From Streptomyces vilmorinianum (GTDB taxonomy: Bacteria > Actinomycetota > Actinomycetes > Streptomycetales > Streptomycetaceae): a stretch of DNA of 64,000 nucleotides. Below, one piece after another: positions 1 through 64,000 of this stretch. The position numbers were made by a program, and so were the translations under genes. The notes under the pieces are model-generated. The model was not told the origin of the DNA. It ran no database searches and saw nothing but the letters and a program-made list of their open reading frames with translations. Numbering within the stretch: position 1 is the first letter of the stretch; each line of letters begins with the position of its first letter. The stretch spans positions 6,466,001 to 6,530,000 of the forward strand of contig NZ_CP040244.1 in the NCBI RefSeq assembly GCF_005517195.1, written 5' to 3'.

Positions 1-90
1 GTGGCGGGGCTCGGCGAGGTCTCCTCGCTCCAGGTCCACGGGAGCGCCCTTGATGCCCGAGCCGCCGATGTCCACTCCGAAGACGTTCAT
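1..90 (-). CDS. ppgK: polyphosphate glucokinase, N-terminal 30 codons (gene runs off the window)
   Basis: Only the first 30 residues lie in the window. They begin [20 protein letters not shown], the ROK-family phosphate-binding loop (DIGGSGIKG) typical of actinobacterial polyphosphate-dependent glucokinases, which phosphorylate glucose with polyP or ATP in the cytoplasm. The ATG is at 88-90 on the minus strand. The gene lies 30 bp downstream of the ispH stop on the same strand. The ispH-ppgK pairing agrees with remembered Streptomyces gene order. A general ROK glucokinase cannot be excluded from 30 residues alone. Confidence 0.8.
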
Positions 91-120
91 GGACCCAACG
101 TTACGGGCTGACGACGGCCG

Positions 121-1116
121 TTACTCCTTGACGAGGTCGGCCGCCTCGGCGCGCAGGTCCTTGTTCCGGAGCTCCTTGGGGAGCGAGAAGGTCAGGGACT
201 CGTCGGCCGTCTTGACGATCTCCACGTCCGCGTAGCCGCGCTCGGCGAGCCATTCCAGGACCTCCTGGACGAGGACGTCCGGCACCGAGGCGCCCGACGA
301 CAGGCCGACCGAGGTGACGCCCTCCAGCCAGGCCTCGTCGATCTCGCTCGCGAAGTCGACCAGGTACGCGGCCGGGACACCGGCCTGCTTGGCGACCTCG
401 ACCATACGGATCGAGTTCGAGGAGTTCTTCGAGCCGACGACGATCACCAGCTCGGCCTGGCCGGCGAGCTCCTTGATGGCCAGCTGCCGGTTCTGCGTGG
501 CGTAGCAGATGTCGTCGGACGGCGGGGAGATCAGCTGCGGGAACTTCTCCTTCAGCGCGTCCACGGTCTCCATCGTCTCGTCGACGGAGAGCGTGGTCTG
601 GGAGAGCCAGACGACCCTGGACGGGTCGCGGACCTCGACCTTGGCCACGTCCTCCGGGCCGTCGACGAGCTGGATGTGGTCGGGGGCCTCGCCGGAGGTG
701 CCGATGACCTCCTCGTGGCCCTCGTGGCCGATCAGGAGGATGTCGAAGTCCTCCTTGGCGAACCGCACGGCCTCCTTGTGCACCTTCGTGACCAGCGGGC
801 AGGTCGCGTCGATGGTCTTGAGGCGGCCCTCGCGGGCCTCCTCGTGCACGGTCGGGGCGACGCCGTGCGCGGAGAACATCACGATGTTGCCCGGGGGCAC
901 CTCGGTCGCCTGGTCGACGAAGATGGCGCCCTTCCGCTCCAGGGTCTGTACGACGTACTTGTTGTGCACGATCTCGTGACGGACGTAGATCGGCGCCCCG
1001 TACTGCTCCAGGGCCTTCTCCACGGCGATCACGGCACGGTCCACGCCCGCGCAGTAGCCGCGGGGAGCGGCGAGCAGGACACGCTTCGGGCGGTTGGTCG
1101 CGGGCGTTGCAGTCAT
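121..1116 (-). CDS. ispH: 4-hydroxy-3-methylbut-2-enyl diphosphate reductase (IspH/LytB)
   Basis: This is the last enzyme of the MEP isoprenoid pathway, a [4Fe-4S] protein converting HMBPP to IPP and DMAPP. The 331-residue product has the family length. It carries the three cluster cysteines: C22 in [10 protein letters not shown], one in TCPLVTKVH and one in ICYATQNRQ. It also has the HEIVHN and [11 protein letters not shown] histidine/threonine motifs. I chose the ATG giving [15 protein letters not shown] because homologues start just before [12 protein letters not shown]; an in-frame ATG three codons upstream (1125) is possible. Divergent from the permease across about 90 bp; ppgK follows on the same strand. 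Confidence 0.96.
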
Positions 1117-1205
1117 GCGTCCCATCGTAAGGCCGCGCGGTCGGGCGACCCGCTGCGGTCGCGTCGCTGAGACGGATGATCGACACCGTGGCCGAGACTG
1201 TGCCC

Positions 1206-2561
1206 ATGGCCGAGGAAGCACAGGTGGCAGCGCAGGTGGCGGCGCACACCGGACTGCGGCGGACCCTCGGGTTCCGCGACCTTGTCGTGTACGGGCTGCT
1301 GTTCATCGCGCCCATGGCCCCCGTCGGTGTCTTCGGCACCCTCGACGCGAAGTCGCACGGCGCCGTGGCGCTGGTCTACCTCGTCGCCACCGTCGCGATG
1401 GCGTTCACCGCTTTCAGCTACGCCCAGATGGTGCGGGTCGCCCCGCTGGCGGGCTCCGTCTTCACGTACGCCCGCAAGGGGCTGGGCGACGGGCCGGGGT
1501 TCGTCGCCGGGTGGATGGCGATGCTCGACTACCTGCTGATCCCGGCCGTGGCCTATCTCTTCGCGGGCATCGCGATGGAGGCGCTTGTACCGGAGGTGGA
1601 CCGGTGGGTGTGGACGGCGCTGGCGGTGGTGATCACGACCCTGCTGAATCTGTGGGGCGTACGGGCGGCGGCGCGGGTCGGCTTCGCGGTGCTCGCGATG
1701 GAGATCGTGGTGCTGCTGGTCTTCGTGGTGTCGGCGGTGGCCGTTCTCGTACGGGACGGGGCGCGGCGCGACTGGTGGTCGCCGCTGACCGGGGACGGGG
1801 CGTTCTCGGTGGCCGCGGTGCTGGGCGCGGTGTCGGTGGCCGTGCTGTCGTACCTCGGCTTCGACGCGATCGCCTCGTTCGCGGAGGAGGTCACCGGAGG
1901 GTCGGCGAAGGTGGCGCGGGCGGTGCTGTTCTGTCTGGCGCTCGCGGGCGCGCTGTTCGTGACCCAGACGTATCTGGTGGCGCTCCTTGAGCCGCTGTCG
2001 TCCGCGGAGCTGGCGGCGGATCCCGCCGGACAGGGCTCGGCCTTCTACGACGCGGTGGACGCGTCCGTCGGGACGTGGCTGCACGACCTGGTGGCGGTGT
2101 CGAAGGCGATCGGCGCGGCGTTCGCCGCGCTGGCGGGCCAGGCGGCCGCGGGCCGGCTGCTCTTCGCCATGGCCCGTGACCGGCGGCTTCCGCATCTGCT
2201 GGCGCGTACGGACGCGGGCGTGCCGCGGGTCGCGCTGCTGCTGGCGGCGGCGGTCACGATGGTGGCGGCGGTCTGGGCGGCGCAGCGGGACGACGGCCTC
2301 GACCACCTGGTCTCGGTGGTCGACATCGGGGCGCTGACGGCGTTCGTGCTGCTGCACGCGAGCGTGGTGGGGTGGTTCGCGGTACGCCGGATGGCGGGGC
2401 CACCGCACTGGCTGCGGCATGTGGTGATGCCGGTGGTGGGCGCGGCGATCCTGATCGCGGTGATCGCGGAGGCGGCGGTGTCGGCGCAGGTGGTGGGCGT
2501 GGTCTGGCTGGGGGTGGGGCTGGTGGTGCTCGCGGTGCAGGGGGCGACGCGGAGCCCTTGA
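1206..2561 (+). CDS. APC-family amino acid/amine permease
   Basis: Hydrophobic 451-residue protein with about 12 predicted membrane segments and the APC-superfamily start ([20 protein letters not shown], then a conserved glycine-rich first helix). It probably imports an amino acid or amine by cation symport at the plasma membrane; the substrate cannot be told. An in-frame ATG at 1176 would add ten residues ([10 protein letters not shown]). I prefer 1206 because the conserved amphipathic N-terminus begins soon after it, but both are plausible. Divergent from ispH, with no obvious functional partner nearby. Confidence 0.85.
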
Positions 2562-2563
2562 GC

Positions 2564-2602
2564 GGGCGGCGGACCCGGGCGGCGGACCCGGGCGGCGGAC
2601 CC
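2564..2602. repeat. three perfect 13-bp tandem repeats just after the permease stop
   Basis: The unit GGGCGGCGGACCC occurs three times head to tail, starting three bases after the permease stop codon. It lies in the 164-bp gap before xseA, directly before the intergenic palindromic repeat at 2628-2695. No coding role is seen. Confidence 0.85.
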
Positions 2603-2627
2603 GGCCTGCGAAGGCCGCGAGCGAACG

Positions 2628-2695
2628 CGCCTGAAGGGGCGCCGCCCCTGTGGGTTGTGCCCACCGTTCCGCCCCGGCGGAAGTCGCCCACAACG
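2628..2695. repeat. intergenic palindromic repeat, copy A
   Basis: Read on the minus strand this begins CCGTTGTGGGCGACTTCCGC, continues into a short stem-loop and GGTGGGCACAAC, and ends in a GGGGCGGCGCCCC palindrome. The same order of motifs (CCGTTGTGGGC, central hairpin, ACGGGTGGGCAC, GGCGCCC) occurs at 60626-60714, so this is a dispersed repeat family. The motif order matches a repeat I recall as common in Streptomyces intergenic DNA. It may act as a terminator for the permease gene. Confidence 0.7.
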
Positions 2696-2725
2696 GATGT
2701 CCTAGGCGGCCACTACGCTCGGCGC

Positions 2726-3946
2726 ATGGGTCTCACTACGTCCGCAGAAGCGCCGCTGCCCGTCGGAGAGGTCTCCCGGCTGATCGGGGGGTGGATCGAC
2801 CGGCTCGGTGCCGTGTGGGTCGAGGGGCAGATCACGCAGCTGTCGCGGCGGCCCGGGGCCGGGGTCGTCTTTCTGACGCTGCGGGATCCCTCGTACGACA
2901 TCTCCATCGGCGTCACCTGCTACCGCCAGGTCTTCGACGCCGTCGCCGACATCGTCTCCGAGGGCGCCCGGGTCGTCGTGCACGCCAAGCCCGAGTGGTA
3001 CGCGCCGCGCGGGCAGCTGTCCCTGCGGGCGGTGGAGATCAAGCCGGTCGGCATCGGGGAGCTGCTGGCCCGGCTGGAGCAGCTGAAGCGGAGCCTGGGC
3101 GCCGAGGGGCTCTTCGCGCTCGACCGCAAGAAGCCCGTGCCGTTCCTCCCCCAGCTCGTCGGCCTGGTCTGCGGCCGCGCCTCCGCCGCCGAGCGGGACG
3201 TCCTGGAGAACGCGCGGCGGCGCTGGCCGGCCGTCCGGTTCGAGGTGCGCAACGTCGCCGTGCAGGGCGTGAAGGCCGTGCCCCAGGTCGTCCAGGCCGT
3301 GAAGGAGCTGGACGCGCACGACGGAGTGGACGTGATCATCGTGGCCCGGGGCGGCGGCAGCGTGGAGGATCTGCTGCCGTTCTCGGACGAGCAGCTGATC
3401 CGGGCCGTCGCCGACTGCCGTACGCCGGTGGTCTCCGCGATCGGCCACGAACCGGACTCGCCCCTGCTCGACCTCGTCGCCGATCTGCGGGCCTCCACGC
3501 CGACCGACGCCGCCAAGAAGGTCGTACCGGACGTCGGCGAGGAGCTGGACCGGGTGCAGGGCCTGCGGGACCGGGCGCTGCGGACCGTGCGCGGGCTGCT
3601 CGACCGGGAGGAGCGCGGCCTCGCGCACGCGCTCGCACGCCCGGTCATGGAGCATCCACAGCGGATGGTGGAGCAGCGCGAGGACGAGCTCGACGCGCTG
3701 CTCGCGCGCAGCAGGCGGACCCTCGGGCATCTCCTCGACCGGGCCGACTCGGAGCTGTCGCACACCCGCGCGCGGGTCCGGGCGCTGTCGCCGGCCGCGA
3801 CGATGGAGCGCGGGTACGCGGTGCTCCAGCGGGCGGACGGATCGGTCGTGCGGTCCCCGGAGGAGGTCGCGGTGGACGAGGAGCTGCGGGCCAGGGTCGC
3901 GGCGGGCGAGTTCACGGTACGGCGTGTTGTCGGACCCGGCGCTTAG
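2726..3946 (+). CDS. xseA: exodeoxyribonuclease VII large subunit
   Basis: Large subunit of the metal-independent single-strand exonuclease VII. The 406-residue product has an N-terminal OB-fold ([20 protein letters not shown], then a CYRQVFD stretch). The central nuclease domain has [38 protein letters not shown] and the [19 protein letters not shown] signature. A long C-terminal coiled coil ends at [16 protein letters not shown]. The ATG at 2726 gives [20 protein letters not shown], the usual start. xseB begins 10 bp after the stop, so the two are an operon. Confidence 0.97.
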
Positions 3947-3956
3947 GGTGGTTCCC

Positions 3957-4196
3957 ATGGCAGCCACCACGGAAGAGGCGCTCGGGTACGAGCAGGCGCG
4001 CGACGAGCTGATCGAGGTCGTCCGGCGCCTGGAGACGGGCGGTACGACCCTCGAGGAGTCGCTCGCGCTCTGGGAGCGCGGAGAGGAATTGGCCAAGGTC
4101 TGCCGGCGTTGGCTGGAAGGCGCGCGGGCACGGCTGGACGCCGCGCTGGCCACTCCGGAGGACGCGGAGACCGGGGGGGACGACGAGGACGCGTAG
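3957..4196 (+). CDS. xseB: exodeoxyribonuclease VII small subunit
   Basis: The 79-residue product matches the small subunit family: an all-helical hairpin with the [18 protein letters not shown] and [15 protein letters not shown] motifs and an acidic tail (TGGDDEDA). Several copies bind each XseA. The ATG at 3957 is preceded by GGGTGGTT. It lies immediately behind xseA. The stop codon falls inside a short tandem repeat (4189-4236). Confidence 0.96.
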
Positions 4197-4236
4197 GCGC
4201 GTAGACGCATAGGGCGCATAGAGCGCATAGGCGCGC
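4189..4236. repeat. 8-9 bp tandem repeats over the xseB stop codon
   Basis: Five degenerate units of the form (A/G)CGC(A/G)TAG follow each other: ACGCGTAG, GCGCGTAG, ACGCATAG, GGCGCATAG, AGCGCATAG. The first TAG is the xseB stop, so the repeat supplies a series of stop trinucleotides. Confidence 0.8.
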
Positions 4237-4351
4237 ACTGGGGACTGTGAAACGGAACACCATCCGCTTCGTTTAGTTGAACTTTCATCAATCACGGTCG
4301 TACGGTGAGGGCATCGCTGGAACCCCCTGCACGTCCGGAAGGCACGCACCC
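4237..4351 (+). promoter_or_regulatory. leader of the nitroreductase gene with imperfect dyad
   Basis: AT-richer segment before the rutE-like gene. It contains AAACGGAA and TTCGTTT separated by 10 bp (imperfect inverted repeat, 4249-4275), followed by AGTTGAACTTTCATCAATCA. It probably holds the promoter and an operator; no single -10/-35 pair is convincing. The regulator is unknown. Confidence 0.35.
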
Positions 4352-4942
4352 ATGTCCCTCATCCTTGACCCCGCCGCCCAGGACCTCCTCTTCCGCGAGG
4401 CCCGCACCGCCAACACCTTCACCGACGAGCCGGTGACCGACGAGCAGGTCCAGGCGATCTACGACCTCGTCAAGTTCGGCCCGACCGCGTTCAACCAGAC
4501 TCCGCTGCGCATCACGCTGGTCCGCTCCCCCGAGGCCCGCGAGCGTCTGGTCACGCACATGGCCGAGGGCAACCAGCCGAAGACCGCCGCCGCCCCGCTG
4601 GTCGCGATCCTCTCCGCGGACAACGAGTTCCACGAGGAGCTTCCGGCCCTGCTCCCGCACTTCCCGCAGGCCAAGGACATGTTCTTCGCCGAGCGCCCGG
4701 CCCGTGAGGGCTCCGCGCTCCTCAACGCCGCCCTCCAGGCCGCGTACTTCATCATCGGCGTCCGCGCCGCCGGCCTGGCCGCCGGCCCGATGACCGGTCT
4801 CGACTTCGCCGGCGTCCAGAAGGAGTTCCTGGACGACGACCACACCCCGCTGATGGTCGTCAACATCGGCAAGCCGGGCGAGGGCGCCTGGTTCCCGCGC
4901 TCCCCGCGCCTCGACTTCGACGAGGTCGTCACCACCGTCTGA
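4352..4942 (+). CDS. malonic semialdehyde reductase/nitroreductase family (RutE-like)
   Basis: FMN-dependent nitroreductase-fold protein of 196 residues, the length of E. coli RutE, which reduces malonic semialdehyde to 3-hydroxypropionate in pyrimidine catabolism. Motifs include ARTANTFTDEPVTDEQ, LVKFGPTAFNQTPLRI (FMN phosphate contact) and the C-terminal MVVNIGKPGEGAWFPRSPRL. The ATG at 4352 fits the family start MSLILDPAAQDLLFREAR. No other rut genes are nearby, so the physiological substrate could be another aldehyde or quinone. It ends before a perfect 19-bp terminator hairpin. Confidence 0.82.
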   Translation: MSLILDPAAQDLLFREARTANTFTDEPVTDEQVQAIYDLVKFGPTAFNQTPLRITLVRSPEARERLVTHMAEGNQPKTAAAPLVAILSADNEFHEELPALLPHFPQAKDMFFAERPAREGSALLNAALQAAYFIIGVRAAGLAAGPMTGLDFAGVQKEFLDDDHTPLMVVNIGKPGEGAWFPRSPRLDFDEVVTTV

Positions 4943-4980
4943 GCCCCGTCGCGGACGCGACGTCTGAGCGCCGTCACGGA

Positions 4981-5023
4981 CGCGAGGAACCCCCGGACTC
5001 CACGAGTCCGGGGGTTCCTCGCG
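4981..5023 (+). terminator. terminator hairpin, perfect 19-bp stem
   Basis: CGCGAGGAACCCCCGGACT and its exact reverse complement are separated by a 5-nt loop (CCACG). It lies 38 bp after the rutE-like stop and in front of the convergent DUF4245 gene, so it can serve both strands. There is no T-tract, as is usual in Streptomyces. Confidence 0.9.
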
Positions 5024-5032
5024 TATCGCTAC

Positions 5033-5059
5033 GCCTTCGCCTTCGCCTTCGCCTTCGCC
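5033..5059. repeat. GCCTTC hexamer repeats at the 3' end of the DUF4245 gene
   Basis: About four and a half GCCTTC copies lie directly downstream of the DUF4245 stop (TAG on the minus strand at 5061-5063). They are short and non-coding. Confidence 0.75.
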
Positions 5060-5060
5060 C

Positions 5061-5576
5061 CTAAGCCTTCTTCGACTGCAGCGCGCCCGCCATCTCGGCC
5101 AGCCGCTCGAACGAGGCCGTGCCGGTCACGACCGTCGTCGCTCCGCCGTCCGTGCGCACCAGGGCGTCGTACTTCGGCCCCTCCCAGCGCTGCCAGACCT
5201 GGCCGGCGACCGTCTGGGTCTTCCCGGAGTTCTCGGCCTTCTGCGTGACCTCGGGGATGTACTTCGCGGGCTCCGCCGTCGACTGGTGGATCGCCACGTA
5301 CTGGGTGTCCGGGTCCAGGAAGCCCAGCTGCCAGGCGTCGCCCTGCTCACGCTTGTACGAGACGACGGTCGCCTTCCAGCCCTCGCCGAGCCCCTCGGGG
5401 GCCAGCACCGGGTACGGCGCCGCCCGCTGGGCCGTCAGGAGCTCCACCCGATAGTCCTTCGCCTTGACCGGGACCGCGTCCTCGTCGTGCGGGATGAAGA
5501 GATACATCACGCCCGCGGCGACCATGATCACCGCCAGGGACTGGAACATCCCGCGTACCGTCTGCCTGCCTCGCAT
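5061..5576 (-). CDS. DUF4245 family membrane-anchored protein
   Basis: A 171-residue protein with one N-terminal membrane segment ([19 protein letters not shown]) after a short basic stretch, then an extracytoplasmic domain. It reads as actinobacterial DUF4245 (motifs [65 protein letters not shown]). Function is unknown. The chosen ATG gives [10 protein letters not shown]; an ATG six codons upstream (MGGVAG) is possible. It is divergent from glpX, as I recall from other streptomycetes. Confidence 0.8.
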
Positions 5577-5711
5577 ACCTGCCACGCCCCCCATGGTCGC
5601 ATCATGGTGTTGTGCTCATACGTGGGCCCCTCTGCTCAATTTGTCGACGTACCGATAGAGTCGCAGCACCCTCTTTATTCCGGCCGTCGCCGTACAGAAA
5701 GGTGCGCTCCG

Positions 5712-6743
5712 ATGACCGAGCATCATCTGCCGTCCGAGCTCGAGGTCTCCCCCGAGGCCCCCGACCGCAACCTGGCCCTGGAGCTGGTGCGCGTCACCGA
5801 GGCCGCCGCCATGGCCGCCGGCCGCTGGGTCGGCCGCGGCGACAAGATCGGCGCGGACGGCGCGGCGGTCAACGCCATGCGGACCCTCGTCTCCACCGTC
5901 TCGATGAACGGCGTCGTCGTCATCGGCGAGGGCGAGAAGGACGAAGCTCCCATGCTCTACAACGGGGAGCGCATCGGCGACGGGACCGGCGCCGAGGTGG
6001 ACATCGCCGTCGACCCGATCGACGGCACCACGCTCAACGCCAAGGGCATGCCGAACGCGATCGCCGTCCTCGCCGCCGCCGACCGCGGCACCATGTTCGA
6101 CCCGTCCGCGGTCTTCTACATGGACAAGCTGGTCACCGGCCCCGAGGCCGCCGACTTCGTCGACATCAACGCCCCCGTCTCGGTCAACATCCGCCGGGTC
6201 GCCAAGGCCAAGGGCATGTCCCCCGAGGACGTCACGGTCGTGATCCTTGACCGCCCCCGCCACGAGGGCATCGTCAAGGAGATCCGCGAGACCGGCGCCC
6301 GGATCAAGTTCATCTCGGACGGCGACGTCGCCGGCTCGATCATGGCCGTCCGCGAGGGCACCGGCGTGGACATGCTCCTCGGCATCGGCGGTACGCCCGA
6401 GGGCATCATCTCGGCCTGCGCCATCAAGTGCCTGGGCGGTGTCATCCAGGGCAAGCTGTGGCCCAAGGACGAGGCCGAGCGGCAGAAGGCGCTCGACGCC
6501 GGGCACGACCTGGACCGTGTGCTGTCCACGAACGACCTGGTCAGCGGCGAGAACGTGTTCTTCGTCGCCACCGGCATCACGGACGGCGAGCTGCTGCGCG
6601 GCGTCCGCTACCGCTCGGAGACCGCGACCACGTCCTCGCTGGTGATGCGCTCGAAGTCCGGCACGATCCGCCAGATCGACTCCACGCACCGGCTGTCGAA
6701 GCTGCGCGCGTACAGCAAGATCGACTTCGACCGCGCGAAGTAG
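5712..6743 (+). CDS. glpX: class II fructose-1,6-bisphosphatase
   Basis: GlpX-type FBPase, a metal-dependent gluconeogenic enzyme that is the normal FBPase of actinobacteria. The 343-residue product has [49 protein letters not shown], the metal motif [12 protein letters not shown], and [21 protein letters not shown]. The ATG at 5712 gives [20 protein letters not shown] and is preceded by AGAAAGGTG. It is followed by degenerate GTAGCAGGCGA-like repeats and then a bidirectional terminator shared with convergent wblI. Confidence 0.97.
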
Positions 6744-6786
6744 CAGGCGAAGTAGCGGCCGAGTAGCAGGCAAGCAGCAGGCGAAG
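6739..6786. repeat. degenerate short repeats at the glpX stop
   Basis: Units resembling GAAGTAGCAGGC recur about four times (GAAGTAGCAGGC, GAAGTAGCGGCC, GAGTAGCAGGC, AAGCAGCAGGC), the first containing the glpX TAG. Non-coding. Confidence 0.6.
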
Positions 6787-6809
6787 CACCACCTGACTGC
6801 GGTACGAAG

Positions 6810-6842
6810 AGGGGCGCCCCCATGTGCGGTGGGGGCGCCCCT
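6810..6842. terminator. bidirectional terminator, 12-bp perfect stem
   Basis: AGGGGCGCCCCC and GGGGGCGCCCCT flank a 9-nt loop (ATGTGCGGT) between the convergent glpX and wblI genes. Confidence 0.85.
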
Positions 6843-6868
6843 TCCCGTACGGCCCGTACGGAGGCCCG

Positions 6869-7240
6869 TCAGCCGGCCGCGGCGACCCGGTCCGCTGCCG
6901 CCGCCTTCTTGAGCTCCACCTCCCGCCGCCTGCGCCGGGCGAGCACGACGCGGCGCTCGGCCGCGGTCAGCCCGCCCCACACGCCGTACGGCTCCGGCTG
7001 GAGCAGCGCGTGCTCCCGGCACTCGACCATCACGGGGCAGCGGGCGCAGACCTGCTTCGCGGCCTCCTCGCGCGAGAGCCGGGAGGCGGTCGGCTCCTTG
7101 GAGGGGGCGAAGAACAGTCCGGCCTCGTCCCGGCGGCACACCGCCTCCGTGTGCCAGGGGCCGGCCTCGTCCTCCCGTGCGGGAGCGCGCGGGGGCGGAA
7201 CGGCGGCGACCTGGCGGGACTGATGCGGCAGTTGCAGCAC
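6869..7240 (-). CDS. wblI: WhiB-family iron-sulfur regulator (WblI-like)
   Basis: A 123-residue Wbl protein. It has four cluster cysteines (C35, then C65, C68 and C74 in VCARCPVMVEC), the GVWGG turn at 86-90 and a basic C-terminal tail (ARRRRREVELKK). Wbl proteins hold a [4Fe-4S] cluster and act with the principal sigma factor. The start is a GTG at 7238-7240 with AGGAG nine bases upstream. Position next to glpX matches my memory of wblI in S. coelicolor. By sequence alone it resembles the WhiD/WhiB3 branch, so the symbol is moderately sure. Confidence 0.85.
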   Translation of the reverse strand: MLQLPHQSRQVAAVPPPRAPAREDEAGPWHTEAVCRRDEAGLFFAPSKEPTASRLSREEAAKQVCARCPVMVECREHALLQPEPYGVWGGLTAAERRVVLARRRRREVELKKAAAADRVAAAG

Positions 7241-7327
7241 GGTCTACTCCTGACGACGGCTTCGCGAGCGAGAGACGATGCAGCAGCCCTACCCGCTGTG
7301 CGCACGCCTATGCACTGAGTGCCGTCC

Positions 7328-7346
7328 GGTTCCGGAGTGCGGAACC
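7328..7346 (-). terminator. 7-bp perfect hairpin downstream of the DUF1707 gene
   Basis: GGTTCCG and CGGAACC flank GAGTG. On the minus strand it lies just past the DUF1707 stop and may be its terminator. Because it also lies upstream of wblI, an operator role is possible. Confidence 0.5.
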
Positions 7347-7378
7347 TCAGGGGCGGATTCCGGTCACCGGCCCCAGGG

Positions 7379-8077
7379 TCAGTGACCGAGGTGCTTGCGC
7401 ATCCTGTTCTGGACGTGGTTCTGCAGGTCGGTGATCCACTTGCCGCGCTTGGGCTTGGCCTCGACGTTGCCGAACACCGAGTAGCCGTTGATCACGACCA
7501 GCGGGGCCTGCGGATCGGCGGCCTCCAGGTTCACGACCTCGAAGTTGCCGAAGATCCCCGTGCCGTTGCCGCGCAGGCTGATGTTCTCCGGGACGCGCAC
7601 CTCCACGTTGCCGAAGATCGAGGTGGCGTTGATGGTGGTCAGCCGCTGGGCGAAGAGCGCCTCGGTCAGGTCGATCTCGATGTTGCCGAAGAGCGAGAAC
7701 GCGTTGGTCCTGCGGCTCACGCGCCAGCGGCCCTTGCGGGTGGTGCTGGAGAAGACGGCGATCAGGTTGTCGGCGGGGCCCGAGACGTCCTCGGGTCCGT
7801 ACGCGTAGGCCCGCTCGGGCTCCTGGCGGGGGCGCGCGCCCGCGGGGAGGTCGCGGACGATCGGCTCCAGCTCGCCCAGGGTCTTGGCGCGGTAGACGGC
7901 GTCGATCCGCTCGGAGTGCTCCTCGGCGTCGAGCCGGCCCTCGGCCAGGGCGTCCCTGAGGATGTCCGCGATCCGGTCCCGGTCGGCGTCCGAGGCCCGC
8001 AGAGCATCGGACGGATCGCCCACGGGCGTGGGTTCGGCGGGGGCGACCGGCTTCTCAGGCTGCTTTTCGAGGTCCAC
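7379..8077 (-). CDS. DUF1707 and LiaF-type (cell-wall-active antibiotic response) domain protein
   Basis: A 232-residue soluble protein. Residues about 25-80 form a DUF1707 domain (LRASDADRDRIADILRDALAEGRLDAEEHSERIDAVYRAKT). Residues about 105-215 form a repeated beta-strand domain with recurring FGN motifs (FSLFGNIEID, SIFGNVEVRVP, GIFGNFEVV, SVFGNVEAK) like the LiaF C-terminus. Such proteins are linked to cell-envelope stress, but the molecular job is unclear. GTG start at 8075-8077, ten bases after a GAGG. A single gene between wblI and the DUF1304-TetR pair. Confidence 0.82.
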   Translation of the reverse strand: MDLEKQPEKPVAPAEPTPVGDPSDALRASDADRDRIADILRDALAEGRLDAEEHSERIDAVYRAKTLGELEPIVRDLPAGARPRQEPERAYAYGPEDVSGPADNLIAVFSSTTRKGRWRVSRRTNAFSLFGNIEIDLTEALFAQRLTTINATSIFGNVEVRVPENISLRGNGTGIFGNFEVVNLEAADPQAPLVVINGYSVFGNVEAKPKRGKWITDLQNHVQNRMRKHLGH

Positions 8078-8146
8078 GACCTCAGCCTAGCGAAACGCGA
8101 TAGATCGCGACTAGAGGGCGCGGCGGCGCTCCTGGTGACCCTTCTG

Positions 8147-8177
8147 GACACCTGTCCATGTATCCTGGACAGGTGTC
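8147..8177 (+). promoter_or_regulatory. operator with perfect 11-bp arms over a -10 element; leaderless promoter
   Basis: GACACCTGTCC and GGACAGGTGTC flank ATGTATCCT (9 bp), a perfect inverted repeat. TATCCT (8161-8166) inside the spacer fits a -10 element. It lies six bases before the GTG at 8173, so the transcript probably starts at the start codon. The downstream TetR protein is the obvious ligand-controlled binder (autoregulation). This is inferred from arrangement, not shown. Confidence 0.75.
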
Positions 8178-8535
8178 TATCATCGCGAACATCCTCGTCG
8201 GCCTCGTCGCCGCCCTGCACGCCTACATCCTCGTTCTGGAGATGTTCCTCTGGGAGCGCCGCCCGGGACGCGAACTCTCCGGCTTCGACGCGGACATGGC
8301 CCGCGCGACCGCCGGCCTCGCCGCCAACCAGGGCCTGTACAACGGTTTCCTCGCCGCCGGTCTCGTCTGGGGCCTGATCGCCGCCGACCCCACCGGCCAC
8401 CGGGTGCAGATCTTCTTCCTCTCCTGTGTCGTGATCGCCGGGGTGTACGGAGCCGTCACCGCCAACCGCCGGATCCTGTTCGCCCAGGCCCTGCCCGGTG
8501 CGCTCGCCCTGGCCGCCGTACTGTGGGCGGGGTGA
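8173..8535 (+). CDS. DUF1304 family small membrane protein
   Basis: A 120-residue protein with four predicted membrane helices and the DUF1304 pattern (GLVAALHAYILVLEMFLWE, LAANQGLYNGFLAAGLVWG, QIFFLSCVVIAGVYGAVTA). Function is unknown; family members often sit beside TetR regulators. I chose GTG 8173 over ATG 8158 because the -10-like TATCCT overlaps the ATG version and leaves GTG as a leaderless start. The stop overlaps the TetR start as GTGA, so translation is coupled. Confidence 0.8.
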   Translation: MSIIANILVGLVAALHAYILVLEMFLWERRPGRELSGFDADMARATAGLAANQGLYNGFLAAGLVWGLIAADPTGHRVQIFFLSCVVIAGVYGAVTANRRILFAQALPGALALAAVLWAG

Positions 8536-9104
8536 CCGCAGCAGCCACCGACCCCCGCGCCGCCCGCACGCGCGCCAAGCTGCGCGCCGCCCTCCTGGAG
8601 GAGTGCGCCGAACGCCCCCTGGACGAGGTCGGGGTCGCCGCGCTGGTCCGCCGGGCGGGAGTCGGCCGGGCCACCTTCTATCTGCACTACACCGACCTCC
8701 AGGCCCTCGCCGTCGACGCCTGCGCCGATGTCGTACGGGAGGCGGTCGAGGCCCTGCACGCCTGGCGGGGCGTCCCCGACCCCGACGTACCGCCTCCGGC
8801 CCTGGCCGCGTTCTTCGCGGACGTCGCCCCGCACGCCCGGCTCTACACGAGCCTGTTGCGGCCGGGCGGCGGCGGGCCGCTCGGCGACCTGCTCCACGCC
8901 GAGCTGCGCGAGTACAGCCGCCGGGAGCGCGCGCTCGCCGGCGCGCCGGAGCCCGCGCTGGTCGCGTCCGCCGTGTCGGCGGCCTTCGGCGGGCTGCTCG
9001 CCGACTGGCTGCACGGCCTGATCGAGGCGACCCCGGAGGAGCTCGCGGACCGCACCTGGCGGCTGCTCGTCGCCCTGCACCGGACGCCGCTGGGCGGGAA
9101 GTGA
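8532..9104 (+). CDS. TetR/AcrR family transcriptional regulator
   Basis: A 190-residue repressor with an N-terminal TetR helix-turn-helix (ARTRAKLRAALLEECAERPL, then VAALVRRAGVGRATFYLHYT at about 34-53) and a TetR_C-like ligand domain. The GTG start overlaps the DUF1304 stop by four bases. It probably represses its own operon through the 31-bp palindrome at 8147-8177. The ligand is unknown, perhaps a small lipophilic compound handled by DUF1304. Confidence 0.88.
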   Translation: MTAAATDPRAARTRAKLRAALLEECAERPLDEVGVAALVRRAGVGRATFYLHYTDLQALAVDACADVVREAVEALHAWRGVPDPDVPPPALAAFFADVAPHARLYTSLLRPGGGGPLGDLLHAELREYSRRERALAGAPEPALVASAVSAAFGGLLADWLHGLIEATPEELADRTWRLLVALHRTPLGGK

Positions 9105-9116
9105 GCCTTACCTCAC
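9101..9116. promoter_or_regulatory. GTGAG-N6-CTCAC dyad over the TetR stop
   Basis: A perfect 5-bp inverted repeat (GTGAG CCTTAC CTCAC) covers the tetR stop codon about 90 bp before the fumarase start. It could be an operator for the fumarase gene or a chance dyad. Confidence 0.25.
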
Positions 9117-9204
9117 AGGATCGGGACGTACGGGCCGTTCTACGCTGGAGGGCGCGCTGCCAATGGAGGCCGTGCAGCTGTCTGCCGAGTGAGGAATGGC
9201 CGAA

Positions 9205-10872
9205 ATGCCAGAGTTTGCGTACTCCGATCTGCTCCCCCTGGGAGAGGACACCACGCCCTACCGCCTGGTGACCTCCGAAGGTGTCTCCACCTTCGAGGCC
9301 GACGGCCGTACGTTCCTCACGGTCGAGCCGGAGGCGCTGCGCACGCTCGCCGCCGAGGCGATCCACGACATCCAGCACTACCTGCGCCCGGCCCACCTGG
9401 CCCAGCTGCGCCGGATCATCGACGACCCGGAGGCGTCGAGCAACGACAAGTTCGTCGCGCTCGACCTCCTCAAGAACGCGAACATCGCCGCCGCGGGCGT
9501 CCTGCCCATGTGCCAGGACACCGGCACCGCGATCGTCATGGGCAAGCGCGGCCAGAGCGTGCTGACCCGGGGCAAGGACGAGGAGGCCCTGTCCAAGGGC
9601 ATCTACGACGCGTACACCAAGCTCAACCTGCGGTACTCGCAGATGGCCCCGCTGACCATGTGGGAGGAGAAGAACACCGGCTCGAACCTGCCCGCGCAGA
9701 TCGAGCTGTACGCGACGGACGGCGGCGCGTACAAGTTCCTCTTCATGGCCAAGGGCGGCGGCTCCGCCAACAAGTCCTTCCTCTACCAGGAGACGAAGGC
9801 CGTGCTCAACGAGGCGAGCATGATGAAGTTCCTGGAGGAGAAGATCCGCTCGCTCGGCACGGCCGCCTGCCCGCCGTACCACCTGGCGATCGTCGTCGGC
9901 GGCACCTCGGCCGAGTTCGCGCTGAAGACCGCGAAGTACGCCTCCGCGCACTACCTGGACGAGCTGCCGTCCGAGGGCTCCGAGCTCGGCCACGGCTTCC
10001 GGGACAAGGAGCTGGAGGAGAAGGTCTTCGAGCTCACCCAGAAGATCGGCATCGGCGCGCAGTTCGGCGGCAAGTACTTCTGCCACGACGTCCGCGTCGT
10101 CCGCCTGCCCCGCCACGGCGCCTCGCTGCCCGTCGCGATCGCGGTGTCCTGCTCCGCCGACCGTCAGGCCGTCGCGAAGATCACCGCCGAGGGCGTCTTC
10201 CTGGAGCAGCTGGAGACCGACCCGGCGCGCTTCCTGCCGGACACCACCGACGAGCACCTCTCCACCGAGGGGGACGTCGTCAAGATCGACCTGAACCAGC
10301 CCATGGACGAGATCCTCGCCGAGCTGACGAAGTACCCCGTCAAGACCCGCCTCTCACTGACCGGCCCGCTGGTCGTGGCCCGCGACATCGCGCACGCCAA
10401 GATCAAGGAGCGGCTCGACGCGGGCGAGGAGATGCCGCAGTACCTGAAGGACCACCCGGTCTACTACGCCGGTCCGGCCAAGACCCCCGAGGGCTACGCC
10501 TCCGGCTCCTTCGGCCCGACGACGGCCGGCCGGATGGACTCGTACGTCGAGCAGTTCCAGGCCGCGGGCGGCTCCAAGGTCATGCTGGCCAAGGGCAACC
10601 GCTCGAAGCAGGTCACGGACGCGTGCGGCGGCCACGGCGGCTTCTACCTGGGCTCGATCGGCGGCCCGGCGGCGCGTCTCGCGCAGGACTGCATCAAGAA
10701 GGTCGAGGTCGTCGAGTACGAGGAGCTCGGCATGGAGGCCGTCTGGAAGATCGAGGTCGAGGACTTCCCGGCGTTCATCGTCGTGGACGACAAGGGCAAC
10801 GACTTCTTCCAGAACCCGGCCCCGGAGCCGACCTTCACCCACATCCCGGTCCGCGGCCCCGGCCTCGGCTGA
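9205..10872 (+). CDS. fumB: class I (iron-sulfur) fumarate hydratase
   Basis: Iron-sulfur fumarase, converting fumarate to malate in the TCA cycle. The 555-residue product joins an N-terminal Fe-S hydro-lyase domain ([56 protein letters not shown]) to a C-terminal beta domain ([39 protein letters not shown]). Cys residues in MCQDTG and FCHDV are likely cluster ligands. I chose ATG 9205 because GAGGA ends nine bases before it; an ATG at 9196 is too close to that site. The class II enzyme is encoded 2.9 kb downstream, so the cell has oxygen-sensitive and oxygen-stable forms. The symbol follows recalled Streptomyces usage. Confidence 0.93.
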
Positions 10873-10894
10873 CCGGCACCCTTCTCCCCCCTGA

Positions 10895-10927
10895 GGCCAA
10901 GTAGGCCGGAATCCGGCCTACTTGGCC
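10895..10927 (+). terminator. terminator hairpin, 15-bp perfect stem, 3-nt loop
   Basis: GGCCAAGTAGGCCGG and its exact complement flank AAT, 23 bp after the fumarase stop. Confidence 0.88.
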
Positions 10928-10988
10928 CCTAGAGTCCTGCCATCGGCCGGGACGCGGTGTCCGCGGCGGTGACGAGAGGGGAACGTCC

Positions 10989-11384
10989 ATGTTGCGAGGG
11001 CTCACCACGGTCAGCTTCTACGCCTCCGACCTGGCCGCGGCGAAGAGCTGGTATTCGGAACTGCTCGGCATGGAGCCGTACTTCGAGCGGCCGGGGTACG
11101 CCGAGTTCCGCATCGGTGACTACCAGCACGAGTTCGGGCTGATCGACGCCCGCTACGCACCCGCGGGCGCCGCGGCCGGACCCGGGGGCGCGATCGTCTA
11201 CTGGCACGTCGACGACGTGAGCGCGACGTTCGAGAAGCTCCTGTCCATGGGGGCGAAGGAGTACGAGCCGCTCACCCCCCGCGGCCCGGGATTCGTCACC
11301 GCCTCGGTGACCGATCCGTTCGGGAACGTCCTCGGCGTGATGCGGAACCAGCACTACATGGACGTGCTGAACACCCCGCGGTAG
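10989..11384 (+). CDS. VOC (glyoxalase/dioxygenase superfamily) protein
   Basis: A 131-residue single-copy VOC fold with paired beta-alpha-beta-beta-beta modules ([76 protein letters not shown]). Candidate metal ligands are H52 in YQHEFG and E or H residues in the second half. The specific reaction is unknown. Good ribosome site (GAGAGGGGAACGTCC before ATG). It stands alone between two hairpins, next to the fumarases. Confidence 0.85.
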
Positions 11385-11416
11385 GGGTACCGGACGCCCT
11401 GGATACGCTCACGCGC

Positions 11417-12073
11417 ATGAGACACCCGATACGGATCATGGTCCCGGCCCTCGCCGCGCTGGCGGCGGCGGGACTGCTGACCGGCTGCCTGGGCACCGAG
11501 GCGAAGCCCGACAGGACGGCCGACGGCACGGCCGACAGCGCGGCCGGCACGCCGGCGGCGAAGGCCACGTCGCCCGCGTCGGCGTCGCCCAAGGCGACCC
11601 TGGGCGGACCCGGGACCGCCTGTGCGCTGCCCGTCTCCTTCGAGTTGGCGGCGGACTGGAAGCCGAACGTGATCAAGAACGCGGAGGACCCGGAGTTCGC
11701 CGCGCTCACCCGCCAGGGTCCGGTCCTGTCCGTCTGCGAGATCGACGCCAAGCCGGCCGGTCACCTCGGGTATCTGCGGGTCTGGACGGGCAGGCCGGGC
11801 GACGCCAGGGCGACCCTCGAAGGCTTCGTGAAGGCGGAGAAGAACACCTCGAAGGTCTCCTACAAGGAGACGAAGGCGGGCGCGCTGCCCGCCACCGAGG
11901 TCACGTACACGGTCTACAACGAGATCATGGAGGAGTCCAAGGAGGAGCGGGCCTTCGCCGTCTCCACCCCCAAGGGCACGGTCGTCGTGCACCTGGGCGG
12001 GCTCGACTCCGAGGAGCACCGGGAGATGCTGCCGGCCTACGAGCTGGCCCGGTCCAGCCTCAAGACCCTCTGA
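11417..12073 (+). CDS. secreted lipoprotein, DUF-type, unknown function
   Basis: A 218-residue lipoprotein. The signal peptide ends in the lipobox LLTGC (Cys at about 25), followed by a Thr/Ala/Ser-rich linker (about 26-65) and a globular domain ([60 protein letters not shown]). It resembles conserved Streptomyces lipoproteins of unknown role found near fumC; I recognise no catalytic motif. It ends before a bidirectional terminator. Confidence 0.78.
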
Positions 12074-12087
12074 TCCCTGCGCACGGA

Positions 12088-12123
12088 CCGTGGCCCCCGT
12101 CCCGCACCGGACGGGGGCCACGG
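12088..12123. terminator. bidirectional terminator, 15-bp perfect stem
   Basis: CCGTGGCCCCCGTCC and GGACGGGGGCCACGG flank CGCACC, between the convergent lipoprotein and SGNH hydrolase genes. Confidence 0.9.
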
Positions 12124-12138
12124 CGTCTCACCGCACGG

Positions 12139-13671
12139 TCACGCGAACCGCTGGTTCGCCGAGCCGTCGCAGTTCTGCAGCCGCAGCGGCTGCTTCGCCG
12201 CCGCCTGTGTGAGGCAGAGCCCGGTCGCGGCCGCCGGCCGGATCGTGGCCCCGTCCCGTACGAACGTCTGGTTCGCCGCGCCCGAGCAGTTCCAGACGAT
12301 GAGCGCCGCGCCCGCCTGGTACCTGGCGGCGGGAACGTCCAGGCAGCGGTCCTGGGTCAGCTCCGTGTGGACGGTCCTGCGCCCGGAGTCGTACCACCAG
12401 CCCTGGTTGCGGCCGCCGTGGCAGTCCCAGCCGAGCACGGCGGTGCCGTTCGCGGAGGTGGCCGCCTCGACGTCCACGCAGTTCCCCGTGGCCTGGTTCT
12501 TCAGCGGCTTGTAGACGTCGTCCCAGGCGTACGGGAAGAGGGTCGGCCGCCCGCTGGAGTTGACGTCCGCGCAGCTCGCCTCGCGCAGACCGGAGTCGTA
12601 GATCTGCGTGAGGCAGGAGGCGAAGGCGGCGTGGCCGCTCGCGTTGGGGTGGAAGGACTGCCGGACGGAGTTCTCGTCCGGGGTGCCGGGCTTGGAGAGG
12701 TCGATGTACAGACCGCGGGCCCAGGTGTCCTCCATGCAGACCTCGTGGCCGTGGAAGAGCCGCGAGTTGTCGAGGTAGGTGGCCCCGGTGTTCGCGGCGG
12801 CCCTGCGCATGCCGCGTTCGAAGGCGGGGACGGCGGTGTTGCGGCCCCAGACGGTGTCGGAGTCGTAGCCGAGTCCGCCGCAGGCGAGCTTGCCGGGGAA
12901 GTTCGGGTTGTCGTGGAAGTCGGGGCCGATGGGGCTCGGGTAGCCCATGACGACGAGCTTGTAGTCGCCGTCGGCGTATCCGGCGTCGCGCATCACGGTC
13001 CGCAGGTCGCGGACGGTCTGCTCGACCTTGGGGACGAGGGCGTCGACGCGGGCCTGCCAGCCGGGGGCGTACTTGGGCTCGCACGGGCCCTGGAGGGTGA
13101 GGTAGCGGGTGACGCAGTCGGTCATCACGGGACCGAACTGCAGGTCGTCGTTGGCGCCGGCGACCAGCAGCACCATCTTGATACGGGTGTTGCGGGCCTT
13201 GATGGCGAGGTTGTCGCTCTGGACGAGCTCGTCGGCGTACTGCTTCGAGCCGCCGATCCTGATGTTGCCGCTGTAGGCGCCGGAACAGGACACGTTGAAC
13301 GTGAGGTCCGCGGGGATCGCCGTGCGGTGGATCGCGGCGTCGGGCGAGCGGTGGCACCAGTTGGTCGGCCCGTTGGTCGGCGGCTCGTAGGTGCCGACGC
13401 CCTCGCCGGAGATCTCGCTGTCGCCGAGCGAGATCAGGCCGGTCCTGCGCTCGGCGAGCGGCCGCTCCTCGGGGCTGCCGTAGATCCTGGTGGCCTCGGC
13501 GGCGCGGATGGCCTCCAGTTCGGGCGAGAGCGGCACGGACGCCGCCGTACGGGTGCCGGTGCCGGTGTCGGCCGCGCCGGCGGGGGCTGCGGCTGCCATG
13601 GTGCCGAAGGCCGCTGCGGCCGCGGCCGTGGCCGCGATCGTCCAGCGGAGTCTGTACCTGGTGCGCCTCAT
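12139..13671 (-). CDS. secreted SGNH/GDSL hydrolase with C-terminal ricin-type lectin domain
   Basis: A 510-residue exoenzyme with a signal peptide (positive RRTRYRLRW, then an Ala-rich core to APAGA, about 1-33). The SGNH esterase domain (about 75-370) has block [12 protein letters not shown], an oxyanion Asn in VAGANDD and the catalytic Asp/His block [12 protein letters not shown] ricin B lectin (CBM13) domain follows (about 385-510; [49 protein letters not shown]). It probably deacylates an acyl ester or polysaccharide outside the cell; the substrate is unknown. ATG with AGGAGG upstream. Divergent from fumC. Confidence 0.88.
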
Positions 13672-13776
13672 TGCGCCTCCTGGAAGTGGGGTTACCCACG
13701 GTTTCTACTGGCCGGTACGCGCAATGGGAATAGCCGTAACAAGACAAGTGCTCAACTTTGCATGGAGGTTGACGAC

Positions 13777-15192
13777 ATGGCCGACACGACCGGCGACGAC
13801 ATGAGCGAGTACCGGACCGAGCACGACTCCATGGGCGAGGTACGGGTCCCCGCGCACGCCAAGTGGCGTGCGCAGACCCAGCGGGCCGTGCAGAACTTCC
13901 CCGTCTCGGGCCAGCGGCTCGAGCGCGCCCACATCGAGGCCCTCGCCCGGATCAAGGCCGCCGCCGCCAAGGTCAACGCCGCGCTCGGCGTGATCGACCA
14001 GGACATCGCGGACGCCGTCCAGGCCGCCGCCTCCGAGGTCGCCGAGGGCCGCTGGGACGAGCACTTCCCGGTCGACGTCTTCCAGACCGGCTCGGGCACC
14101 TCGTCCAACATGAACACCAACGAGGTCATCGCCACCCTGGCGGGCGAGCGGCTCCCCGAGGGCCGGGAGGTCCACCCCAACGACCATGTGAACGCCTCCC
14201 AGTCGTCCAACGACGTCTTCCCGTCCTCGATCCACATCGCCGCCACGGCCGCCGTCACCCGGGACCTGATCCCCGCGCTGGAACATCTGGCCGCCTCGCT
14301 GGAGCGGAAATCAGCCGAATTCGCGGACGTGGTGAAGTCCGGCCGTACGCATCTGATGGACGCCACCCCCGTGACCCTGGGACAGGAGTTCGGCGGCTAC
14401 GCGGCCCAGGTCCGGTACGGCGTCGAGCGGCTGCGCTCCTCCCTGCCCCGGCTCGCCGAACTCCCCCTCGGCGGTACGGCGGTGGGCACCGGCATCAACA
14501 CGCCGCACGGCTTCTCCGCCGCGGTCATCGCCGAGATCGCCGACGCGACCGGCCTGCCGCTCACCGAGGCCCGCGACCACTTCGAGGCGCAGGGCGCCCG
14601 GGACGGCCTGGTGGAGACGTCCGGCCAGCTCAGGACCATCGCCGTAGGTCTCACGAAGATCTCCAACGACCTGCGCTGGATGGCGTCGGGGCCGCGCACC
14701 GGCCTGGCCGAGATCAACCTCCCCGACCTCCAGCCCGGCTCGTCGATCATGCCGGGCAAGGTCAATCCGGTCGTTCCCGAGGCGGTCCTGATGGTCGCCG
14801 CGCAGGTGACCGGAAACGACACCACGGTGGCGGTGGCGGGCGCGGCCGGGAACTTCGAGCTCAACGTGATGCTCCCGGTGATCGCCAAGAACCTCCTGGA
14901 GTCGGTCCGGCTGCTGTCCAACGCCTCGCGCCTCCTCGCGGACCGTACCGTCGACGGCATCACCGCCAACGTCGAGCGGGCCCGGGAGTACGCCGAGTCC
15001 TCGCCGTCCGTCGTCACCCCGCTCAACAGGTACATCGGCTACGAGGAGGCCGCCAAGGTGGCCAAGAAGTCCCTGGCGGAGCGGAAGACCATCCGCGAGG
15101 TCGTGCTCGCGTCCGGCTACGTCGAGCGGGGCGATCTGACCCTGGAGCAGCTCGACGAGGCCCTCGACGTCCTGCGTATGACTCATCCGTGA
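13777..15192 (+). CDS. fumC: class II fumarate hydratase
   Basis: Oxygen-stable fumarase, a homotetramer without an iron-sulfur cluster. The 471-residue product has the aspartase/fumarase signature [15 protein letters not shown] (catalytic Ser loop), [37 protein letters not shown] and [17 protein letters not shown]. The start ATG 13777 has GGAGG eight bases upstream; an ATG at 13762 overlaps that site. Divergent from the SGNH hydrolase across 105 bp. A DUF402 gene follows. Confidence 0.96.
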
Positions 15193-15236
15193 CCTGTGCC
15201 GCAGCGGTGAAGGGGGCCCGCCCCTAAGATCTGCGC

Positions 15237-15902
15237 ATGACAGGATCGGGCGGCCCTCAGCACTGGGCGCCGGGGGAGCACATCCTCTGGCGCTACCGCG
15301 GCAACGGCTCCGGCGCGGTGCACATCTGCCGGCCGGTGACCGTCGTCCAGGACACCCCCGAACTGCTCGCGGTCTGGATGGCCCCGGGCACCGAGTGCGT
15401 CAAGCCGGTGCTCGCCGACGGGACTCCCGTGCACGAGGAGCCGCTCGCCACCCGCTACACCGCCCCGCGCACCACCGCCCGCTCGCGCTGGTTCGGCACG
15501 GGCGTGCTGAAACTGGCCCGGCCCGGGGACCCCTGGTCGGTCTGGCTGTTCTGGGAGCGCGGCTGGCGCTTCCGCAGCTGGTACGTGAACCTCGAGGAGC
15601 CGCGCACCCGTTGGTCCGGTGGCGTCGACTCAGAGGACCACTTCCTCGACATCTCCGTCTACCCGGACCGCAGCTGGCTGTGGCGGGACGAGGACGAGTT
15701 CGCGCAGGCCCAGCGGTCCGGGCTGATGGGCGCGGCGCAGGCGGCGCGGGTACGGTCCGCGGGCCGGGCCGCGGTCGAGGTGATCCGGGCCTGGGGCGCG
15801 CCGTTCTCGGACGGCTGGGAGAACTGGCGGCCCGATCCGGGGTGGACCGTGCCCGAGCTGCCGGTGGATTGGGATCGCACCCCGGCGCACACGGCACCGT
15901 GA
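15237..15902 (+). CDS. DUF402 domain protein (possible nucleoside diphosphatase fold)
   Basis: A 221-residue cytoplasmic protein of the DUF402 beta-barrel family, whose characterised members include the FomD/Ntdp nucleoside di/triphosphatases. Visible motifs are HILWRYRGNG, WSVWLFWERGWRFRSWYVNL, an acidic metal-site-like EDHFLDISVYPDRSW and WRDEDEFAQAQRSG. Asp/Glu residues in DSEDHFLDI and DEDEF are candidate metal ligands. Downstream of fumC on the same strand (44 bp), probably its own unit. The substrate is unknown. Confidence 0.82.
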   Translation: MTGSGGPQHWAPGEHILWRYRGNGSGAVHICRPVTVVQDTPELLAVWMAPGTECVKPVLADGTPVHEEPLATRYTAPRTTARSRWFGTGVLKLARPGDPWSVWLFWERGWRFRSWYVNLEEPRTRWSGGVDSEDHFLDISVYPDRSWLWRDEDEFAQAQRSGLMGAAQAARVRSAGRAAVEVIRAWGAPFSDGWENWRPDPGWTVPELPVDWDRTPAHTAP

Positions 15903-15907
15903 GACCC

Positions 15908-15938
15908 TTGATGCGCCCCCGGGGTGCAAACGTAGGAT
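15908..15938 (+). promoter_or_regulatory. candidate promoter for the sORF-SpoIIE phosphatase unit
   Basis: TTGATG (15908-15913) and TAGGAT (15933-15938) are 19 bp apart, just after the DUF402 stop and 93 bp before the small ORF at 16031. The spacing is slightly long for a principal sigma promoter. Confidence 0.4.
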
Positions 15939-16030
15939 CGTCCTCCGCAAGGCGGTGATCAACCGACGAGGCGTCAACCACAGAGCACGGCGCAGGACCT
16001 GACCGTAAGTCATCCTTGAGGGGGAGAGCA

Positions 16031-16195
16031 GTGCCGGACGTGTGCCCGGGTGTTCCGACCCCTGTCGTAGCCGCTGCCGGCGGGGCGTTCACATCCACCG
16101 CGCGCCAGGGGTTTATCCCCGGTGAAGGCGCGGCATCGGCGAGAAGAGCGAGTGCATCGCACCACCGGCCCGGACGGACGGAATCCCACGCGTGA
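16031..16195 (+). CDS. possible 54-aa upstream ORF, translationally coupled to the SpoIIE-like phosphatase
   Basis: A GTG at 16031 follows GAGGGGGAGAGCA, a stronger ribosome site than the one before the phosphatase. The frame stays open for 54 codons (starting VPDVCPGVPTPVV, ending RTESHA) and stops at TGA 16193-16195, which overlaps the phosphatase GTG start as GTGA. No domain is recognised; the product is Pro/Ala/Arg-rich with no membrane segment. It may be a leader ORF that couples translation rather than a functional protein. In GC-rich DNA an open frame this short can be chance. Confidence 0.45.
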   Translation: MPDVCPGVPTPVVAAAGGAFTSTARQGFIPGEGAASARRASASHHRPGRTESHA

Positions 16196-18342
16196 CGGAG
16201 CATCCCACCTCCCACGAAGGCCGGCAGCCGCTGGCTGCCCGGTCGCACGAGCGCACCCGCCCCCGCCAGGAAGCGGCCGAGGCGAGCGCGCCGGGCACGG
16301 GCGGCCGACCGGGCCGCGCCGACGCCCGGGACGCCTCTCGTACGCCGTCCCGGAGCGGCGAGACCGCTGCCGCCGAGACGCCGGTGCCGGAGCGGCCCGG
16401 CCCCCGGCCGGGCGACGCGCCGGGCCCGGGCCGCTCCGGCACGGGTGCCCCCGTGCCCGGGCAGGTGACGCCATCCGCCGCGGCGGCCCCCGCCTCGGGC
16501 GGGACGGCAGCCGCGGGCGGCGACCGTGGGCACACCGCCACAGGGACGGGTGGCGACACCGGCCGTCCCGTGCCGGGGCAGGGCATGGCGGCCGCGGTGA
16601 TGGCCGTGGCGGGGCCCGGCGGCGGCGCCCCGGCACAGGACGCCGCGGAGGCGCGGCGCGAGGGCGACCGGCTGCGGTTCGTGGGCGCGGCGACCCGCCG
16701 GATCGCGCGCGGGATAGACCTCGACGAGATCGTGCTCGGCCTGTGCCGGGCGACCGTGCCGACCTTCTCCGACGCGATCCTGGTGTATCTGCGCGACCCG
16801 CTGCCGGTGGGCGACGAGCGCCCCGTCGCGCCGTTCGTGCTGCGGCTGCGCCGTACCGACCGGCTCCGCTTAACGGACCTGGAGGGCGAGGAGCTGCTGC
16901 TCGTCCCCGACCCCGATCCGACCCCGGCGGCCGAGCTGTGCGAGGTCCGCTCCGGAAGCGCGCTCGCCGAGGTGCTGCGCGGGGTGCGGCCGGTCTTCGG
17001 CGACTCCGCCGCCGCCCGCGCCGCGCTGCCCGAGCTGCTCGGGCCCGACCATGTGCTGCCCGGCGGGCACCGGGCGATACTGGCCCCGCTGCGGGGCCGG
17101 CGCCGGGTGATCGGCGCCGCGGTCTTCCTGCGCCGCCCCGAGCGGCCGGGCTTCGAGCCGAACGACCTGCTGGTGGCGGCGCAGCTGGCGACGCACACCG
17201 CGCTCGGCATCGACAAGGCCGTGCTGTACGGCCGCGAGGCGTACATCGCCGACGAGCTGCAGCGCACCATGCTGCCGGACTCGCTGCCGCAGCCGACCGG
17301 CGTGCGGCTCGCCTCCCGCTATCTGCCGGCCGCCGAGACGGCCCGGGTGGGCGGCGACTGGTACGACGCGATCCCGTTGCCCGGCAGCCGGGTGGCGCTG
17401 GTGGTCGGCGACGTCATGGGCCACTCCATGACCTCGGCGGCGATCATGGGCCAGCTGCGGACCACGGCGCAGACCCTGGCGGGGCTCGACCTGCCGCCGC
17501 AGGAGGTGCTGCACCACCTGGACGAGCAGGCCCAGCGCCTCGGCCAGGACCGGATGGCGACCTGTATGTACGCGGTGTACGACCCGGTCTCGCACCGGAT
17601 CACCATCGCCAACGCCGGCCATCCGCCGCCGATACTGCTCCACCTCGGCGGCCGGGCGGAGGTCCTGCGGGTACCGCCGGGGGCGCCGATCGGCGTGGGC
17701 GGGGTCGACTTCGAGGCGGTCGAGCTGGACGCCCCGGCCGGGGCGACGCTGCTGCTGTACACGGACGGTCTGGTCGAGTCCCGGCTGCGGGACGTGTGGA
17801 CCGGGATCGAGCAGCTGCGGGAGCGCCTCGCGGCGACCGCCCAGCTGACCGGCCCCGACCACTCGCCTCCCCTTGAGGCGCTCTGCGACGACGTCCTCGA
17901 CATGCTCGGGCCGGGCGACCGGGACGACGACATCGCGCTGCTCGCGGCCCGTTTCGACGGGATCGCGCCCAGTGACGTGGCGTACTGGTTCCTGGAGCCG
18001 GAGGACGCGGCCCCGGGGCGGGCGCGGCGGCTGGCCCGGCGGGCGCTCGCCCGCTGGGACCTGGAGGAGCTCACGGACTCGGTCGAGCTGCTGATCAGCG
18101 AGGTCGTGACGAACGCCGTGCGGTACGCGGAGCGGCCGGTGACCCTGCGGCTGCTCAAGACCGACGTGCTGCGCTGCGAGGTCGGCGACGACTCCCCGCA
18201 GCTGCCCCGGCAGCGGCGGGCCCGGGACACCGACGAGGGCGGGCGCGGTCTCTTCCTGGTGAACCGGCTGGCCAGGCGGTGGGGCGCGACGCGGCTCTCG
18301 GGCGGCAAGGTCGTCTGGTTCGAGCTTCCGACCCGTAGCTGA
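16192..18342 (+). CDS. GAF-SpoIIE (PP2C) phosphatase with C-terminal HATPase domain
   Basis: A 716-residue stress-type regulator. It has a disordered Pro/Gly/Ala-rich N-terminus (1-150) and a GAF-like sensor (about 160-345; RFVGAATRRIARGIDLDEIV). The SpoIIE/PP2C phosphatase follows (about 350-590; RVGGDWYDAIPLPGSRVALV, VGDVMGHSMTSAAIMGQLRT, LLYTDGLVESR, RDDDIALLAARF with metal Asp residues). Then comes an RsbW-like HATPase_c domain (about 600-714; ELLISEVVTNAVRYAE, GRGLFLVNRLARRWG). The fusion suggests it dephosphorylates an anti-anti-sigma factor and can also bind or phosphorylate one, tuning an unidentified sigma factor. GTG start overlaps the small ORF. Confidence 0.9.
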   Translation: MTEHPTSHEGRQPLAARSHERTRPRQEAAEASAPGTGGRPGRADARDASRTPSRSGETAAAETPVPERPGPRPGDAPGPGRSGTGAPVPGQVTPSAAAAPASGGTAAAGGDRGHTATGTGGDTGRPVPGQGMAAAVMAVAGPGGGAPAQDAAEARREGDRLRFVGAATRRIARGIDLDEIVLGLCRATVPTFSDAILVYLRDPLPVGDERPVAPFVLRLRRTDRLRLTDLEGEELLLVPDPDPTPAAELCEVRSGSALAEVLRGVRPVFGDSAAARAALPELLGPDHVLPGGHRAILAPLRGRRRVIGAAVFLRRPERPGFEPNDLLVAAQLATHTALGIDKAVLYGREAYIADELQRTMLPDSLPQPTGVRLASRYLPAAETARVGGDWYDAIPLPGSRVALVVGDVMGHSMTSAAIMGQLRTTAQTLAGLDLPPQEVLHHLDEQAQRLGQDRMATCMYAVYDPVSHRITIANAGHPPPILLHLGGRAEVLRVPPGAPIGVGGVDFEAVELDAPAGATLLLYTDGLVESRLRDVWTGIEQLRERLAATAQLTGPDHSPPLEALCDDVLDMLGPGDRDDDIALLAARFDGIAPSDVAYWFLEPEDAAPGRARRLARRALARWDLEELTDSVELLISEVVTNAVRYAERPVTLRLLKTDVLRCEVGDDSPQLPRQRRARDTDEGGRGLFLVNRLARRWGATRLSGGKVVWFELPTRS
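16384..16442. repeat. 17-bp perfect inverted repeat inside the phosphatase N-terminus
   Basis: GTGCCGGAGCGGCCCGG (16384-16400) and its exact reverse complement (16426-16442) are separated by 25 bp within codons about 65-84. In mRNA it would form a stable hairpin about 190 bases after the start. Confidence 0.85.
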
Positions 18343-18380
18343 ACGGATCGAGCCGAACGGATCGAGCCGAACGGATCGGC
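18341..18380. repeat. 14-bp tandem repeats starting at the phosphatase stop codon
   Basis: GAACGGATCGAGCC occurs twice exactly and a third time partially (GAACGGATCGG). The first copy begins within the TGA stop at 18340-18342. Confidence 0.85.
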
Positions 18381-18406
18381 ACGCGCGGCGACACGGTCGC
18401 CCGGGT

Positions 18407-18448
18407 GACGACGAAGGCCGGGCCCTGTCGGGTCCGGCCTTCGTCGTC
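18407..18448. terminator. bidirectional terminator, 15-bp perfect outer stem
   Basis: GACGACGAAGGCCGG and CCGGCCTTCGTCGTC flank a 12-nt apical region that can itself pair (CCC/GGG). It lies between the convergent phosphatase and PBP genes. Confidence 0.88.
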
Positions 18449-18460
18449 AGTACACGGCTG

Positions 18461-20641
18461 TCACTGCTGCGGTTGCTGGTCGAAGACCGGCGGTTCGATC
18501 GTCGGGTCCGTGGTCTCCGGGGGCTTCGTCGGCCGCGTCGGGAGCGGCGGCGTCGTGACCGTGTCCGTGGGCTGCGGCGGCGTGGTCGCCGTCGAGGTCG
18601 GCGGCGGCGTCGGGTCCGGGGAATCGGTGACGGGCGGCGGGGTCGAGGTCGGCGCCTCGCTGCTCCGCGACGGGGTCGGGGCCGACTCCACGACGTCCTG
18701 CGAACTGTCGGTCTCCAGGTCGAACCGGGCGTCGGAGCCGCCGCCGAGCGCCGCGGTGGTGTAGTCGCCCCAGATCTGGGCCGGGGTCCGGCCACCGTTG
18801 GCGCGGCCCGGGTTGATCGTGTCGGTGAGCGTGACCTGGTTGCCCTTGGCGTCCTCGCCGAAGAGGCCGACGGCGGTGACCAGTTCGGGGGTGTAGCCGA
18901 CGAACCAGGCGGAGCGGTTGTTCTCCGAGGTGCCGGTCTTGCCCGCCGCCGCGTAGTCGCCGGCCGCACGGAAGCCCGAGCCGCTGCGGACGACGCCGGT
19001 CATCGCCTTGGTGACGGTGTCGGCGGCCTCGCGGCTGATGACCTGCTCGCCGATCGACTTCACCGGCTCGGCCTTGCGGTCCCGGTGCTCGGCGGACTTC
19101 ACGATGGTCGGGGTGACCTTCACACCGTGGTTGTCGAGCGTGGCGTAGACGCCGGCCATGTCCCAGGTGGAGGCGCCCATGGTGCCGAGCGACATCGCGG
19201 GGGTCTCGCCGAAGTCCGCGCCGTCCTTCATGCCGAGGGCGAGGGCGGTCTTCTTGGTGTTGCCCGGGCTGACGTCCACGATCATCTGCGCGTAGACGGA
19301 GTTGATCGAGCTGTTGGTGGCCTTCTGCACGGTGACCGGGCCGTAGCTGCGGTCGTCCTCGTTCTCCGGGGCGAACGGGACGTCGCTGCCGACGACCGGC
19401 CGCCGGCTCCTGCCGTCGTAGATCGTGCCGAGGCCGATCTTCCGGCCGTCCTGGGTCTCGGCGCCGTTGTCGAGGGCGGCGGCGAGGACGATCGGCTTGA
19501 AGGTCGAGGCGGGCTGGTAGTCGCGGCGGGTGGCGTTCGACGTCCAGTGCTCGGTGGCGCCGACGCCTCCGTACATCGCGACGACCTTGCCGGTCTTCGG
19601 GTCGACCGAGGTGGCGCCCGCCTGGACGGTGGCGTCCTTCTTGTCGCCCTTGCGGTCGAGCTTCGCCTCCAGCTGCCGCTCGACCGCCTTGACGAGGGCC
19701 TTCTGCTTCTTCTCGTCGATGTTGAGGGTGATCGTCCAGCCGCCGGCCTTGATGTCCTCCTCGGGGATGCCCTGGCGCATCAGCTCCTGGTTGGCGGCCT
19801 CGACCATGTAGCCGGTCTGGCCCTCCATGCCGGGGGCGGCCTTCGCCTTCTGCGGGACGGGGAAGGTCAGCGTGGCGCGCTTGGAGGCGTCGAGCCAGCC
19901 CTCCTCGACCATGTTGTCCAGGGTGTAGTTCCACCGCTCCTCGACCAGCTTGCGGCCGGTCGGGGTGGCGGAGGTCCAGTCGTACTGGTTGGGGGCCTGG
20001 AGCAGGGAGGCGAGGTAGGCGCCCTGGGCGACGTTCAGCTTGGAGGCGTCGATGCCGTAGTACGACTGGGCCGCGGCCTGGATGCCGTAGGCACTGCGGC
20101 CGTAGTAGCTGGTGTTCATGTACCCGGCGAGGATCTCGGGCTTCCCCATGCGCTGGTCGACCTTGAGCGCGATCACCATTTCCTTGAGCTTGCGCGTGGC
20201 CGTCTGGTCCTGGCTCAGGTAGTAGTTCTTCACGTACTGCTGGGTGATGGTCGAGCCACCCTGCTTGCCCTTGCCGGTGATCGTGTTCCAGGCGGCGCGG
20301 GTGGTGCCCTTGATGTCGACGCCGTTGTCCTTGTAGAAGGTCTTGTTCTCCGCGGCGACGAAGGCGTCCTGGACGTCCCTGGGGATCTTCTCCAGGCCGA
20401 CGATCTCGCGGTTGATCTCGCCGGTACGGGCGAGGACCTTGCCGTCGGAGAACTTGTAGACGTTGCTCTGCATGGTCGCCTGGGCGTTGGCGGTCGGCAC
20501 CGGGACCATCAGGTAGATCACGTAGAACGCGCCCATGGCGAGCAGGCAGCCGACGAAGAACGTGCCCAGGAGTTTCTTCCAGGTGAAGAGACGGCGTATG
20601 CGCCCGCCCTTCTTCCCCTGGCGCGTGTCCGTTCGGCCCAT
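18461..20641 (-). CDS. class A penicillin-binding protein (bifunctional transglycosylase/transpeptidase)
   Basis: A 726-residue membrane-anchored murein synthase with a cytoplasmic basic start, one membrane helix (about 24-46), a GT51 domain (about 65-245) and a transpeptidase domain (about 300-640). GT51 motifs are AAENKTFYKDNGVD (catalytic Glu98), GGSTITQQYVKNYYL and the KLKEMVIAL helix. Transpeptidase motifs are S379-TFK382, S445-I-N447 and K568-TGT. A Pro/Thr/Ser-rich tail (about 650-726) follows. GT51 motif 1 reads EN rather than the common ED. It polymerises and cross-links peptidoglycan. The position beside the SpoIIE gene is convergent. Confidence 0.95.
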   Translation of the reverse strand: MGRTDTRQGKKGGRIRRLFTWKKLLGTFFVGCLLAMGAFYVIYLMVPVPTANAQATMQSNVYKFSDGKVLARTGEINREIVGLEKIPRDVQDAFVAAENKTFYKDNGVDIKGTTRAAWNTITGKGKQGGSTITQQYVKNYYLSQDQTATRKLKEMVIALKVDQRMGKPEILAGYMNTSYYGRSAYGIQAAAQSYYGIDASKLNVAQGAYLASLLQAPNQYDWTSATPTGRKLVEERWNYTLDNMVEEGWLDASKRATLTFPVPQKAKAAPGMEGQTGYMVEAANQELMRQGIPEEDIKAGGWTITLNIDEKKQKALVKAVERQLEAKLDRKGDKKDATVQAGATSVDPKTGKVVAMYGGVGATEHWTSNATRRDYQPASTFKPIVLAAALDNGAETQDGRKIGLGTIYDGRSRRPVVGSDVPFAPENEDDRSYGPVTVQKATNSSINSVYAQMIVDVSPGNTKKTALALGMKDGADFGETPAMSLGTMGASTWDMAGVYATLDNHGVKVTPTIVKSAEHRDRKAEPVKSIGEQVISREAADTVTKAMTGVVRSGSGFRAAGDYAAAGKTGTSENNRSAWFVGYTPELVTAVGLFGEDAKGNQVTLTDTINPGRANGGRTPAQIWGDYTTAALGGGSDARFDLETDSSQDVVESAPTPSRSSEAPTSTPPPVTDSPDPTPPPTSTATTPPQPTDTVTTPPLPTRPTKPPETTDPTIEPPVFDQQPQQ

Positions 20642-20864
20642 TTTCTTCGTCGCTCCGCTCGTCGTGGTTCCGGCCGGGTGCCCTGGCCGGATCAGCTCAG
20701 CAAGCTAACACCGCTGATGGTGACAAAGGCCTATCGATCCGGTCTTTTCCGGACGTGAGAATCAGCACCCGTCTCGCTGGAACCGACGCTTCTGGGACCG
20801 GGATGGTTGTGCGCAATCGGTCACAACACCCCTGACGTGTCAGCAAGGGGCACTTGTCGGCCAG

Positions 20865-20896
20865 CTGTACATCGCGTGTATACACCGTGTGTACAG
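20865..20896 (+). promoter_or_regulatory. PadR operator: nested palindrome CTGTAC / GTGTATACAC / GTACAG
   Basis: A perfect 10-bp palindrome GTGTATACAC (20876-20885) sits at the centre of a symmetric outer pair CTGTAC (20865-20870) and GTACAG (20891-20896). TACAGT (20892-20897) fits a -10 element seven bases before the padR ATG, predicting a leaderless, autorepressed transcript. PadR proteins usually repress their own promoters, so this is the likely binding site. Confidence 0.7.
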
Positions 20897-20904
20897 TGAG
20901 CCGC

Positions 20905-21429
20905 ATGTCCGTCGGTCACACCCTTCTCGGGCTCCTGGAGTCCGGTCCGCGCCATGGCTACGACCTCAAGCGCGCCTTCGACGAGAGCTTCGGCCACGAC
21001 CGGCCGCTGCACTACGGACAGGTCTACTCGACCATGTCCCGGCTGCTGAGGAACGGCCTCGTGGAGGTGGACGGCGTCGAGGCGGGCGCCGGCCCCGAGC
21101 GGAAGCGGTACGCCATCACCGAGGCCGGCGTCACCGATGTCGAGCAGTGGCTGGGCCGCCCCGAGAAACCGGAGCCGTACCTCCGGTCCACGCTCCACGC
21201 CAAGGTCGTCCTCGCGCTGCTCACCGGACGCGGGGCGGCCGAGCTGATCGATGCGCAGCGGACCGAACATCTGCGGCTGACGCGCGAGCTGACCCGGCGC
21301 AAGAAGGGCGGCGATCTCGCCGACCAACTGATCTGCGACCACGCCCTGTTCCATCTCGAAGCCGATCTGCGCTGGCTGGAACTGATCGCCTCACGGCTCG
21401 ACCGGCTCGCCGAGGAGATCCGCCGATGA
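20905..21429 (+). CDS. PadR family transcriptional regulator
   Basis: A 174-residue regulator with an N-terminal winged helix (GHTLLGLLESGPRHGYDLKR, YGQVYSTMSRLLRNGLVEVD, KRYAITEAGVTDVEQWLGRP) and a C-terminal Vir_act_alpha_C dimerisation domain (about 95-170). The ATG at 20905 matches the usual family start (MSVGHTLLGLLESGP) and follows a -10-like element directly. No adjacent transporter gene is on the same strand; the next gene, oxyR, is convergent with 11 bp between stops. The target other than itself is unknown. Confidence 0.9.
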   Translation: MSVGHTLLGLLESGPRHGYDLKRAFDESFGHDRPLHYGQVYSTMSRLLRNGLVEVDGVEAGAGPERKRYAITEAGVTDVEQWLGRPEKPEPYLRSTLHAKVVLALLTGRGAAELIDAQRTEHLRLTRELTRRKKGGDLADQLICDHALFHLEADLRWLELIASRLDRLAEEIRR

Positions 21430-21440
21430 CCACCCCGGGC

Positions 21441-22418
21441 TCACTCGCCGGCGCCCGAGCCCGAGCCCGGGCCCGCGCCCACCACCCGTACCGGAAGCCG
21501 CTTCATCGCACCCCGCAGCGCGTGTGCCAGTTCCTCGAACTCCGTGTGACGGGCCGTCCCCGTCCGCATGGCGAGGGCGACCCGGCGTGAGGGGGCCGGG
21601 GCGGTGAAGCGACCGGTCGACAGGGCGGTGTTGCGGGCGGTCTCGACCTTGACGGCCGTGCGCGGCAGCAGGGTCACGCCGAGGCCGCCCGCCACCAGCT
21701 GGACCAGCGTGGACAGTCCCGCCGCGGTCGTGGTGACCGGCGTCCCCTCGGTGCGGCCGGCCTCGCGGCAGATGTCGAGGGCCTGGTCGCGCAGGCAGTG
21801 CCCCTCGTCGAGCAGCAGCAGGTCGAGCTCCTTCAGCGCCTCGCGCGGAATGTCACCGCGTCCGGCGAGCGGATGTCCCTCCGGGGCGACGAGCACGAAG
21901 TCCTCGTCGAAGAGCGGCAGTTCGGAGACCCCGGGCACCCCGAGCGGCACGGCGAGCAGCAGCAGATCGAGCCGCCCGGCCGCGAGCCCCTCCAGGAGCG
22001 AGGAGGTCTGCTCCTCGTGGACCTGGAGGTCGAGCTCCGGATAGCGCTCGTGGACCAGGCTCAGGACGGTGGGCAGCAGATACGGGGCGACGGTCGGGAT
22101 CACGCCGAGCCGCAGCACCCCGGTGAACGGCGCCTGCGCCGCCTCCGCCTCCTCCATCAGCTCCGCGACGGCGTCCAGGACGGTCCTCGCCCGGACGGCC
22201 AGCCGCTCCCCCGCGGGCGAGAGCAGTACCTTGCGCGTCGTACGCTCGAGGAGCTGGACACCGAGTGCCTCTTCGAGAGCCGAAACCGCGCCCGAAAGCG
22301 CCGGCTGGCTCATCCCGATCGACGCCGCCGCGTCCCGGAAGTGGAGATACTCCGCGACCGCCGCGAAGGCTCTGAGCTGGGAAAGGCTGGGCTGCTTCAC
22401 CCGCCGTGCAGGGATCAC
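21441..22418 (-). CDS. oxyR: LysR-family peroxide sensor OxyR
   Basis: A 325-residue LysR regulator with an N-terminal HTH (QPSLSQLRAFAAVAEYLHFR, GMSQPALSGAVSALEEALGV) and the periplasmic-binding-like sensor domain. The sensor has redox cysteines in DEGHCLRDQALDICREAGR (C-x8-C), the OxyR pair that forms a disulfide with H2O2. The GTG start 22416-22418 is preceded by GGTGG; a second GTG six codons later is possible. Divergent from ahpCD, which it is known to activate in S. coelicolor. The C-terminal Gly/Ser-rich tail is variable. Confidence 0.94.
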   Translation of the reverse strand: MIPARRVKQPSLSQLRAFAAVAEYLHFRDAAASIGMSQPALSGAVSALEEALGVQLLERTTRKVLLSPAGERLAVRARTVLDAVAELMEEAEAAQAPFTGVLRLGVIPTVAPYLLPTVLSLVHERYPELDLQVHEEQTSSLLEGLAAGRLDLLLLAVPLGVPGVSELPLFDEDFVLVAPEGHPLAGRGDIPREALKELDLLLLDEGHCLRDQALDICREAGRTEGTPVTTTAAGLSTLVQLVAGGLGVTLLPRTAVKVETARNTALSTGRFTAPAPSRRVALAMRTGTARHTEFEELAHALRGAMKRLPVRVVGAGPGSGSGAGE

Positions 22419-22551
22419 TGATAACCACCTTCGATCAACCCGACCGAGTGTAGCTATTTCACTGATCAATGCACCCCGTGCCATGCTGTGGGCCGTCCAA
22501 CCCCTTACGGAAGACCCCAAAAGGGACCCTTCCAACCTGCGAGGAGAGCGC
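22419..22551. promoter_or_regulatory. oxyR-ahpC divergent control region
   Basis: A 133-bp intergenic region. On the minus strand TACACT (complement of 22447-22452) fits an oxyR -10. ATCACTGAT (22414-22422) is a near-perfect dyad over the oxyR start, and TGATCA recurs at 22463-22468. Paired TTCGATC/ACTGATC motifs may be OxyR half-sites. OxyR-dependent control of ahpCD is established in streptomycetes; the exact sites here are inferred. Confidence 0.5.
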
Positions 22552-23106
22552 GTGCTCACTGTCGGTGACCAGTTCCCCACCTACGACCTGACCGCCTGCG
22601 TGTCGCTGGAGAGCGGCAAGGAGTTCGAGCAGATCGACCACAAGTCCTACGAGGGCAAGTGGCGTGTGGTGTTCTTCTGGCCCAAGGACTTCACCTTCGT
22701 CTGCCCGACCGAGATCGCCGCCTTCGGCAAGCTGAACGACGAGTTCGCGGACCGTGACGCACAGATCCTCGGCGTCTCCGGCGACTCCGAGTTCGTGCAC
22801 CACGCCTGGCGCAAGGACCACGCCGACCTGCGTGACCTGCCCTTCCCGATGCTCGCCGACTCCAAGCACGAGCTCATGCGCGACTGCGGCGTCGAGGGCG
22901 AGGACGGCTTCGCGCAGCGTGCCGTCTTCATCGTGGACCCGAACAACGAGATCCAGTTCACCATGGTGACCGCCGGCTCCGTCGGCCGTAACCCCAAGGA
23001 GGTCCTGCGGGTCCTGGACGCCCTGCAGACCGACGAGCTGTGCCCGTGCAACTGGAACAAGGGCGAGAACACCCTCGACGCGGCCGCGCTCCTGTCGGGC
23101 GAGTGA
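22552..23106 (+). CDS. ahpC: alkyl hydroperoxide reductase, peroxiredoxin subunit
   Basis: A 184-residue typical 2-Cys peroxiredoxin reducing organic peroxides and H2O2. The peroxidatic Cys51 lies in DFTFVCPTEI. C-terminal resolving cysteines lie in ELCPCNWNKGE. The GTG start at 22552 follows GAGGAGAGCGC. Co-transcribed with ahpD (6 bp after the stop) and divergent from oxyR. Confidence 0.97.
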   Translation: MLTVGDQFPTYDLTACVSLESGKEFEQIDHKSYEGKWRVVFFWPKDFTFVCPTEIAAFGKLNDEFADRDAQILGVSGDSEFVHHAWRKDHADLRDLPFPMLADSKHELMRDCGVEGEDGFAQRAVFIVDPNNEIQFTMVTAGSVGRNPKEVLRVLDALQTDELCPCNWNKGENTLDAAALLSGE

Positions 23107-23112
23107 TCTGAC

Positions 23113-23646
23113 ATGGCTCTCGACGAACTCAAGTCCGCCATACCGGACTTCGCCAAGGACCTGAAGCTGAACCTCGGTTCGGTGATCGGCAACAGCGAGC
23201 TCCCGCAGCAGCAGCTCTGGGGCACGGTCCTGGCCTGCGCGATCGCCTCGCGCTCGCCGAAGGTCCTGGCGGAGCTGGAGCCGGAGGCCAAGGCCAACCT
23301 CAAGCCCGAGGCGTACACGGCGGCCAAGTCCGCCGCCGCGATCATGGCGATGAACAACGTCTTCTACCGGACCCGGCACCTGCTGTCGGACCCGGAGTAC
23401 GGGACGATGCGCGCCGGTCTGCGGATGAACGTCATCGGCAACCCCGGCGTCGAGAAGGTCGACTTCGAGCTGTGGTCGCTCGCCGTCTCGGCGATCAACG
23501 GCTGCGGCCAGTGCCTGGACTCGCACGAGCAGGTCCTGCGCAAGGCCGGCGTGGACCGCGAGACGATCCAGGAGGCCGTCAAGATCGCCTCGGTGATCCA
23601 GGCGGTCGGCGTGACGCTGGACGCGGAAGCGCTCATCGCCGAGTGA
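23113..23646 (+). CDS. ahpD: alkyl hydroperoxidase AhpD (reductant for AhpC)
   Basis: A 177-residue all-helical protein of the carboxymuconolactone decarboxylase superfamily. It has the catalytic CxxC: Cys131 and Cys134 in [10 protein letters not shown], with His138 in the proton relay. AhpD replaces the flavoprotein AhpF as reductant of AhpC in actinobacteria, using lipoamide-linked electrons. ATG six bases after the ahpC stop. It ends before a TTCG-capped terminator. Confidence 0.97.
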
Positions 23647-23662
23647 GACGCGTGACGTGACG

Positions 23663-23696
23663 AGAAGGGCCCCGGGGTTCGCCCCGGGGCCCTTCT
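23663..23696. terminator. bidirectional terminator, 15-bp perfect stem with TTCG tetraloop
   Basis: AGAAGGGCCCCGGGG and its complement enclose TTCG, between convergent ahpD and the membrane-protein gene at 23698. Confidence 0.92.
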
Positions 23697-23697
23697 G

Positions 23698-24378
23698 TCA
23701 CTTCTTGAGCGCCGCCATCAGCGCCTTGACGTCCTGGGACAGCGGGACGTCGATGCCGGAGAGGTCGGTCTTCCGCGTCGACTGGACCGGCTCGCCGTTC
23801 TCGTCGTACTGGTACTGGGCGTTGATCATGATCTCGATCTCCGCCTGGCCGTCCAGGACGGCGATCCACGCGTACTCGTTGTCCTGGCGGAGGAAGTTCG
23901 CCTTCTCCCCCAGCCCGTCGATCCGCTCGGTGGACTCGATCCCGTCGCCGAACCGGGAACCGAACTCGGGCTCCGGATCGGTCACCTTGTGCAGGGTGTA
24001 GTCGATCTGCACGCTGTACCCGCTCTCGGGAGGCCCGAAGGCCAGCGAGCAACCGGCCCGTTCCAGCGCGGGGTGCTTCATCGGCTCGCTGAGGCCGTCC
24101 ACGGACCTTTCTCCGAGGGCGTCGGCGAGCGCCTTGAGCTCCGCCTTCTCGCACAGGTCGACGACGCTGCCGTACCCGCCCAGGTCGGGGCCCTCGTCCC
24201 GCGTCCGGTCGTACGCGAAGAGGCCGCCGCCCCACACCGCCGACGCCACCACCGCGCCGCCCAGCGCCCACAGCCAGGGGCGGCGCGGGCGCGGCGGGCG
24301 CGGGGTCTTCGGCTCGGGGGCGAGCACCTCACCGGTCGGGAAGTCGGCCCCGCCCACCAGTTCCGGTTCGGAGATCAC
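23698..24378 (-). CDS. membrane-anchored extracytoplasmic protein, unknown function
   Basis: A 226-residue protein: a 30-residue Pro/Arg-rich cytoplasmic start, one membrane helix (WLWALGGAVVASAVWGGGLF, about 35-54), then an external domain with Cys pairs in VDLCEKAEL and AGCSLAFGPP. The domain resembles DUF3558-like or septum-type lipoprotein folds, but I cannot assign it. GTG start overlaps the stop of the upstream transporter as GTGA, so the two form a coupled operon. Confidence 0.72.
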   Translation of the reverse strand: MISEPELVGGADFPTGEVLAPEPKTPRPPRPRRPWLWALGGAVVASAVWGGGLFAYDRTRDEGPDLGGYGSVVDLCEKAELKALADALGERSVDGLSEPMKHPALERAGCSLAFGPPESGYSVQIDYTLHKVTDPEPEFGSRFGDGIESTERIDGLGEKANFLRQDNEYAWIAVLDGQAEIEIMINAQYQYDENGEPVQSTRKTDLSGIDVPLSQDVKALMAALKK

Positions 24379-25949
24379 GCCTCGCCCTTGTCCCTGGAGC
24401 CGGGCGCCGGGGTCGGCGCCACCGCGTACGCGGTCGCCCCGCGCGGTTCCGGCGTGCTGAGCAGGGCCTGCTCATGGGTGTACGCGCGGAGGTAGCCGAC
24501 CACCGTGTTGGTGACCGCGACCAGCGGCACCGCCACCACCGCGCCGCCGATGCCCGCGGTCAGACCGCCGGCCGCGACCGCGAGGACGACGGCGAGGGGG
24601 TGGACCCGTACCGCCCGGCCCAGGATGAAGGGCTGGAGCACATGGCCCTCGATCTGCTGCACGGCCAGGACCACGACGAGCACCATCAGGGCGGTGAAGA
24701 CCCCGTTGGTGACCAGGGCGACCACGACCGCGAGGGCGCCGGAGATGACGGCACCGACCAGCGGGATGAAGGCGAAGAGGAAGATGAACACGGCGAGCGG
24801 GACGGCCATCGGGACATCGAGGAAGTAGAGGCCGATGCCGATGAAGACCGCGTCGATCAGGGCCACGACCACCGTGCCGCGCACATAGGCGGTCAGCGTC
24901 CGCCAGGCCCGGGGCCCCGCGCCCGCGACGCCGGGCCGGGCCTGGGCGGGCACCAGCTTCAGCGTCCACTGCCAGACCTTCTTCCCGTCGTAGAGGAGGA
25001 AGAGGGTCGAGAACATCGCGAGCAGTATCCCGGTCAGGGCCTCGACGACCACGGTCACGCCCTGGAGTCCGGCGGAGGTGATCTGCTCGGTGTTGGAGCC
25101 GATGGTGTCGCTGAGGTTCTCGGCGATGTCGTTGATCTGCGACTCGGTCACATGGAACGGGCTGTCGAGCAGCCAGCGCTTGAGCTCCTCGATACCGTCC
25201 CTGACGCGGTCCGAGAGGTTGTCGAGGTTGTCCATCACCTGCCAGACCACGAACCAGCCGACCAGGCCCATGATCACGAAGCCGGAGACGGCGGTGACGG
25301 CGGTGGCGAGCCCGCGGGGCAGCCCCATCTTCCGCAGCCGGGCCACCGTGGGCTGGAGCAGCGCGGTGATGAGCAGCGCGGCGACGAAGGCGAGCACGAC
25401 CAGCTGCACCGAGCTGATCACCTTCATCAGGACCCAGACCGTGCCGGCGAGCACGAGCAGTCGCCAGCCGGCCTCGGCGGCGACCCGCATGCCCCACGGG
25501 ATCGCGGCGACGGGGTCGGGGCGTGCGGCGACGGCGGGCGCGTAGGCGGGGGGCGCGGGCACGGAGGAGCCGGGGGTCTCGCCCTGCGGTGCCCGCCGTC
25601 CGGGCCACCGCTCGGACGGGGGCGTCCCCTCGGCGTACCGCTTGTCGTCGGAGGCCGCCTCACCCGGACCCTGGCCGGGGTCCCGGCCGTCGGCGGGGCC
25701 GGCTCCGGGACCGGGGCGCCGCCCGGACTCGGGCGAACCGCCCGGGCCGGTGCCACGTCGCCCGACGCCCTCCGTGTCCGCGTGCCCGTCCGCGGACGTG
25801 GCCGGGGACGCGGCCGGGGGACCGGGGTCCCCGAACGGCGGGTCGAGTTCATGCGCGCGTTCCGCGCGGGCGCGGCGCTCGTCCAGGCGTTCGCCCATAC
25901 GGCTCAGCCCCTCGCCCAGCCGGCCGAGCCATCGTGGCAGTGTCGACAT
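24375..25949 (-). CDS. AI-2E (PerM/YdiK) family transporter
   Basis: A 524-residue membrane protein. The first 150 residues are cytoplasmic, disordered and Pro/Gly/Arg-rich. About eight membrane helices follow with the AI-2E exporter pattern (VLMKVISSVQLVVLAFVAAL, ITALLQPTVARLRKMGLPRG, TLFLLYDGKKVWQWTLKLVP, IFLFAFIPLVGAVISGAL, QQIEGHVLQPFILGRAVRVH). The family exports quorum signals or ions in different hosts; no autoinducer-2 synthase is in view, so the substrate is open. ATG at 25947-25949 follows a GGGGGGAGAGAG ribosome site; an upstream in-frame start (25973) lacks one. Confidence 0.83.
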   Translation of the reverse strand: MSTLPRWLGRLGEGLSRMGERLDERRARAERAHELDPPFGDPGPPAASPATSADGHADTEGVGRRGTGPGGSPESGRRPGPGAGPADGRDPGQGPGEAASDDKRYAEGTPPSERWPGRRAPQGETPGSSVPAPPAYAPAVAARPDPVAAIPWGMRVAAEAGWRLLVLAGTVWVLMKVISSVQLVVLAFVAALLITALLQPTVARLRKMGLPRGLATAVTAVSGFVIMGLVGWFVVWQVMDNLDNLSDRVRDGIEELKRWLLDSPFHVTESQINDIAENLSDTIGSNTEQITSAGLQGVTVVVEALTGILLAMFSTLFLLYDGKKVWQWTLKLVPAQARPGVAGAGPRAWRTLTAYVRGTVVVALIDAVFIGIGLYFLDVPMAVPLAVFIFLFAFIPLVGAVISGALAVVVALVTNGVFTALMVLVVVLAVQQIEGHVLQPFILGRAVRVHPLAVVLAVAAGGLTAGIGGAVVAVPLVAVTNTVVGYLRAYTHEQALLSTPEPRGATAYAVAPTPAPGSRDKGEA

Positions 25950-26064
25950 GATCTTCTCTCTCCCCCCGCTCACTCCCCCCGGGAGCCGTGGAACTGTGAA
26001 CCTACACGCCTGGAGCCCCCCACCGTAGGACGGTGAGGGGCTCCACGAGGTTGAGCTCGCCGGT

Positions 26065-26754
26065 CTAGTACCAGCGGTTGGCCTGCCAGAAGTTCCACGC
26101 GCCGCACGGGCTGTCGTAGCGGCTGTTCATGTAGTTCAGGCCCCACTTGATCTGGGTGGCCGGGTTGGTCTGCCAGTCGGCGCCCGCCGTCGACATCTTC
26201 GAACCCGGGAGGGCCTGGACGAGGCCGTAGGCACCCGAGGAGGGGTTGACGGCACGGTAGTTCCAGCCGGACTCGTGGTCCACGATGTTGCTGAAGCACT
26301 GGAACTGGTCCGCCGGGATCATCTGGCGGGCGATCGCCTTGACCTCGGCGATGGTGTACGACCCCTGGGCCGAGAAGCTCGAAGCGTCGCGGACGGCGGC
26401 GCGGTTGGCCCGCTCCTCGGCCTCCTTGCGCTCCTGCTCCGCCTTGTCGGCGGCTTCCTTCTTCGCCTCGGCGTCCTTGGCGGCCTGCAGACGGGCCGCT
26501 TCCTCGGCGGACTTCCTCGCGGCCGAGTCGGCCGCGGCGGCCTGGACGTCGGCCTGCTCCGAGAGCGAGGAGACCTGTACCTGGGCCTGCTCGCCCGCGG
26601 GGATGTCCGCGAGCAGCGTGGTGTCGGCCGCGGTGGCCTCGAAGTTGTCGTCCGAGGACTGGGCGTTGCCCGAGGCAACACCCACGACGGCGCCGACGGT
26701 GGTGACCGCAGTGGCCGAAGCCACCGCGAATCCCCGGACCGAGATCCGGCTCAC
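26065..26754 (-). CDS. secreted SLT-domain lytic transglycosylase-like protein
   Basis: A 229-residue secreted cell-wall hydrolase with a signal peptide (about 1-33), then an Ala/Glu/Lys-rich coiled coil (about 55-125; ADSAARKSAEEAARLQAAKD). The C-terminal SLT goose-lysozyme-like domain (about 140-229) has catalytic Glu in VDHESGWNYRAVNPSSGAYG, QALPGSKM and IKWGLNYMNSRY. It probably cleaves glycan strands during growth or spore germination. GTG start at 26752-26754 has GGAAGG seven bases upstream; an ATG six codons earlier is less well placed. A long leader precedes it. Confidence 0.88.
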   Translation of the reverse strand: MSRISVRGFAVASATAVTTVGAVVGVASGNAQSSDDNFEATAADTTLLADIPAGEQAQVQVSSLSEQADVQAAAADSAARKSAEEAARLQAAKDAEAKKEAADKAEQERKEAEERANRAAVRDASSFSAQGSYTIAEVKAIARQMIPADQFQCFSNIVDHESGWNYRAVNPSSGAYGLVQALPGSKMSTAGADWQTNPATQIKWGLNYMNSRYDSPCGAWNFWQANRWY

Positions 26755-27112
26755 ACGGTTTCCTTCCAGCATCGCCCACGCAGGTGACCAAGCGGGCGAA
26801 ATCGTGCCCCTGGCGCTGGTCTTCGACGTACTGGGTCACAGAAGACACGGGCCCGTGGTGCTGTGGGCGGCATACGGCGAACGGCTGTTGAGTTGTGTGG
26901 TGCCGCACCCCTGAGGGTGCACGTGTGCCGTATGCGGGGCCTGACGGAAGCAAGACTCTGCCGGACGCCGACACCGCAAGGCAATTCTGCGTTGCGTGTG
27001 AAAGCTCACACCTCGCAAGCCACAGGAGTTTTGGCCGAATCTGCGGACAGCAGGGCGCCGCCCGGCTAAGCTCCTCCGCTTCGCCGGACGGCGCCAACTG
27101 CTGTACGCGTAC
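26755..27112 (-). promoter_or_regulatory. long structured 5' leader of the SLT hydrolase gene
   Basis: About 360 bp without a gene. On the transcribed strand it can form a long-range stem (GCATACGGC/GCCGTATGC, 26870-26878 with 26927-26935). This encloses a GCACCC-TCAG-GGGTGC hairpin (26905-26920). Streptomyces cell-wall hydrolase genes are often under a cyclic-di-AMP riboswitch, but I cannot identify the conserved ydaO core here. A promoter and RNA control element are inferred. Confidence 0.4.
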
Positions 27113-27132
27113 GAGACGGTAGGAACCGTCTC
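27113..27132 (-). terminator. terminator after phoH, 7-bp perfect stem
   Basis: GAGACGG and CCGTCTC flank TAGGAA just past the phoH stop on the minus strand. Confidence 0.7.
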
Positions 27133-27139
27133 AATCGGT

Positions 27140-28465
27140 TCAGATATGCACGTCCTCCAGCATTTCGGTCACGAGCGCGGCGATCTGCGAGCGCTCCGAG
27201 CGGGTCAGGGTGACGTGCGCGAAGAGCGGATGCCCCTTCAGCTTCTCGACGACGGCGACGACTCCGTCGTACCGGCCGACCCGCAGGTTGTCGCGCTGCG
27301 CGACGTCATGGGTCAGCACCACACGGGAATTCGCCCCGATCCGGGACAGAACGGTCAGCAGGACGTTCCGCTCCAGGGACTGGGCCTCGTCCACGATGAC
27401 GAAGGCGTCGTGGAGGGAGCGGCCCCGGATGTGGGTGAGCGGCAGGACCTCCAGCATGCCGCGGCCGAGCACCTCCTCGATGACCTCGCGGCCCGCGACC
27501 GCCGAGAGCGTGTCGAAGACCGCCTGCGCCCAGGGGCTCATCTTCTCGGCCTCGCTGCCCGGCAGATAGCCGAGCTCCTGGCCGCCGACCGCGTACAGCG
27601 GACGGAACACCATCACCTTCTGGTGCTGCCGGCGCTCCAGGACCGCCTCCAGGCCCGCGCAGAGGGCCAGCGCGGACTTGCCGGTGCCGGCCCGGCCGCC
27701 CATCGAGATGATGCCGACGTCCGGGTCGAGGAGCAGGTCGAGCGCGATGCGCTGCTCGGCGCTGCGGCCACGGATGCCGAAGGCCTCACGGTCGCCGCGC
27801 ACCAGCCGGATGTTGCCCTCCGCCGTGATCCGGCCGAGCGCCTTGCCCCGCTCGGACTGCAGGACCAGGCCCGTGTGCACCGGAAGCTCGGCGGCCTCCG
27901 GGACGTAGAGCGTGTCCTGGTCGTAGAGGATGTCCACCTGGTCGGCGGAGAGTGCCAGTTCGGACATTCCGGTCCAGCCGTTGTTGTCCGTGATGGCCAG
28001 TTCGGCGCGGTACTCCTCGGCGAGGAGACCGACCGAGGACGCCTTGATGCGCAGCGGCAGGTCCTTGGAGACGACCGTGACGTCGTACCCCTCGGCCTGG
28101 AGGTTGCGCGCGACCGCCAGGATCCGTGAGTCGTTGTCCCCCAACCGGTAGCCGGCGGGAAGCACGCCGGGGTCGGAATGGTTCAGCTCGACACGCAGGG
28201 TGCCGCCCAGGTCCCCGATGGGGAGCGGGGCGTCCAGGCGCCCGTACCGGACCCGGAAGTCGTCCAGGAGGCGCAGGGCCGCCCGGGCGAAGTAGCCGAG
28301 CTCGGGGTGGTGCCGCTTGGCCTCCAACTCGGTGACCACGACGATCGGGAGCACGACCTCGTGCTCGTCGAAGCGTGACACGGCGTTGGGGTCGGCCAGC
28401 AGGACGCTGGTGTCGAGAACATAGGTGCGCCTGTCGGACAAGCGGCGCTTAGTGCTGGTCACCAC
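27140..28465 (-). CDS. PhoH2-type protein: PIN ribonuclease domain fused to PhoH ATPase/helicase
   Basis: A 441-residue cytoplasmic protein. The PIN domain (about 12-155) has acidic residues D18 in VLDTS, E46/E48 in TELEAK and D110/D112 in LGDNDS. The PhoH P-loop domain (about 225-430) has Walker [10 protein letters not shown] (256-264) and Walker [13 protein letters not shown]-PhoH proteins unwind and cleave RNA in an ATP-dependent way. Starts at tandem GTG codons (28463-28465 first) about ten bases after a GGGGGT. A 336-bp gap with no gene separates it from uppS upstream. Confidence 0.92.
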
Positions 28466-28801
28466 GGAAGGACAGACCCCCTTTGACGACCCTCATGAGG
28501 TCGGGGTGCGACGGAACCGGTGTCGCTGCGGGATGGGACCGGGCTCTGGCCACGAAACGTGGGCCGAGCACCGGCCCTCCGCTTCGTCCGTACATGTCCT
28601 GCACGGTCGTCCTGGTGCAACGGGCCTCCCGGGTGGCGGTCTCCGTGCCGCTCACTCTGGAAGGGGTATTCCCTCGAACACCCCCGCCCATGCCATGGCA
28701 TATGACGGCGTGTTCATGAACGGGAGGTGACCGGACCGCCGGGGCCGCTGTCGGGTTCGGCGTCAGGTTCCGTCGTCGGGTTCCGTCGACTGGTTCCGGC
28801 G
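28466..28801. other. 336-bp intergenic region between uppS and phoH
   Basis: No credible gene is seen. The right end (28750-28813) is a 13-bp tandem repeat running into the uppS stop. The rest should contain the phoH promoter, but no clear -10/-35 pair is visible. Confidence 0.5.
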
Positions 28802-28813
28802 TCAGGTTCCGTA
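28750..28813. repeat. 13-bp degenerate tandem repeats over the uppS 3' end
   Basis: About five units of GTC(A/G)GGTTCCG(T/G)C: GTCGGGTTCGGC, GTCAGGTTCCGTC, GTCGGGTTCCGTC, GACTGGTTCCGGC, GTCAGGTTCCGTA. The last unit holds the uppS stop (28802-28804) and its final codons. Confidence 0.8.
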
Positions 28814-29563
28814 GCGGCGGTGACGGGCCGCGTAGTCGCGCAGCGCCCGCAGGAAGTCGACCTTGCGGAAGGCCGGCCAGTGCACTTCGCAGAAGTAGTA
28901 CTCGGAATGGGCGCTCTGCCAGAGCATGAAGCCGGACAGCCGCTGCTCACCGCTGGTACGGATCACCAGGTCCGGGTCGGGCTGCCCGCGCGTGTAGAGG
29001 TGCTCGGAGATGTGCTCGACGTCGACGATCTCCGCGAGCTCCTCGAAGCTCGTCCCCTTCTCCGCGTGCTCCAGGAGCAGCGAGCGGACCGCGTCCGCGA
29101 TCTCCTGGCGACCGCCGTAGCCCACCGCGACGTTCACGAGTATCCCCGTGTTGTCGTGGGTGGACTGCTCGGCCTCCTTCAGTACGGACTGGGTGCGGGC
29201 CGGCAACAGGTCGAGCGTGCCGACGTGGTGCACCCGCCAGCGGCCGTCGGCGGCGAGCGCGCGCACGGCGTTCTCGATGATGCCGAGCAGCGGGACGAGC
29301 TGCTCCTCGGGCCGGTTCAGGTTGTCCGTGGAGAGCATCCAGAGCGTGACGACCTCGACGTCGGTCTCGGCGCACCAGCCGAGCAGCTCCTGGATCTTGT
29401 CCGCGCCGGCCTTGTGTCCCTGCTCGGGGGTGCCTCCGGAGGCCTTGGCCCAGCGCCGGTTGCCGTCGAGGATGACGCCGATGTGCTTGGGCACCTGGGC
29501 GTGATCGAGTCGGCCTTCCACCCGGCGTGCGTAGAGCCCGTACACCAGGTCGCGCAGGTTCAC
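28802..29563 (-). CDS. uppS: isoprenyl (Z-polyprenyl diphosphate) transferase
   Basis: A 253-residue cis-prenyltransferase. It has the substrate site HIGVILDGNRRWAKASG (catalytic Asp), LWMLSTDNLNRPEEQ and the C-terminal DPDLVIRTSGEQRLSGFMLW signature followed by EVHWPAF. It makes (poly)prenyl diphosphate for cell-wall lipid carriers. I chose GTG 29561-29563 (NLRDLVYGLYARRVEG) because GGAGGGG lies ten bases upstream; an upstream ATG would add 15 residues. Actinobacteria often have two such enzymes, so chain length is uncertain. Confidence 0.92.
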   Translation of the reverse strand: MNLRDLVYGLYARRVEGRLDHAQVPKHIGVILDGNRRWAKASGGTPEQGHKAGADKIQELLGWCAETDVEVVTLWMLSTDNLNRPEEQLVPLLGIIENAVRALAADGRWRVHHVGTLDLLPARTQSVLKEAEQSTHDNTGILVNVAVGYGGRQEIADAVRSLLLEHAEKGTSFEELAEIVDVEHISEHLYTRGQPDPDLVIRTSGEQRLSGFMLWQSAHSEYYFCEVHWPAFRKVDFLRALRDYAARHRRYGT

Positions 29564-29674
29564 TGTTCTTAACCCCTCCATGCCGACGGCGGTCCCCGAA
29601 GCCGCCACATTACTGCGGACGGGTAACGGGCTCCCAGCCCGGGACTGTCACAAGTCCGTGATAAGCAGAGATAC

Positions 29675-30712
29675 GTGACTGATTCCCCCCTGTACCGCGC
29701 CTCCGCGGACCGCTACGAGCACATGGAGTACCGCCGCACGGGCCGCAGCGGGCTCAAGCTCCCCGCCGTCTCCCTCGGTCTCTGGCACAACTTCGGCGAC
29801 GACCGCGCGCTCGACTCGCAGCGCGCGATCCTGCGCCGCGCCTTCGACCTCGGTGTGACCCACTTCGATCTGGCGAACAACTACGGGCCGCCGGCCGGCT
29901 CCGCCGAGCTGAACTTCGGCAAGATCTTCGCCCAGGACTTCGCGCCGTACCGGGACGAGCTGATCGTCTCGACCAAGGCCGGCTATCTGATGCACCCGGG
30001 CCCGTACGGCGAGTGGGGCTCCCGCAAGTACCTGATGTCCTCGCTCGACGCCTCGCTGAAGCGGATGGGCCTCGACTACGTCGACATCTTCTACTCGCAC
30101 CGCTTCGACCCGCACACCCCGCTGGAGGAGACGATGGGGGCGCTCGCCTCCGCCGTCCAGCAGGGCAAGGCGCTGTATGTCGGCGTCTCCTCGTACAACA
30201 GCGAGCAGACCGCCGAGGCCGCGCAGATCCTCAAGGACATGGGCGTCCCGGCCCTCATTCACCAGCCGTCGTACTCGATGATCAACCGCTGGACGGAGGA
30301 GGACGCGCTCCTGGACACGCTGGAGGCGGCCGGCATGGGCTGCATCTCCTTCGTGCCGCTGGCCCAGGGCCTGCTCACCAACAAGTATCTGAAGGGCATC
30401 CCGGAGGGGTCGCGGGCCACGCAGGGCAAGTCCCTCGACCCGAAGCTGCTCTCCGACGAGGTGCTGCGGCGGCTGCGCGGTCTCGCCGACATCGCCGAGC
30501 GCCGCGGGCAGTCGCTGGCGCAGCTCGCGCTGTCGTGGGTGCTGCGCGACGAGCGGATGACGTCCGCGCTGATCGGCGCGTCCAGCGTCGGGCAGCTGGA
30601 GGAGAACGTGGCCGCGCTGGCCGGGCCGCCGCTGACGGGAGAGGAGCTGAAGGAGATCGACTCCTTCGCGGTGGACACCGAGGGCACCAACATCTGGGCC
30701 GGACGAGGCTGA
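29675..30712 (+). CDS. aldo/keto reductase (YghZ/Kv-beta-like)
   Basis: A 345-residue TIM-barrel NADPH oxidoreductase of the AKR14/YghZ type. It has the catalytic tetrad in THFDLANNYGPPAGSAE (Asp, Tyr), VSTKAGYLM (Lys) and YSHRFDP (His), and the C-terminal cofactor loop ALIGASSVGQLEENV. E. coli YghZ reduces L-glyceraldehyde 3-phosphate and methylglyoxal; a similar detoxifying role is likely. GTG start at 29675. Divergent from uppS; ends before a terminator. Confidence 0.92.
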   Translation: MTDSPLYRASADRYEHMEYRRTGRSGLKLPAVSLGLWHNFGDDRALDSQRAILRRAFDLGVTHFDLANNYGPPAGSAELNFGKIFAQDFAPYRDELIVSTKAGYLMHPGPYGEWGSRKYLMSSLDASLKRMGLDYVDIFYSHRFDPHTPLEETMGALASAVQQGKALYVGVSSYNSEQTAEAAQILKDMGVPALIHQPSYSMINRWTEEDALLDTLEAAGMGCISFVPLAQGLLTNKYLKGIPEGSRATQGKSLDPKLLSDEVLRRLRGLADIAERRGQSLAQLALSWVLRDERMTSALIGASSVGQLEENVAALAGPPLTGEELKEIDSFAVDTEGTNIWAGRG

Positions 30713-30765
30713 CACCGCTCCCATCCGCTCCCACCGCTGACACCGGGGTGGTGGGAAAGAAAAAC

Positions 30766-30798
30766 GGGCCGGTCCGTGGGGGGGATACGGACCGGCCC
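30766..30798 (+). terminator. terminator hairpin, 12-bp perfect stem
   Basis: GGGCCGGTCCGT and ACGGACCGGCCC flank a G-rich 9-nt loop; preceded by AAAGAAAAA and followed by a G-run and TTT. Confidence 0.85.
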
Positions 30799-30965
30799 GA
30801 GGGGGGGTTTCCACCATAACCCTTCATTACTGGTGCTGCGCGCCACGTGCCGCCATTGGTCTGTCCCAGAATCCGCGGAGCCCAGTCGGGACAAGGGCCG
30901 TGGGCCCCGGTGGCGGGTTTGCGCCCCGGCGTGGCGGCGGGTTTCGTACCTCCCAAGAGGGACCC

Positions 30966-31316
30966 CTGGACCAGGCCTCCCGGTTGACGGCAGACGGCCT
31001 CCGGCAGTTCCTGGACGAGCCGGCGGACACCCCGCCGGCGGCGCTGACCGCCGCGATGCTCGGCGCGCACGCCCAGGTCCTGTCGGCCGCCGAGCTGTCC
31101 GTGGCGCTGCGTACGGCGGAGGCGACGCGGACGGACGTACGGGCGGCGCTCTGGTAGGACCGCACCCTGGTCAAGGCGTACGGACCGCGCGGCACCGTGC
31201 ATCTGCTGCCGGCCGCCGATCTGCCGCTGTGGACGGGGGCGCTCGGCGCGATCCCTTCCGGGGCGAGCCCGATGCCGGCGGACGTACGGATGACGACGGT
31301 GGGCCCGCACGCCTAG
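30966..31316 (+). pseudogene. winged-helix DNA-binding domain protein, degraded
   Basis: One frame reads a family-like N-terminal part (LTADGLRQFL, MLGAHAQVLSAAELSVALRT, VRAALW), hits TAG at 31155-31157, and continues in the same frame with DRTLVKAYGPRGTVHLLPAA and DLPLWTGALGAIP. It stops at 31314-31316 after about 115 codons in all. Intact members of this AlkZ-like/DUF1006-type family are about 350-400 residues and have a Glu or Arg at the stop position. A single G-to-T change in GAG would give TAG. The rest of the gene is deleted. No good start codon is seen. Confidence 0.8.
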
Positions 31317-31346
31317 CGGACAGGCGGAGGGCGGCCGGCGGCGCAC

Positions 31347-32843
31347 CTAGTGGGCGGCGCGGCGCAGCAGGGTCACCCCGTCCCGCGCGGCCACCACCTC
31401 GTATCCGTACTTCTCCTGCGCCGCCGTCAGCTCCGCCCTCTGCTGCCGCAGCGGGTACGGCCAGTGCCCCGGCCGGTACGGCCAGGCCTCCGGGGTCCGC
31501 TCGTCGTGGATGATCCACTCGGTAGTGGGCGGCGGAAGGTCCTCGCGCCGGTACTCGTAGAGCCGGCCGCCGACCGGGAAGGTCGGGAAGAGGACGACGG
31601 TGCAGCGAGAAGTGAGCTGCGGGGCGAGCCGGTTGGACGCGGCGACGGTCGCGCCGTCGGGGATCTCGTCGAGAAGCGCGCGGGCGGCCCGCAGGTGCGG
31701 GGTGGTCTGCCAGGTGGCCCGCTGGGCGAGCTGGGCCAGCGGGAACGAGGGCAGGAGCACGGCGGTCACCGCGAGGACGGTGGCGAGCGAGGCGCGGACG
31801 TTGCGGGGGTTGGTCTCGCGGCCGAGGACGTCGAGAAGCCCGGCGAAGACGACCGGCATGAGGATCGCGCTGTAGTGGAAGGCGGTGCCCCAGTGGAAGC
31901 CGTTCTCGGAGACCATCCGCCAGCCGAGGGTGGGCAGGGCGATCAGGGCGAGCGGGGAGCGCAGGGCGAGCAGCGCGGACGGGGCGAAGACGAGGACGAG
32001 CGTGGTCGCCTTGGTCTCGGGGCGCAGCAGGTCGAGCGGGGCGTGGGCGAGGGCGCCGAGGAGGGAGGTGCGGGTCTCGGCGAGGTTGCCGCCGTGCGCG
32101 TATCCGCCGGTGGGGTCGAGGGCGGGCAGCAGGAGCGTGATCTCCAGGAGCGAGCCGAGCAGTCCGGCGGCGGCCGTCGCCAGACCGAGGCGGCGCGGGC
32201 CTTTGAGCGCGATGTACACACCGACGGCGGCGAGGGTCAGGCCCAGGTCCTCCTTGATGAGCAGGAGGGGCGCGGCCCAGGCGACGGCGGGTCCCCAGCG
32301 CCGCCGGCCGAGCGCTTCGAGGGCGAAGGCGAGCAGCGGTACGGCGAGGGTGACTTCGTGGAAGTCGAAGGCGGCGGCGGAGGCGATGCCCCAGCTGAGC
32401 CCGTATCCGGCGGCGACCGCGTGGGCGGCCCGGCGGCCGAGCGCGCGCCGGGCCCAGCGGGCGAGGGGGACGACGGCGAGGGCGAGGAGGGCGGACTGGG
32501 CGATGAGCAGGCAGAGCGGTGAGGGCCAGAGACGGTAGAGGGGGGCGAGGGCCGCGAGGAGGGGATGGAAGTGGTCGCCGAGCAGGAGGAAGCCCTCGCC
32601 GCGCAGGGGGACGACGGGGGCGCGGAGTTCGGCGTAGGCGCGGACGGCCTGCTCGAAGATGCCCAGGTCGTAGCCGGTGGTCCGCAGGAGCATGTGGCGG
32701 CGCACGGCGACGGTCGAGTAGAGGAGACACAGGGCCGCGGCCCAGCCCCACCAGAGTGCGGCCGGTCGGCGGAACCATGGGGTGGGCCGCGCGACGGCCT
32801 CCGCCTGCGCCTTCACGGGCAGAATGTCAGTCATTGTCCGCAT
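31347..32843 (-). CDS. DUF2079 multipass membrane protein
   Basis: A 498-residue protein with about ten membrane helices and the DUF2079 pattern (GYDLGIFEQAVRAYAELRAP, LLLGDHFHPLLAALAPLYRL, GLSWGIASAAAFDFHEVTLA, LIKEDLGLTLAAVGVYIALK, VSENGFHWGTAFHYSAILMP). The His/Asp-bearing external loops look like GT-C glycosyltransferases, so a lipid-linked sugar transfer role is possible but unproven. ATG at 32841-32843; a second ATG three codons in is equally likely. Downstream of the prepilin peptidase on the same strand, 25 bp apart. Confidence 0.82.
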   Translation of the reverse strand: MRTMTDILPVKAQAEAVARPTPWFRRPAALWWGWAAALCLLYSTVAVRRHMLLRTTGYDLGIFEQAVRAYAELRAPVVPLRGEGFLLLGDHFHPLLAALAPLYRLWPSPLCLLIAQSALLALAVVPLARWARRALGRRAAHAVAAGYGLSWGIASAAAFDFHEVTLAVPLLAFALEALGRRRWGPAVAWAAPLLLIKEDLGLTLAAVGVYIALKGPRRLGLATAAAGLLGSLLEITLLLPALDPTGGYAHGGNLAETRTSLLGALAHAPLDLLRPETKATTLVLVFAPSALLALRSPLALIALPTLGWRMVSENGFHWGTAFHYSAILMPVVFAGLLDVLGRETNPRNVRASLATVLAVTAVLLPSFPLAQLAQRATWQTTPHLRAARALLDEIPDGATVAASNRLAPQLTSRCTVVLFPTFPVGGRLYEYRREDLPPPTTEWIIHDERTPEAWPYRPGHWPYPLRQQRAELTAAQEKYGYEVVAARDGVTLLRRAAH

Positions 32844-32868
32844 ACGGCTGGATGCTAGGCGGCCAACC

Positions 32869-33693
32869 TCAGGGGGTCGCGGAGAGCGCGCCGAGGAGCA
32901 GGCCGAGCAGTGCGCCGCCGATCATGAAGGGGCCGAACGGGATCGCGGACCCGCGGCTCGCGCGCCGTGCGAGGACGAGGCCGAACCCGTACAGCGCACC
33001 GGAGAGGAAGCCGGCGAACGTACCGGCGAAGAGAACGCCCCAGCCGTACCAGCCGAGGACCGCCCCGAGGGAGAGGGCGAGCTTCACATCGCCGAACCCC
33101 ATGCCGTTCGGGTGGATCAGGAACAGCACGAAGTAGCCGCCGCCCAGGGCGAGTCCGCCGAGCAGCGCGTGGAGCCAGGAGCCGGCGTCGTACGGCAGCA
33201 GTTCGGCGCCGAGGAGGAGCAGCGGGGTGGCGGCGGCGAGCGGGAGCGTGAGCTGGTCGGGCAGTCGGTGGACGCGGATGTCGACGGTCGCGAGGAGCAC
33301 GGCGAAGGGCGCGTAGAGCAGCCAGACCGCCAGTTCGGGCCGGGGGCCGGTGGCGGCGGCGAGGGCCGCGCAGGCGAGGGCGGTGACGAGCGAGGGGGCC
33401 CAGGTGGAGGGCGTGCGGGTGACGGTGGTCGTCGTCGCTGCGGCGGCGCGGGGGGCGCGGTTGACACGGGGGGCGCGGTTGACACGGGGGGCGCGAGGGG
33501 CGCAGGTGGGGCAGCGCGCGCCGCCGAGCCAGCCGCGCGCGGGCCCCGCGAGGGCGTGCCCCGCCGGGCAGTCGTCGCGCCACCGCTCCCCCGGCTCGAC
33601 CGACAGCCGGTACGCGGCGCGCGGAACGAGCAGCCCGACGGCCGCGCCCCACAGGGCGGCGACGGCGATCAGCGTGGCGAACACCCGCCGCAC
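32869..33693 (-). CDS. A24 prepilin peptidase (TadV/PilD-like)
   Basis: A protein of about 274 residues, an aspartyl membrane protease that cuts Flp prepilins. The catalytic Asp residues are visible in LATVDIRVHRLPDQL and in the GMGFGDVKLALSLGAVLGW (GxGD) motif. There are six to seven membrane helices. The N-terminal Cys motifs are reduced (DDCPAGH, ARCPTC), then comes a repeat-expanded linker (RVNRAPRVNRAPR). The start is ambiguous among clustered GTG codons (33693 chosen, 33684 possible). It lies 7.4 kb from the rest of the tad locus but is the only such peptidase in the window, so it probably processes those pilins. Confidence 0.85.
   Translation of the reverse strand: MRRVFATLIAVAALWGAAVGLLVPRAAYRLSVEPGERWRDDCPAGHALAGPARGWLGGARCPTCAPRAPRVNRAPRVNRAPRAAAATTTTVTRTPSTWAPSLVTALACAALAAATGPRPELAVWLLYAPFAVLLATVDIRVHRLPDQLTLPLAAATPLLLLGAELLPYDAGSWLHALLGGLALGGGYFVLFLIHPNGMGFGDVKLALSLGAVLGWYGWGVLFAGTFAGFLSGALYGFGLVLARRASRGSAIPFGPFMIGGALLGLLLGALSATP
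33451..33486. repeat. 18-bp in-frame tandem repeats in the prepilin peptidase gene
   Basis: Two exact copies of GGGGGCGCGGTTGACACG plus a partial third encode the RVNRAP repeats of the cytoplasmic linker. Confidence 0.9.
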
Positions 33694-33724
33694 CCTACCC
33701 AGCCGCACCGCTACCGTCTCCCCT

Positions 33725-34144
33725 ATGGGGAGACCGGGGAAATGGCGCGACGGCGCGGGGACGCTGACGGTGGAGCAGGCGGTGACCGTGCCGGAGGCTG
33801 TCCCGCTGGAGCCTGTGCCGCTGGAGGCCGTCCCGCTGGAGATCGCGGCCTCGTACCGGTCCCGCCGGCGGGGGCTGCTCGGCCGCGACGGGATCACGGG
33901 CGCGCTGCTCCTCACGCCGGCCAACAGCATCCACACCTTCGGCATGCGTTTCGCGATCGACGTGGCCTATCTGGACCGCGCGTTCCGGGTCCTCGACGTG
34001 GTCACGATGAGACCGGGGCGGCTCGGCATGCTCCGGCTCCGGGCCCGGCACGTGCTGGAGGCGGAGGGCGGCGCGATGGCGGGCTGGGGTCTGTGGCCGG
34101 GGGCGGAGGTACGGGTCACGGTGGCCCCGAGCCGAGGAGAGTGA
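33725..34144 (+). CDS. DUF192 (UPF0127) family protein
   Basis: A 139-residue protein with the DUF192 core SRRRGLLGRDGITGALLLTP, SIHTFGMRFAIDVAYLD and HVLEAEGG. Some members lie beside exported protein systems; function is unknown. The N-terminal 40 residues carry a short repeat (VPLEPVPLEAVPLE) from 15-bp DNA repeats at 33801-33842. ATG at 33725, divergent from the prepilin peptidase. Its 3' end overlaps the convergent mannosyltransferase gene by 29 bp. Confidence 0.82.
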   Translation: MGRPGKWRDGAGTLTVEQAVTVPEAVPLEPVPLEAVPLEIAASYRSRRRGLLGRDGITGALLLTPANSIHTFGMRFAIDVAYLDRAFRVLDVVTMRPGRLGMLRLRARHVLEAEGGAMAGWGLWPGAEVRVTVAPSRGE

Positions 34145-35210
34145 AGGCCCCGTAGGCCCCCGACGCGAGCGCGAGAGCGGAGAGGACCACGACACGGGCG
34201 CGCAGGCGGAGCCGTACCAGCGCCACCGCGGGCGGCAGCAGGAGCCCGAACGCGGGCATCATCAGGCGCGGCCGGGAGCCGAAGTACGCGGCGCCGACGA
34301 GGGAGACGCCGACGACCGCGACCGTGTACACGAGCAGGGGCAGGGGCTGCTTCTGCCGTACGCACAGGACGACCAGCCACGCGAGCAGCCCGAGCGCGGC
34401 GCACAGGCCGAGGGCGGCGAGCGGCGGCAGACCCCAGATGAAGCGGGCGAGGGCGACCCCGCCGTCGATGGAGTTCCCCCAGGCGGCCTGGACCTCGAAG
34501 TAGGCGGTGGGGCTGCCTTCGCGGACGCCGACGTAGACGATGTACGCGAGCCAGCCGAGCGGGGCGAGGAGCACGCCGGCCGCCATGCGGGCGGGCAGCT
34601 TCCGTTCGCGTACGACGGTGACGAGGGCCGTGATCCCGAGGGCGGCGATGAGCGCGACGGCGGTGGGCCGCGTGAGCCCGGCGAGCACGCACAGCGCACC
34701 GGCCAGGATCCAGCGGTCGCGCAGCACGGCCAGGATCGACCAGGCGGCGAGGGCGGTGAAGAGCGTCTCCGTGTACGCCATCGACTGCACGAACGCGGTC
34801 GGGTACACGCCCCACAGGACGGCGAGGGCGACACCGGCGGGGCGGCCTGCGACGTGCGCGCCGACGGCGTAGATGCCCCAGGCGGCGGCGAGCGAGGCGG
34901 CCCAGGAGACGAGCAGGCCGGCCGTGGCGGCGTCGAGCGGAAGAGCTCTCTCAAGGAGGGGGAACAGCGGGAAGAAGGCGAGGTCGGAGTGGACGCTGCC
35001 GTTGGGGAGGGTGACCTCGTAGCCGTAACCGTGCTCGGCGATACGGACGTACCAGACCGCGTCCCAGCGGCCCGACAGCCGGTGCAGCCCGTCCTTGCCG
35101 GTCGCGGCGGCGGCGAGGGCGAGGATCGCCAGGCCGAGGACGCGGGCGGCGGCATAGCCGCCGAGCGCGGCGGCGAGCGAGTCGGAGGAACGGGACCGGT
35201 CTGGGGACAT
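34116..35210 (-). CDS. PIG-V-like GT-C mannosyltransferase
   Basis: A 364-residue protein with about eight to nine membrane helices. It has the GT-C/PIG-V signature RWDAVWYVRIAEHGYGYEV (Asp-containing first loop), FFPLFPLLERAL and VYPTAFVQSMAYTETLFTAL. It probably transfers mannose from polyprenyl-phosphate-mannose to a cell-surface acceptor. ATG 35208-35210 gives MSPDRSRSSDSLAAAL. It overlaps the DUF192 gene at the 3' end. The frameshifted gene upstream stops eight bases before this start. Confidence 0.82.
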   Translation of the reverse strand: MSPDRSRSSDSLAAALGGYAAARVLGLAILALAAAATGKDGLHRLSGRWDAVWYVRIAEHGYGYEVTLPNGSVHSDLAFFPLFPLLERALPLDAATAGLLVSWAASLAAAWGIYAVGAHVAGRPAGVALAVLWGVYPTAFVQSMAYTETLFTALAAWSILAVLRDRWILAGALCVLAGLTRPTAVALIAALGITALVTVVRERKLPARMAAGVLLAPLGWLAYIVYVGVREGSPTAYFEVQAAWGNSIDGGVALARFIWGLPPLAALGLCAALGLLAWLVVLCVRQKQPLPLLVYTVAVVGVSLVGAAYFGSRPRLMMPAFGLLLPPAVALVRLRLRARVVVLSALALASGAYGAFTLLGSGPP

Positions 35211-35218
35211 GCGGTCGA

Positions 35219-35610
35219 TTATGTCGGGGCCGGTTCCGGGGGTGAGGGCGCGGTCGCCGCCCGTGCGCGAGCCGTGCTCCGCACCTTCCCCGTGCGGCCC
35301 GCCCGGGCGAGGAGGGTCAGCACACGAGCGTCGTCGATGCCGAGCGCGACCCGGCGCCGCAGCCAGTCCGACCACCCGTCGATGTCGTCCGCGCCAAGGT
35401 CCTCGGGCCGGACCCGGCCTCCAGAGTCTCGTGGACGGCGAGTTCGCGGGCACGGACGGCCGCGGCCCGCCGGGAGAGGGCCCAGCGGTCGTGGGCGTCG
35501 GCATCGCCCGCGCCCTGGACGACGGCCGGTGCGGAACCCTGCTCCGCGAGCAGTCGCCGCAGCTCCCCGACGGCCTCACGGAGCCGTGCCTCCCGACCCG
35601 TGTCAGCCAC
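35219..35610 (-). pseudogene. frameshifted gene of unknown function
   Basis: ATG 35608-35610 opens MADTGREARLREAVGELRRL with a helical, charged N-terminal part up to HETLEAG. The frame then becomes implausible (Thr/Arg/Gly-rich). A different frame from about 35412 continues PEDLGADDIDGWSDWLRRRV, ALGIDDARVLTLLARAGRTG and stops at TAA 35219-35221. The change of protein-like frame near 35400-35415 indicates a one- or two-base indel (or sequencing error). The intact product would be about 128 residues. It overlaps the upstream gene by eight bases, suggesting an original operon. Confidence 0.7.
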
Positions 35611-35968
35611 CGGGCCGGATCCTGCCGAACTTCGCCGCCATGACCGGACCGAGCTGCTGGACGATGGCGTGTCCCGGCTCGTGGGGGTACGGCAGGTCGT
35701 TGAGGAACGACGTGACGATCACCTCGTCGATGCCGAGGACGCCGCGGCAGCTCTGCTCCTCCAGGAAGTCGAGCGTGCGGCGCCAGTGGGCCGCCGCCGG
35801 GTCCTCGCCGAGGAAGGAGCGCACGGTGTCCTGGACGACGTCCCAGAAGAACACGTGCGGCAGCACTCCGCCCTGGTTGAAGACATGGGCCTCCAACGCG
35901 TCCTGGAACTCGGGAATCCGCGTGACGAGGTCACTGACCAGTTGCACGCTCGGGGTTGTCGTCGTCAT
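35603..35968 (-). CDS. conserved hypothetical protein (121 aa)
   Basis: A soluble helical protein starting MTTTTPSVQLVSDLVTRIPE, with VFNQGGVLPHVFFWDVVQDT, FLEEQSCRGVLGIDEVIVTS and FLNDLPYPHEPGHAIVQQLG. I recall similar small proteins of unknown role in streptomycetes (DUF7674-like), but am not sure. ATG at 35966-35968 follows GAGGTGG. It overlaps the start of the frameshifted gene, so the two probably worked together. Confidence 0.6.
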   Translation of the reverse strand: MTTTTPSVQLVSDLVTRIPEFQDALEAHVFNQGGVLPHVFFWDVVQDTVRSFLGEDPAAAHWRRTLDFLEEQSCRGVLGIDEVIVTSFLNDLPYPHEPGHAIVQQLGPVMAAKFGRIRPGG

Positions 35969-36081
35969 CAGCAGTCCACCTCGGTGCAGTCCTTGCGCCC
36001 GTTCGCACCAGGATGCGGCATAAGGCCGCCCGTTATCCACAGGGGATGCGAACGGTCGCTCGTCCGTGGATCGTTGGCCCC

Positions 36082-37032
36082 ATGCAGGACTTGGCGCGAC
36101 TGGCCCGCGGCGGCGTGCTCCTGACCGCGTGGGCGTATGCGGCGGGCTGGCCACGCGGGCGGTTGCAGGGGCGGCTGAGGAGCGAGGGGTGGCAGCGGGT
36201 CTGCCGGGGGGCCTGGGCCGTCCGGGGGAAGGAGGTGGACTGGAAGGTGCGGGCGAGGGCGGTGCAGCTCCTCCGCCCCGATCTGATGTGCAGTCACGGG
36301 ACGGCGGCGAGGCTGCACCGCATCGAGATGCTGAGCCGCGACGACGGCGGGGCGGAGGAGCTGGAGTTCGCCACGCTCCGCCGGGGCGGGCGGGGCATCG
36401 CGGACCGTACCGGCGTACGGGTCCACTCCACCGGCCTGCTCGCCGACCGGGACGTGTCCGTACGGGCCGGGCTGCGGGTGACGACCCCGGCGCGGACGGT
36501 CGGCGACCTGATGCGGTGCGGCACGCGCGAGGAGGCCGTGGTCGCGGCGGACTCCGCGCTGTCCCGACGTACCGTCAGGGGCATCCGCCGCGAGCCGCTG
36601 GTCCGCGCCGAGGACGTGGCGGCCGCACTGTCCCCGCGCCGCCCGGGCGCGGCCCCGGCACGCCGCTGGCTGACGCTGACCGACCCGGCGTCGGGCTCCC
36701 CGGCGGAGACGATCGCCCGCCTCCACATGCGCGACGCCGGCCTCCACCCGGAGTCCCAGCCGCTCCTCCTCACCCGCTCGGGCCGTCCCCTCCGCCCGGA
36801 CTTCCTCTTCCGCGAGGCGGGCCTCGTCGTCGAGATCGAGGGCTACGCCTTCCACGGCACCCGCCACGCCCACGAACGCGACATCGCCCGCTTCAACGCC
36901 CTGACGGACTGCCCGGACGTCCGCCGGGTGCTCCGCTTCACGGCGACGGACGTCTTCCACCACCCGGACCGCGTGACCACGACGATCCGGTCGGCACTGG
37001 GAGCGCTCGGGGACTCGAACGGGACGGCGTAG
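36082..37032 (+). CDS. AbiEi-like/DUF559-domain protein
   Basis: A 316-residue protein. The N-terminal winged-helix-like part (about 1-50; RGGVLLTAWAYAAGWPRGRL) and middle (HSTGLLADRDVSVRAGLRVT, TPARTVGDLMRCGT) resemble the AbiEi-type layout. The C-terminal DUF559/Vsr-like nuclease fold (about 230-316) reads RPDFLFREAGLVVEIEGYAF, HGTRHAHERDIARFNAL, VLRFTATDVFHHPDRV. Such proteins are common orphan genes in actinobacteria; a DNA-repair or defence role is not shown. Motif acidic residues D and E (RPDFLF, VEIEG) are present. ATG at 36082. Confidence 0.75.
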   Translation: MQDLARLARGGVLLTAWAYAAGWPRGRLQGRLRSEGWQRVCRGAWAVRGKEVDWKVRARAVQLLRPDLMCSHGTAARLHRIEMLSRDDGGAEELEFATLRRGGRGIADRTGVRVHSTGLLADRDVSVRAGLRVTTPARTVGDLMRCGTREEAVVAADSALSRRTVRGIRREPLVRAEDVAAALSPRRPGAAPARRWLTLTDPASGSPAETIARLHMRDAGLHPESQPLLLTRSGRPLRPDFLFREAGLVVEIEGYAFHGTRHAHERDIARFNALTDCPDVRRVLRFTATDVFHHPDRVTTTIRSALGALGDSNGTA

Positions 37033-37254
37033 GGACCTGGAGTCGACGCCCTTGCCGGCCTCCGGCGCCGACCGTCCTCCCTTCCGAGAGTCGCGCCTTC
37101 CGGCGCCGCGCCAAGGGCGCTCCTCATTCCTCGTCGCGTCGCCGCGCGATGGGCTTCGCCCACCCTTCGGCGGTCATCGCGGCATTACGGTCCAGGGCCG
37201 AGCGCCCTGCACCGATCACGGTCCAGGGCGTTTTGACGCCAACCGGTGCACTGG
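37033..37254. other. 222-bp region with direct repeats and no gene
   Basis: No coding sequence is supported. ACGGTCCAGGGC occurs at 37188-37199 and 37219-37230, flanking GCGCCCTGC, which can pair with the first copy. Confidence 0.4.
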
Positions 37255-37710
37255 CTAGGGGACGCGGACGCACGTACTGCCGCTCACCGGCTTGTGCTTG
37301 ATGGCCTTCCGGGTGTTGGGCCCGTACTCGCCATCTGCGGGAGTGCCGGCCTTCGGCTGGGCGCGGATCAACGCGGCACGAGTCGCGGGTCCGAAGTCCC
37401 GGTCCACCACCAGCTTTTCTCCGTAACACATGTTGAGGGTCTCCTGCAGCGTCCCCACCGCGACGTTCCGATCGGGCCGACGCAGGAGGCGAGCGCCTGG
37501 TCGACCACCTTGACCAGGCAGTCCAGACGTTCGCGATCCGGTTCGTCGGGAAGCGTCGCCAGGCTCCAGGTGACCGACGCGGCGGGTTGCCTGATGGCTG
37601 GCCACTTGAGCGAACTTGCGGCGCCTGGAACGAGGTCGAGCCACGCGGCGGAAGGACGCCTGGAGCCGGGCCGTCCTTGAGTTCTCGCGGTCAAGTGATC
37701 CCCTTACGAT
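37255..37710 (-). pseudogene. peptidoglycan-binding-domain protein remnant, frameshifted
   Basis: The 3' part encodes a PG_binding_1-like repeat (VAVGTLQETLNMCYGEKLVV, DRDFGPATRAALIRAQ, GEYGPNTRKAIKHK, GSTCVRVP) ending at TAG 37255-37257. The protein-like frame upstream differs (WPAIRQPAASVTWSLATLPD, ERLDCLVKVVDQALASCVGP), with the switch near 37463-37472. No signal peptide or clear start remains. It reads as a decayed secreted wall-binding protein. Confidence 0.65.
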
Positions 37711-37785
37711 GACATGCCCGAGCACGCGGCGCAGTCGGCCTGGACGGCCTTCGCCCCTCTGCCTCACAAGAAAGTAGGTACCGGC

Positions 37786-38214
37786 GTGACGGCGATGGAA
37801 ACCGCCTTCCTGCTCGCAGGTCTGGCCGGCGCGATCGTGTGCGTCCTCTGTCTGCGCCGGGTACTGATCGTGATCCGGCTGGTGATGCGCGGCGAGCGGG
37901 CCGACGGGTGGTGCGCGAAGCGCGAGATGTTCCGGGCTACCAGCAACAACAGCAGCCATCCCCAGTTCACCTTCGCCTTCCGCACTCCGGACGGCGAACT
38001 CGTCGAGTTCAAGGACCGGCCAGGCGCTTTCGGATACGGAGAAGGCGAACCGGTCCGGGTCTGCTACGACCCCGCCCGCCCCCGCAAGCGAGCCACCATC
38101 GCGGGACCCGACACGTGGGGGCCGGTGTACGTACGGCTCTTCGTCGGCCTCCCGTTGGGGCTGGTGTCCTATCTGGCGCTGATCAGCCTGGCGCGGCATC
38201 GAGGCCTCGCCTGA
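37786..38214 (+). CDS. DUF3592 membrane protein
   Basis: A 142-residue protein: an N-terminal membrane helix (TAFLLAGLAGAIVCVLCL), a central soluble beta domain (HPQFTFAFRTPDGELVEFKD, GYGEGEPVRVCYDPARPRKR) and a C-terminal membrane helix (VYVRLFVGLPLGLVSYLALI). This is the DUF3592 layout; function is unknown. GTG 37786 follows AGTAGGT; ATG 37795 is an alternative. It sits among remnants, so it may be the survivor of a larger island. Confidence 0.7.
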   Translation: MTAMETAFLLAGLAGAIVCVLCLRRVLIVIRLVMRGERADGWCAKREMFRATSNNSSHPQFTFAFRTPDGELVEFKDRPGAFGYGEGEPVRVCYDPARPRKRATIAGPDTWGPVYVRLFVGLPLGLVSYLALISLARHRGLA

Positions 38215-38357
38215 CCGTGGACCGGCCCCGGCCAGGCAGGACGACTCGCACGGTCACCGGGGCAGTGGTACCACCCAGGACTTCGTCCCCCGGTGGGGCG
38301 GGCTGCGCCTCGTCGATCCCCCACTCCCCGCCCCAGTCGTCCACCACGTTCGCCAGC
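38199..38357 (-). pseudogene. possible C-terminal remnant of an HATPase (anti-sigma-like) protein
   Basis: One minus-strand frame reads RLANVVDDWGGEWGIDEAQP and then a variable tail to a stop near 38199. The first part resembles the last strand of RsbW-like ATP-binding proteins (L-A-D-x-W-G). It overlaps the end of the DUF3592 gene and abuts the VapC remnant. The call rests on about 15 residues. Confidence 0.3.
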
Positions 38358-38361
38358 CTTG

Positions 38362-38494
38362 TTGCGCAACGCGAACCTGCACGGCCACAAGTACGCCATC
38401 GACGCGGTGGTTGCCGCTACAGCTTTGAGTCACCACGGTCCTCGGATCATTCTCACGGCTCTGCGGAAACAGAGCGCACGTCGAGGGCATCTGA
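38362..38494 (+). pseudogene. VapC-type PIN-domain toxin, C-terminal remnant with frameshift
   Basis: The frame LRNANLHGHKYAIDAVVAAT followed by ALSHHGPRIILT matches the actinobacterial PIN-toxin C-terminus (conserved HGHKYAIDA with the acidic Asp, then a VLTSD block). The SDPEDL-like segment is missing and the frame shifts near 38457. The next frame reads LCGNRAHVEGI and stops at TGA 38492-38494, the usual ending. The N-terminal two thirds and any antitoxin gene are absent. Confidence 0.7.
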
Positions 38495-38720
38495 GGCAAG
38501 CCGTGGACGGGGGCCGGGCCTCGAGAGTCGCGGCCCGGGCCCGGGATGAGTGGGCCACGCGCCTACCCGGCCCGCTGCCGCCGGGCCGTGGTCGCAGAGC
38601 TGCATCGCTGTCCTCAGCCAGGAAGATCGTTACCGCACCGCCGGCCGTGAGGCCTGGCGCGATCTGATCCTCGGCGTCAAGGCCGGCAGGGCGGACCACT
38701 TGCCCCGGCCCCGTCGGCGC
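38495..38720. other. 226 bp without a recognisable gene
   Basis: No credible coding sequence. A short plus-strand stretch (YRTAGREAWRDLILGVKAG, about 38627-38683) looks protein-like and may be another remnant, but I cannot assign it. Confidence 0.35.
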
Positions 38721-39182
38721 CTACCGGCGCCGCAGCCGGTCGAGAAGGAATCCGAGCGCGCAGCCGATGACGAGATCCGCCAGCGCGATCAGGACCCCGA
38801 GGACGGTGAGGTTGGCGGCCGGCAGCAAGAATCCCAGCGCCTGCACGACCAGGGCAGGGACGAACAAGGCGACGCAGTGGCGGAGTGAGGCGTCACGCGA
38901 AGGCGCCCGGTGCACCGCTCCGGCGGCCCATGTACCGAGGGCGTAGGTGAGGACGGCGGGCAGGTGTACGAGGAGAATGTTGCCGCTGACGGAGGTGTAC
39001 GCCTCGGGTCGGTCCTTGCCTACGAGCTCCCACGAGAGCAGGGCTGTCGCCACGAAGAGCACGAGGATCGTCACGCCCCCTACGCCCCACGAAGGCAGCA
39101 GTTGTACGAAGCGGGGCGCGGCGGGCTGTATGACGGGCTGCGCGGTGGGATGCGCGCCGGAACGGCGGTTGTCGTCGGACAT
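38721..39182 (-). CDS. small multipass membrane protein, unknown function
   Basis: A 153-residue protein with a polar start (MSDDNRRSGAHPTAQP) and four predicted membrane helices (VGGVTILVLFVATALLSWEL, ILLVHLPAVLTYALGTWAAG, HCVALFVPALVVQALGFLLP, VLGVLIALADLVIGCALGFL). A basic C-terminus (LDRLRRR) follows. ATG 39180-39182 has GGGAGAG upstream. No family recognised. Downstream of the OmpA gene on the same strand. Confidence 0.65.
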   Translation of the reverse strand: MSDDNRRSGAHPTAQPVIQPAAPRFVQLLPSWGVGGVTILVLFVATALLSWELVGKDRPEAYTSVSGNILLVHLPAVLTYALGTWAAGAVHRAPSRDASLRHCVALFVPALVVQALGFLLPAANLTVLGVLIALADLVIGCALGFLLDRLRRR

Positions 39183-39270
39183 GAACGGACTCTCCCTACC
39201 CGGCACGCGCGCGGCGTTGGCTGTCTTGGCCGCCAGGCAGAGTATCCGCACAGGCGCTTCGCCCGACCCG

Positions 39271-39879
39271 CTACCCGCCCGTGGTGCGCGGGAAGGAGAT
39301 CTCGACGCGGCGGTTCTTGGTCCGGCCTTCCTCGGTGCTGTTGTCCGCGATGGGGTAGTCCTCGCTGTACCCGCGGATGTCGAACGTCTTGCCCGGGTCC
39401 AGGTTCTTGGCCAGCTCCTGCTGCACGGCGTCGGCCCGCTGCTTGGAGAGCTTGAGGCCGTGCTCGTACGTCCCGAGGTTGTCGGTGAAGCCGAAGACGC
39501 GGACCTTGCTGGAGTTCTGCTTGTTGATCTCCACGGCGATGGCGGCGATACGGGCGGTGGCGGCGGGGCTGAGCTTGGCGCTGTCCTTGGCGAAGAGCAC
39601 CTCGGCCTGCAGGGCGAAGGTCACATCGACATTGGTGTCCTCACGCCGCTGCTCGCCGCCCTCCTCCTCGACGACCTGCTTGATGTCGAGAATCTTGGCG
39701 GGCGCGAGGGTGGCGCCGTCCGGCAGCATGAGCTCGGGCGAGTTCGCGTCGATCTCGGGGGGCGGGGAGGCGCTGGAGGTGGACCCGGGGGGATCGTCGG
39801 CGAGGACGGGGCCGGTGGAGAGGGTGGTGAGGAAGAGGGTGGCGACGGCGAGGGCGGCGAGGCGGTGGGGAGTGGTCAT
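39271..39879 (-). CDS. secreted OmpA-like peptidoglycan-binding protein
   Basis: A 202-residue exported protein: signal peptide to VLADD (about 1-28), a linker, and a C-terminal OmpA domain (about 75-200). Domain motifs are EVLFAKDSAKLSPAATARIA, VRVFGFTDNLGTYEHGLKLS, KQRADAVQQEL, FDIRGYSEDYPIADNSTEEG and RTKNRRVEISF (Asp and Arg diaminopimelate contacts present). It follows the lipoprotein gene by 11 bp, within the Flp pilin operon. It may anchor an extracellular part of the pilus to peptidoglycan. Confidence 0.85.
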   Translation of the reverse strand: MTTPHRLAALAVATLFLTTLSTGPVLADDPPGSTSSASPPPEIDANSPELMLPDGATLAPAKILDIKQVVEEEGGEQRREDTNVDVTFALQAEVLFAKDSAKLSPAATARIAAIAVEINKQNSSKVRVFGFTDNLGTYEHGLKLSKQRADAVQQELAKNLDPGKTFDIRGYSEDYPIADNSTEEGRTKNRRVEISFPRTTGG

Positions 39880-39890
39880 GGCGGCGTCCG

Positions 39891-40472
39891 TCAGGAGAGT
39901 TTGATGGTGCCGGGACGGAAGGTGGGCAGTTGGAACGTCACCTCGGTGGTGTTGACCGGAGGAGCGGGGAACTGCATGAAGACGTTCGTCGAACGTCCCG
40001 CACCGAGGTCCGACAGACCGGTCGTGGTCAGCGGCCGGCCGTCCGTATCCCGGAGGACGTAATAGCGCTTCTTCCCGACCGAATCCACAAGCGTCGCACC
40101 GCCCAGCGAGATCCCGTGTTGGATGATCTCGGTCTCATCGCCCGCCAGTTGGGTCGGGATGATCTGGGTCGAGCCCGAGGTGTTGACCAGCTTGCCGCTG
40201 ACGGTCAGGAACCCTCCTGCGTCGCGCTTCGCCGACTCGACGGTGAACTCAAGCCCCTGCTGTCCCTTGAGCACGGCAAGGACTTCGGTTGGTTCCTCGG
40301 TCTGTGCCCCCTTGTTGCCTTCCGGTGTGTTGGGGGCCTGGGAACTCGCCGAGGTCTTCTTCTGCGGAGGCTCCTCGTCACTGCCGCAGCCGCCGGCACC
40401 GAGGGTAAGACCAGCCGCAACGACGACAGCGACCATCCCCCTGCGGGTCTTCGTCGCGTACCGAACACTCAT
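39891..40472 (-). CDS. lipoprotein of the pilin operon
   Basis: A 193-residue lipoprotein with lipobox GAGGC (Cys at about 29), a Ser/Lys/Pro-rich linker and a beta-rich domain (GLEFTVESAKRDAGGFLTVS, TEIIQHGISLGGATLVDSVG, KKRYYVLRDTDGRPLTTTGL, STNVFMQFPAPPVNTTEVTF). This resembles DUF4352-like or telomeric TRF2-like immunoglobulin folds in outline. It lies between the TadG-like and OmpA genes, probably co-transcribed, which suggests a surface role linked to the pilus. Confidence 0.72.
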   Translation of the reverse strand: MSVRYATKTRRGMVAVVVAAGLTLGAGGCGSDEEPPQKKTSASSQAPNTPEGNKGAQTEEPTEVLAVLKGQQGLEFTVESAKRDAGGFLTVSGKLVNTSGSTQIIPTQLAGDETEIIQHGISLGGATLVDSVGKKRYYVLRDTDGRPLTTTGLSDLGAGRSTNVFMQFPAPPVNTTEVTFQLPTFRPGTIKLS

Positions 40473-40493
40473 GAGTTGGAGTTCCTCTGCTAA

Positions 40494-41141
40494 TCAATCG
40501 GCCAGTCGGACAGTGAAGAGATCGGCAGCGCTCGGCAGCCTCGGGCGCTCGGGGTCGATCTCCCAGGGATCACCGTCGCACGACAGGCCCTGAATCGGGC
40601 CGGGCTCCGCGGGCTTGGGGTCAGGCTCAGCCGGCTCTGGTTCCGGTTCCGGTGTGGGGTCGGGAGCCTTGAAGGTGCACCGTGGTTCGAGCACTGCTGT
40701 GGCCTCCGCCGTGGCGTGCTGCCCTTCTGTGCCCGGAATGATGGACTCACCCACGGTGTAACGGGTGCGAACCTGCACACGGAACCCCTCTTCCCCAACA
40801 GGCAGGCGCGCGCAGCGTTTACCCCAGAGCTCCGCATCGTTCTTGGCAGCAAACGACGCCGCACGCTCGCAAGCACGAGGCGCGATGTAACTCTCGCCAT
40901 TGAGGAATCGATCCCACGCGGCCGGATCCAGAATGACCTCAAGCCATCCGTCCCGAAGCTGGTTCCGAGCGTCCTGGGCCGCCGCCAACGCGGCGGCGTC
41001 AGCCGCCGTCTGCGCCCCATTGCGCGTCGCGGCGGCCTGCCCAACGGCGAAGTACACGAACGCAAGAAAGAGCAGACCCGCCATCACGGTGATGTAGATG
41101 GGGAAGGCCTGCCCGGAATCGCCGGTGCGACGACCGGTCAC
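40494..41141 (-). CDS. TadG/TadE-like pseudopilin with C-terminal Pro/Glu tail
   Basis: A 215-residue protein with an N-terminal prepilin-like helix (GDSGQAFPIYITVMAGLLFL, AFVYFAVGQAAATRNGAQTA), an external domain with paired cysteines (RACERAASFA, LWGKRCARLP) and a Pro/Glu repeat tail (DPTPEPEPEPAEPDPKPAEP). TadE/G proteins are minor pilins or assembly partners. GTG start overlaps the Flp pilin stop as GTGA, showing tight coupling to the major pilin. Confidence 0.78.
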   Translation of the reverse strand: MTGRRTGDSGQAFPIYITVMAGLLFLAFVYFAVGQAAATRNGAQTAADAAALAAAQDARNQLRDGWLEVILDPAAWDRFLNGESYIAPRACERAASFAAKNDAELWGKRCARLPVGEEGFRVQVRTRYTVGESIIPGTEGQHATAEATAVLEPRCTFKAPDPTPEPEPEPAEPDPKPAEPGPIQGLSCDGDPWEIDPERPRLPSAADLFTVRLAD

Positions 41142-41365
41142 TCGCCTCCGCCACCGCCAGTGAGGCTGGAGATCTTGGTCCTGATCGCGTTCATGATGTC
41201 CTGGCCGATACTCGTACCGGTGATCGCCACCACGATCGCCACGACCACCACAATGATCCCCAGGTACTCGACCGCCGTCTGCCCCCGGTCCCTCGACCGC
41301 GCTCGCACCCAGCCGCCGAAGTGGACCTTTGTCCTCGTCACGGCCTTCAGCAGCACGTCGCTCAT
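41138..41365 (-). CDS. Flp-type major pilin
   Basis: A 75-residue class III prepilin. A short basic leader ends RARSRDRG, followed by the cleavage and assembly motif QTAVEYLGIIVVVVAIVVAI (cut expected after Gly, Glu at +5 and Tyr at +6), and a brief C-terminus (TKISSLTGGGGGE). It forms the shaft of the tight-adherence pilus after processing by the A24 peptidase. ATG 41363-41365 has GGAGGGG upstream. First gene after the terminator that separates it from the response regulator. Confidence 0.85.
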   Translation of the reverse strand: MSDVLLKAVTRTKVHFGGWVRARSRDRGQTAVEYLGIIVVVVAIVVAITGTSIGQDIMNAIRTKISSLTGGGGGE

Positions 41366-41426
41366 GATGGTCCCCTCCGGATGTGTAGGCCCGCGCACGG
41401 TACGCGGCCACCCCACCCCTACCCAA

Positions 41427-41452
41427 GGGCCCGCAGGCCCAAATGCGGGCCC
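41427..41452 (-). terminator. terminator after the response regulator, 9-bp perfect stem
   Basis: GGGCCCGCA and TGCGGGCCC flank GGCCCAAA just past the response-regulator stop on the minus strand. It marks the end of the tad-kinase-regulator transcript and separates the Flp pilin operon. Confidence 0.8.
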
Positions 41453-41455
41453 AAT

Positions 41456-42163
41456 TCACGACGCCGTCCTCGTGCCGAGCCAGGCCGCTATCGCCTCGCT
41501 GCGTGTCGTGGCGTGGAGTTTCGCGAAGATGCGGTTGATGTGGTTCTTGACCGTCTTCTCGCTGATGAAGCAGGTGTCGGCGATCTGCCGATTGCTCAGG
41601 CCCGACGCGATCAGGTCCATCACCTCCGCCTCCCTCCCACTCAGACCAAACCGTCCCACATTCGGTTGCACATGCGAAGTCATTTCGCGAAACCGCAATG
41701 AATTCGAGACACTTGGCACCCCACCACCATGTGCAGTCGCATCCGGAATCCCTCGCACCACCCCCAGCAGCGCATTCGCCGCCGTCGGCGTGAAGTGTGC
41801 CCGGCCCGCCCGTACGTCCCGGACCGCCGTCACCAGTTCCTCCGCCGTGAACTCCCCGTGGACCAGGTACCCGCCCGCCCCCAGCCGCAGCGCCTCCCGC
41901 ACCACCGCGCTCTCGCCGCTGTACGTCAGCATCAGCACCGGAGCCAGGCGGACCAGGTGCGGCAGGGCCGTGAGGCCGTCGACGATCGGCATGCGGACGT
42001 CGAGGAGGACCACGTCCGGGCGGTGGCGTTCCGTCGCCTCGCGTGCCGTGCGGCCGTCCGGGGCCTGGGCCACCACCTCGATGTCGGCGTGGCCGTCCAG
42101 CAGGGCCGTCAGGCCCGCGCGGACCACCGGGTTGTCGTCCGCGATCACGACTCTGAGCGTCAT
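41456..42163 (-). CDS. NarL/LuxR-type response regulator of the pilus locus
   Basis: A 235-residue two-component regulator: a receiver domain (IADDNPVVRAGL, phospho-acceptor Asp55 in VVLLDVRMP, Thr in LMLTYSGES, Lys position replaced by the GEFTAEEL loop) and a C-terminal LuxR HTH (GLSGREAEVMDLIASGLSNR, ISEKTVKNHINRIFAKLHAT). The expected receiver Lys after TYSGES is not obvious (GGYLVHGEF has no Lys), so signalling may differ from the norm. ATG overlaps the kinase stop as ATGA. Probably controls pilus genes. Confidence 0.88.
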   Translation of the reverse strand: MTLRVVIADDNPVVRAGLTALLDGHADIEVVAQAPDGRTAREATERHRPDVVLLDVRMPIVDGLTALPHLVRLAPVLMLTYSGESAVVREALRLGAGGYLVHGEFTAEELVTAVRDVRAGRAHFTPTAANALLGVVRGIPDATAHGGGVPSVSNSLRFREMTSHVQPNVGRFGLSGREAEVMDLIASGLSNRQIADTCFISEKTVKNHINRIFAKLHATTRSEAIAAWLGTRTAS

Positions 42164-43395
42164 CCCGCAGCCCCCTCGACCGAGACCGGGAGTTCCAGGC
42201 GGACCTCCGTGCCCTTCACGGCCGCGCCCCGCCCGATGCGGATCCGCGCCCCCACCTCCGCCGCCCGCTCCACCATGCCCACCAGGCCGAAGTGGCCGGT
42301 CCTGCGCAGGTCGTCCAGGGTCGTGCCCGGGGGCAGGCCGCGGCCGTCGTCGCGCACGCTGATGCGGAGCAGGCCCGCGAAGACACCGGCCGAGACGTCG
42401 ACACGCGTCGGGTGGGCGTGACGGCCCGCGTTCTCCATCGCCTCCGAGGCGATCGTGAGCAGCTGCCGCGCCACCGCGTACGGCACAGGCGGTACGGCGT
42501 CCGCGTCGGCGCCGGCCCCGGCGCCCACGTACCGCGCCTCGATGCCCGAGCGGACCGCGAAGTCCCGTACCCGGTCGGTGAGTTCGGCGGTCACGTCGAC
42601 CGCGCCCGTCCTCCCCCCGGCGTATGACCGGCTGCGGAGGTCCGCGAGCAGCTCGCGCGACTCGGCCGCCGCCCTGCGGGCCGAGCGGGCCACGACCTGC
42701 GCCTGCTGTCGCGGGTCCGGCGACACCGCCAGGGCGTCCGCCGCCAGCGCGAGGCCGTACAGCGTCTTCGCCACCGAGTCGTGCATGTCGCGTGCGAGGC
42801 GGGCCCGTTCCTCCTCCACCGCCTGCGCCGCTGCGAGGGCCCGCGTCGCCGCCCCGAAGCGGAGCAGCAGGTTCCTGAGCGTCACCCCGAGCGCGCCGGT
42901 GATCACGCACAGGCCCGGCAGCAGCGTGGCCTCGCCCACGTCGGCCGCATAGGCCGCGTAGATCGCCAGCAGTATCAGCGACTGGAGGCACGCGAAGAAC
43001 GCGGCCCCGCGCCAGCTGTAGGCCAGACCCGCCAGCAGCGGCGTGCAGACACTGACGTACCCCAGCGTGCTCTCCGGGCCCGCCGTGCCCAGGAGCAGCG
43101 AGCCGAAGAGCGTGTCCGCGGCGAGCAGCGCCGGGTGCCGGAGCAGCAGCGGGCCGAACCGCTCCCAGTCCCTGAACAGCGCGTACGAGACCATGAAGGT
43201 GACCAGGACGGCCGCGCCGACGAGCCAAGCCGCGAGGCCGGGGGCAGCCCCCAGCAGCGCGGCCGGGGTCGCCAGGGCGATCATCGCGAGCCGGAAGCCG
43301 AAGACCTGACGGCACATGGCCTGGAGCGCGTTGACCTGGAGATTGATGGACACGGGCGCGGACACGGGCGCGGACATGGGCGCTGACACGGACAC
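42160..43395 (-). CDS. HisKA_3 sensor histidine kinase of the pilus locus
   Basis: A 411-residue kinase with about five to six membrane helices (about 35-175), a HisKA_3 dimerisation domain (about 195-265; RARLARDMHDSVAKTLYGLA with the phospho-His) and an HATPase domain (about 300-405; RQLLTIASEAMENAGRHAHP, DDGRGLPPG, GLVGMVERAAEVGARI). The N-terminus starts with a Ser-Ala-Pro repeat (SAPMSAPVSAPVS) from 12-bp DNA repeats. The GTG start at 43393-43395 is three bases after the tadC stop, so it is translated as part of the tad operon. Confidence 0.88.
   Translation of the reverse strand: MSVSAPMSAPVSAPVSINLQVNALQAMCRQVFGFRLAMIALATPAALLGAAPGLAAWLVGAAVLVTFMVSYALFRDWERFGPLLLRHPALLAADTLFGSLLLGTAGPESTLGYVSVCTPLLAGLAYSWRGAAFFACLQSLILLAIYAAYAADVGEATLLPGLCVITGALGVTLRNLLLRFGAATRALAAAQAVEEERARLARDMHDSVAKTLYGLALAADALAVSPDPRQQAQVVARSARRAAAESRELLADLRSRSYAGGRTGAVDVTAELTDRVRDFAVRSGIEARYVGAGAGADADAVPPVPYAVARQLLTIASEAMENAGRHAHPTRVDVSAGVFAGLLRISVRDDGRGLPPGTTLDDLRRTGHFGLVGMVERAAEVGARIRIGRGAAVKGTEVRLELPVSVEGAAG
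43349..43390. repeat. 12-bp in-frame tandem repeats at the kinase N-terminus
   Basis: GACACGGGCGCG twice, then GACATGGGCGCT and GACACG, encode the (V/M)SAP repeats just inside the kinase start; some units carry alternative GTG/ATG start codons. Confidence 0.85.
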
Positions 43396-43398
43396 CGC

Positions 43399-44286
43399 TC
43401 ACTCTCCCGTGATCGAGCCGAAGTTCGTTCCCGTCCCCAGGAACAAGCCCGCGCCCAGCAGGATCATCGTCGCCGGGACCATCAGGGTCGTGATCACCAT
43501 CGTCGCCTTGGGGACCGCCTTCGCCGCCTTCCTCCGTGCGTTCTGGGCGTCGGTCCTGCGCATGTCGTTGGCGATCTGGATCAGCGTGTCGACGATCGGC
43601 GCGCCGAGCTCCTCGCCCTGCTGCAGCGCCGTCACGAACTGGGCGACCTGTTCGGAGTCGTTGCGCCGCCGCAGTTCGTCGAAGGCCTGTCGGCGGCTCA
43701 CGCCCATGTCCATCTGGCGCAGCGTGATCCTGAGCTCGTCCGACCAGGGGCCCTCGTACTTGTCCGCCACCCGGTCCAGTGCCTGCCGGAAGCCGAGCCC
43801 GGCCGACACCACCACCGCCAGCACGTCGAGGAAGTCGGGCAGCGTGCGCTCGATCTGGTCCTTGCGGATGCGGATCGCCGACCAGATGCCCACCTCGGTC
43901 CAGAAGGCACCGAAGGCGAGAAGCAGCAGCGCGACGAAGAAGTCGCCGTTGGAGAGCATGACCAGGCCGCCCAGGCCGCCGAGGAATCCGTAGACCGCGC
44001 GCCGGGCTCCGTACCGGTCGATGGTCAGGCCCCCCGGGTTCCCCGCCAGGTCGATCCGGCGCCGGACGGCGTTGACCCGCTTGGGCCCCATCAGGCGCAG
44101 TACGGCGGCGGAGTAGCGCATGCCGAGCCGGTCCACGACGGAGTCCACGGCTCCGGTGCGCGTGGAGCCGACCTCCAGGGCGAGCCGGAGGTCGTCGGGG
44201 AGCTTGGCGTCCGCGCGGTAGAGGCGGATGCCGTGGAAGATCCCGGCGACCGACAGGCCGGCGACGAGGGCCAACAACAGTTCCAT
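43399..44286 (-). CDS. TadC-like pilus platform protein (T2SSF domain)
   Basis: A 295-residue membrane protein with four helices and the GspF/T2SSF domain (PDFLDVLAVVVSAGLGFRQA, LRQMDMGVSRRQAFDELRRR, QFVTALQQGEELGAPIVDTL). It is the second inner-membrane platform subunit that, with TadB, couples the TadA ATPase to pilin assembly. It starts 13 bp after the tadB stop; the sensor kinase starts three bases after its own stop. Confidence 0.87.
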   Translation of the reverse strand: MELLLALVAGLSVAGIFHGIRLYRADAKLPDDLRLALEVGSTRTGAVDSVVDRLGMRYSAAVLRLMGPKRVNAVRRRIDLAGNPGGLTIDRYGARRAVYGFLGGLGGLVMLSNGDFFVALLLLAFGAFWTEVGIWSAIRIRKDQIERTLPDFLDVLAVVVSAGLGFRQALDRVADKYEGPWSDELRITLRQMDMGVSRRQAFDELRRRNDSEQVAQFVTALQQGEELGAPIVDTLIQIANDMRRTDAQNARRKAAKAVPKATMVITTLMVPATMILLGAGLFLGTGTNFGSITGE

Positions 44287-44299
44287 ACGCGTCAGCCCC

Positions 44300-45241
44300 T
44301 CAGACGTCGATCTTCGAGAAGCGGCGGATGACGACGAAGCCGACGACGTACAGCGCGAAGGCGGCGACGACGGCGAACTGGCCGAGGCCCGAGCCCGTCA
44401 TCCGGTCGAGCGCGCCCGGCTGCATGTTGTCGATCAGGAGAAGCGAGCCGATGCCGATGACCGGGACCGCGTACGCCGTCATGCTCACCTGGGAGAGCTG
44501 GGTACGGACCTCGCGACGGGTCTCCTTGCGCTCCTCCAGCGTCTCGGTGAGGTTGCGCAGCGAGGAGACGACCGTGCCGCCCGCCTTGTTGGCGAGGACG
44601 AGGGTGGTGACGAGGACGACCAGTTCGCGGGAGGGCAGGCGCTCGGCGAGTTCGCCGAGGGCGTCGTCGACGGACGTGCCGACCGCGAGCTGCTGGGCGA
44701 CCTTCTCCAGTTCGTCGCCGGCGGGCGCCTCCAGCTCGTCGGCGGCCATGCTGAGCGCCATCCGCAGCGCCAGTCCGGCCTGGGTGGCGTTGGCGAGGAT
44801 CCTCGACAGCTCCGGCAGCTGGTTGATGAACTTCTCGATGCGCTTCTGCCGCTGCCAGTTGAGGAATCCCAGGGCGACCCACACGCCGAGGAAGCCGCAG
44901 ATGGGCCCGAAGAACGGGGAGAGTACGGCCTGTCCGGTGATCCACAGCGCGGCCACCGTCGCGGCCATGGAGACGACGAACTCCCCAGGGGTCAGGTCGA
45001 GTCCGGTGGCGGAGATCCGCAGCTCCAGTCTCCGCCCGAACGCGGTACGGCGTACGCGCCGGTCGACGGCACGGAAGCGGCGTCTGCGCCGGCCGCCGCC
45101 CTCGGGCGCGCCGCTCTCGGTGAGCCGGGCGACCAGGGCGGCGCGCTGGGCGGCTCCACTGGCGTACGTATGGATGCCGAGCACCCCGAGGACGCAGCAG
45201 AGCAGCGCGACGCCGGTCACCAGCCAGGTGAGGTGGTTCAT
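44300..45241 (-). CDS. TadB-like pilus platform protein (T2SSF domain)
   Basis: A 313-residue membrane protein with an N-terminal helix (WLVTGVALLCCVLGVLGI), a basic linker (GGGRRRRRFRAVDRRVRR), paired helices, and a T2SSF domain (LPELSRILANATQAGLALRM, VDDALGELAERLPSRELVVL, LETLEERKETRREVRTQL-like helix). C-terminal membrane helices follow. Located 11 bp after the tadA stop. Confidence 0.87.
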   Translation of the reverse strand: MNHLTWLVTGVALLCCVLGVLGIHTYASGAAQRAALVARLTESGAPEGGGRRRRRFRAVDRRVRRTAFGRRLELRISATGLDLTPGEFVVSMAATVAALWITGQAVLSPFFGPICGFLGVWVALGFLNWQRQKRIEKFINQLPELSRILANATQAGLALRMALSMAADELEAPAGDELEKVAQQLAVGTSVDDALGELAERLPSRELVVLVTTLVLANKAGGTVVSSLRNLTETLEERKETRREVRTQLSQVSMTAYAVPVIGIGSLLLIDNMQPGALDRMTGSGLGQFAVVAAFALYVVGFVVIRRFSKIDV

Positions 45242-45252
45242 GGACGGTCCCC

Positions 45253-46593
45253 CTACTTCGCTTCTCGGGTGGCGAGCTGCTCGTCGGACGCGGCGACGCC
45301 GAAGGCCTGGGGGATCGGCTGGCCCGCCATGTACAGCCGGTCGGCGACCCTGCGGGGCAGCGGGAAGTACGCGTACGACCCGTACACCCGTCCGTCGGCC
45401 GCGAGCGGCTGGGCGCGGAAGGCGCAGACGGTGGCGAGGGTGAAGCGCTCGCGTCCGTTCGAGGCCAGGATGGCGATCTCGGTGATGCGGCGGGTGCCGT
45501 CGGCGTGCCGGGTGAGCTGGACGAGGACGTCGACGGCGCTGTTGATCTGGTCCCTGAGCGCCTCGAAGGGGACCTTGACCTCCGACATCGACGCCAGGGT
45601 CTGCAGGCGCATCAGCGCGTCCTCGGCCGAGTTGGCGTGGACGGTGGCGAGCGAGCCGTCGTGTCCCGTGGACATCGCCTGGAGCATGTCGAGGGTCTCG
45701 CCGCCGCGGACCTCGCCGACGATGATGCGGTCGGGGCGCATGCGCAGGGAGTTGCGGACGAGGTCGCGGATGGTGACCTGGCCGCGGCCCTCGATGTTCG
45801 GGGGGCGGCTCTCCAGACGGATGACATGGGACTGCTGGAGCTGGAGTTCGGCCGAGTCCTCGATGGTGATGACGCGCTCGCCGTCCGGGATCAGTCCGGA
45901 CAGCGCGTTGAGGAGCGTGGTCTTCCCGGTACCGGTGGCGCCGGAGACGATCACGTTGAACTTGGCCTGGACGAGGCCGGCGAGCAGGAACAGCATCTGC
46001 TCGTCGAGCGAGCCGAGCCCGATCATCTCCCGCAGGGTGTACGCGCGGGGGAAGCGGCGGATCGTCAGGGTCGCCCCGGTCAGGGAGAGCGGCGGGATGA
46101 TCACGTTGACGCGCTCGCCGGACGGCAGTCGGGCGTCGACCATCGGATTCGACTCGTCCACACGCCGGTTGACGGTGGAGACGATCCGCTCGATGGTCTG
46201 CATCAGCTGCTCGTGGGAGGCGAAGCGCAGCGGCAGCAGTTCGACCCGGCCCGCACGCTCGATGTAGATCTGGTCGGGGCCGTTGACCATGATCTCGGTG
46301 ATGGAGGCGTCTTCGAGGAGCGGTTCCAGGACGCCGAGGCCGAGCGCCTCGTCGACGACGCGGCGGATCAGCTGGGCGCGTTCGGTGGTGGAGAGGACGG
46401 GGCCCTCGCGGCTGATGATGTGGCCGAGGACGCGCTCCAGTCGGGCGCGCCGCTCGGCGGCCGCGAGCGCGGACATCTCGGTGAGGTCGATCTCCTCGAG
46501 GAGTTTGACGCGGAAGGAGGCGACGAGGTGGCCGTCCTCCCTGCCTCCCGCGCCGTTCTCCTCGGGGGCGCTGATACGGGCCCGCAGACTCAT
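45253..46593 (-). CDS. TadA/CpaF pilus assembly ATPase
   Basis: A 446-residue secretion ATPase. The N-terminal domain has ITEIMVNGPDQIYIERAGRV and a NPMVDARLPSGERVNVIIPP motif. Walker A is GATGTGKTT (218-226). The Asp box is ITIEDSAELQLQQ and Walker B RPDRIIVGEVRGGETLDMLQ. The His box is HDGSLATVHANSAEDALMR. It powers extension (and perhaps retraction) of the Flp pilus from the cytoplasmic face. ATG 46591-46593, two bases after the small TadE-like gene. Confidence 0.93.
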   Translation of the reverse strand: MSLRARISAPEENGAGGREDGHLVASFRVKLLEEIDLTEMSALAAAERRARLERVLGHIISREGPVLSTTERAQLIRRVVDEALGLGVLEPLLEDASITEIMVNGPDQIYIERAGRVELLPLRFASHEQLMQTIERIVSTVNRRVDESNPMVDARLPSGERVNVIIPPLSLTGATLTIRRFPRAYTLREMIGLGSLDEQMLFLLAGLVQAKFNVIVSGATGTGKTTLLNALSGLIPDGERVITIEDSAELQLQQSHVIRLESRPPNIEGRGQVTIRDLVRNSLRMRPDRIIVGEVRGGETLDMLQAMSTGHDGSLATVHANSAEDALMRLQTLASMSEVKVPFEALRDQINSAVDVLVQLTRHADGTRRITEIAILASNGRERFTLATVCAFRAQPLAADGRVYGSYAYFPLPRRVADRLYMAGQPIPQAFGVAASDEQLATREAK

Positions 46594-46595
46594 GC

Positions 46596-46961
46596 TTACT
46601 CGTCCTCCTCGGGCAGGGGCAGGGTGGCGGCCTTCGTCACGGACCCGAAGCCGTCCCAGAAGGGGACGACGGAGGGGATGCGGACGGTGACCGTCGCCGT
46701 GACCTCGTCGGATCCCTCCGGGGCGGAGACGTCGCTGCGTTCGGCGATCCAGCCGCTCATCGCGGCCCGGCCCGCCGCTTCCGGGCCGAGCGTCGTGTCG
46801 TCGTGCGTGGCGGCACGGGCCGCGGCGCGCGCTCCCGTGCCCGCCTGCTGGGCGGCGTACGCGGCGATGCCGAGCTGGATGCCCGCGAGGGCGACGAGCA
46901 GCAGGATGGGCAGGAAGCCGAGGTATTCGACGGCGACCTGGCCCCGGTCACGTGACCTCAT
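46596..46961 (-). CDS. TadE-like pseudopilin (121 aa)
   Basis: A short basic leader RSRDRG is followed by the TadE signature QVAVEYLGFLPILLLVALAG and an external domain with no Cys pair (GSDEVTATVTVRIPSVVPFW). Predicted cleavage is after Gly by the A24 peptidase. ATG overlaps the stop of the preceding TadE-like gene as ATGA. A minor pilin or assembly factor. Confidence 0.85.
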   Translation of the reverse strand: MRSRDRGQVAVEYLGFLPILLLVALAGIQLGIAAYAAQQAGTGARAAARAATHDDTTLGPEAAGRAAMSGWIAERSDVSAPEGSDEVTATVTVRIPSVVPFWDGFGSVTKAATLPLPEEDE

Positions 46962-47398
46962 GGCCCCTCCCTGTCTTCCCGTACGGCTCCGGCCTCACCG
47001 GTCACGGTGAAGGGGAAGCTGATCGCGCCCGGGAAGAGCACCGGCACCTTGAGCCGTACCGTCGCCCGCACCATCTCCCCGGACGGGGCACAGGCCACGG
47101 AGGCTCCCGCCGCCCACGCCCCCTCCAGGTGCCGCCTGCCGGCCTCCTGGCAGTCCCCCTCCACCGCCCCGGCCCGTACCGCCTCGTCCGCCGCGTTCCC
47201 CGCGAGCGTGAAGGTGTAGCCGACCAGGACGCACTGCCACAGCAGCACCAGCGTGAGCAGGATCAGCGGCACCATGCCAAGGAACTCGATCGCCACCTGC
47301 CCCCGGTCGTCCCGGTAGTCCCTGCACTCCCGGTACGCCCGGTACGCCTGGTACTCCCGGTACGCCTGGTGCGCCTGGTGCGCCTGGTAGGCCGGCAT
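46958..47398 (-). CDS. TadE-like pseudopilin with repeat-expanded N-terminus (146 aa)
   Basis: The TadE core is DDRGQVAIEFLGMVPLILLT (cleavage after Gly) followed by a helix and an external domain with paired cysteines (GDCQEAGRRH, ASVACAPSG). Unusually, about 30 residues of Tyr/His/Gln/Arg/Ala repeats (YQAHQAHQAYREYQAYRAYR) precede the cleavage motif, where related pilins have a short basic leader. They come from 9-bp DNA repeats. Start ATG 47396-47398, four bases past the TadZ stop. Confidence 0.8.
   Translation of the reverse strand: MPAYQAHQAHQAYREYQAYRAYRECRDYRDDRGQVAIEFLGMVPLILLTLVLLWQCVLVGYTFTLAGNAADEAVRAGAVEGDCQEAGRRHLEGAWAAGASVACAPSGEMVRATVRLKVPVLFPGAISFPFTVTGEAGAVREDREGP
47305..47393. 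repeat. 9-bp tandem repeats encoding the TadE leader
   Basis: On the plus strand, units of GGT(A/G)CGCCT and GGTACTCCC recur about eight times. They run in frame with the second TadE-like gene and give the (Y/H)(Q/R)(A/E) repeats. Confidence 0.85.
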
Positions 47399-47401
47399 GG
47401 C

Positions 47402-48688
47402 TCAGCGCCCTTTCCCGCGTCGTCGCAGGCCGACCGATCCCCGGTCGTCGCCGCGCGTGAGGGCGAGCTGCTTGCCCGGCCCCCGCGGAGCGCCACCCCG
47501 CGGTGGACGGGCCTCCGGCCCCTGCACCAGGCCCAGTTCACCGGCGAGGGACCACAGGGCCTGCTTCACGGTCGAGCGCGCGTCGAGCTCGTGCATCCGG
47601 CCCGCGTCGACGACGCCCTGCAGTTCCTTGAAGTTGGCGGGGACGACGACGCCCGCCAACCGGGTCCCGGTGATCTTCTGGATGAGGGCGGGCTGGATCT
47701 CGGAGGACCGCGTGTACCGGTTCACCAGGACGGTGCTCTCCTCCGCCTTGCGGATCTGGAGACGGTCCCACATCCGTACGATCCGCTTCGCGGCGCGGAC
47801 CGCGACCACGTCCGGGGTGGTGACGAGGAGCGCCGCGTCGGCCATCTCGACGGCCACGGCGCCCGCGCCGGTCAGATACGTGCCGCAGTCGACGACCACG
47901 ACGTCGTAACGGGAGCGCAGTGCGCCGATGATCTGGCGGGCGGAGCGGTCGGCGACGTCCTCGCCGCGTTCGCCCTCGCCGGGGGCGAGGAGGAGGGCGA
48001 TGCCCGTCTCGTGGGTGTAGACCGCGTCCTGCAGGACGCGGGGCGAGATGTCGTCGACGGCGGCGAGGTCGACGACCGAGCGGCGGAACTGTACGTCGAG
48101 GTAGGAGGCGATGTCGCCGCCCTGGAGGTCCATGTCGACGAGGGCGACGGTGCGGCCGGAGGCCCGGGAGGCGAGGGCGAGCTGCACGGCGGTGACGGTG
48201 GTGCCGACGCCGCCCTTGGCGCCGCTGACGGTGACGACGGTGCCGCCGGGCCCGGTGAGGACGTCGGCGCCCGTGCCGAGGTGGCGGCGGACGCCGGCGG
48301 ACCACTGGGCGGCGGCCTGGACGCGGCTGGCCAGTTCCTCGTAGCCGAGGGGGAGGGTGACCAGGCCGCGGGCGCCGGAGTCCATGGCGGCCGAGAAGAG
48401 CACGGGGCTCGCGTCGGCGGTGATGAGGACGACGCCGACGGCGGGGAAGCGCAGGGCGACCTCGCGGACGAGTTCGAGGGCCGGGACCGGGCCGATCCGC
48501 TCGTGGACCAGGACGACTTCGGGCAGTTCGTCGACGGACTCGGCGGCCAGGCGGGCGAGGGTGTCGACGAGCTGGGTGGAGTCGGCGACGGGTGCGGCGG
48601 GCTCGGCGTCGGGGAGCTGGCTGAGCAGCGTGACGACGGACCGGGCCGCGTCGGGGTCGGCGACGGCCGGCAGGATCCTGGTGCTCAT
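47402..48688 (-). CDS. TadZ/CpaE-like ParA-family ATPase
   Basis: A 428-residue protein: an atypical receiver-like N-terminal domain (about 1-140; EVVLVHERIGPVPALELVRE, VGVVLITADASPVLFSAAMD) and a MinD/ParA ATPase domain (about 145-390). The deviant Walker A is SGAKGGVGTT, followed by VALVDMDLQGGDIASYLDVQ, VVVDCGTYLTGAG and LVNRYTRSSEI. TadZ proteins place the pilus machine at a cell site. ATG 48686-48688. The basic C-terminal tail (GLRRRGKGR) is variable. Confidence 0.86.
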   Translation of the reverse strand: MSTRILPAVADPDAARSVVTLLSQLPDAEPAAPVADSTQLVDTLARLAAESVDELPEVVLVHERIGPVPALELVREVALRFPAVGVVLITADASPVLFSAAMDSGARGLVTLPLGYEELASRVQAAAQWSAGVRRHLGTGADVLTGPGGTVVTVSGAKGGVGTTVTAVQLALASRASGRTVALVDMDLQGGDIASYLDVQFRRSVVDLAAVDDISPRVLQDAVYTHETGIALLLAPGEGERGEDVADRSARQIIGALRSRYDVVVVDCGTYLTGAGAVAVEMADAALLVTTPDVVAVRAAKRIVRMWDRLQIRKAEESTVLVNRYTRSSEIQPALIQKITGTRLAGVVVPANFKELQGVVDAGRMHELDARSTVKQALWSLAGELGLVQGPEARPPRGGAPRGPGKQLALTRGDDRGSVGLRRRGKGR

Positions 48689-48695
48689 ACCGGCC

Positions 48696-49409
48696 TCACT
48701 TGTCCTTGTCGAGCGTGTAGGTGCGGTCGCCGGGGCTGACGGTGGGTTCGCTGCCGGGGGCGACGGGTGCGACCAGCGCGAGCCGTACGTGCTCGGCGAA
48801 GGACTCGGCGTACGCGACACGCTGGGTGTCGAGGGTGGAGAGGGCGAAGGTGATCGGTACGGCCTCGGTGGCGCGGCTGCTCCGGTCGTTCCGGTCGCTG
48901 ATGGGGGTGAGCTTGCCGACGTCGAGGACGCGGGCGTTGCTGACGATGACCTTGGACTGGGCCGGCCGGCCGTTCTTCTCGCCGGCGAAGGTGGCGTAGA
49001 TGTTGACCGTCGCGCCGGGGGTGATCTTGCCGGCGACCCCGGTGGCGGCGTCGATCATGATGGCGATCTCCTGCTGGCCCGGCTGGAGCGCCGGGCGTTT
49101 GACGATCATGTCGGTCTGCAGCAGGGATCCGGCCCGGAGCGTGGTGACGGCGATCTTTCCCTCGACCTGCGCGAGGTCGGTGACGGCGTTGGCCGAGAGC
49201 CAGCGCTCGGGCATCGAGATCTTCTGGAACTGTCCGGCGCTCAGCGGGGTGTAGGGCGCCACGTCGCTCCTGATCCGGTACGCCGTCACCTCGGGTCCGA
49301 CCTTGGAGTTCACGTCGCCGATCACCGAGAGGACACCGGCGAAGGCGCCCAGGGCACACAGGACCGACAGCAGAAGAAGAAGGACGCCACGACGCTGGCG
49401 GGAGTTCAT
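48696..49409 (-). CDS. CpaB/RcpC-like SAF-domain pilus protein
   Basis: A 237-residue membrane-anchored protein with one N-terminal helix (GVLLLLLSVLCALGAFAGVL), a SAF domain (YTPLSAGQFQKISMPERWLS, TTLRAGSLLQTDMIV) and the RcpC part (GQQEIAIMIDAATGVAGKIT, PGATVNIYATFAGEKNGRPA, SKVIVSNARVLDVG). In tad systems this binds wall or secretin-like components. ATG 49407-49409. Seven bases before the TadZ start. Confidence 0.85.
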   Translation of the reverse strand: MNSRQRRGVLLLLLSVLCALGAFAGVLSVIGDVNSKVGPEVTAYRIRSDVAPYTPLSAGQFQKISMPERWLSANAVTDLAQVEGKIAVTTLRAGSLLQTDMIVKRPALQPGQQEIAIMIDAATGVAGKITPGATVNIYATFAGEKNGRPAQSKVIVSNARVLDVGKLTPISDRNDRSSRATEAVPITFALSTLDTQRVAYAESFAEHVRLALVAPVAPGSEPTVSPGDRTYTLDKDK

Positions 49410-49496
49410 TGCCGTACAACCTCGATCGGAGACGTGTGACTCGGTGGACAGGGGACGCTTGACGAAGGAGAGGGCCGGGGTCCGGACCGCCCCGGG

Positions 49497-50381
49497 CTAC
49501 GGGACACGGGCCGCGGAGGCGTGGTTCCCGGCCGTGAGCGCCCGGGGTTCCGTCGCGGCGGCGGTCGGCAGCGGGGCGGAGCAGAAGCCGCAGCGGTCGC
49601 CGATGAACTCCATCCGGCACCAGTGGCAGGTCTCGCGCCGTACGGAGGAGACCAGTTGGTACAGGACGGCGATGTCCGGCAGGTAGGCGGCGAACTCCAC
49701 CAGCCGGCCCGTCCCCCACCAGCGCGGCGACTCGGCGGGCAGCGGCGCCTCCTGCACGGCCTGGACCTGCCAGCGCGGGGCGAGGGTGGCGGTGGGCCAC
49801 TCGGTCTGCAGCTGTCCTCGGGCCAGGACGAGCTGGGTGGCGAACTCGGGTCCGGCCGGCGGTTCGGCGCCCGGCGCGATCCTGACGAGCTGCGGGACGG
49901 GCCCGGCGAGCACGGCGAACTGGGCCCCGGGCATCCAGCCCTTGAGGTGGGACTTCAGGCTGACCGGTACGCGGTCGAGCTTGGCCACCGAGCCGAGGAC
50001 GGCCCCGGCGTAGATGTAGTGGGCGAGCAGCCGCGCGGCCGAGGCGACGACACCGGGGCTGAAGTCGCAGACGGACAACTGCCGTAGCTGCCGGGCCAGT
50101 ACGGCGGTCCCGAGGGGCGGCAGATCGGTCTTGACCAGGGCGATCCGGTCGCTCTCCAGGAGGGACCGTACGGCGTACAGGCGCCGCTCCGTCGCGGTCG
50201 GCACGGAGGACGGGCAGACCACGATCACGTAGCCGTACCGGTCGAGGAGGAGCTGCAGGTCGGCGACGGCGGAGGCCAGCGGCTGGGTCTCGGGCGCGGG
50301 CAGGACGGCGGCCGTGGGCGTCTGCTGGTCGGTCGGTGGCAGCACCAGGTCGGCACTGGTGACCGCGATCGCTGTCGGCAC
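49497..50381 (-). CDS. unknown zinc-ribbon protein leading the tad operon
   Basis: A 294-residue soluble protein without membrane segments. The N-terminal half has an ATP- or nucleotide-binding-like strand order (LQLLLDRYGYVIVVCPSSVP, RIALVKTDLPPLGTAVLARQ, FSPGVVASAARLLAHYIYAG). The C-terminus has a four-Cys zinc ribbon (CHWCRMEFIGDRCGFC). I cannot assign it to a named family. It is first in the tad transcript (87 bp before CpaB), so it may be a cytoplasmic accessory or regulator of the pilus. Confidence 0.7.
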   Translation of the reverse strand: MPTAIAVTSADLVLPPTDQQTPTAAVLPAPETQPLASAVADLQLLLDRYGYVIVVCPSSVPTATERRLYAVRSLLESDRIALVKTDLPPLGTAVLARQLRQLSVCDFSPGVVASAARLLAHYIYAGAVLGSVAKLDRVPVSLKSHLKGWMPGAQFAVLAGPVPQLVRIAPGAEPPAGPEFATQLVLARGQLQTEWPTATLAPRWQVQAVQEAPLPAESPRWWGTGRLVEFAAYLPDIAVLYQLVSSVRRETCHWCRMEFIGDRCGFCSAPLPTAAATEPRALTAGNHASAARVP

Positions 50382-50640
50382 GTCGGGCTCCCCGTCCCCA
50401 TGTCCCCATGACTCACTGCGTTCACTGCGTTACTGCACAGCGCGGTGCCTCTGCACTTTATCCACGACCCGTGGGCTGGTGAACACACAATCCGCCAAGC
50501 GCCAGGAGATTTCTGGGCCCGCTTGGGCCTTGCCGTGGGCCTTGACATAGGCCCCGCCGTGGGTCCTGCCGTGGGTCTGACGGTGGGCCCGGACCTGGGC
50601 CCCAGGGCCCACGCGTCAACTCGCCTTCCCTCCACAGGTC
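50382..50640. other. intergenic region before the chitinase with degenerate repeats
   Basis: No gene is supported. It contains a run of degenerate CCGTGGG(C/T)CTTG(A/C)-type units (about 50506-50620), and the promoter of the tad operon must lie near 50382-50440. Confidence 0.45.
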
Positions 50641-50669
50641 TTGACAACTCAATTGGTCTGGACCAGATT
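50641..50669 (+). promoter_or_regulatory. chitinase promoter with DasR-type (dre) operator
   Basis: TTGACA (50641-50646) and CAGATT (50664-50669) are 17 bp apart. Between and over them lies TGGTCTGGACCA (50654-50665) within ATTGGTCTGGACCAGAT, a close match to the DasR consensus ACTGGTCTAGACCACT. DasR, the GntR repressor released by glucosamine-6-phosphate, is known to control Streptomyces chitinases through such sites. Confidence 0.85.
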
Positions 50670-50736
50670 GCAGCCCCAGCGGTGGCCACCGTTCCCGACC
50701 CCTCCAGACCCCCGACTCCCCCACCGGAGGCAGCAA

Positions 50737-52440
50737 GTGGACCGCACCACCACACGCGCGCGCAGATGGATCGGCGGCGCCCTGGCACTGGCCGTCGGCT
50801 CCGGCCTCGTCCTCGTCGGCGGCGCCGGCACCGCCCAGGCCGCGGACGTCAACGTGGCCAAGAACGCGGGCTTCGAGTCCGGCACCGCCAACTGGACCTG
50901 TTCCGCCGGCAGCGGCACCGCCGTCTCCTCGCCCGTACGCACAGGGGCCGGCGCCCTCAAGGCCACGCCGGCCGGCCAGGACAACGCCAGGTGCACCCAG
51001 GTCGTCACCGTCAAGCCCAACTCGACGTACACGCTGAGCGCGTGGGTGCAGGGCGGGTACGCGTACCTCGGCGCGAGCGGCACCGGCACCACGGACGTCT
51101 CCACCTGGACCCCGGACAGCTCCTCCTGGAAGCAGCTGACCACCAGCTTCACCACCGGCGCGAACACCACGTCGGTGACCGTCTACACCCACGGCTGGTA
51201 CGGCCAGGCCCCGATATACGTCGACGACGTCTCCGTCTTCGGCCCCGACGGGGGCGGCGGCACCGACCCCGACCCGGTCGTCCCGGCGACTCCCGCGGGC
51301 CTCGCCGCGGGCACGGTCACCTCGTCCTCCGTCGCGCTGAGCTGGAACGCGGTCTCGGGCGCCACCGGCTACAAGGTCTACCGCAACGGCACGCTCGCGC
51401 AGTCGGTCTCCGGCACCTCGGCGACCGTGACGGGGCTCGCCGCCGGCACCACGTACCAGTTCCAGGTCTCCGCGACGAACACGGCGGGCGAGTCCGCCAA
51501 GTCCGCCACCGTCTCCGCGACGACGAGCGAGGTCACCGACCCCGGCCCCGGCCCGGCCGTCCCCAAGCACGCCCTGACCGGCTACTGGCAGAACTTCGAC
51601 AACGGCGCGACCGTCCAGAAGCTCCGGGACGTCCAGGCGCAGTACGACATCATCGCCGTCTCCTTCGCCGACTCCACCGCCACTCCCGGCCAGATCGTCT
51701 TCAACCTCGACCCGGCCGTCGGATACGCCTCGGTCGCCGACTTCAAGGCCGACATCGCGGCCAAGAAGGCGGCGGGCAAGTCCGTGATCATCTCGGTCGG
51801 CGGCGAGAAGGGGAACGTCACGATCAACAGTGACGCCTCCGCGACCGCCTTCGCGAACAGCGCGTACGCCCTGATGCAGGAGTACGGCTTCAACGGCGTC
51901 GACATCGACCTGGAGCACGGCATCAACTCCACGTACCTGACCAAGGCGCTGCGCCAGCTGTCGGCCAAGGCGGGCTCGTCGATGGTGCTGACGATGGCCC
52001 CGCAGACCATCGACATGCAGAACACCGGCACCGAGTACTTCAAGACCGCGCTCGCCGTGAAGGACATCCTCACGGTGGTCAACATGCAGTACTACAACAG
52101 CGGTTCGATGCTCGGCTGCGACGGCAAGGTGTACAGCCAGGGCTCGGTGGACTTCCTCACCGCGCTCGCCTGCATCCAGCTCCAGGGCGGCCTCGACGCC
52201 TCCCAGGTCGGGCTCGGCGTGCCCGCCTCGACCCGGGGCGCGGGCAGCGGCTACGTCGACCCGTCGATCGTGAGGAACGCGCTGGACTGCCTGGCGCGCG
52301 GCACCAACTGCGGTTCCTTCAAGCCCTCGCAGACCTGGCCGGGCCTGCGCGGTGCGATGACCTGGTCGACCAACTGGGACGCGACGGCCGGGAACGCCTG
52401 GTCCAACGCGGTCGGACCGCACGTCCACAACCTCCCGTAA
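50737..52440 (+). CDS. secreted GH18 chitinase with CBM and FnIII domains
   Basis: A 567-residue exoenzyme: signal peptide (about 1-35, ending TAQA), a CBM16/CBM4_9-like carbohydrate-binding module (about 36-165; NAGFESGTANWTCSAGSGTA, YVDDVSVFGPDGG), a fibronectin III domain (about 183-265; LSWNAVSGATGYKVYRNGTL) and a GH18 catalytic domain (about 275-567). The catalytic motif is GVDIDLEHG: Asp389, Asp391 and the acid Glu393. The Met-rich VNMQYYNSG loop is typical. It cuts chitin to oligosaccharides outside the cell. GTG 50737 follows GGAGG by six bases. A dre site lies upstream. Confidence 0.93.
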   Translation: MDRTTTRARRWIGGALALAVGSGLVLVGGAGTAQAADVNVAKNAGFESGTANWTCSAGSGTAVSSPVRTGAGALKATPAGQDNARCTQVVTVKPNSTYTLSAWVQGGYAYLGASGTGTTDVSTWTPDSSSWKQLTTSFTTGANTTSVTVYTHGWYGQAPIYVDDVSVFGPDGGGGTDPDPVVPATPAGLAAGTVTSSSVALSWNAVSGATGYKVYRNGTLAQSVSGTSATVTGLAAGTTYQFQVSATNTAGESAKSATVSATTSEVTDPGPGPAVPKHALTGYWQNFDNGATVQKLRDVQAQYDIIAVSFADSTATPGQIVFNLDPAVGYASVADFKADIAAKKAAGKSVIISVGGEKGNVTINSDASATAFANSAYALMQEYGFNGVDIDLEHGINSTYLTKALRQLSAKAGSSMVLTMAPQTIDMQNTGTEYFKTALAVKDILTVVNMQYYNSGSMLGCDGKVYSQGSVDFLTALACIQLQGGLDASQVGLGVPASTRGAGSGYVDPSIVRNALDCLARGTNCGSFKPSQTWPGLRGAMTWSTNWDATAGNAWSNAVGPHVHNLP

Positions 52441-52462
52441 CCGTTCCGGGGAGATCCGAGAA

Positions 52463-52492
52463 GCAGCGCCGCCGCTCCCCCGGCGGCGCTGC
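52463..52492. terminator. bidirectional terminator, 12-bp perfect stem
   Basis: GCAGCGCCGCCG and CGGCGGCGCTGC flank CTCCCC between the convergent chitinase and kinase genes. Confidence 0.85.
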
Positions 52493-52500
52493 CGCCGTTC

Positions 52501-53754
52501 TCACCGGGGCATGCACCGTTCCAGTACGTGCTCCAGCTGCTCGATCCACTCGCGCACGCGCGCGGCCCGGCCGTTGACGTCACACGCGTAGACGCTGCCG
52601 TCGTAGAGCGTGATGCGGACGTGCAGCCGGCGGCCCAGGCGGCCGGCCTCGTACGCCACCGAGCCGATCTCGCTCCAGTCGAAGTCGGCCTCCTCGCCGA
52701 AGAGCTCGAAGGTGATCCCCTCGGCGCCGACGACGACGCCGCACTCCCCGTCGGCGGCGATGAGCGCGGGGACGGGCGGCGGAGGCTCGACGGGCATCGG
52801 CGGGAGCGGCGCGTCGTGTACGGGGGCGGGCACCGCGTCCCGTACATCCGCCGGCACCCGCGGAGCCGCGATCAGGGTCGGGGTGCGGGCGGGAGCCGGG
52901 GCGTCCGGAGCCGGGGCGTCCGGGGCCGGGGCGTCCGCCGGCTCAGCCGCCTCCGACGCCAGCGCGTCCAGGATCCGGCCCGGTGTCGGCCGGTCCTCGG
53001 GGTTCTTCGCCAGGCAGGCGGCCACCAGCTCGCGCAGCGGCCCCGCCGGGACCGACGACAGGTCCGGGTCCTCGTGGACGGTGCGGTACATCAGGCCCAT
53101 CGGGGTCCCGCCCCCGAAGGGCCGTCCGCCCGCCGCCGCGACGAGGACGGCGCCGAGTGCGAAGACGTCGGCGGCCCCGGTCACCTCCTCGCCGAGCGCC
53201 TGCTCGGGGGCCAGGTAGCCGGGGGTCCCGAAGGCCGCCCCGGTGGCCGTGAGCCGGGTGGACTCCAGGGCGCGGGCGATGCCGAAGTCGAGGACCCGGG
53301 GGCCGTCGGCCGCCATGACGATGTTGCCGGGCTTGAGGTCGCGGTGGACGAGTCCGCACGCGTGGATGGCCTCCAGAGCCTCGGCGAGCGCGGCGCCGAG
53401 TCCGCGCAGCCGCCGCTCGGGGAGGGGCCCCTCGGTGGCGACGAGGCCGGCGAGGGTGGGACCGGGGATGTACGCGGTGGCGAGCCAGGGCGCGTCGGCC
53501 TCGGGGTCGGCGTCCACGACCTGGGCGGTGTGGAAGCCGCCGACCGTGCGGGCGGCCTCGACCTCGGCGCGGAAGCGGGCCCGGAAGGCCGGGTCGGCGG
53601 CGAGTTCCGGCCGGGCCACCTTGACCGCGACCGCCCGTCCGCCGCGCGAGCGCGCCAAATACACGGTGCCCATGCCGCCTTCGCCTAGCTTGTGCTCGAT
53701 CTCGTACGTACCGATCAGCGTCCCCACGCGGGACAGTATGGCCGAACTCGACAT
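52501..53754 (-). CDS. soluble Ser/Thr protein kinase with C-terminal PH-like domain
   Basis: A 417-residue PknB-type kinase: glycine loop [13 protein letters not shown], catalytic Lys in [28 protein letters not shown], and APE in [13 protein letters not shown]. It lacks a membrane helix. After an Ala/Pro/Asp repeat linker (about 290-320; 15-bp DNA repeats at 52892-52936) comes a C-terminal beta domain ([40 protein letters not shown]) like a PH or GRAM fold. ATG 53752-53754 is my start; a GTG nine codons in (53727), just after TACTGT, is a plausible leaderless start. Confidence 0.87.
52892..52936. repeat. 15-bp in-frame tandem repeats in the kinase linker
   Basis: GGAGCCGGGGCGTCC twice and GGGGCCGGGGCGTCC once, in frame, encode the DAPAP repeats of the kinase linker. 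Confidence 0.9.
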
Positions 53755-53844
53755 CTTGACCGGTGCATGCCACGGCTCGACGATGTGCCCGGACACCCGC
53801 ACCAGTTTGTCGCACACCCCCACACTCCCCACCCAGGAGACAGC

Positions 53845-55182
53845 ATGCGACTTCGTATTCGCGGAAGAAGGTCCGCCGCCCTCGCGGTTCTTCTCGCGCT
53901 CGCCGTGGCGACGCCGTTCGCCGTCGACGCGACACCCGCCGGGGCCGACCCGGCGCCGGCCGCCGCCGCCGAGGAGGTGATCCGGCAGTACGAGGTCGCC
54001 GGGCCTTCCACCGTGGCCGCCCGTACCGCACTCGCCGCCACCGGAGTCTCGCTGGACGAGGTCGACGCCCGGTCGGTCGTGGTGAGCGCCAACGCCGAGC
54101 AGCTGAGGAAGGTCAAGGCCCTCGGCTACAAGGTCACCGCTCTGCCGGCCCCGCCCGACCGCTCGGGGGCGGGCACCACGGTCGGCCCGCTCGACTTCCC
54201 CTCCGCCGACTCGCGCTACCACAACTTCGCCGAGATGAACGCGGAGATCGACCAGCGCCTCGCCCAGTACCCGGGCATCATGAACAAGCGCGTCATCGGC
54301 AAGACGTACCAGGGCCGGGACATCGTCGCCATCAAGATCAGCGACAACGTGGGCACGGACGAGGCCGAGCCCGAGGTCCTGTTCACCCACCACCAGCACG
54401 CCCGCGAGCACCTCACCGTCGAGATGGCGCTGTACCTGCTGCGCGAGCTCGGCGCGGGTTACGGGTCGGACTCCCGGGTCACGAACCTCGTCAACAGCCG
54501 CGAGATCTGGATCGTGCCGGACCTCAACCCGGACGGCGGCGAGTACGACATCGCCTCCGGCTCCTACCGCAGCTGGCGCAAGAACCGGCAGCCCAATTCC
54601 GGCTCCTCGTACATCGGTACGGACATGAACCGGAACTGGGACTACAAGTGGGGCTGCTGCGGCGGCTCCTCGGGCTCCTTCAGCTCCTCGACGTACCGGG
54701 GCGCCGCCCCCGAGTCCGCCCCCGAGGTGAAGGTCGTCGCCGACTTCGTCCGCTCGCGCGTGGTGGGCGGCAAGCAGCAGATCAAGGCCGCGATCGACTT
54801 CCACACGTACAGCGAGCTGGTGCTCTGGCCCTTCGGCTACACCACGGCCAACACCACGACCGGGATGACCCAGGACGACCGGGACGCGTTCGCCACGGTG
54901 GGGCAGAAGATGGCCGCCAGCAACGGCTACACCCCGGAGCAGTCGAGCGACCTCTACATCACGGACGGGTCGATCGACGACTACCTGTGGGGTGCGCACA
55001 AGATCTTCGGGTACACCTTCGAGATGTATCCGACCTCGTCCTGGAACGGCGGCTTCTACCCGCCCGACGAGGTGATCGAGCGCGAGACGAGCCGCAACAG
55101 GGACGCCGTGCTCCAGCTCCTGGAGAACGCCGACTGCATGTACCGCTCGATCGGCAAGGGGTCGCAGTACTGCACCGCCTGA
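53845..55182 (+). CDS. secreted M14 zinc carboxypeptidase
   Basis: A 445-residue metalloprotease with a signal peptide ([20 protein letters not shown], ending near PAGADP) and a propeptide to about residue 120. The M14 domain has Zn ligands His185 and Glu188 (HAREHLT) and His320 (DFHTYSEL), and the catalytic base Glu393 (YTFEMYP). The carboxypeptidase T-like sequence [20 protein letters not shown] includes the substrate Asn-Arg pair. It releases C-terminal residues from peptides outside the cell. ATG 53845 follows AGGAGA. Divergent from the Ser/Thr kinase. Confidence 0.94.
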
Positions 55183-55186
55183 CGCC

Positions 55187-55223
55187 GACGGGGCGCCCTG
55201 GGGTTCCCGGGGCGCCCTCCGTC
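55187..55223. terminator. bidirectional terminator hairpin with small bulge
   Basis: GACGGGGCGCCC pairs with GGGCGCCC-TC-CGTC around TGGGGTTCCCG, between the convergent carboxypeptidase and ridA genes. Confidence 0.7.
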
Positions 55224-55236
55224 GTACCGGGCGGCC

Positions 55237-55647
55237 TCAGCCGAGAACGGCCAGGGCGTCGATCTCGATGAGGAGACCCTTGGGGAGGCCGACGTAGACC
55301 GTCGTACGGGCCGCGGCGGGGGCCTTGAGGCCCTGCTCCTCGAAGTACGCGTCGTAGATCTCGTTCATCTCGGCGAAGTGGTCGACGTCGGTGAGGTACA
55401 CGCGCATCATCATCACGTCGTCCCAGCTCGCACCGCCCTCCTCCAGGATCGCCTTGACGTTGGCGAAGGTCTGGAGGGTCTGCTCGCGCAGGGTCGGACC
55501 GGCCGGCGTCGGGGGCCGGTCCTCGACGGCGGGCAGGAAGCCGACCTGGCCGGCGACCTGCAGGATGTCGCCCTTCCTGACGCCGTGCGAGAACTTCGCG
55601 GGCGGGGTGGTGTGCGTGGCGGGGGTGAGCGCGATCTTCTCTGTCAT
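55237..55647 (-). CDS. RidA (Rid/YjgF) family enamine/imine deaminase
   Basis: A 136-residue Rid protein, a trimeric enzyme that hydrolyses reactive enamine/imine intermediates left by PLP dehydratases and deaminases. Motifs are FSHGVRKGDILQVAGQVGFL, QTLQTFANVKAILEEGGASW, DDVMMMRVYLTD and RTTVYVGLPKGLLIEIDALA. The active-site Arg sits in AAARTTVYV, as in true RidA. ATG overlaps the IclR stop as ATGA. Its coupling to a regulator and kinase, opposite a PLP deaminase gene, fits a role in removing that enzyme's intermediates. Confidence 0.9.
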   Translation of the reverse strand: MTEKIALTPATHTTPPAKFSHGVRKGDILQVAGQVGFLPAVEDRPPTPAGPTLREQTLQTFANVKAILEEGGASWDDVMMMRVYLTDVDHFAEMNEIYDAYFEEQGLKAPAAARTTVYVGLPKGLLIEIDALAVLG

Positions 55648-56393
55648 GCCTGGTCCTTGCCTGAGTAGTCACGGCTGATGGCGTCGGCGGTACGGCGCAC
55701 CAGCGGGAGCAGGGTGAGGAGTTCCTCCGCGGTCACGATCACGTTCGGTGCGGAGACCGACATGGCGGCGACGACGCGGCCGTCCGGGCCGTGGACGGGC
55801 GCCGCGACGCAGTTGATGGACTCCTCGTGGCCACCGAGGTCGGTGGCCCAGCCCTGTTCGCGTACGGTCGCCAGTTCCTTGAGGAAGGCGGCGGCGTTCG
55901 GGGTCGAACGGGGCGTGTACATGGGGTAGTCGAGCCTGGCGGCGAGGGCGCGCAGCTCGGGCTCGGGGAGGTCGGCGAGCAGCAGCTTGGCGACGGCGGC
56001 GACGGTGATCGCGACCGGCTTGCCGATGCGCGAGTACATCCGGACCGGGTAGCGGCTCTCGACCTTGTCGATGTAGAGGACCTCGTTCTCCTCGTGGACC
56101 GCGAGGTGGACGGTGTGCCCGGTCTGCTCGTTGAGCGCGGCGAGGTGGGGGTGGGCGATCTCGCGGATGTCGAGGTTCTCGACGGCCTCCTGGGCGAGGG
56201 CGAAGAGGCGGGCGCCGAGGCGGTAGCGCTGGTCCTGCTGGCGGAAGACGAGCCCGTGCTCGTGCAGCGTGCGCAGCAGGCGCAGGGCGGTGGACTTGTG
56301 CACCCCGAGCCGGTCGGCGACCTGCCCGAGGTCGGCGGGGCCCTGGGCGAGCAGCGGCAGGATGCTGAGCGCGCGGTCGACGGTCTGGCTCAT
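55644..56393 (-). CDS. IclR-family transcriptional regulator
   Basis: A 249-residue regulator: winged helix (about 1-65; QVADRLGVHKSTALRLLRTL, FRQQDQRYRLGARLFALAQE) and an IclR effector domain (about 80-245; HPHLAALNEQTGHTVHLAVH, INCVAAPVHGPDGRVVAAMS). IclR members such as KdgR sense sugar-acid metabolites. The stop overlaps ridA; the start overlaps the kinase stop as ATGA. A perfect TGTTGCA-N5-TGCAACA operator in the divergent intergenic region is its probable site. Confidence 0.9.
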   Translation of the reverse strand: MSQTVDRALSILPLLAQGPADLGQVADRLGVHKSTALRLLRTLHEHGLVFRQQDQRYRLGARLFALAQEAVENLDIREIAHPHLAALNEQTGHTVHLAVHEENEVLYIDKVESRYPVRMYSRIGKPVAITVAAVAKLLLADLPEPELRALAARLDYPMYTPRSTPNAAAFLKELATVREQGWATDLGGHEESINCVAAPVHGPDGRVVAAMSVSAPNVIVTAEELLTLLPLVRRTADAISRDYSGKDQA

Positions 56394-57559
56394 GACGTAC
56401 GTACCTCCTGGTCCTGCCCCGTCCGCGTCCAGCCGGGGCCGAGGTGAAGTCTCCCCCAGCCCTCGTCGTCCAGGGCGACGAGCCGGTCGGCGTGTACGGG
56501 GGTGGGCGGCGGGGTCGCGAGGTCGCCGGGGACGGTGAGCGCGGCGGCGGCCATGAGGTGCCCGTGCCGGACGCGCGCGGTGACGTCGAGCCCGCGAAGG
56601 GTGCCGGACAGAAACCCGGCGGCGAACGCGTCCCCGGCGCCGACGGGGGCGACGACGTCGACGCGGGGGGCGGGGACGTCGGTGACGGTGTCATATCCGG
56701 CCCCGCTGGGGGTCCCCCCACGCCGCAGGGCGTAGGGGGAGATTGAGGTGCGGGGGTCTGGGGGCGGAGCCCCCGGTTCGGGAAGGGGCCGGGCGGGGAA
56801 GGAGCCGGCGCGGCGCTCGAAGACGACCGCACCCCGCGCCCCCCGCTTCACCACCACGACCGGCGGCTCCGGCAGGGCCTCGCGCACCGCCTCCGGCCCC
56901 GCCACCCCCCACGCCTCCTCCGCCTCGTCCTCCCCCACGAACACCAGGTCCGCCCCCCGCGCGAGCTCCAGAAGCACGCGCGCCCCCTCCGCCCCGCCCT
57001 CGCGCCACAACCCGGCCCGGAAGTTGACGTCGAAGGAGACCAGCGGCCGACGGCGGTCCGGGCGCGACGCGGTCAACTCCCGCATCAGGGCAAGGCAGTC
57101 GTCCGACAGCGCCGCCGTGATCCCGGACAGGTGCAGGATCCGCCCTTCCGCGACCGACTCGTACGGCACGGTCGCGGGCGACATCGCCGAGGCGGCCGAG
57201 CCCGCCCGGAAGTACACGACCTCGTGCTCCTCGGCCGCCCGGTCCGTCGCGGTACGGAAGTAGACCCCGGTCGGCCGCCCCGCGTCCCGCGCGACCGCCG
57301 ACACATCGACCCCGTACGCCCCGATCGCCTCGACCAGGTGGTCGCCGAAGCCGTCCGCCCCCACCCTCCCGACCCACTTCACGCGGTGCCCGGCCGCGGC
57401 CAGCGCGCAGGCCACGTTGGACTCGGCGCCGCCGATGGCGCGGGTGAAGGAGGGGACGTCGGCGAGGCGGCCGGGCCGGCTGGGCAGAAAGGTGACCATG
57501 GACTCGCCGAGGCAGACGACGTCGACGGGTGACGCGTCCACGGGCGGGTTTCCGGTCAC
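56390..57559 (-). CDS. PfkB sugar kinase (2-keto-3-deoxygluconate kinase-like)
   Basis: A 389-residue ribokinase-fold enzyme. The N-terminal CLGESMVTFLPSRPGRLADV and GGAESNVACALAAAG (KDG-kinase-like), VSFDVNFRAGLWREG, FVGEDEAEEAW and the catalytic GAGDAFAAGFLSG motif are present. It would phosphorylate a 2-keto-3-deoxy sugar acid to the 6-phosphate. It is longer than the usual 310-340 residues. An insertion of about 35 residues (EPGAPPPDPRTSISPYALRR then GGTPSGAG) precedes the catalytic motif and comes from a palindromic repeat at 56705-56741 inside the gene. GTG/ATG start near 57559; overlaps the IclR gene. Confidence 0.86.
   Translation of the reverse strand: MTGNPPVDASPVDVVCLGESMVTFLPSRPGRLADVPSFTRAIGGAESNVACALAAAGHRVKWVGRVGADGFGDHLVEAIGAYGVDVSAVARDAGRPTGVYFRTATDRAAEEHEVVYFRAGSAASAMSPATVPYESVAEGRILHLSGITAALSDDCLALMRELTASRPDRRRPLVSFDVNFRAGLWREGGAEGARVLLELARGADLVFVGEDEAEEAWGVAGPEAVREALPEPPVVVVKRGARGAVVFERRAGSFPARPLPEPGAPPPDPRTSISPYALRRGGTPSGAGYDTVTDVPAPRVDVVAPVGAGDAFAAGFLSGTLRGLDVTARVRHGHLMAAAALTVPGDLATPPPTPVHADRLVALDDEGWGRLHLGPGWTRTGQDQEVRTS
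56705..56741. repeat. 37-nt palindromic module in frame inside the kinase gene
   Basis: It begins GCTGGGGGTCCCCCC, has an ACGCC/GGCGT loop stem and ends TAGGGGGAG. It shares its ends (GCTGGGG-TCCCCC and TAGGGGGAG) with the module at 60645-60678. The hairpin CCCCCACGCC-GCA-GGGCGTAGGGGG forms with one bulge. It adds codons without breaking the frame. Confidence 0.82.
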
Positions 57560-57660
57560 TCTCGGGCTCCTCGTGGATCTGTGGATCTGTGGATCATGCG
57601 GGTCCGTTGACCCCGCGCTCGCCCGGATGTTAGACAGCAGTCAGCGGCATACGCAATGAC

Positions 57661-57679
57661 TGTTGCACATCTTGCAACA
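57661..57679. promoter_or_regulatory. IclR operator: TGTTGCA-N5-TGCAACA
   Basis: A perfect 7-bp inverted repeat with a 5-bp spacer (CATCT) in the 175-bp region between the divergent kinase and deaminase genes. CATAAT (57683-57688) just after it can be a -10 for the deaminase gene, so binding would block both directions. IclR-family sites are commonly of this form; assignment to this IclR is inferred from context. Confidence 0.7.
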
Positions 57680-57734
57680 CCTCATAATGCACTGCACGAG
57701 TACCGCACCGCACGCACCGCACCAGGAGGTCCCC

Positions 57735-59024
57735 ATGCCCGCCGCCGCCCACAAGGCCACCGCGCAGCTGGCCGACGAGCGCGTCGACCACCGCTTCAAG
57801 GCCCTGCCCCCGGACGCCGAGGGCCTGACGGTCGGCGAGCTGGCCGCCCAGCGCCGCAACCTCTTCACGGGCGGCTTCACCACCCCCGTCCTCGCCCTCT
57901 CCGCCGAGTCCGTCGAGCACAACCTCCGCCTCCTGGAGACCTACGCCGAGCGCCACGGCCTCGCCTTCGCCCCGCACGGCAAGACCTGCATGGCCCCGCA
58001 GCTCTTCGACCGCCAGCTGGAGTACGGCGCCTGGGGCATCACCGCCGCCGTCCCCCACCAGGCCCGCGTCTACCGCGCCCACGGCATCGCGCGGATCTTC
58101 CTCGCCAACGAGCTCGTCGACGCGACGGCCCTGCGCTGGCTGGCCTCCGAGCTCGACACCGACCCGGACTTCCGCTTCGTCTGCTACGTCGACTCCGTGC
58201 GCGGGGTCGAGCTGATGGACGCGGCCCTCACCGAGGCCGGGGCCCGCCGCCCCGTGGACGTCGTCGTCGAGCTCGGCGCCGGCGAGGGAGCCCGTACCGG
58301 AGCCCGTACCGAGGCCGACTGCACCGCCGTCGCCGACGCCGTCGCGGCGACCACGACCCTGCGCCTGGTCGGCGTCGCCGGCTACGAGGCCCCGGTCCCG
58401 CGGGCCGACCCCGAGCGCGTCCGCGCCTGGGTGCACCGGCTGGTCTCCCTCGCCGCCGACTTCGACAAGGCGGGCCGCTTCTCCCCCGGGATCGAGGAGA
58501 TCATCGTCAGCGCGGGCGGCAGCGAATGGTTCGACGTGGTCGCGGACGTCTTCGCCGAGATCCCCGAACTCTCCCTCCCCGTCCTGAAGTTGCTGCGCTC
58601 CGGCGCCTACGTCTCGCACGACGACGGCCAGTACCGGAACCTCACGCCCTTCAACCGGGTCCCCGAGGAGGGCGCGCTCCACCCCGCGTTCCGGCTCTGG
58701 GCACAGGTCGTCTCGCGCCCCGCCCCCGAGCAGGCCTTCACCAACGCGGGCAAGCGCGACGCCGCGTACGACCTCCACCTCCCCGAGGCACAGGTGGTCC
58801 GCTCGGCACGTGACGGCCAGGTCCGGCCGGCCACCGGCATCACCGTCACGGCTCTGTCCGACCAGCACGGCTGGCTGGAGACGACGCCCGAGGCCGAGAT
58901 CGAGGTCGGCGACTGGCTGGGCATGGGCCTGTCCCACCCCTGCACCAGCTTCGACAAGTGGCAGCTGATCCCGCTGGTCGAGGCGGACGGCACGGTCGTC
59001 GACTACATCCGTACGTTCTTCTAG
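57735..59024 (+). CDS. D-serine dehydratase-like PLP deaminase (fold III)
   Basis: A 429-residue PLP enzyme of the alanine-racemase-N/DSD-like family. The PLP Lys83 is in FAPHGKTCMAP, followed by strand motifs IARIFLANELVDA and RFVCYVDSVRGVEL, and the C-terminal zinc-binding HxC (His401-Pro-Cys403 in LSHPCTSFDKW). This subfamily deaminates D-amino acids or amino-sugar acids such as 2-amino-2-deoxygluconate. ATG 57735 follows AGGAGGT. It is followed 13 bp later by the D-aminoacylase gene and faces the KDG-kinase-IclR-RidA operon. Confidence 0.85.
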   Translation: MPAAAHKATAQLADERVDHRFKALPPDAEGLTVGELAAQRRNLFTGGFTTPVLALSAESVEHNLRLLETYAERHGLAFAPHGKTCMAPQLFDRQLEYGAWGITAAVPHQARVYRAHGIARIFLANELVDATALRWLASELDTDPDFRFVCYVDSVRGVELMDAALTEAGARRPVDVVVELGAGEGARTGARTEADCTAVADAVAATTTLRLVGVAGYEAPVPRADPERVRAWVHRLVSLAADFDKAGRFSPGIEEIIVSAGGSEWFDVVADVFAEIPELSLPVLKLLRSGAYVSHDDGQYRNLTPFNRVPEEGALHPAFRLWAQVVSRPAPEQAFTNAGKRDAAYDLHLPEAQVVRSARDGQVRPATGITVTALSDQHGWLETTPEAEIEVGDWLGMGLSHPCTSFDKWQLIPLVEADGTVVDYIRTFF

Positions 59025-59037
59025 GAGGAACGGGGCC

Positions 59038-60612
59038 ATGGATCTCGTCTTCCGTGACGCGGAGGTCGTCGACGGCTCCGGCGGGGACTCGTACCGCGCC
59101 GACGTGGCCGTCGACGGCGGACGGATCGCCGCCATCGTGAAGGAGGGCGCGGCGGCGGGCTGTCAGCGACCCACCGCCCGGCGCACGGTCGACGCCGAGG
59201 GCCTGGTCCTCTCCCCCGGTTTCATCGACATGCACGCCCACAGCGACCTCGCGCTGCTCCGCGACCCGGACCACAGCGCGAAGGCCGCGCAGGGCGTGAC
59301 CCTCGAAGTCCTCGGCCAGGACGGCCTGTCGTACGCGCCGGTCGACGACCGCACGCTCGCGGAGGTCCGCCGGGCGATCACCGGCTGGAACGGCGACGGA
59401 TCCGACGTGGACGTCGACTGGCGCACGGTCGGCGAGTACCTGGACCGTCTCGACCGCGGCGTCGCCGTCAACGCGGCCTACCTCATCCCCCAGGGGACGG
59501 TCCGGATGTACGCGGTCGGCTGGGACGACCGCCCGGCGACGCGGACCGAGCTCGACCGGATGCGGCAGCTCGTCGCCGAGGGCATGGAACAGGGCGCGGT
59601 CGGCATGTCCTCCGGCCTCACCTACACGCCCGGCATGTACGCCCCGGACACCGAACTCACCGAGCTGTGCCGGGTCGTGGCGCGGTACGGCGGCTACTAC
59701 TGCCCGCACCACCGCTCGTACGGCGCCGGTGCGCTCCAGGCGTACGAGGAGATGGTCGCCCTCACCCGGGAGGCCGGCTGCGCGCTCCATCTGGCCCACG
59801 CGACGATGAACTTCGACGTGAACGAGGGGAAGGCGCCCGATCTCCTGGCCCTCCTGGACGAGGCCCTGGAGGGTGGCTCGGACATCTCCCTCGACACGTA
59901 CCCGTACACCGCCGGCTGTACGACGCTGGTGGCGCTGCTGCCGAGCTGGGCGAGCGAGGGCGGGCCGGAGGCGATCCTGTCCCGGCTCGCGGACGACGCG
60001 ACGGCGGAGCGCGTCCGCCACCATCTGGAGGTCGTCGGCTCGGACGGCTGCCACGGGGTGCCGGTCGCGTGGGACACGATCGAGGTCTCCGGGGTGTCCG
60101 ACCCGGGGCTCGCGGACGCCGTGGGCCGCCGCCTGGACGGCTGGGCCACCGCGCGCCGCCTGCTGCTCGCCGACCGGCTCGGCTCGACGATCCTCCAGCA
60201 CGTCGGCCACGAGGACAACGTCCGCGCGATCATGCGCCACCGCGTCCACACGGGCGGCTCGGACGGCATCCTCCAGGGCCTCAAGCCGCACCCGCGCGCG
60301 TACGGCACGTTCCCGCGGTACCTGGGGACGTACGTACGCGAGGAGGGCGTCCTCTCCCTGGAGGAGTGCGTGGCCCACCTCACCTCCCGCCCGGCCGCCC
60401 GCCTCCGCCTCCCCGACCGCGGCCTGATCCGCGAGGGCTACCGCGCCGACCTGGTCCTCTTCGACCCGACGACGGTGGCGGCCGGCTCGACCTACGCCGC
60501 CCCACGCACGCCCCCGGTGGGCATCCCCCACGTCCTGATCGACGGCCGGTTCGTGATCGAGGACGGCAAGAGGACGGCGACCCTGGCGGGAAGGTCGGTC
60601 CGGCGGGCCTAG
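59038..60612 (+). CDS. N-acyl-D-amino-acid deacylase (amidohydrolase, D-aminoacylase)
   Basis: A 524-residue amidohydrolase of the D-aminoacylase branch. The metal motif is GFIDMHAHSDLALL, with further His/Asp motifs YCPHHRSYGAGALQAYEEMV, LHLAHATMNFDVNEGKAPDL, LDTYPYTAGCTTLVALLPSW and MRHRVHTGGSDGILQ. It removes acyl groups from N-acyl-D-amino acids or the structurally similar N-acetyl amino-sugar acids. ATG 59038 follows AGGAGGAACGGGGCC. Probably co-transcribed with the deaminase and supplies its substrate. Confidence 0.9.
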   Translation: MDLVFRDAEVVDGSGGDSYRADVAVDGGRIAAIVKEGAAAGCQRPTARRTVDAEGLVLSPGFIDMHAHSDLALLRDPDHSAKAAQGVTLEVLGQDGLSYAPVDDRTLAEVRRAITGWNGDGSDVDVDWRTVGEYLDRLDRGVAVNAAYLIPQGTVRMYAVGWDDRPATRTELDRMRQLVAEGMEQGAVGMSSGLTYTPGMYAPDTELTELCRVVARYGGYYCPHHRSYGAGALQAYEEMVALTREAGCALHLAHATMNFDVNEGKAPDLLALLDEALEGGSDISLDTYPYTAGCTTLVALLPSWASEGGPEAILSRLADDATAERVRHHLEVVGSDGCHGVPVAWDTIEVSGVSDPGLADAVGRRLDGWATARRLLLADRLGSTILQHVGHEDNVRAIMRHRVHTGGSDGILQGLKPHPRAYGTFPRYLGTYVREEGVLSLEECVAHLTSRPAARLRLPDRGLIREGYRADLVLFDPTTVAAGSTYAAPRTPPVGIPHVLIDGRFVIEDGKRTATLAGRSVRRA

Positions 60613-60625
60613 CGCGTCCCCCGCC

Positions 60626-60714
60626 CGTTGTGGGCAATCGTCCCGCTGGGGTCCCCCAGGACGAAGTCCTAGGGGGAGGGACGGGTGGGCACACGGGACG
60701 GCGCCCTTACGGGC
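60626..60714. repeat. intergenic palindromic repeat, copy B, with nested module
   Basis: It starts CCGTTGTGGGCAATCGTCCC and closes GGGACGGGTGGGCACA then GGCGCCC, so TGTG/CACA and CGTCCC/GGGACG pair as an outer hairpin. Inside lies the 34-nt GCTGGGGTCCCCC...TAGGGGGAG module (60645-60678). Copy A is at 2628-2695. It sits between the convergent deacylase and mannosyltransferase genes and may be their terminator. Confidence 0.72.
60645..60678. repeat. 34-nt palindromic module nested in the intergenic repeat
   Basis: GCTGGGG-TCCCCC, then AGGAC-GAA-GTCCT, then AGGGGGAG. It shares ends with the in-gene module at 56705-56741 but has a different inner stem. Confidence 0.78.
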
Positions 60715-62164
60715 GCGTCCGCTCCATGTGCCCGTCCGCCACGGGGGCGGTGCCCACAACCGACCGCCCCCACGGCTCCCGCCGCATCCACACGAGCCCC
60801 AGCACCAACACCGCCCCCGCCAGCGCGAAGCCATACGCGGGCGTGTGCCCCGACGGCGCCGTCTCGTACACGAGCGCCGCCGAGACGACCGCGAGCAGCT
60901 GCCCAAGACGGCCGCGCCAGCCGACCGCGGCGACCACCGCCACCCCCCACAGCACGTACCACGGCTGCACCATCGGCGACAGCGCCACCAGCACCACCAG
61001 CGCGCCCCCCAGCCCGAGGACCGGATCCACCCGCCCCCTCCACGCCCGCCACGCCAGCGCCCCGATGATCACCAGCGCCGCCAGCAGCCCCAGCGTCTGC
61101 ACCGCGCCCTTGACCGGCTCGGGGTCGTCGCCGAACAGCAGCCCGAGGCCGAGGCCCACATCACTGGTCACCGACAGCGCCGTGTGAATGGTCCCGGCCA
61201 CGCTCTGCGTCCGCAGCCACCCGAAGCCCGTCCCTGCCAGCACCGTCGCACCCGCCGCGACCGCGCCCGCCACGAGCCCCGGCAGGGCGAATCCCTTCAC
61301 CACACCCCGTACGCCGCCGCCGTCCCGCCGCGCGATCATCACGCCGATGAACAGCAGCGCCACCGCCGCCGGCGACTTGACCATCATCGCGAGCCCGACG
61401 AGGACGCTCCCCAGCACCCACCGCCCCCGGACCGCGAGCAGCACGCCGCTCAGCATGAGCCCGATCATCAGCCCGTCGTTGTGCATCCCCCCGACGACGT
61501 GGATCAGGAGCAGCGGATTGAGCACGGCCAGCCAGAGCGCTCCGCCGCCGCCTCCCAGCCCCCGCACGGCCCACACGATCAGCGCGAGCGCGCCCAGCGC
61601 GATCAGCCGCATCCCGAACACGGCCGGCACGATCTCGCCGCCCGTCAGCGTCACCACGGCCTGCGCGAGGACGAGGAAGACGGGCCCGTACGGCGCGGGT
61701 GTCTCGGTCCAGTGCCCGCCGACGCTCGCGGCGGCGTCCGCGCCGAGGTCCCCGGGGCCCAGGACCGACGGCCCCGCCCCGTACACGTCATACCCCTCCA
61801 GGACCATGGCGCCCTGGGCGATGTAGCTGTAGACGTCGGCACTGTAGAGCGGCGGGGCGAACACCAGCGGTGCCGTCCACCACCCCAGGGTGCCGAGCAC
61901 ACCGTCCGGCACGCCCCGCACGCCCCGTACGCCCGGCACGCCTCGCGCGAGCAGCACCCCGTACCGCCACCAGGCCGCGACGAGCAGCGTCAGCCCCAGG
62001 TACGCGAGGACGGCACCGGCCACCGTCAGCGCCGATCCGCGGGGCTCCCACAGCCCCCACGGCTCGCGCACCGGAAGCGTCCCGGCCGCCCATCCGCCCA
62101 CGGCGACGGCGAGCGAACCGCCCGCGCCCAGCCACCGGCATCCGGAGGCACTCACAACCCACAT
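60707..62164 (-). CDS. MptB-like polyprenyl-phosphomannose mannosyltransferase
   Basis: A 485-residue GT-C membrane protein with about 12 helices. The first periplasmic loop has SADVYSYIAQGAMVLEGYDV and YGAGPSVLGPGDL, with the Asp-x-Tyr motif of GT87/MptB enzymes. WTETPAPYGPVFLVLAQAVV, NPLLLIHVVGGMHNDGLMIG and SPMVQPWYVLWGV follow. In actinobacteria such enzymes extend mannans or glycolipids from polyprenyl-phosphate-mannose. ATG 62162-62164 precedes MWVVSASGCRWLGAG. Lies 11 bp after the GT2 gene stop, same strand. Confidence 0.85.
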   Translation of the reverse strand: MWVVSASGCRWLGAGGSLAVAVGGWAAGTLPVREPWGLWEPRGSALTVAGAVLAYLGLTLLVAAWWRYGVLLARGVPGVRGVRGVPDGVLGTLGWWTAPLVFAPPLYSADVYSYIAQGAMVLEGYDVYGAGPSVLGPGDLGADAAASVGGHWTETPAPYGPVFLVLAQAVVTLTGGEIVPAVFGMRLIALGALALIVWAVRGLGGGGGALWLAVLNPLLLIHVVGGMHNDGLMIGLMLSGVLLAVRGRWVLGSVLVGLAMMVKSPAAVALLFIGVMIARRDGGGVRGVVKGFALPGLVAGAVAAGATVLAGTGFGWLRTQSVAGTIHTALSVTSDVGLGLGLLFGDDPEPVKGAVQTLGLLAALVIIGALAWRAWRGRVDPVLGLGGALVVLVALSPMVQPWYVLWGVAVVAAVGWRGRLGQLLAVVSAALVYETAPSGHTPAYGFALAGAVLVLGLVWMRREPWGRSVVGTAPVADGHMERTRP

Positions 62165-62175
62165 GACGGGCAAAC

Positions 62176-64000
62176 CTACAGGCCCTGCCCGCCGCCCGCC
62201 CCGGTCCGCTCCAGCGTCTCCGCCGCCGTCCCCGCGCGCTGCGTCCGGTGCCAGCGGAGCCGACTGCCCAGCAGCGCCGTGACGACGGACTGGACCACGA
62301 CGAGGTACATCAGCTGCCGGTAGACGAAGATCTGCAGCGGCAGCGTCCACAGCGGCTCGAACCGCTCGCGGTCCAGCCGCAGCGCGTACAGCGCCGTCCC
62401 GACCTGCACCACCGTGAAGCCCAGCCAGACGGCGAGCGCCTGCCCCGCGTCCTGGAACAGCAGGCCGTACACGGCGAAGACGTCCACCAGCGGCGCGAGC
62501 AGCGGCAGCACCGTCTGGAACAGCAGGAGGTAGAGCAGACCGCGGCGGCCGAGCTTGCCGGACTGGCCGCGTTCGACGACCGCGCGGCGGTGCTTCCACA
62601 TCGCCTGGAGGGTGCCGTAGCACCAGCGGTACCGCTGCTTCCAGAGCTGCCGGACCGTCGACGGCGCCTCCGTCCAGGCGATCGCCGACTCCTCGTACAC
62701 GACCCGCCAGCCGTCCCGGCACAGGGCCATCGTCAGGTCGGTGTCCTCGGCGAGGGTGTCCTCGCTGACCCCGCCGACGCGGGTGAGCGCGTCCCGCCGG
62801 AAGGCGCCGATCGCGCCGGGCACGGTGGGCATGCACTCCAGGACGTCGTACATCCGGCGGTCGAGGTTGAAGCCGATGACGTACTCCAGGTGCTGCCACC
62901 GGCCGAGCACGCCCTGCCGGTTGCCGACCTTCGTGTTGCCGCTGACCGCGCCGACGCGCGGGTCGGCGAGCGGCTGGATCAGCTTGCGGACGGCGTCCGG
63001 CTCGAAGACGGTGTCGCCGTCGATCATCACGACGATGTCGAAGTGCGACCAGGCGAGCCCGGTGTTCAGGGCGGCGGCCTTGCCCGAGTTGGGCTGGCGG
63101 ACGACCATCACGCGCGGGTCGTCGATCGACTCGGCGATCTCGAAGGTCCGGTCCGTGGAGCCGTCGTCGATGACGACGACCTGGAGGTACTCGTGGGTCG
63201 AGGCGAGCAGCGAGCGGACGGTCGCCTCGATGCCCGCCTCCTCGTTGTACGCGGGGACGAGCACCGACACCGGTTCGGTGACCGGCGGCAGCCGGGGCGC
63301 CCCGCGGCGCCGCTTGGCGCGGGTGCGGCGGACGTGGAGCCGGGCGACGCCGATCAGCATGACGAGCCGTACGGCGGTGATGGCACCGGCCAGCACGAGC
63401 AGTCCGGTCATGGTGTCGGCGAAGGCGCGGGAGAGCTGCTGCGCCCAGATGACGGCCGCGCCCTTCCACTCGGCGAGGAAGGAGACGGTGTACGTGGTGT
63501 CGGAGAGGCCGAGCGCGTCGCCGACGGAGGTGTAGGTGGTGGAGCCGCCAGGCGCGGCGCCCGGCTGCGCGAGCAGCCGCTCCGTCTCCCGCACGGCCTG
63601 TGGCGATCCCGTGTACTGCCGTACGGAATCGCCGTCGGCCGTCACGAGGAGGTAGCCGGACGCGGCGGCGCCGCGGCCCGCCTCCCACTGGTCGTGGCAG
63701 AGCTTGTCGACGGTCGCGGTGTGCGGGAGGCGCAGGAGCCGGGTGCCGATGCCGGCCGAGCCGGCGAGGGCGTTCTGGGTGAAGGACAGCTCCAGGGCGG
63801 CGCGCGGGGCGGCGACCTGCGCGAGGTCGGCGTCGGTGTACGTGTGCGAGCCGAGCTCGTGGCCCTCGGCGACGATCCTGCGGACGAGGTCGGGATGGGC
63901 TGCGGCGTCGGCGCCGGTGACGAAGAAGGTGGCCTTGGCGCCGCGGGCGCCGAGTACGTCGAGGAGTCGCGGGGTCCAGTCGGGGCTGGGGCCGCCGTCG
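62176..64000 (-). CDS. bifunctional polysaccharide deacetylase/glycosyltransferase family 2 (partial at window end)
   Basis: The reading frame is open to the window edge; the start lies outside. The visible N-terminal part is a NodB deacetylase domain (DGGPSPDWTPRLLDVL, AKATFFVTGADAAAHPDLVR, GHELGSHTYTDADL). A membrane helix pair follows, then a processive GT2 domain (VSVLVPAYNEEAGIEATVRS, VVVIDDGSTDRTFEIAESID, MIDGDTVFEPDAV, SEDTLAEDTDLTMALCRDGW, QRYRWCYGTLQ QxxRW motif) and C-terminal helices. This layout occurs in Streptomyces proteins such as MatB that make a beta-1,6-GlcNAc-type matrix polysaccharide. Here the arginine motif reads RLPHTAT instead of RxPY/RPP. Confidence 0.88.
   Translation of the reverse strand, partial: DGGPSPDWTPRLLDVLGARGAKATFFVTGADAAAHPDLVRRIVAEGHELGSHTYTDADLAQVAAPRAALELSFTQNALAGSAGIGTRLLRLPHTATVDKLCHDQWEAGRGAAASGYLLVTADGDSVRQYTGSPQAVRETERLLAQPGAAPGGSTTYTSVGDALGLSDTTYTVSFLAEWKGAAVIWAQQLSRAFADTMTGLLVLAGAITAVRLVMLIGVARLHVRRTRAKRRRGAPRLPPVTEPVSVLVPAYNEEAGIEATVRSLLASTHEYLQVVVIDDGSTDRTFEIAESIDDPRVMVVRQPNSGKAAALNTGLAWSHFDIVVMIDGDTVFEPDAVRKLIQPLADPRVGAVSGNTKVGNRQGVLGRWQHLEYVIGFNLDRRMYDVLECMPTVPGAIGAFRRDALTRVGGVSEDTLAEDTDLTMALCRDGWRVVYEESAIAWTEAPSTVRQLWKQRYRWCYGTLQAMWKHRRAVVERGQSGKLGRRGLLYLLLFQTVLPLLAPLVDVFAVYGLLFQDAGQALAVWLGFTVVQVGTALYALRLDRERFEPLWTLPLQIFVYRQLMYLVVVQSVVTALLGSRLRWHRTQRAGTAAETLERTGAGGGQGL

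Follow-up and report, generated by a model that had tools for sequence, protein, structure and literature searches.

Tad pilus loci are widespread in actinobacteria, and how their pilin genes are controlled is the question raised by a locus of Streptomyces vilmorinianum in which a sensor kinase and a response regulator are encoded between the assembly genes and the pilin genes. The locus lies within a 64,000-nucleotide stretch of contig NZ_CP040244.1 (the window), and a preliminary description, made from the sequence alone, proposed that the pair is transcribed together with the assembly genes, is separated from the adjoining pilin operon by a perfect terminator, and could control that operon in response to surface contact or the state of the pilus. 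A paper on the control of Tad loci in Streptomyces was not found in the open-access literature, and likewise none on this pair.

Organization of the locus

A complete actinobacterial Tad locus, including the pilin genes and the kinase-regulator pair, is encoded on the minus strand of the window in the order cpaB, cpaE-like, two tadE-like genes, tadA, tadB, tadC, kinase, regulator, flp, tadG-like, a small lipoprotein-like gene, and an OmpA-family gene. The first gene of the tad cluster (49497-50381) is conserved and has no Pfam family; its product has a CxxC-type pattern close to the C-terminus. The assembly genes from cpaB to tadB occupy 44300-49409, and tadC (with DUF5936 and T2SSF domains) 43399-44286. 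The predicted target, flp (41138-41365), encodes a 75-residue Flp/Fap-type pilin whose Pfam Flp_Fap match (E-value 2e-4) is below the curated cut-off, and the pilin operon also encodes a TadE/G-like pilus protein (40494-41141). The OmpA-family and small lipoprotein-like genes (39271-40472) follow flp-tadG in nearly all related loci; the host group is Gram-positive.

The kinase (42160-43395, minus strand) is of the HisKA_3 type, with Pfam HisKA_3 and HATPase_c domains, the phospho-acceptor histidine, HATPase N and G boxes, and an HDSVAK motif that places a lysine five residues past the histidine (H+5). It has about five to six membrane helices, almost no extracytoplasmic loop, and no sizeable extracytoplasmic domain, a topology that would fit sensing inside the membrane or through a partner and that speaks neither for nor against the sensing of surface contact or pilus state. 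The regulator (41456-42163, minus strand) is of the NarL/FixJ type, with Pfam Response_reg and GerE domains.

As described previously, the kinase starts 3 bp after tadC (GTG at 43395-43393, tadC end at 43399), a distance that hinges on the choice of this GTG within a low-complexity N-terminus, and the kinase stop and regulator start overlap by ATGA (42163-42160). A single tadC-kinase-regulator transcript is plausible in this genome, but the corresponding tadC-kinase gap is 30-600 bp in most relatives, so that joint transcription with the assembly genes has not been conserved, and we rejected coupling of the kinase to tadC as a conserved feature.

Distribution of the kinase-regulator pair

Among 150 Streptomyces genomes sampled, tadC was found in 148 and the regulator in at least 101, the latter being a lower bound with 19 candidates scored per genome and two genomes (G010 and G091) reassigned from their loci; a second draw gave 101 of 149. 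About two thirds of Streptomyces have the pair between tadC and flp, and it also occurs there in sister genera and other actinobacterial families. Its linkage to the Tad locus is conserved, with the order tadC-kinase-regulator-flp-tadG present in most of 80 mapped loci, and the pair is an old cassette of the tadC-flp interval.

In a TadA-TadB-TadC tree, three of the four closest relatives of the window (L088, L089, and L107) have no pair, and the tree requires no fewer than 9-10 changes of state, for the most part losses. Some mapped loci have neither kinase nor regulator, one (L101) has decayed remnants, and four (L081, L127, L203, and L204) have a regulator without a kinase. The pair is dispensable for the pilus, since about one third of Streptomyces lack it but retain the pilus genes.

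A predicted operator upstream of flp

Upstream of flp, 131 of the 132 loci that have a regulator share a conserved block, TTGGGCCCnnnnTTGGGCCCnnGGRCCCT; set side by side, the gaps between regulator and flp in relatives read TTGGGCCCGnnaTTGGGCCCTGGGRCCCT. In the window the predicted operator (41426-41454, minus strand) consists of box A, TTGGGCCC, and a dyad, TTGGGCCTGCGGGCCCT. A 17-bp operator core is matched at no fewer than 15 positions in 131 of these 132 loci, and a TAYNNT -10 lies exactly 23 bp past the core in the same proportion, the predicted flp -10 in the window being TACCGT (41397-41402, minus strand). The pattern is present in none of 28 regulator-less loci.

A strict genome-wide search, with the spacing to the -10 built in and the reversed pattern as control, returned 99 sites in 85 of 150 whole Streptomyces genomes and none for the control. 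Only three of 49 genomes scored as regulator-less had a site; two of these have a diverged regulator (G010 at L090 and G091 at L413), and the third a decayed fresh remnant (G092 at L101). Among nine independent contrasts in regulator presence on the TadABC tree, the operator tracks the regulator in about seven and is opposed in practically none (median p 0.016), although physical linkage inflates this co-inheritance because the operator adjoins the regulator gene. Ghost operators at L093, L097, L200, L216, and L218 have a degraded dyad with the -10 still at 23 bp, showing that the site decays by mutation and not only through shared deletion. In the genomes compared, the intact operator appears only with the regulator or a fresh remnant of it, and apparently decays in place after regulator loss.

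The perfect terminator of the preliminary description coincides with this element. A 9-bp inverted repeat is indeed present at 41426-41454, folding to about -20 kcal/mol, and corresponds to boxes A and C of the operator element; it has no U-run, was not recognised as a terminator, and, when more of the flanking sequence is included, shows no better folding than shuffled sequence. Among 132 relatives, 131 keep a fixed distance between the element and the pilin -10, which neither chance nor termination explains. It is very improbable that the repeat is the intrinsic terminator of the tad-kinase-regulator transcript and that its conservation reflects termination. Pairing is possible between boxes A and C (5-6 of 6 bp in 115 of 131 loci), the region folds to about -20 kcal/mol, and actinobacterial terminators often have no U-tract; but no T-tract follows the repeat, the dyad is conserved better than box A (which is absent from several loci), similar sites precede other promoters, and the operator-like repeat is lost in regulator-less loci. 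We rejected termination because the U-tract is absent and because the spacing is fixed to the -10, at 23 bp, rather than to the regulator stop, from which the distance ranges from 4 to 206 nt. Separation of the pilin operon by a terminator is thus not supported, and the sequence is better read as the putative operator of the regulator.

A looser form of the dyad has eight matches in the window's own genome, two of which are one place on both strands (50596-50611), about 215 bp ahead of the first gene of the tad operon, in the interval that separates the operon from a divergently oriented GH18 chitinase-like gene (50641-52440, plus strand). Comparable dyads lie upstream of the tad operon in a few relatives, and because there is no fitting -10 in the tad direction the dyad is only a candidate second site. 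Several genomes have an extra operator site 3' of ompA, often 22 bp from a -10, preceding a second pilin gene (L114), a pilin-like gene (L286), or a gene for a membrane protein of about 270 residues. The last of these is found downstream of ompA behind the same operator in L116, L117, L121, L255, L260, L265, L273, L274, and L282, and is a possible regulon member.

An element within the regulator gene

The regulator gene itself contains a second cis-element, TTCGCAnnYGCAAYnnnnTGTGGSACAGT, which occupies a single constant frame in 130 of 132 loci (TTCGCATGTGCAACCGAATGTGGGACGGT at 41650-41678 in the window, minus strand) and persists upstream of flp in 18 of 28 regulator-less loci, using a threshold score of at least 18 of 23 where the best of 446 control regions scored 16. 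No genome has more than one copy of it, and the control gave zero matches. Its codons are at the end of a disordered inter-domain linker (residues 141-166, pLDDT under 50) and have a GC3 of 0.51 compared with 0.87 upstream, and the glutamine codon is CAA in 129 of 130, against a preference for CAG elsewhere. As TTCGCA and SACAGT are separated by a promoter-like 17 bp, a promoter is the likeliest reading. We rejected the possibility that genomes without the regulator have acquired a new promoter element, since the same element is present within the linker codons of intact regulators. In the tadC-flp interval of L088 and L105, short reading frames past the element resemble, by eye, shrunken remnants of the start of the regulator HTH.

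Substituted residues in the kinase and regulator

The receiver retains the acidic pair (DD), Asp55, and Thr80, but the conserved lysine is histidine in 131 of 131 loci (His102 in the window, within GYLVHGEF), so that the full quintet of DD, D, T, and K is incomplete; other regulators examined in this genome have lysine at this position. The kinase has lysine at H+5 in 118 of 121 cases and threonine in three records of one lineage, rather than the phosphatase-linked glutamine or histidine of HisKA_3 kinases, and the other HisKA_3 kinases of this genome with a readable motif mostly have histidine or glutamine there. In the DesK-DesR system, Gln193 of DesK contacts the modified Asp54 of DesR and is placed to position the dephosphorylating water, and Lys102 of DesR stabilises the phosphoryl group (PMC5231405). 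The kinase and regulator have each lost, in a matched way, a residue conserved in their families.

By published definition a receiver with any one of the five residues missing is a pseudo-receiver, and such changes need not abolish phosphorylation (PMC12632262). With no conserved lysine, normal phospho-activation of this regulator is unsure. An acidic-pair aspartate has been lost in three of four loci in which the regulator has no kinase (two lineages) and in none of the other 127, and the acidic pair is retained wherever the kinase is retained. Confinement of this loss to kinase-less regulators suggests that phosphorylation matters where the kinase is present, and is a hint that the regulator may be phosphorylated.

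A class-wide search with the kinase motif was swamped by another match, IHDVLSKSL, which we take to be RNA polymerase beta prime, and MHDSVxK-type matches alone were followed. Kinases with this motif are present at tad loci of other actinobacterial families, with the same gene order and GYLVHG regulators (L407-L409, L411, and L412), and in two of these loci (L411 and L412) the operator recurs, its -10 some 22-23 bp away as judged by eye. A paralogous pair outside a tad locus (L410:7806-9226) has the same lysine and histidine exchange (HDSVSK and GYLVHGQF), and a GYLVHG partner is present in six of six pairs found outside Streptomyces through the kinase lysine and then read. A speculative and rather unlikely explanation is that the receiver active site is split, with the kinase lysine replacing in trans the receiver lysine now fixed as histidine. 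By homology with DesK Gln193 the H+5 lysine would reach the receiver phosphorylation site; efficient charging of the regulator would then require its own kinase, which would not dephosphorylate it in the usual way. Two points limit this explanation: the six pairs may have a common origin, and in one Streptomyces lineage the lysine is replaced by threonine.

A model for control of the pilin operon

We propose, with considerable confidence, that the pair constitutes a dedicated Tad-pilus two-component system acting from kinase to regulator to operator to flp, most likely by class II-like activation. The membrane-embedded kinase would pass a signal to the regulator, which would bind the GGGYCC-nn-GGRCCC dyad and the upstream half-site TTGGGCCC just upstream of the flp -35 region; with the dyad centred near -43, the pilin operon would most likely be activated as by a class II activator. 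Gene order, operator conservation and specificity, the 23-bp spacing, co-inheritance, and decay after regulator loss are the basis of the model in the sequences, and from these we infer that the binding protein is this regulator, that its effect is activation, and that phosphorylation drives it. The earlier suggestion that the pair controls the pilin operon is strongly supported at this level, by operator co-inheritance, by the fixed spacing to the flp -10, and by decay of the site after regulator loss.

Another protein, lost together with the regulator, could in principle use the site. Repression of flp by the regulator, with the kinase relieving it, is improbable: the operator adjoins the -35 region, and the kinase-less regulators retain both operator and GYLVHGEF, but a site fixed upstream near -43 is typically that of an activator, repressor sites being more variable, and a promoter scan at flp found no consensus-like -35/-10 pair, as expected of an activator-dependent promoter. 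The fixed spacing fits an activator best. We consider it highly improbable that the pair mainly regulates envelope, development, or other functions and resides in the locus by chance or selfish linkage; although the pair is often lost while the pilus genes stay, a few dyad matches occur elsewhere genome-wide, and the paralogous pair at L410 is not at a tad locus, the strict operator matches in the 150 genomes are nearly all at tad loci, the only one in the window's own genome is at the flp promoter, and the tadC-kinase-regulator-flp order persists across families.

With a predicted operator and promoter, a candidate regulator, and lineages missing each part, Tad control under the proposed two-component system is directly testable. 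The matched exchange of lysine and histidine offers a natural experiment on the active-site residues required by a kinase and its regulator, and regulatory rewiring is cleanly illustrated by the pair's repeated loss and the accompanying decay of its site.

Comparison with known systems

The PprA-PprB system is proteobacterial, and its locus is organised differently from the one described here. In two reports, this Pseudomonas aeruginosa two-component system is tied to biofilm formation and Flp pilus genes (PMC3510237, PMC6821963). Two-component control of Tad loci is already known from Pectobacterium, where ECA0785/ECA0786 likewise adjoin the Tad locus, flanking flp/tad, and positively regulate its genes, the regulator raising flp/tad expression (PMC3767616). 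That pair consists of an OmpR-type regulator and a BaeS-type kinase, families other than those described here, and a comparable operator is not described in the available part of that report. DesK-DesR is likewise a HisKA_3 kinase with a NarL-type regulator and provides the structural frame for the swapped residues, but has Gln193 and Lys102 where this pair has lysine and histidine (PMC5231405). BldM and WhiI are likewise atypical response regulators of Streptomyces (PMC4125116, PMC12632262), but are orphans, whereas the regulator described here has a cognate kinase and keeps the aspartate and acidic pair. The NCBIfam models for MacS (NF047322) and MadR (NF047785) are among the best for the kinase and regulator, with scores of 59 of 300 and 121 of 300 bits that are far below the cut-offs for membership. 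Relative to these systems, the actinobacterial family, its operator, the paired residue swap, and the embedded element are new.
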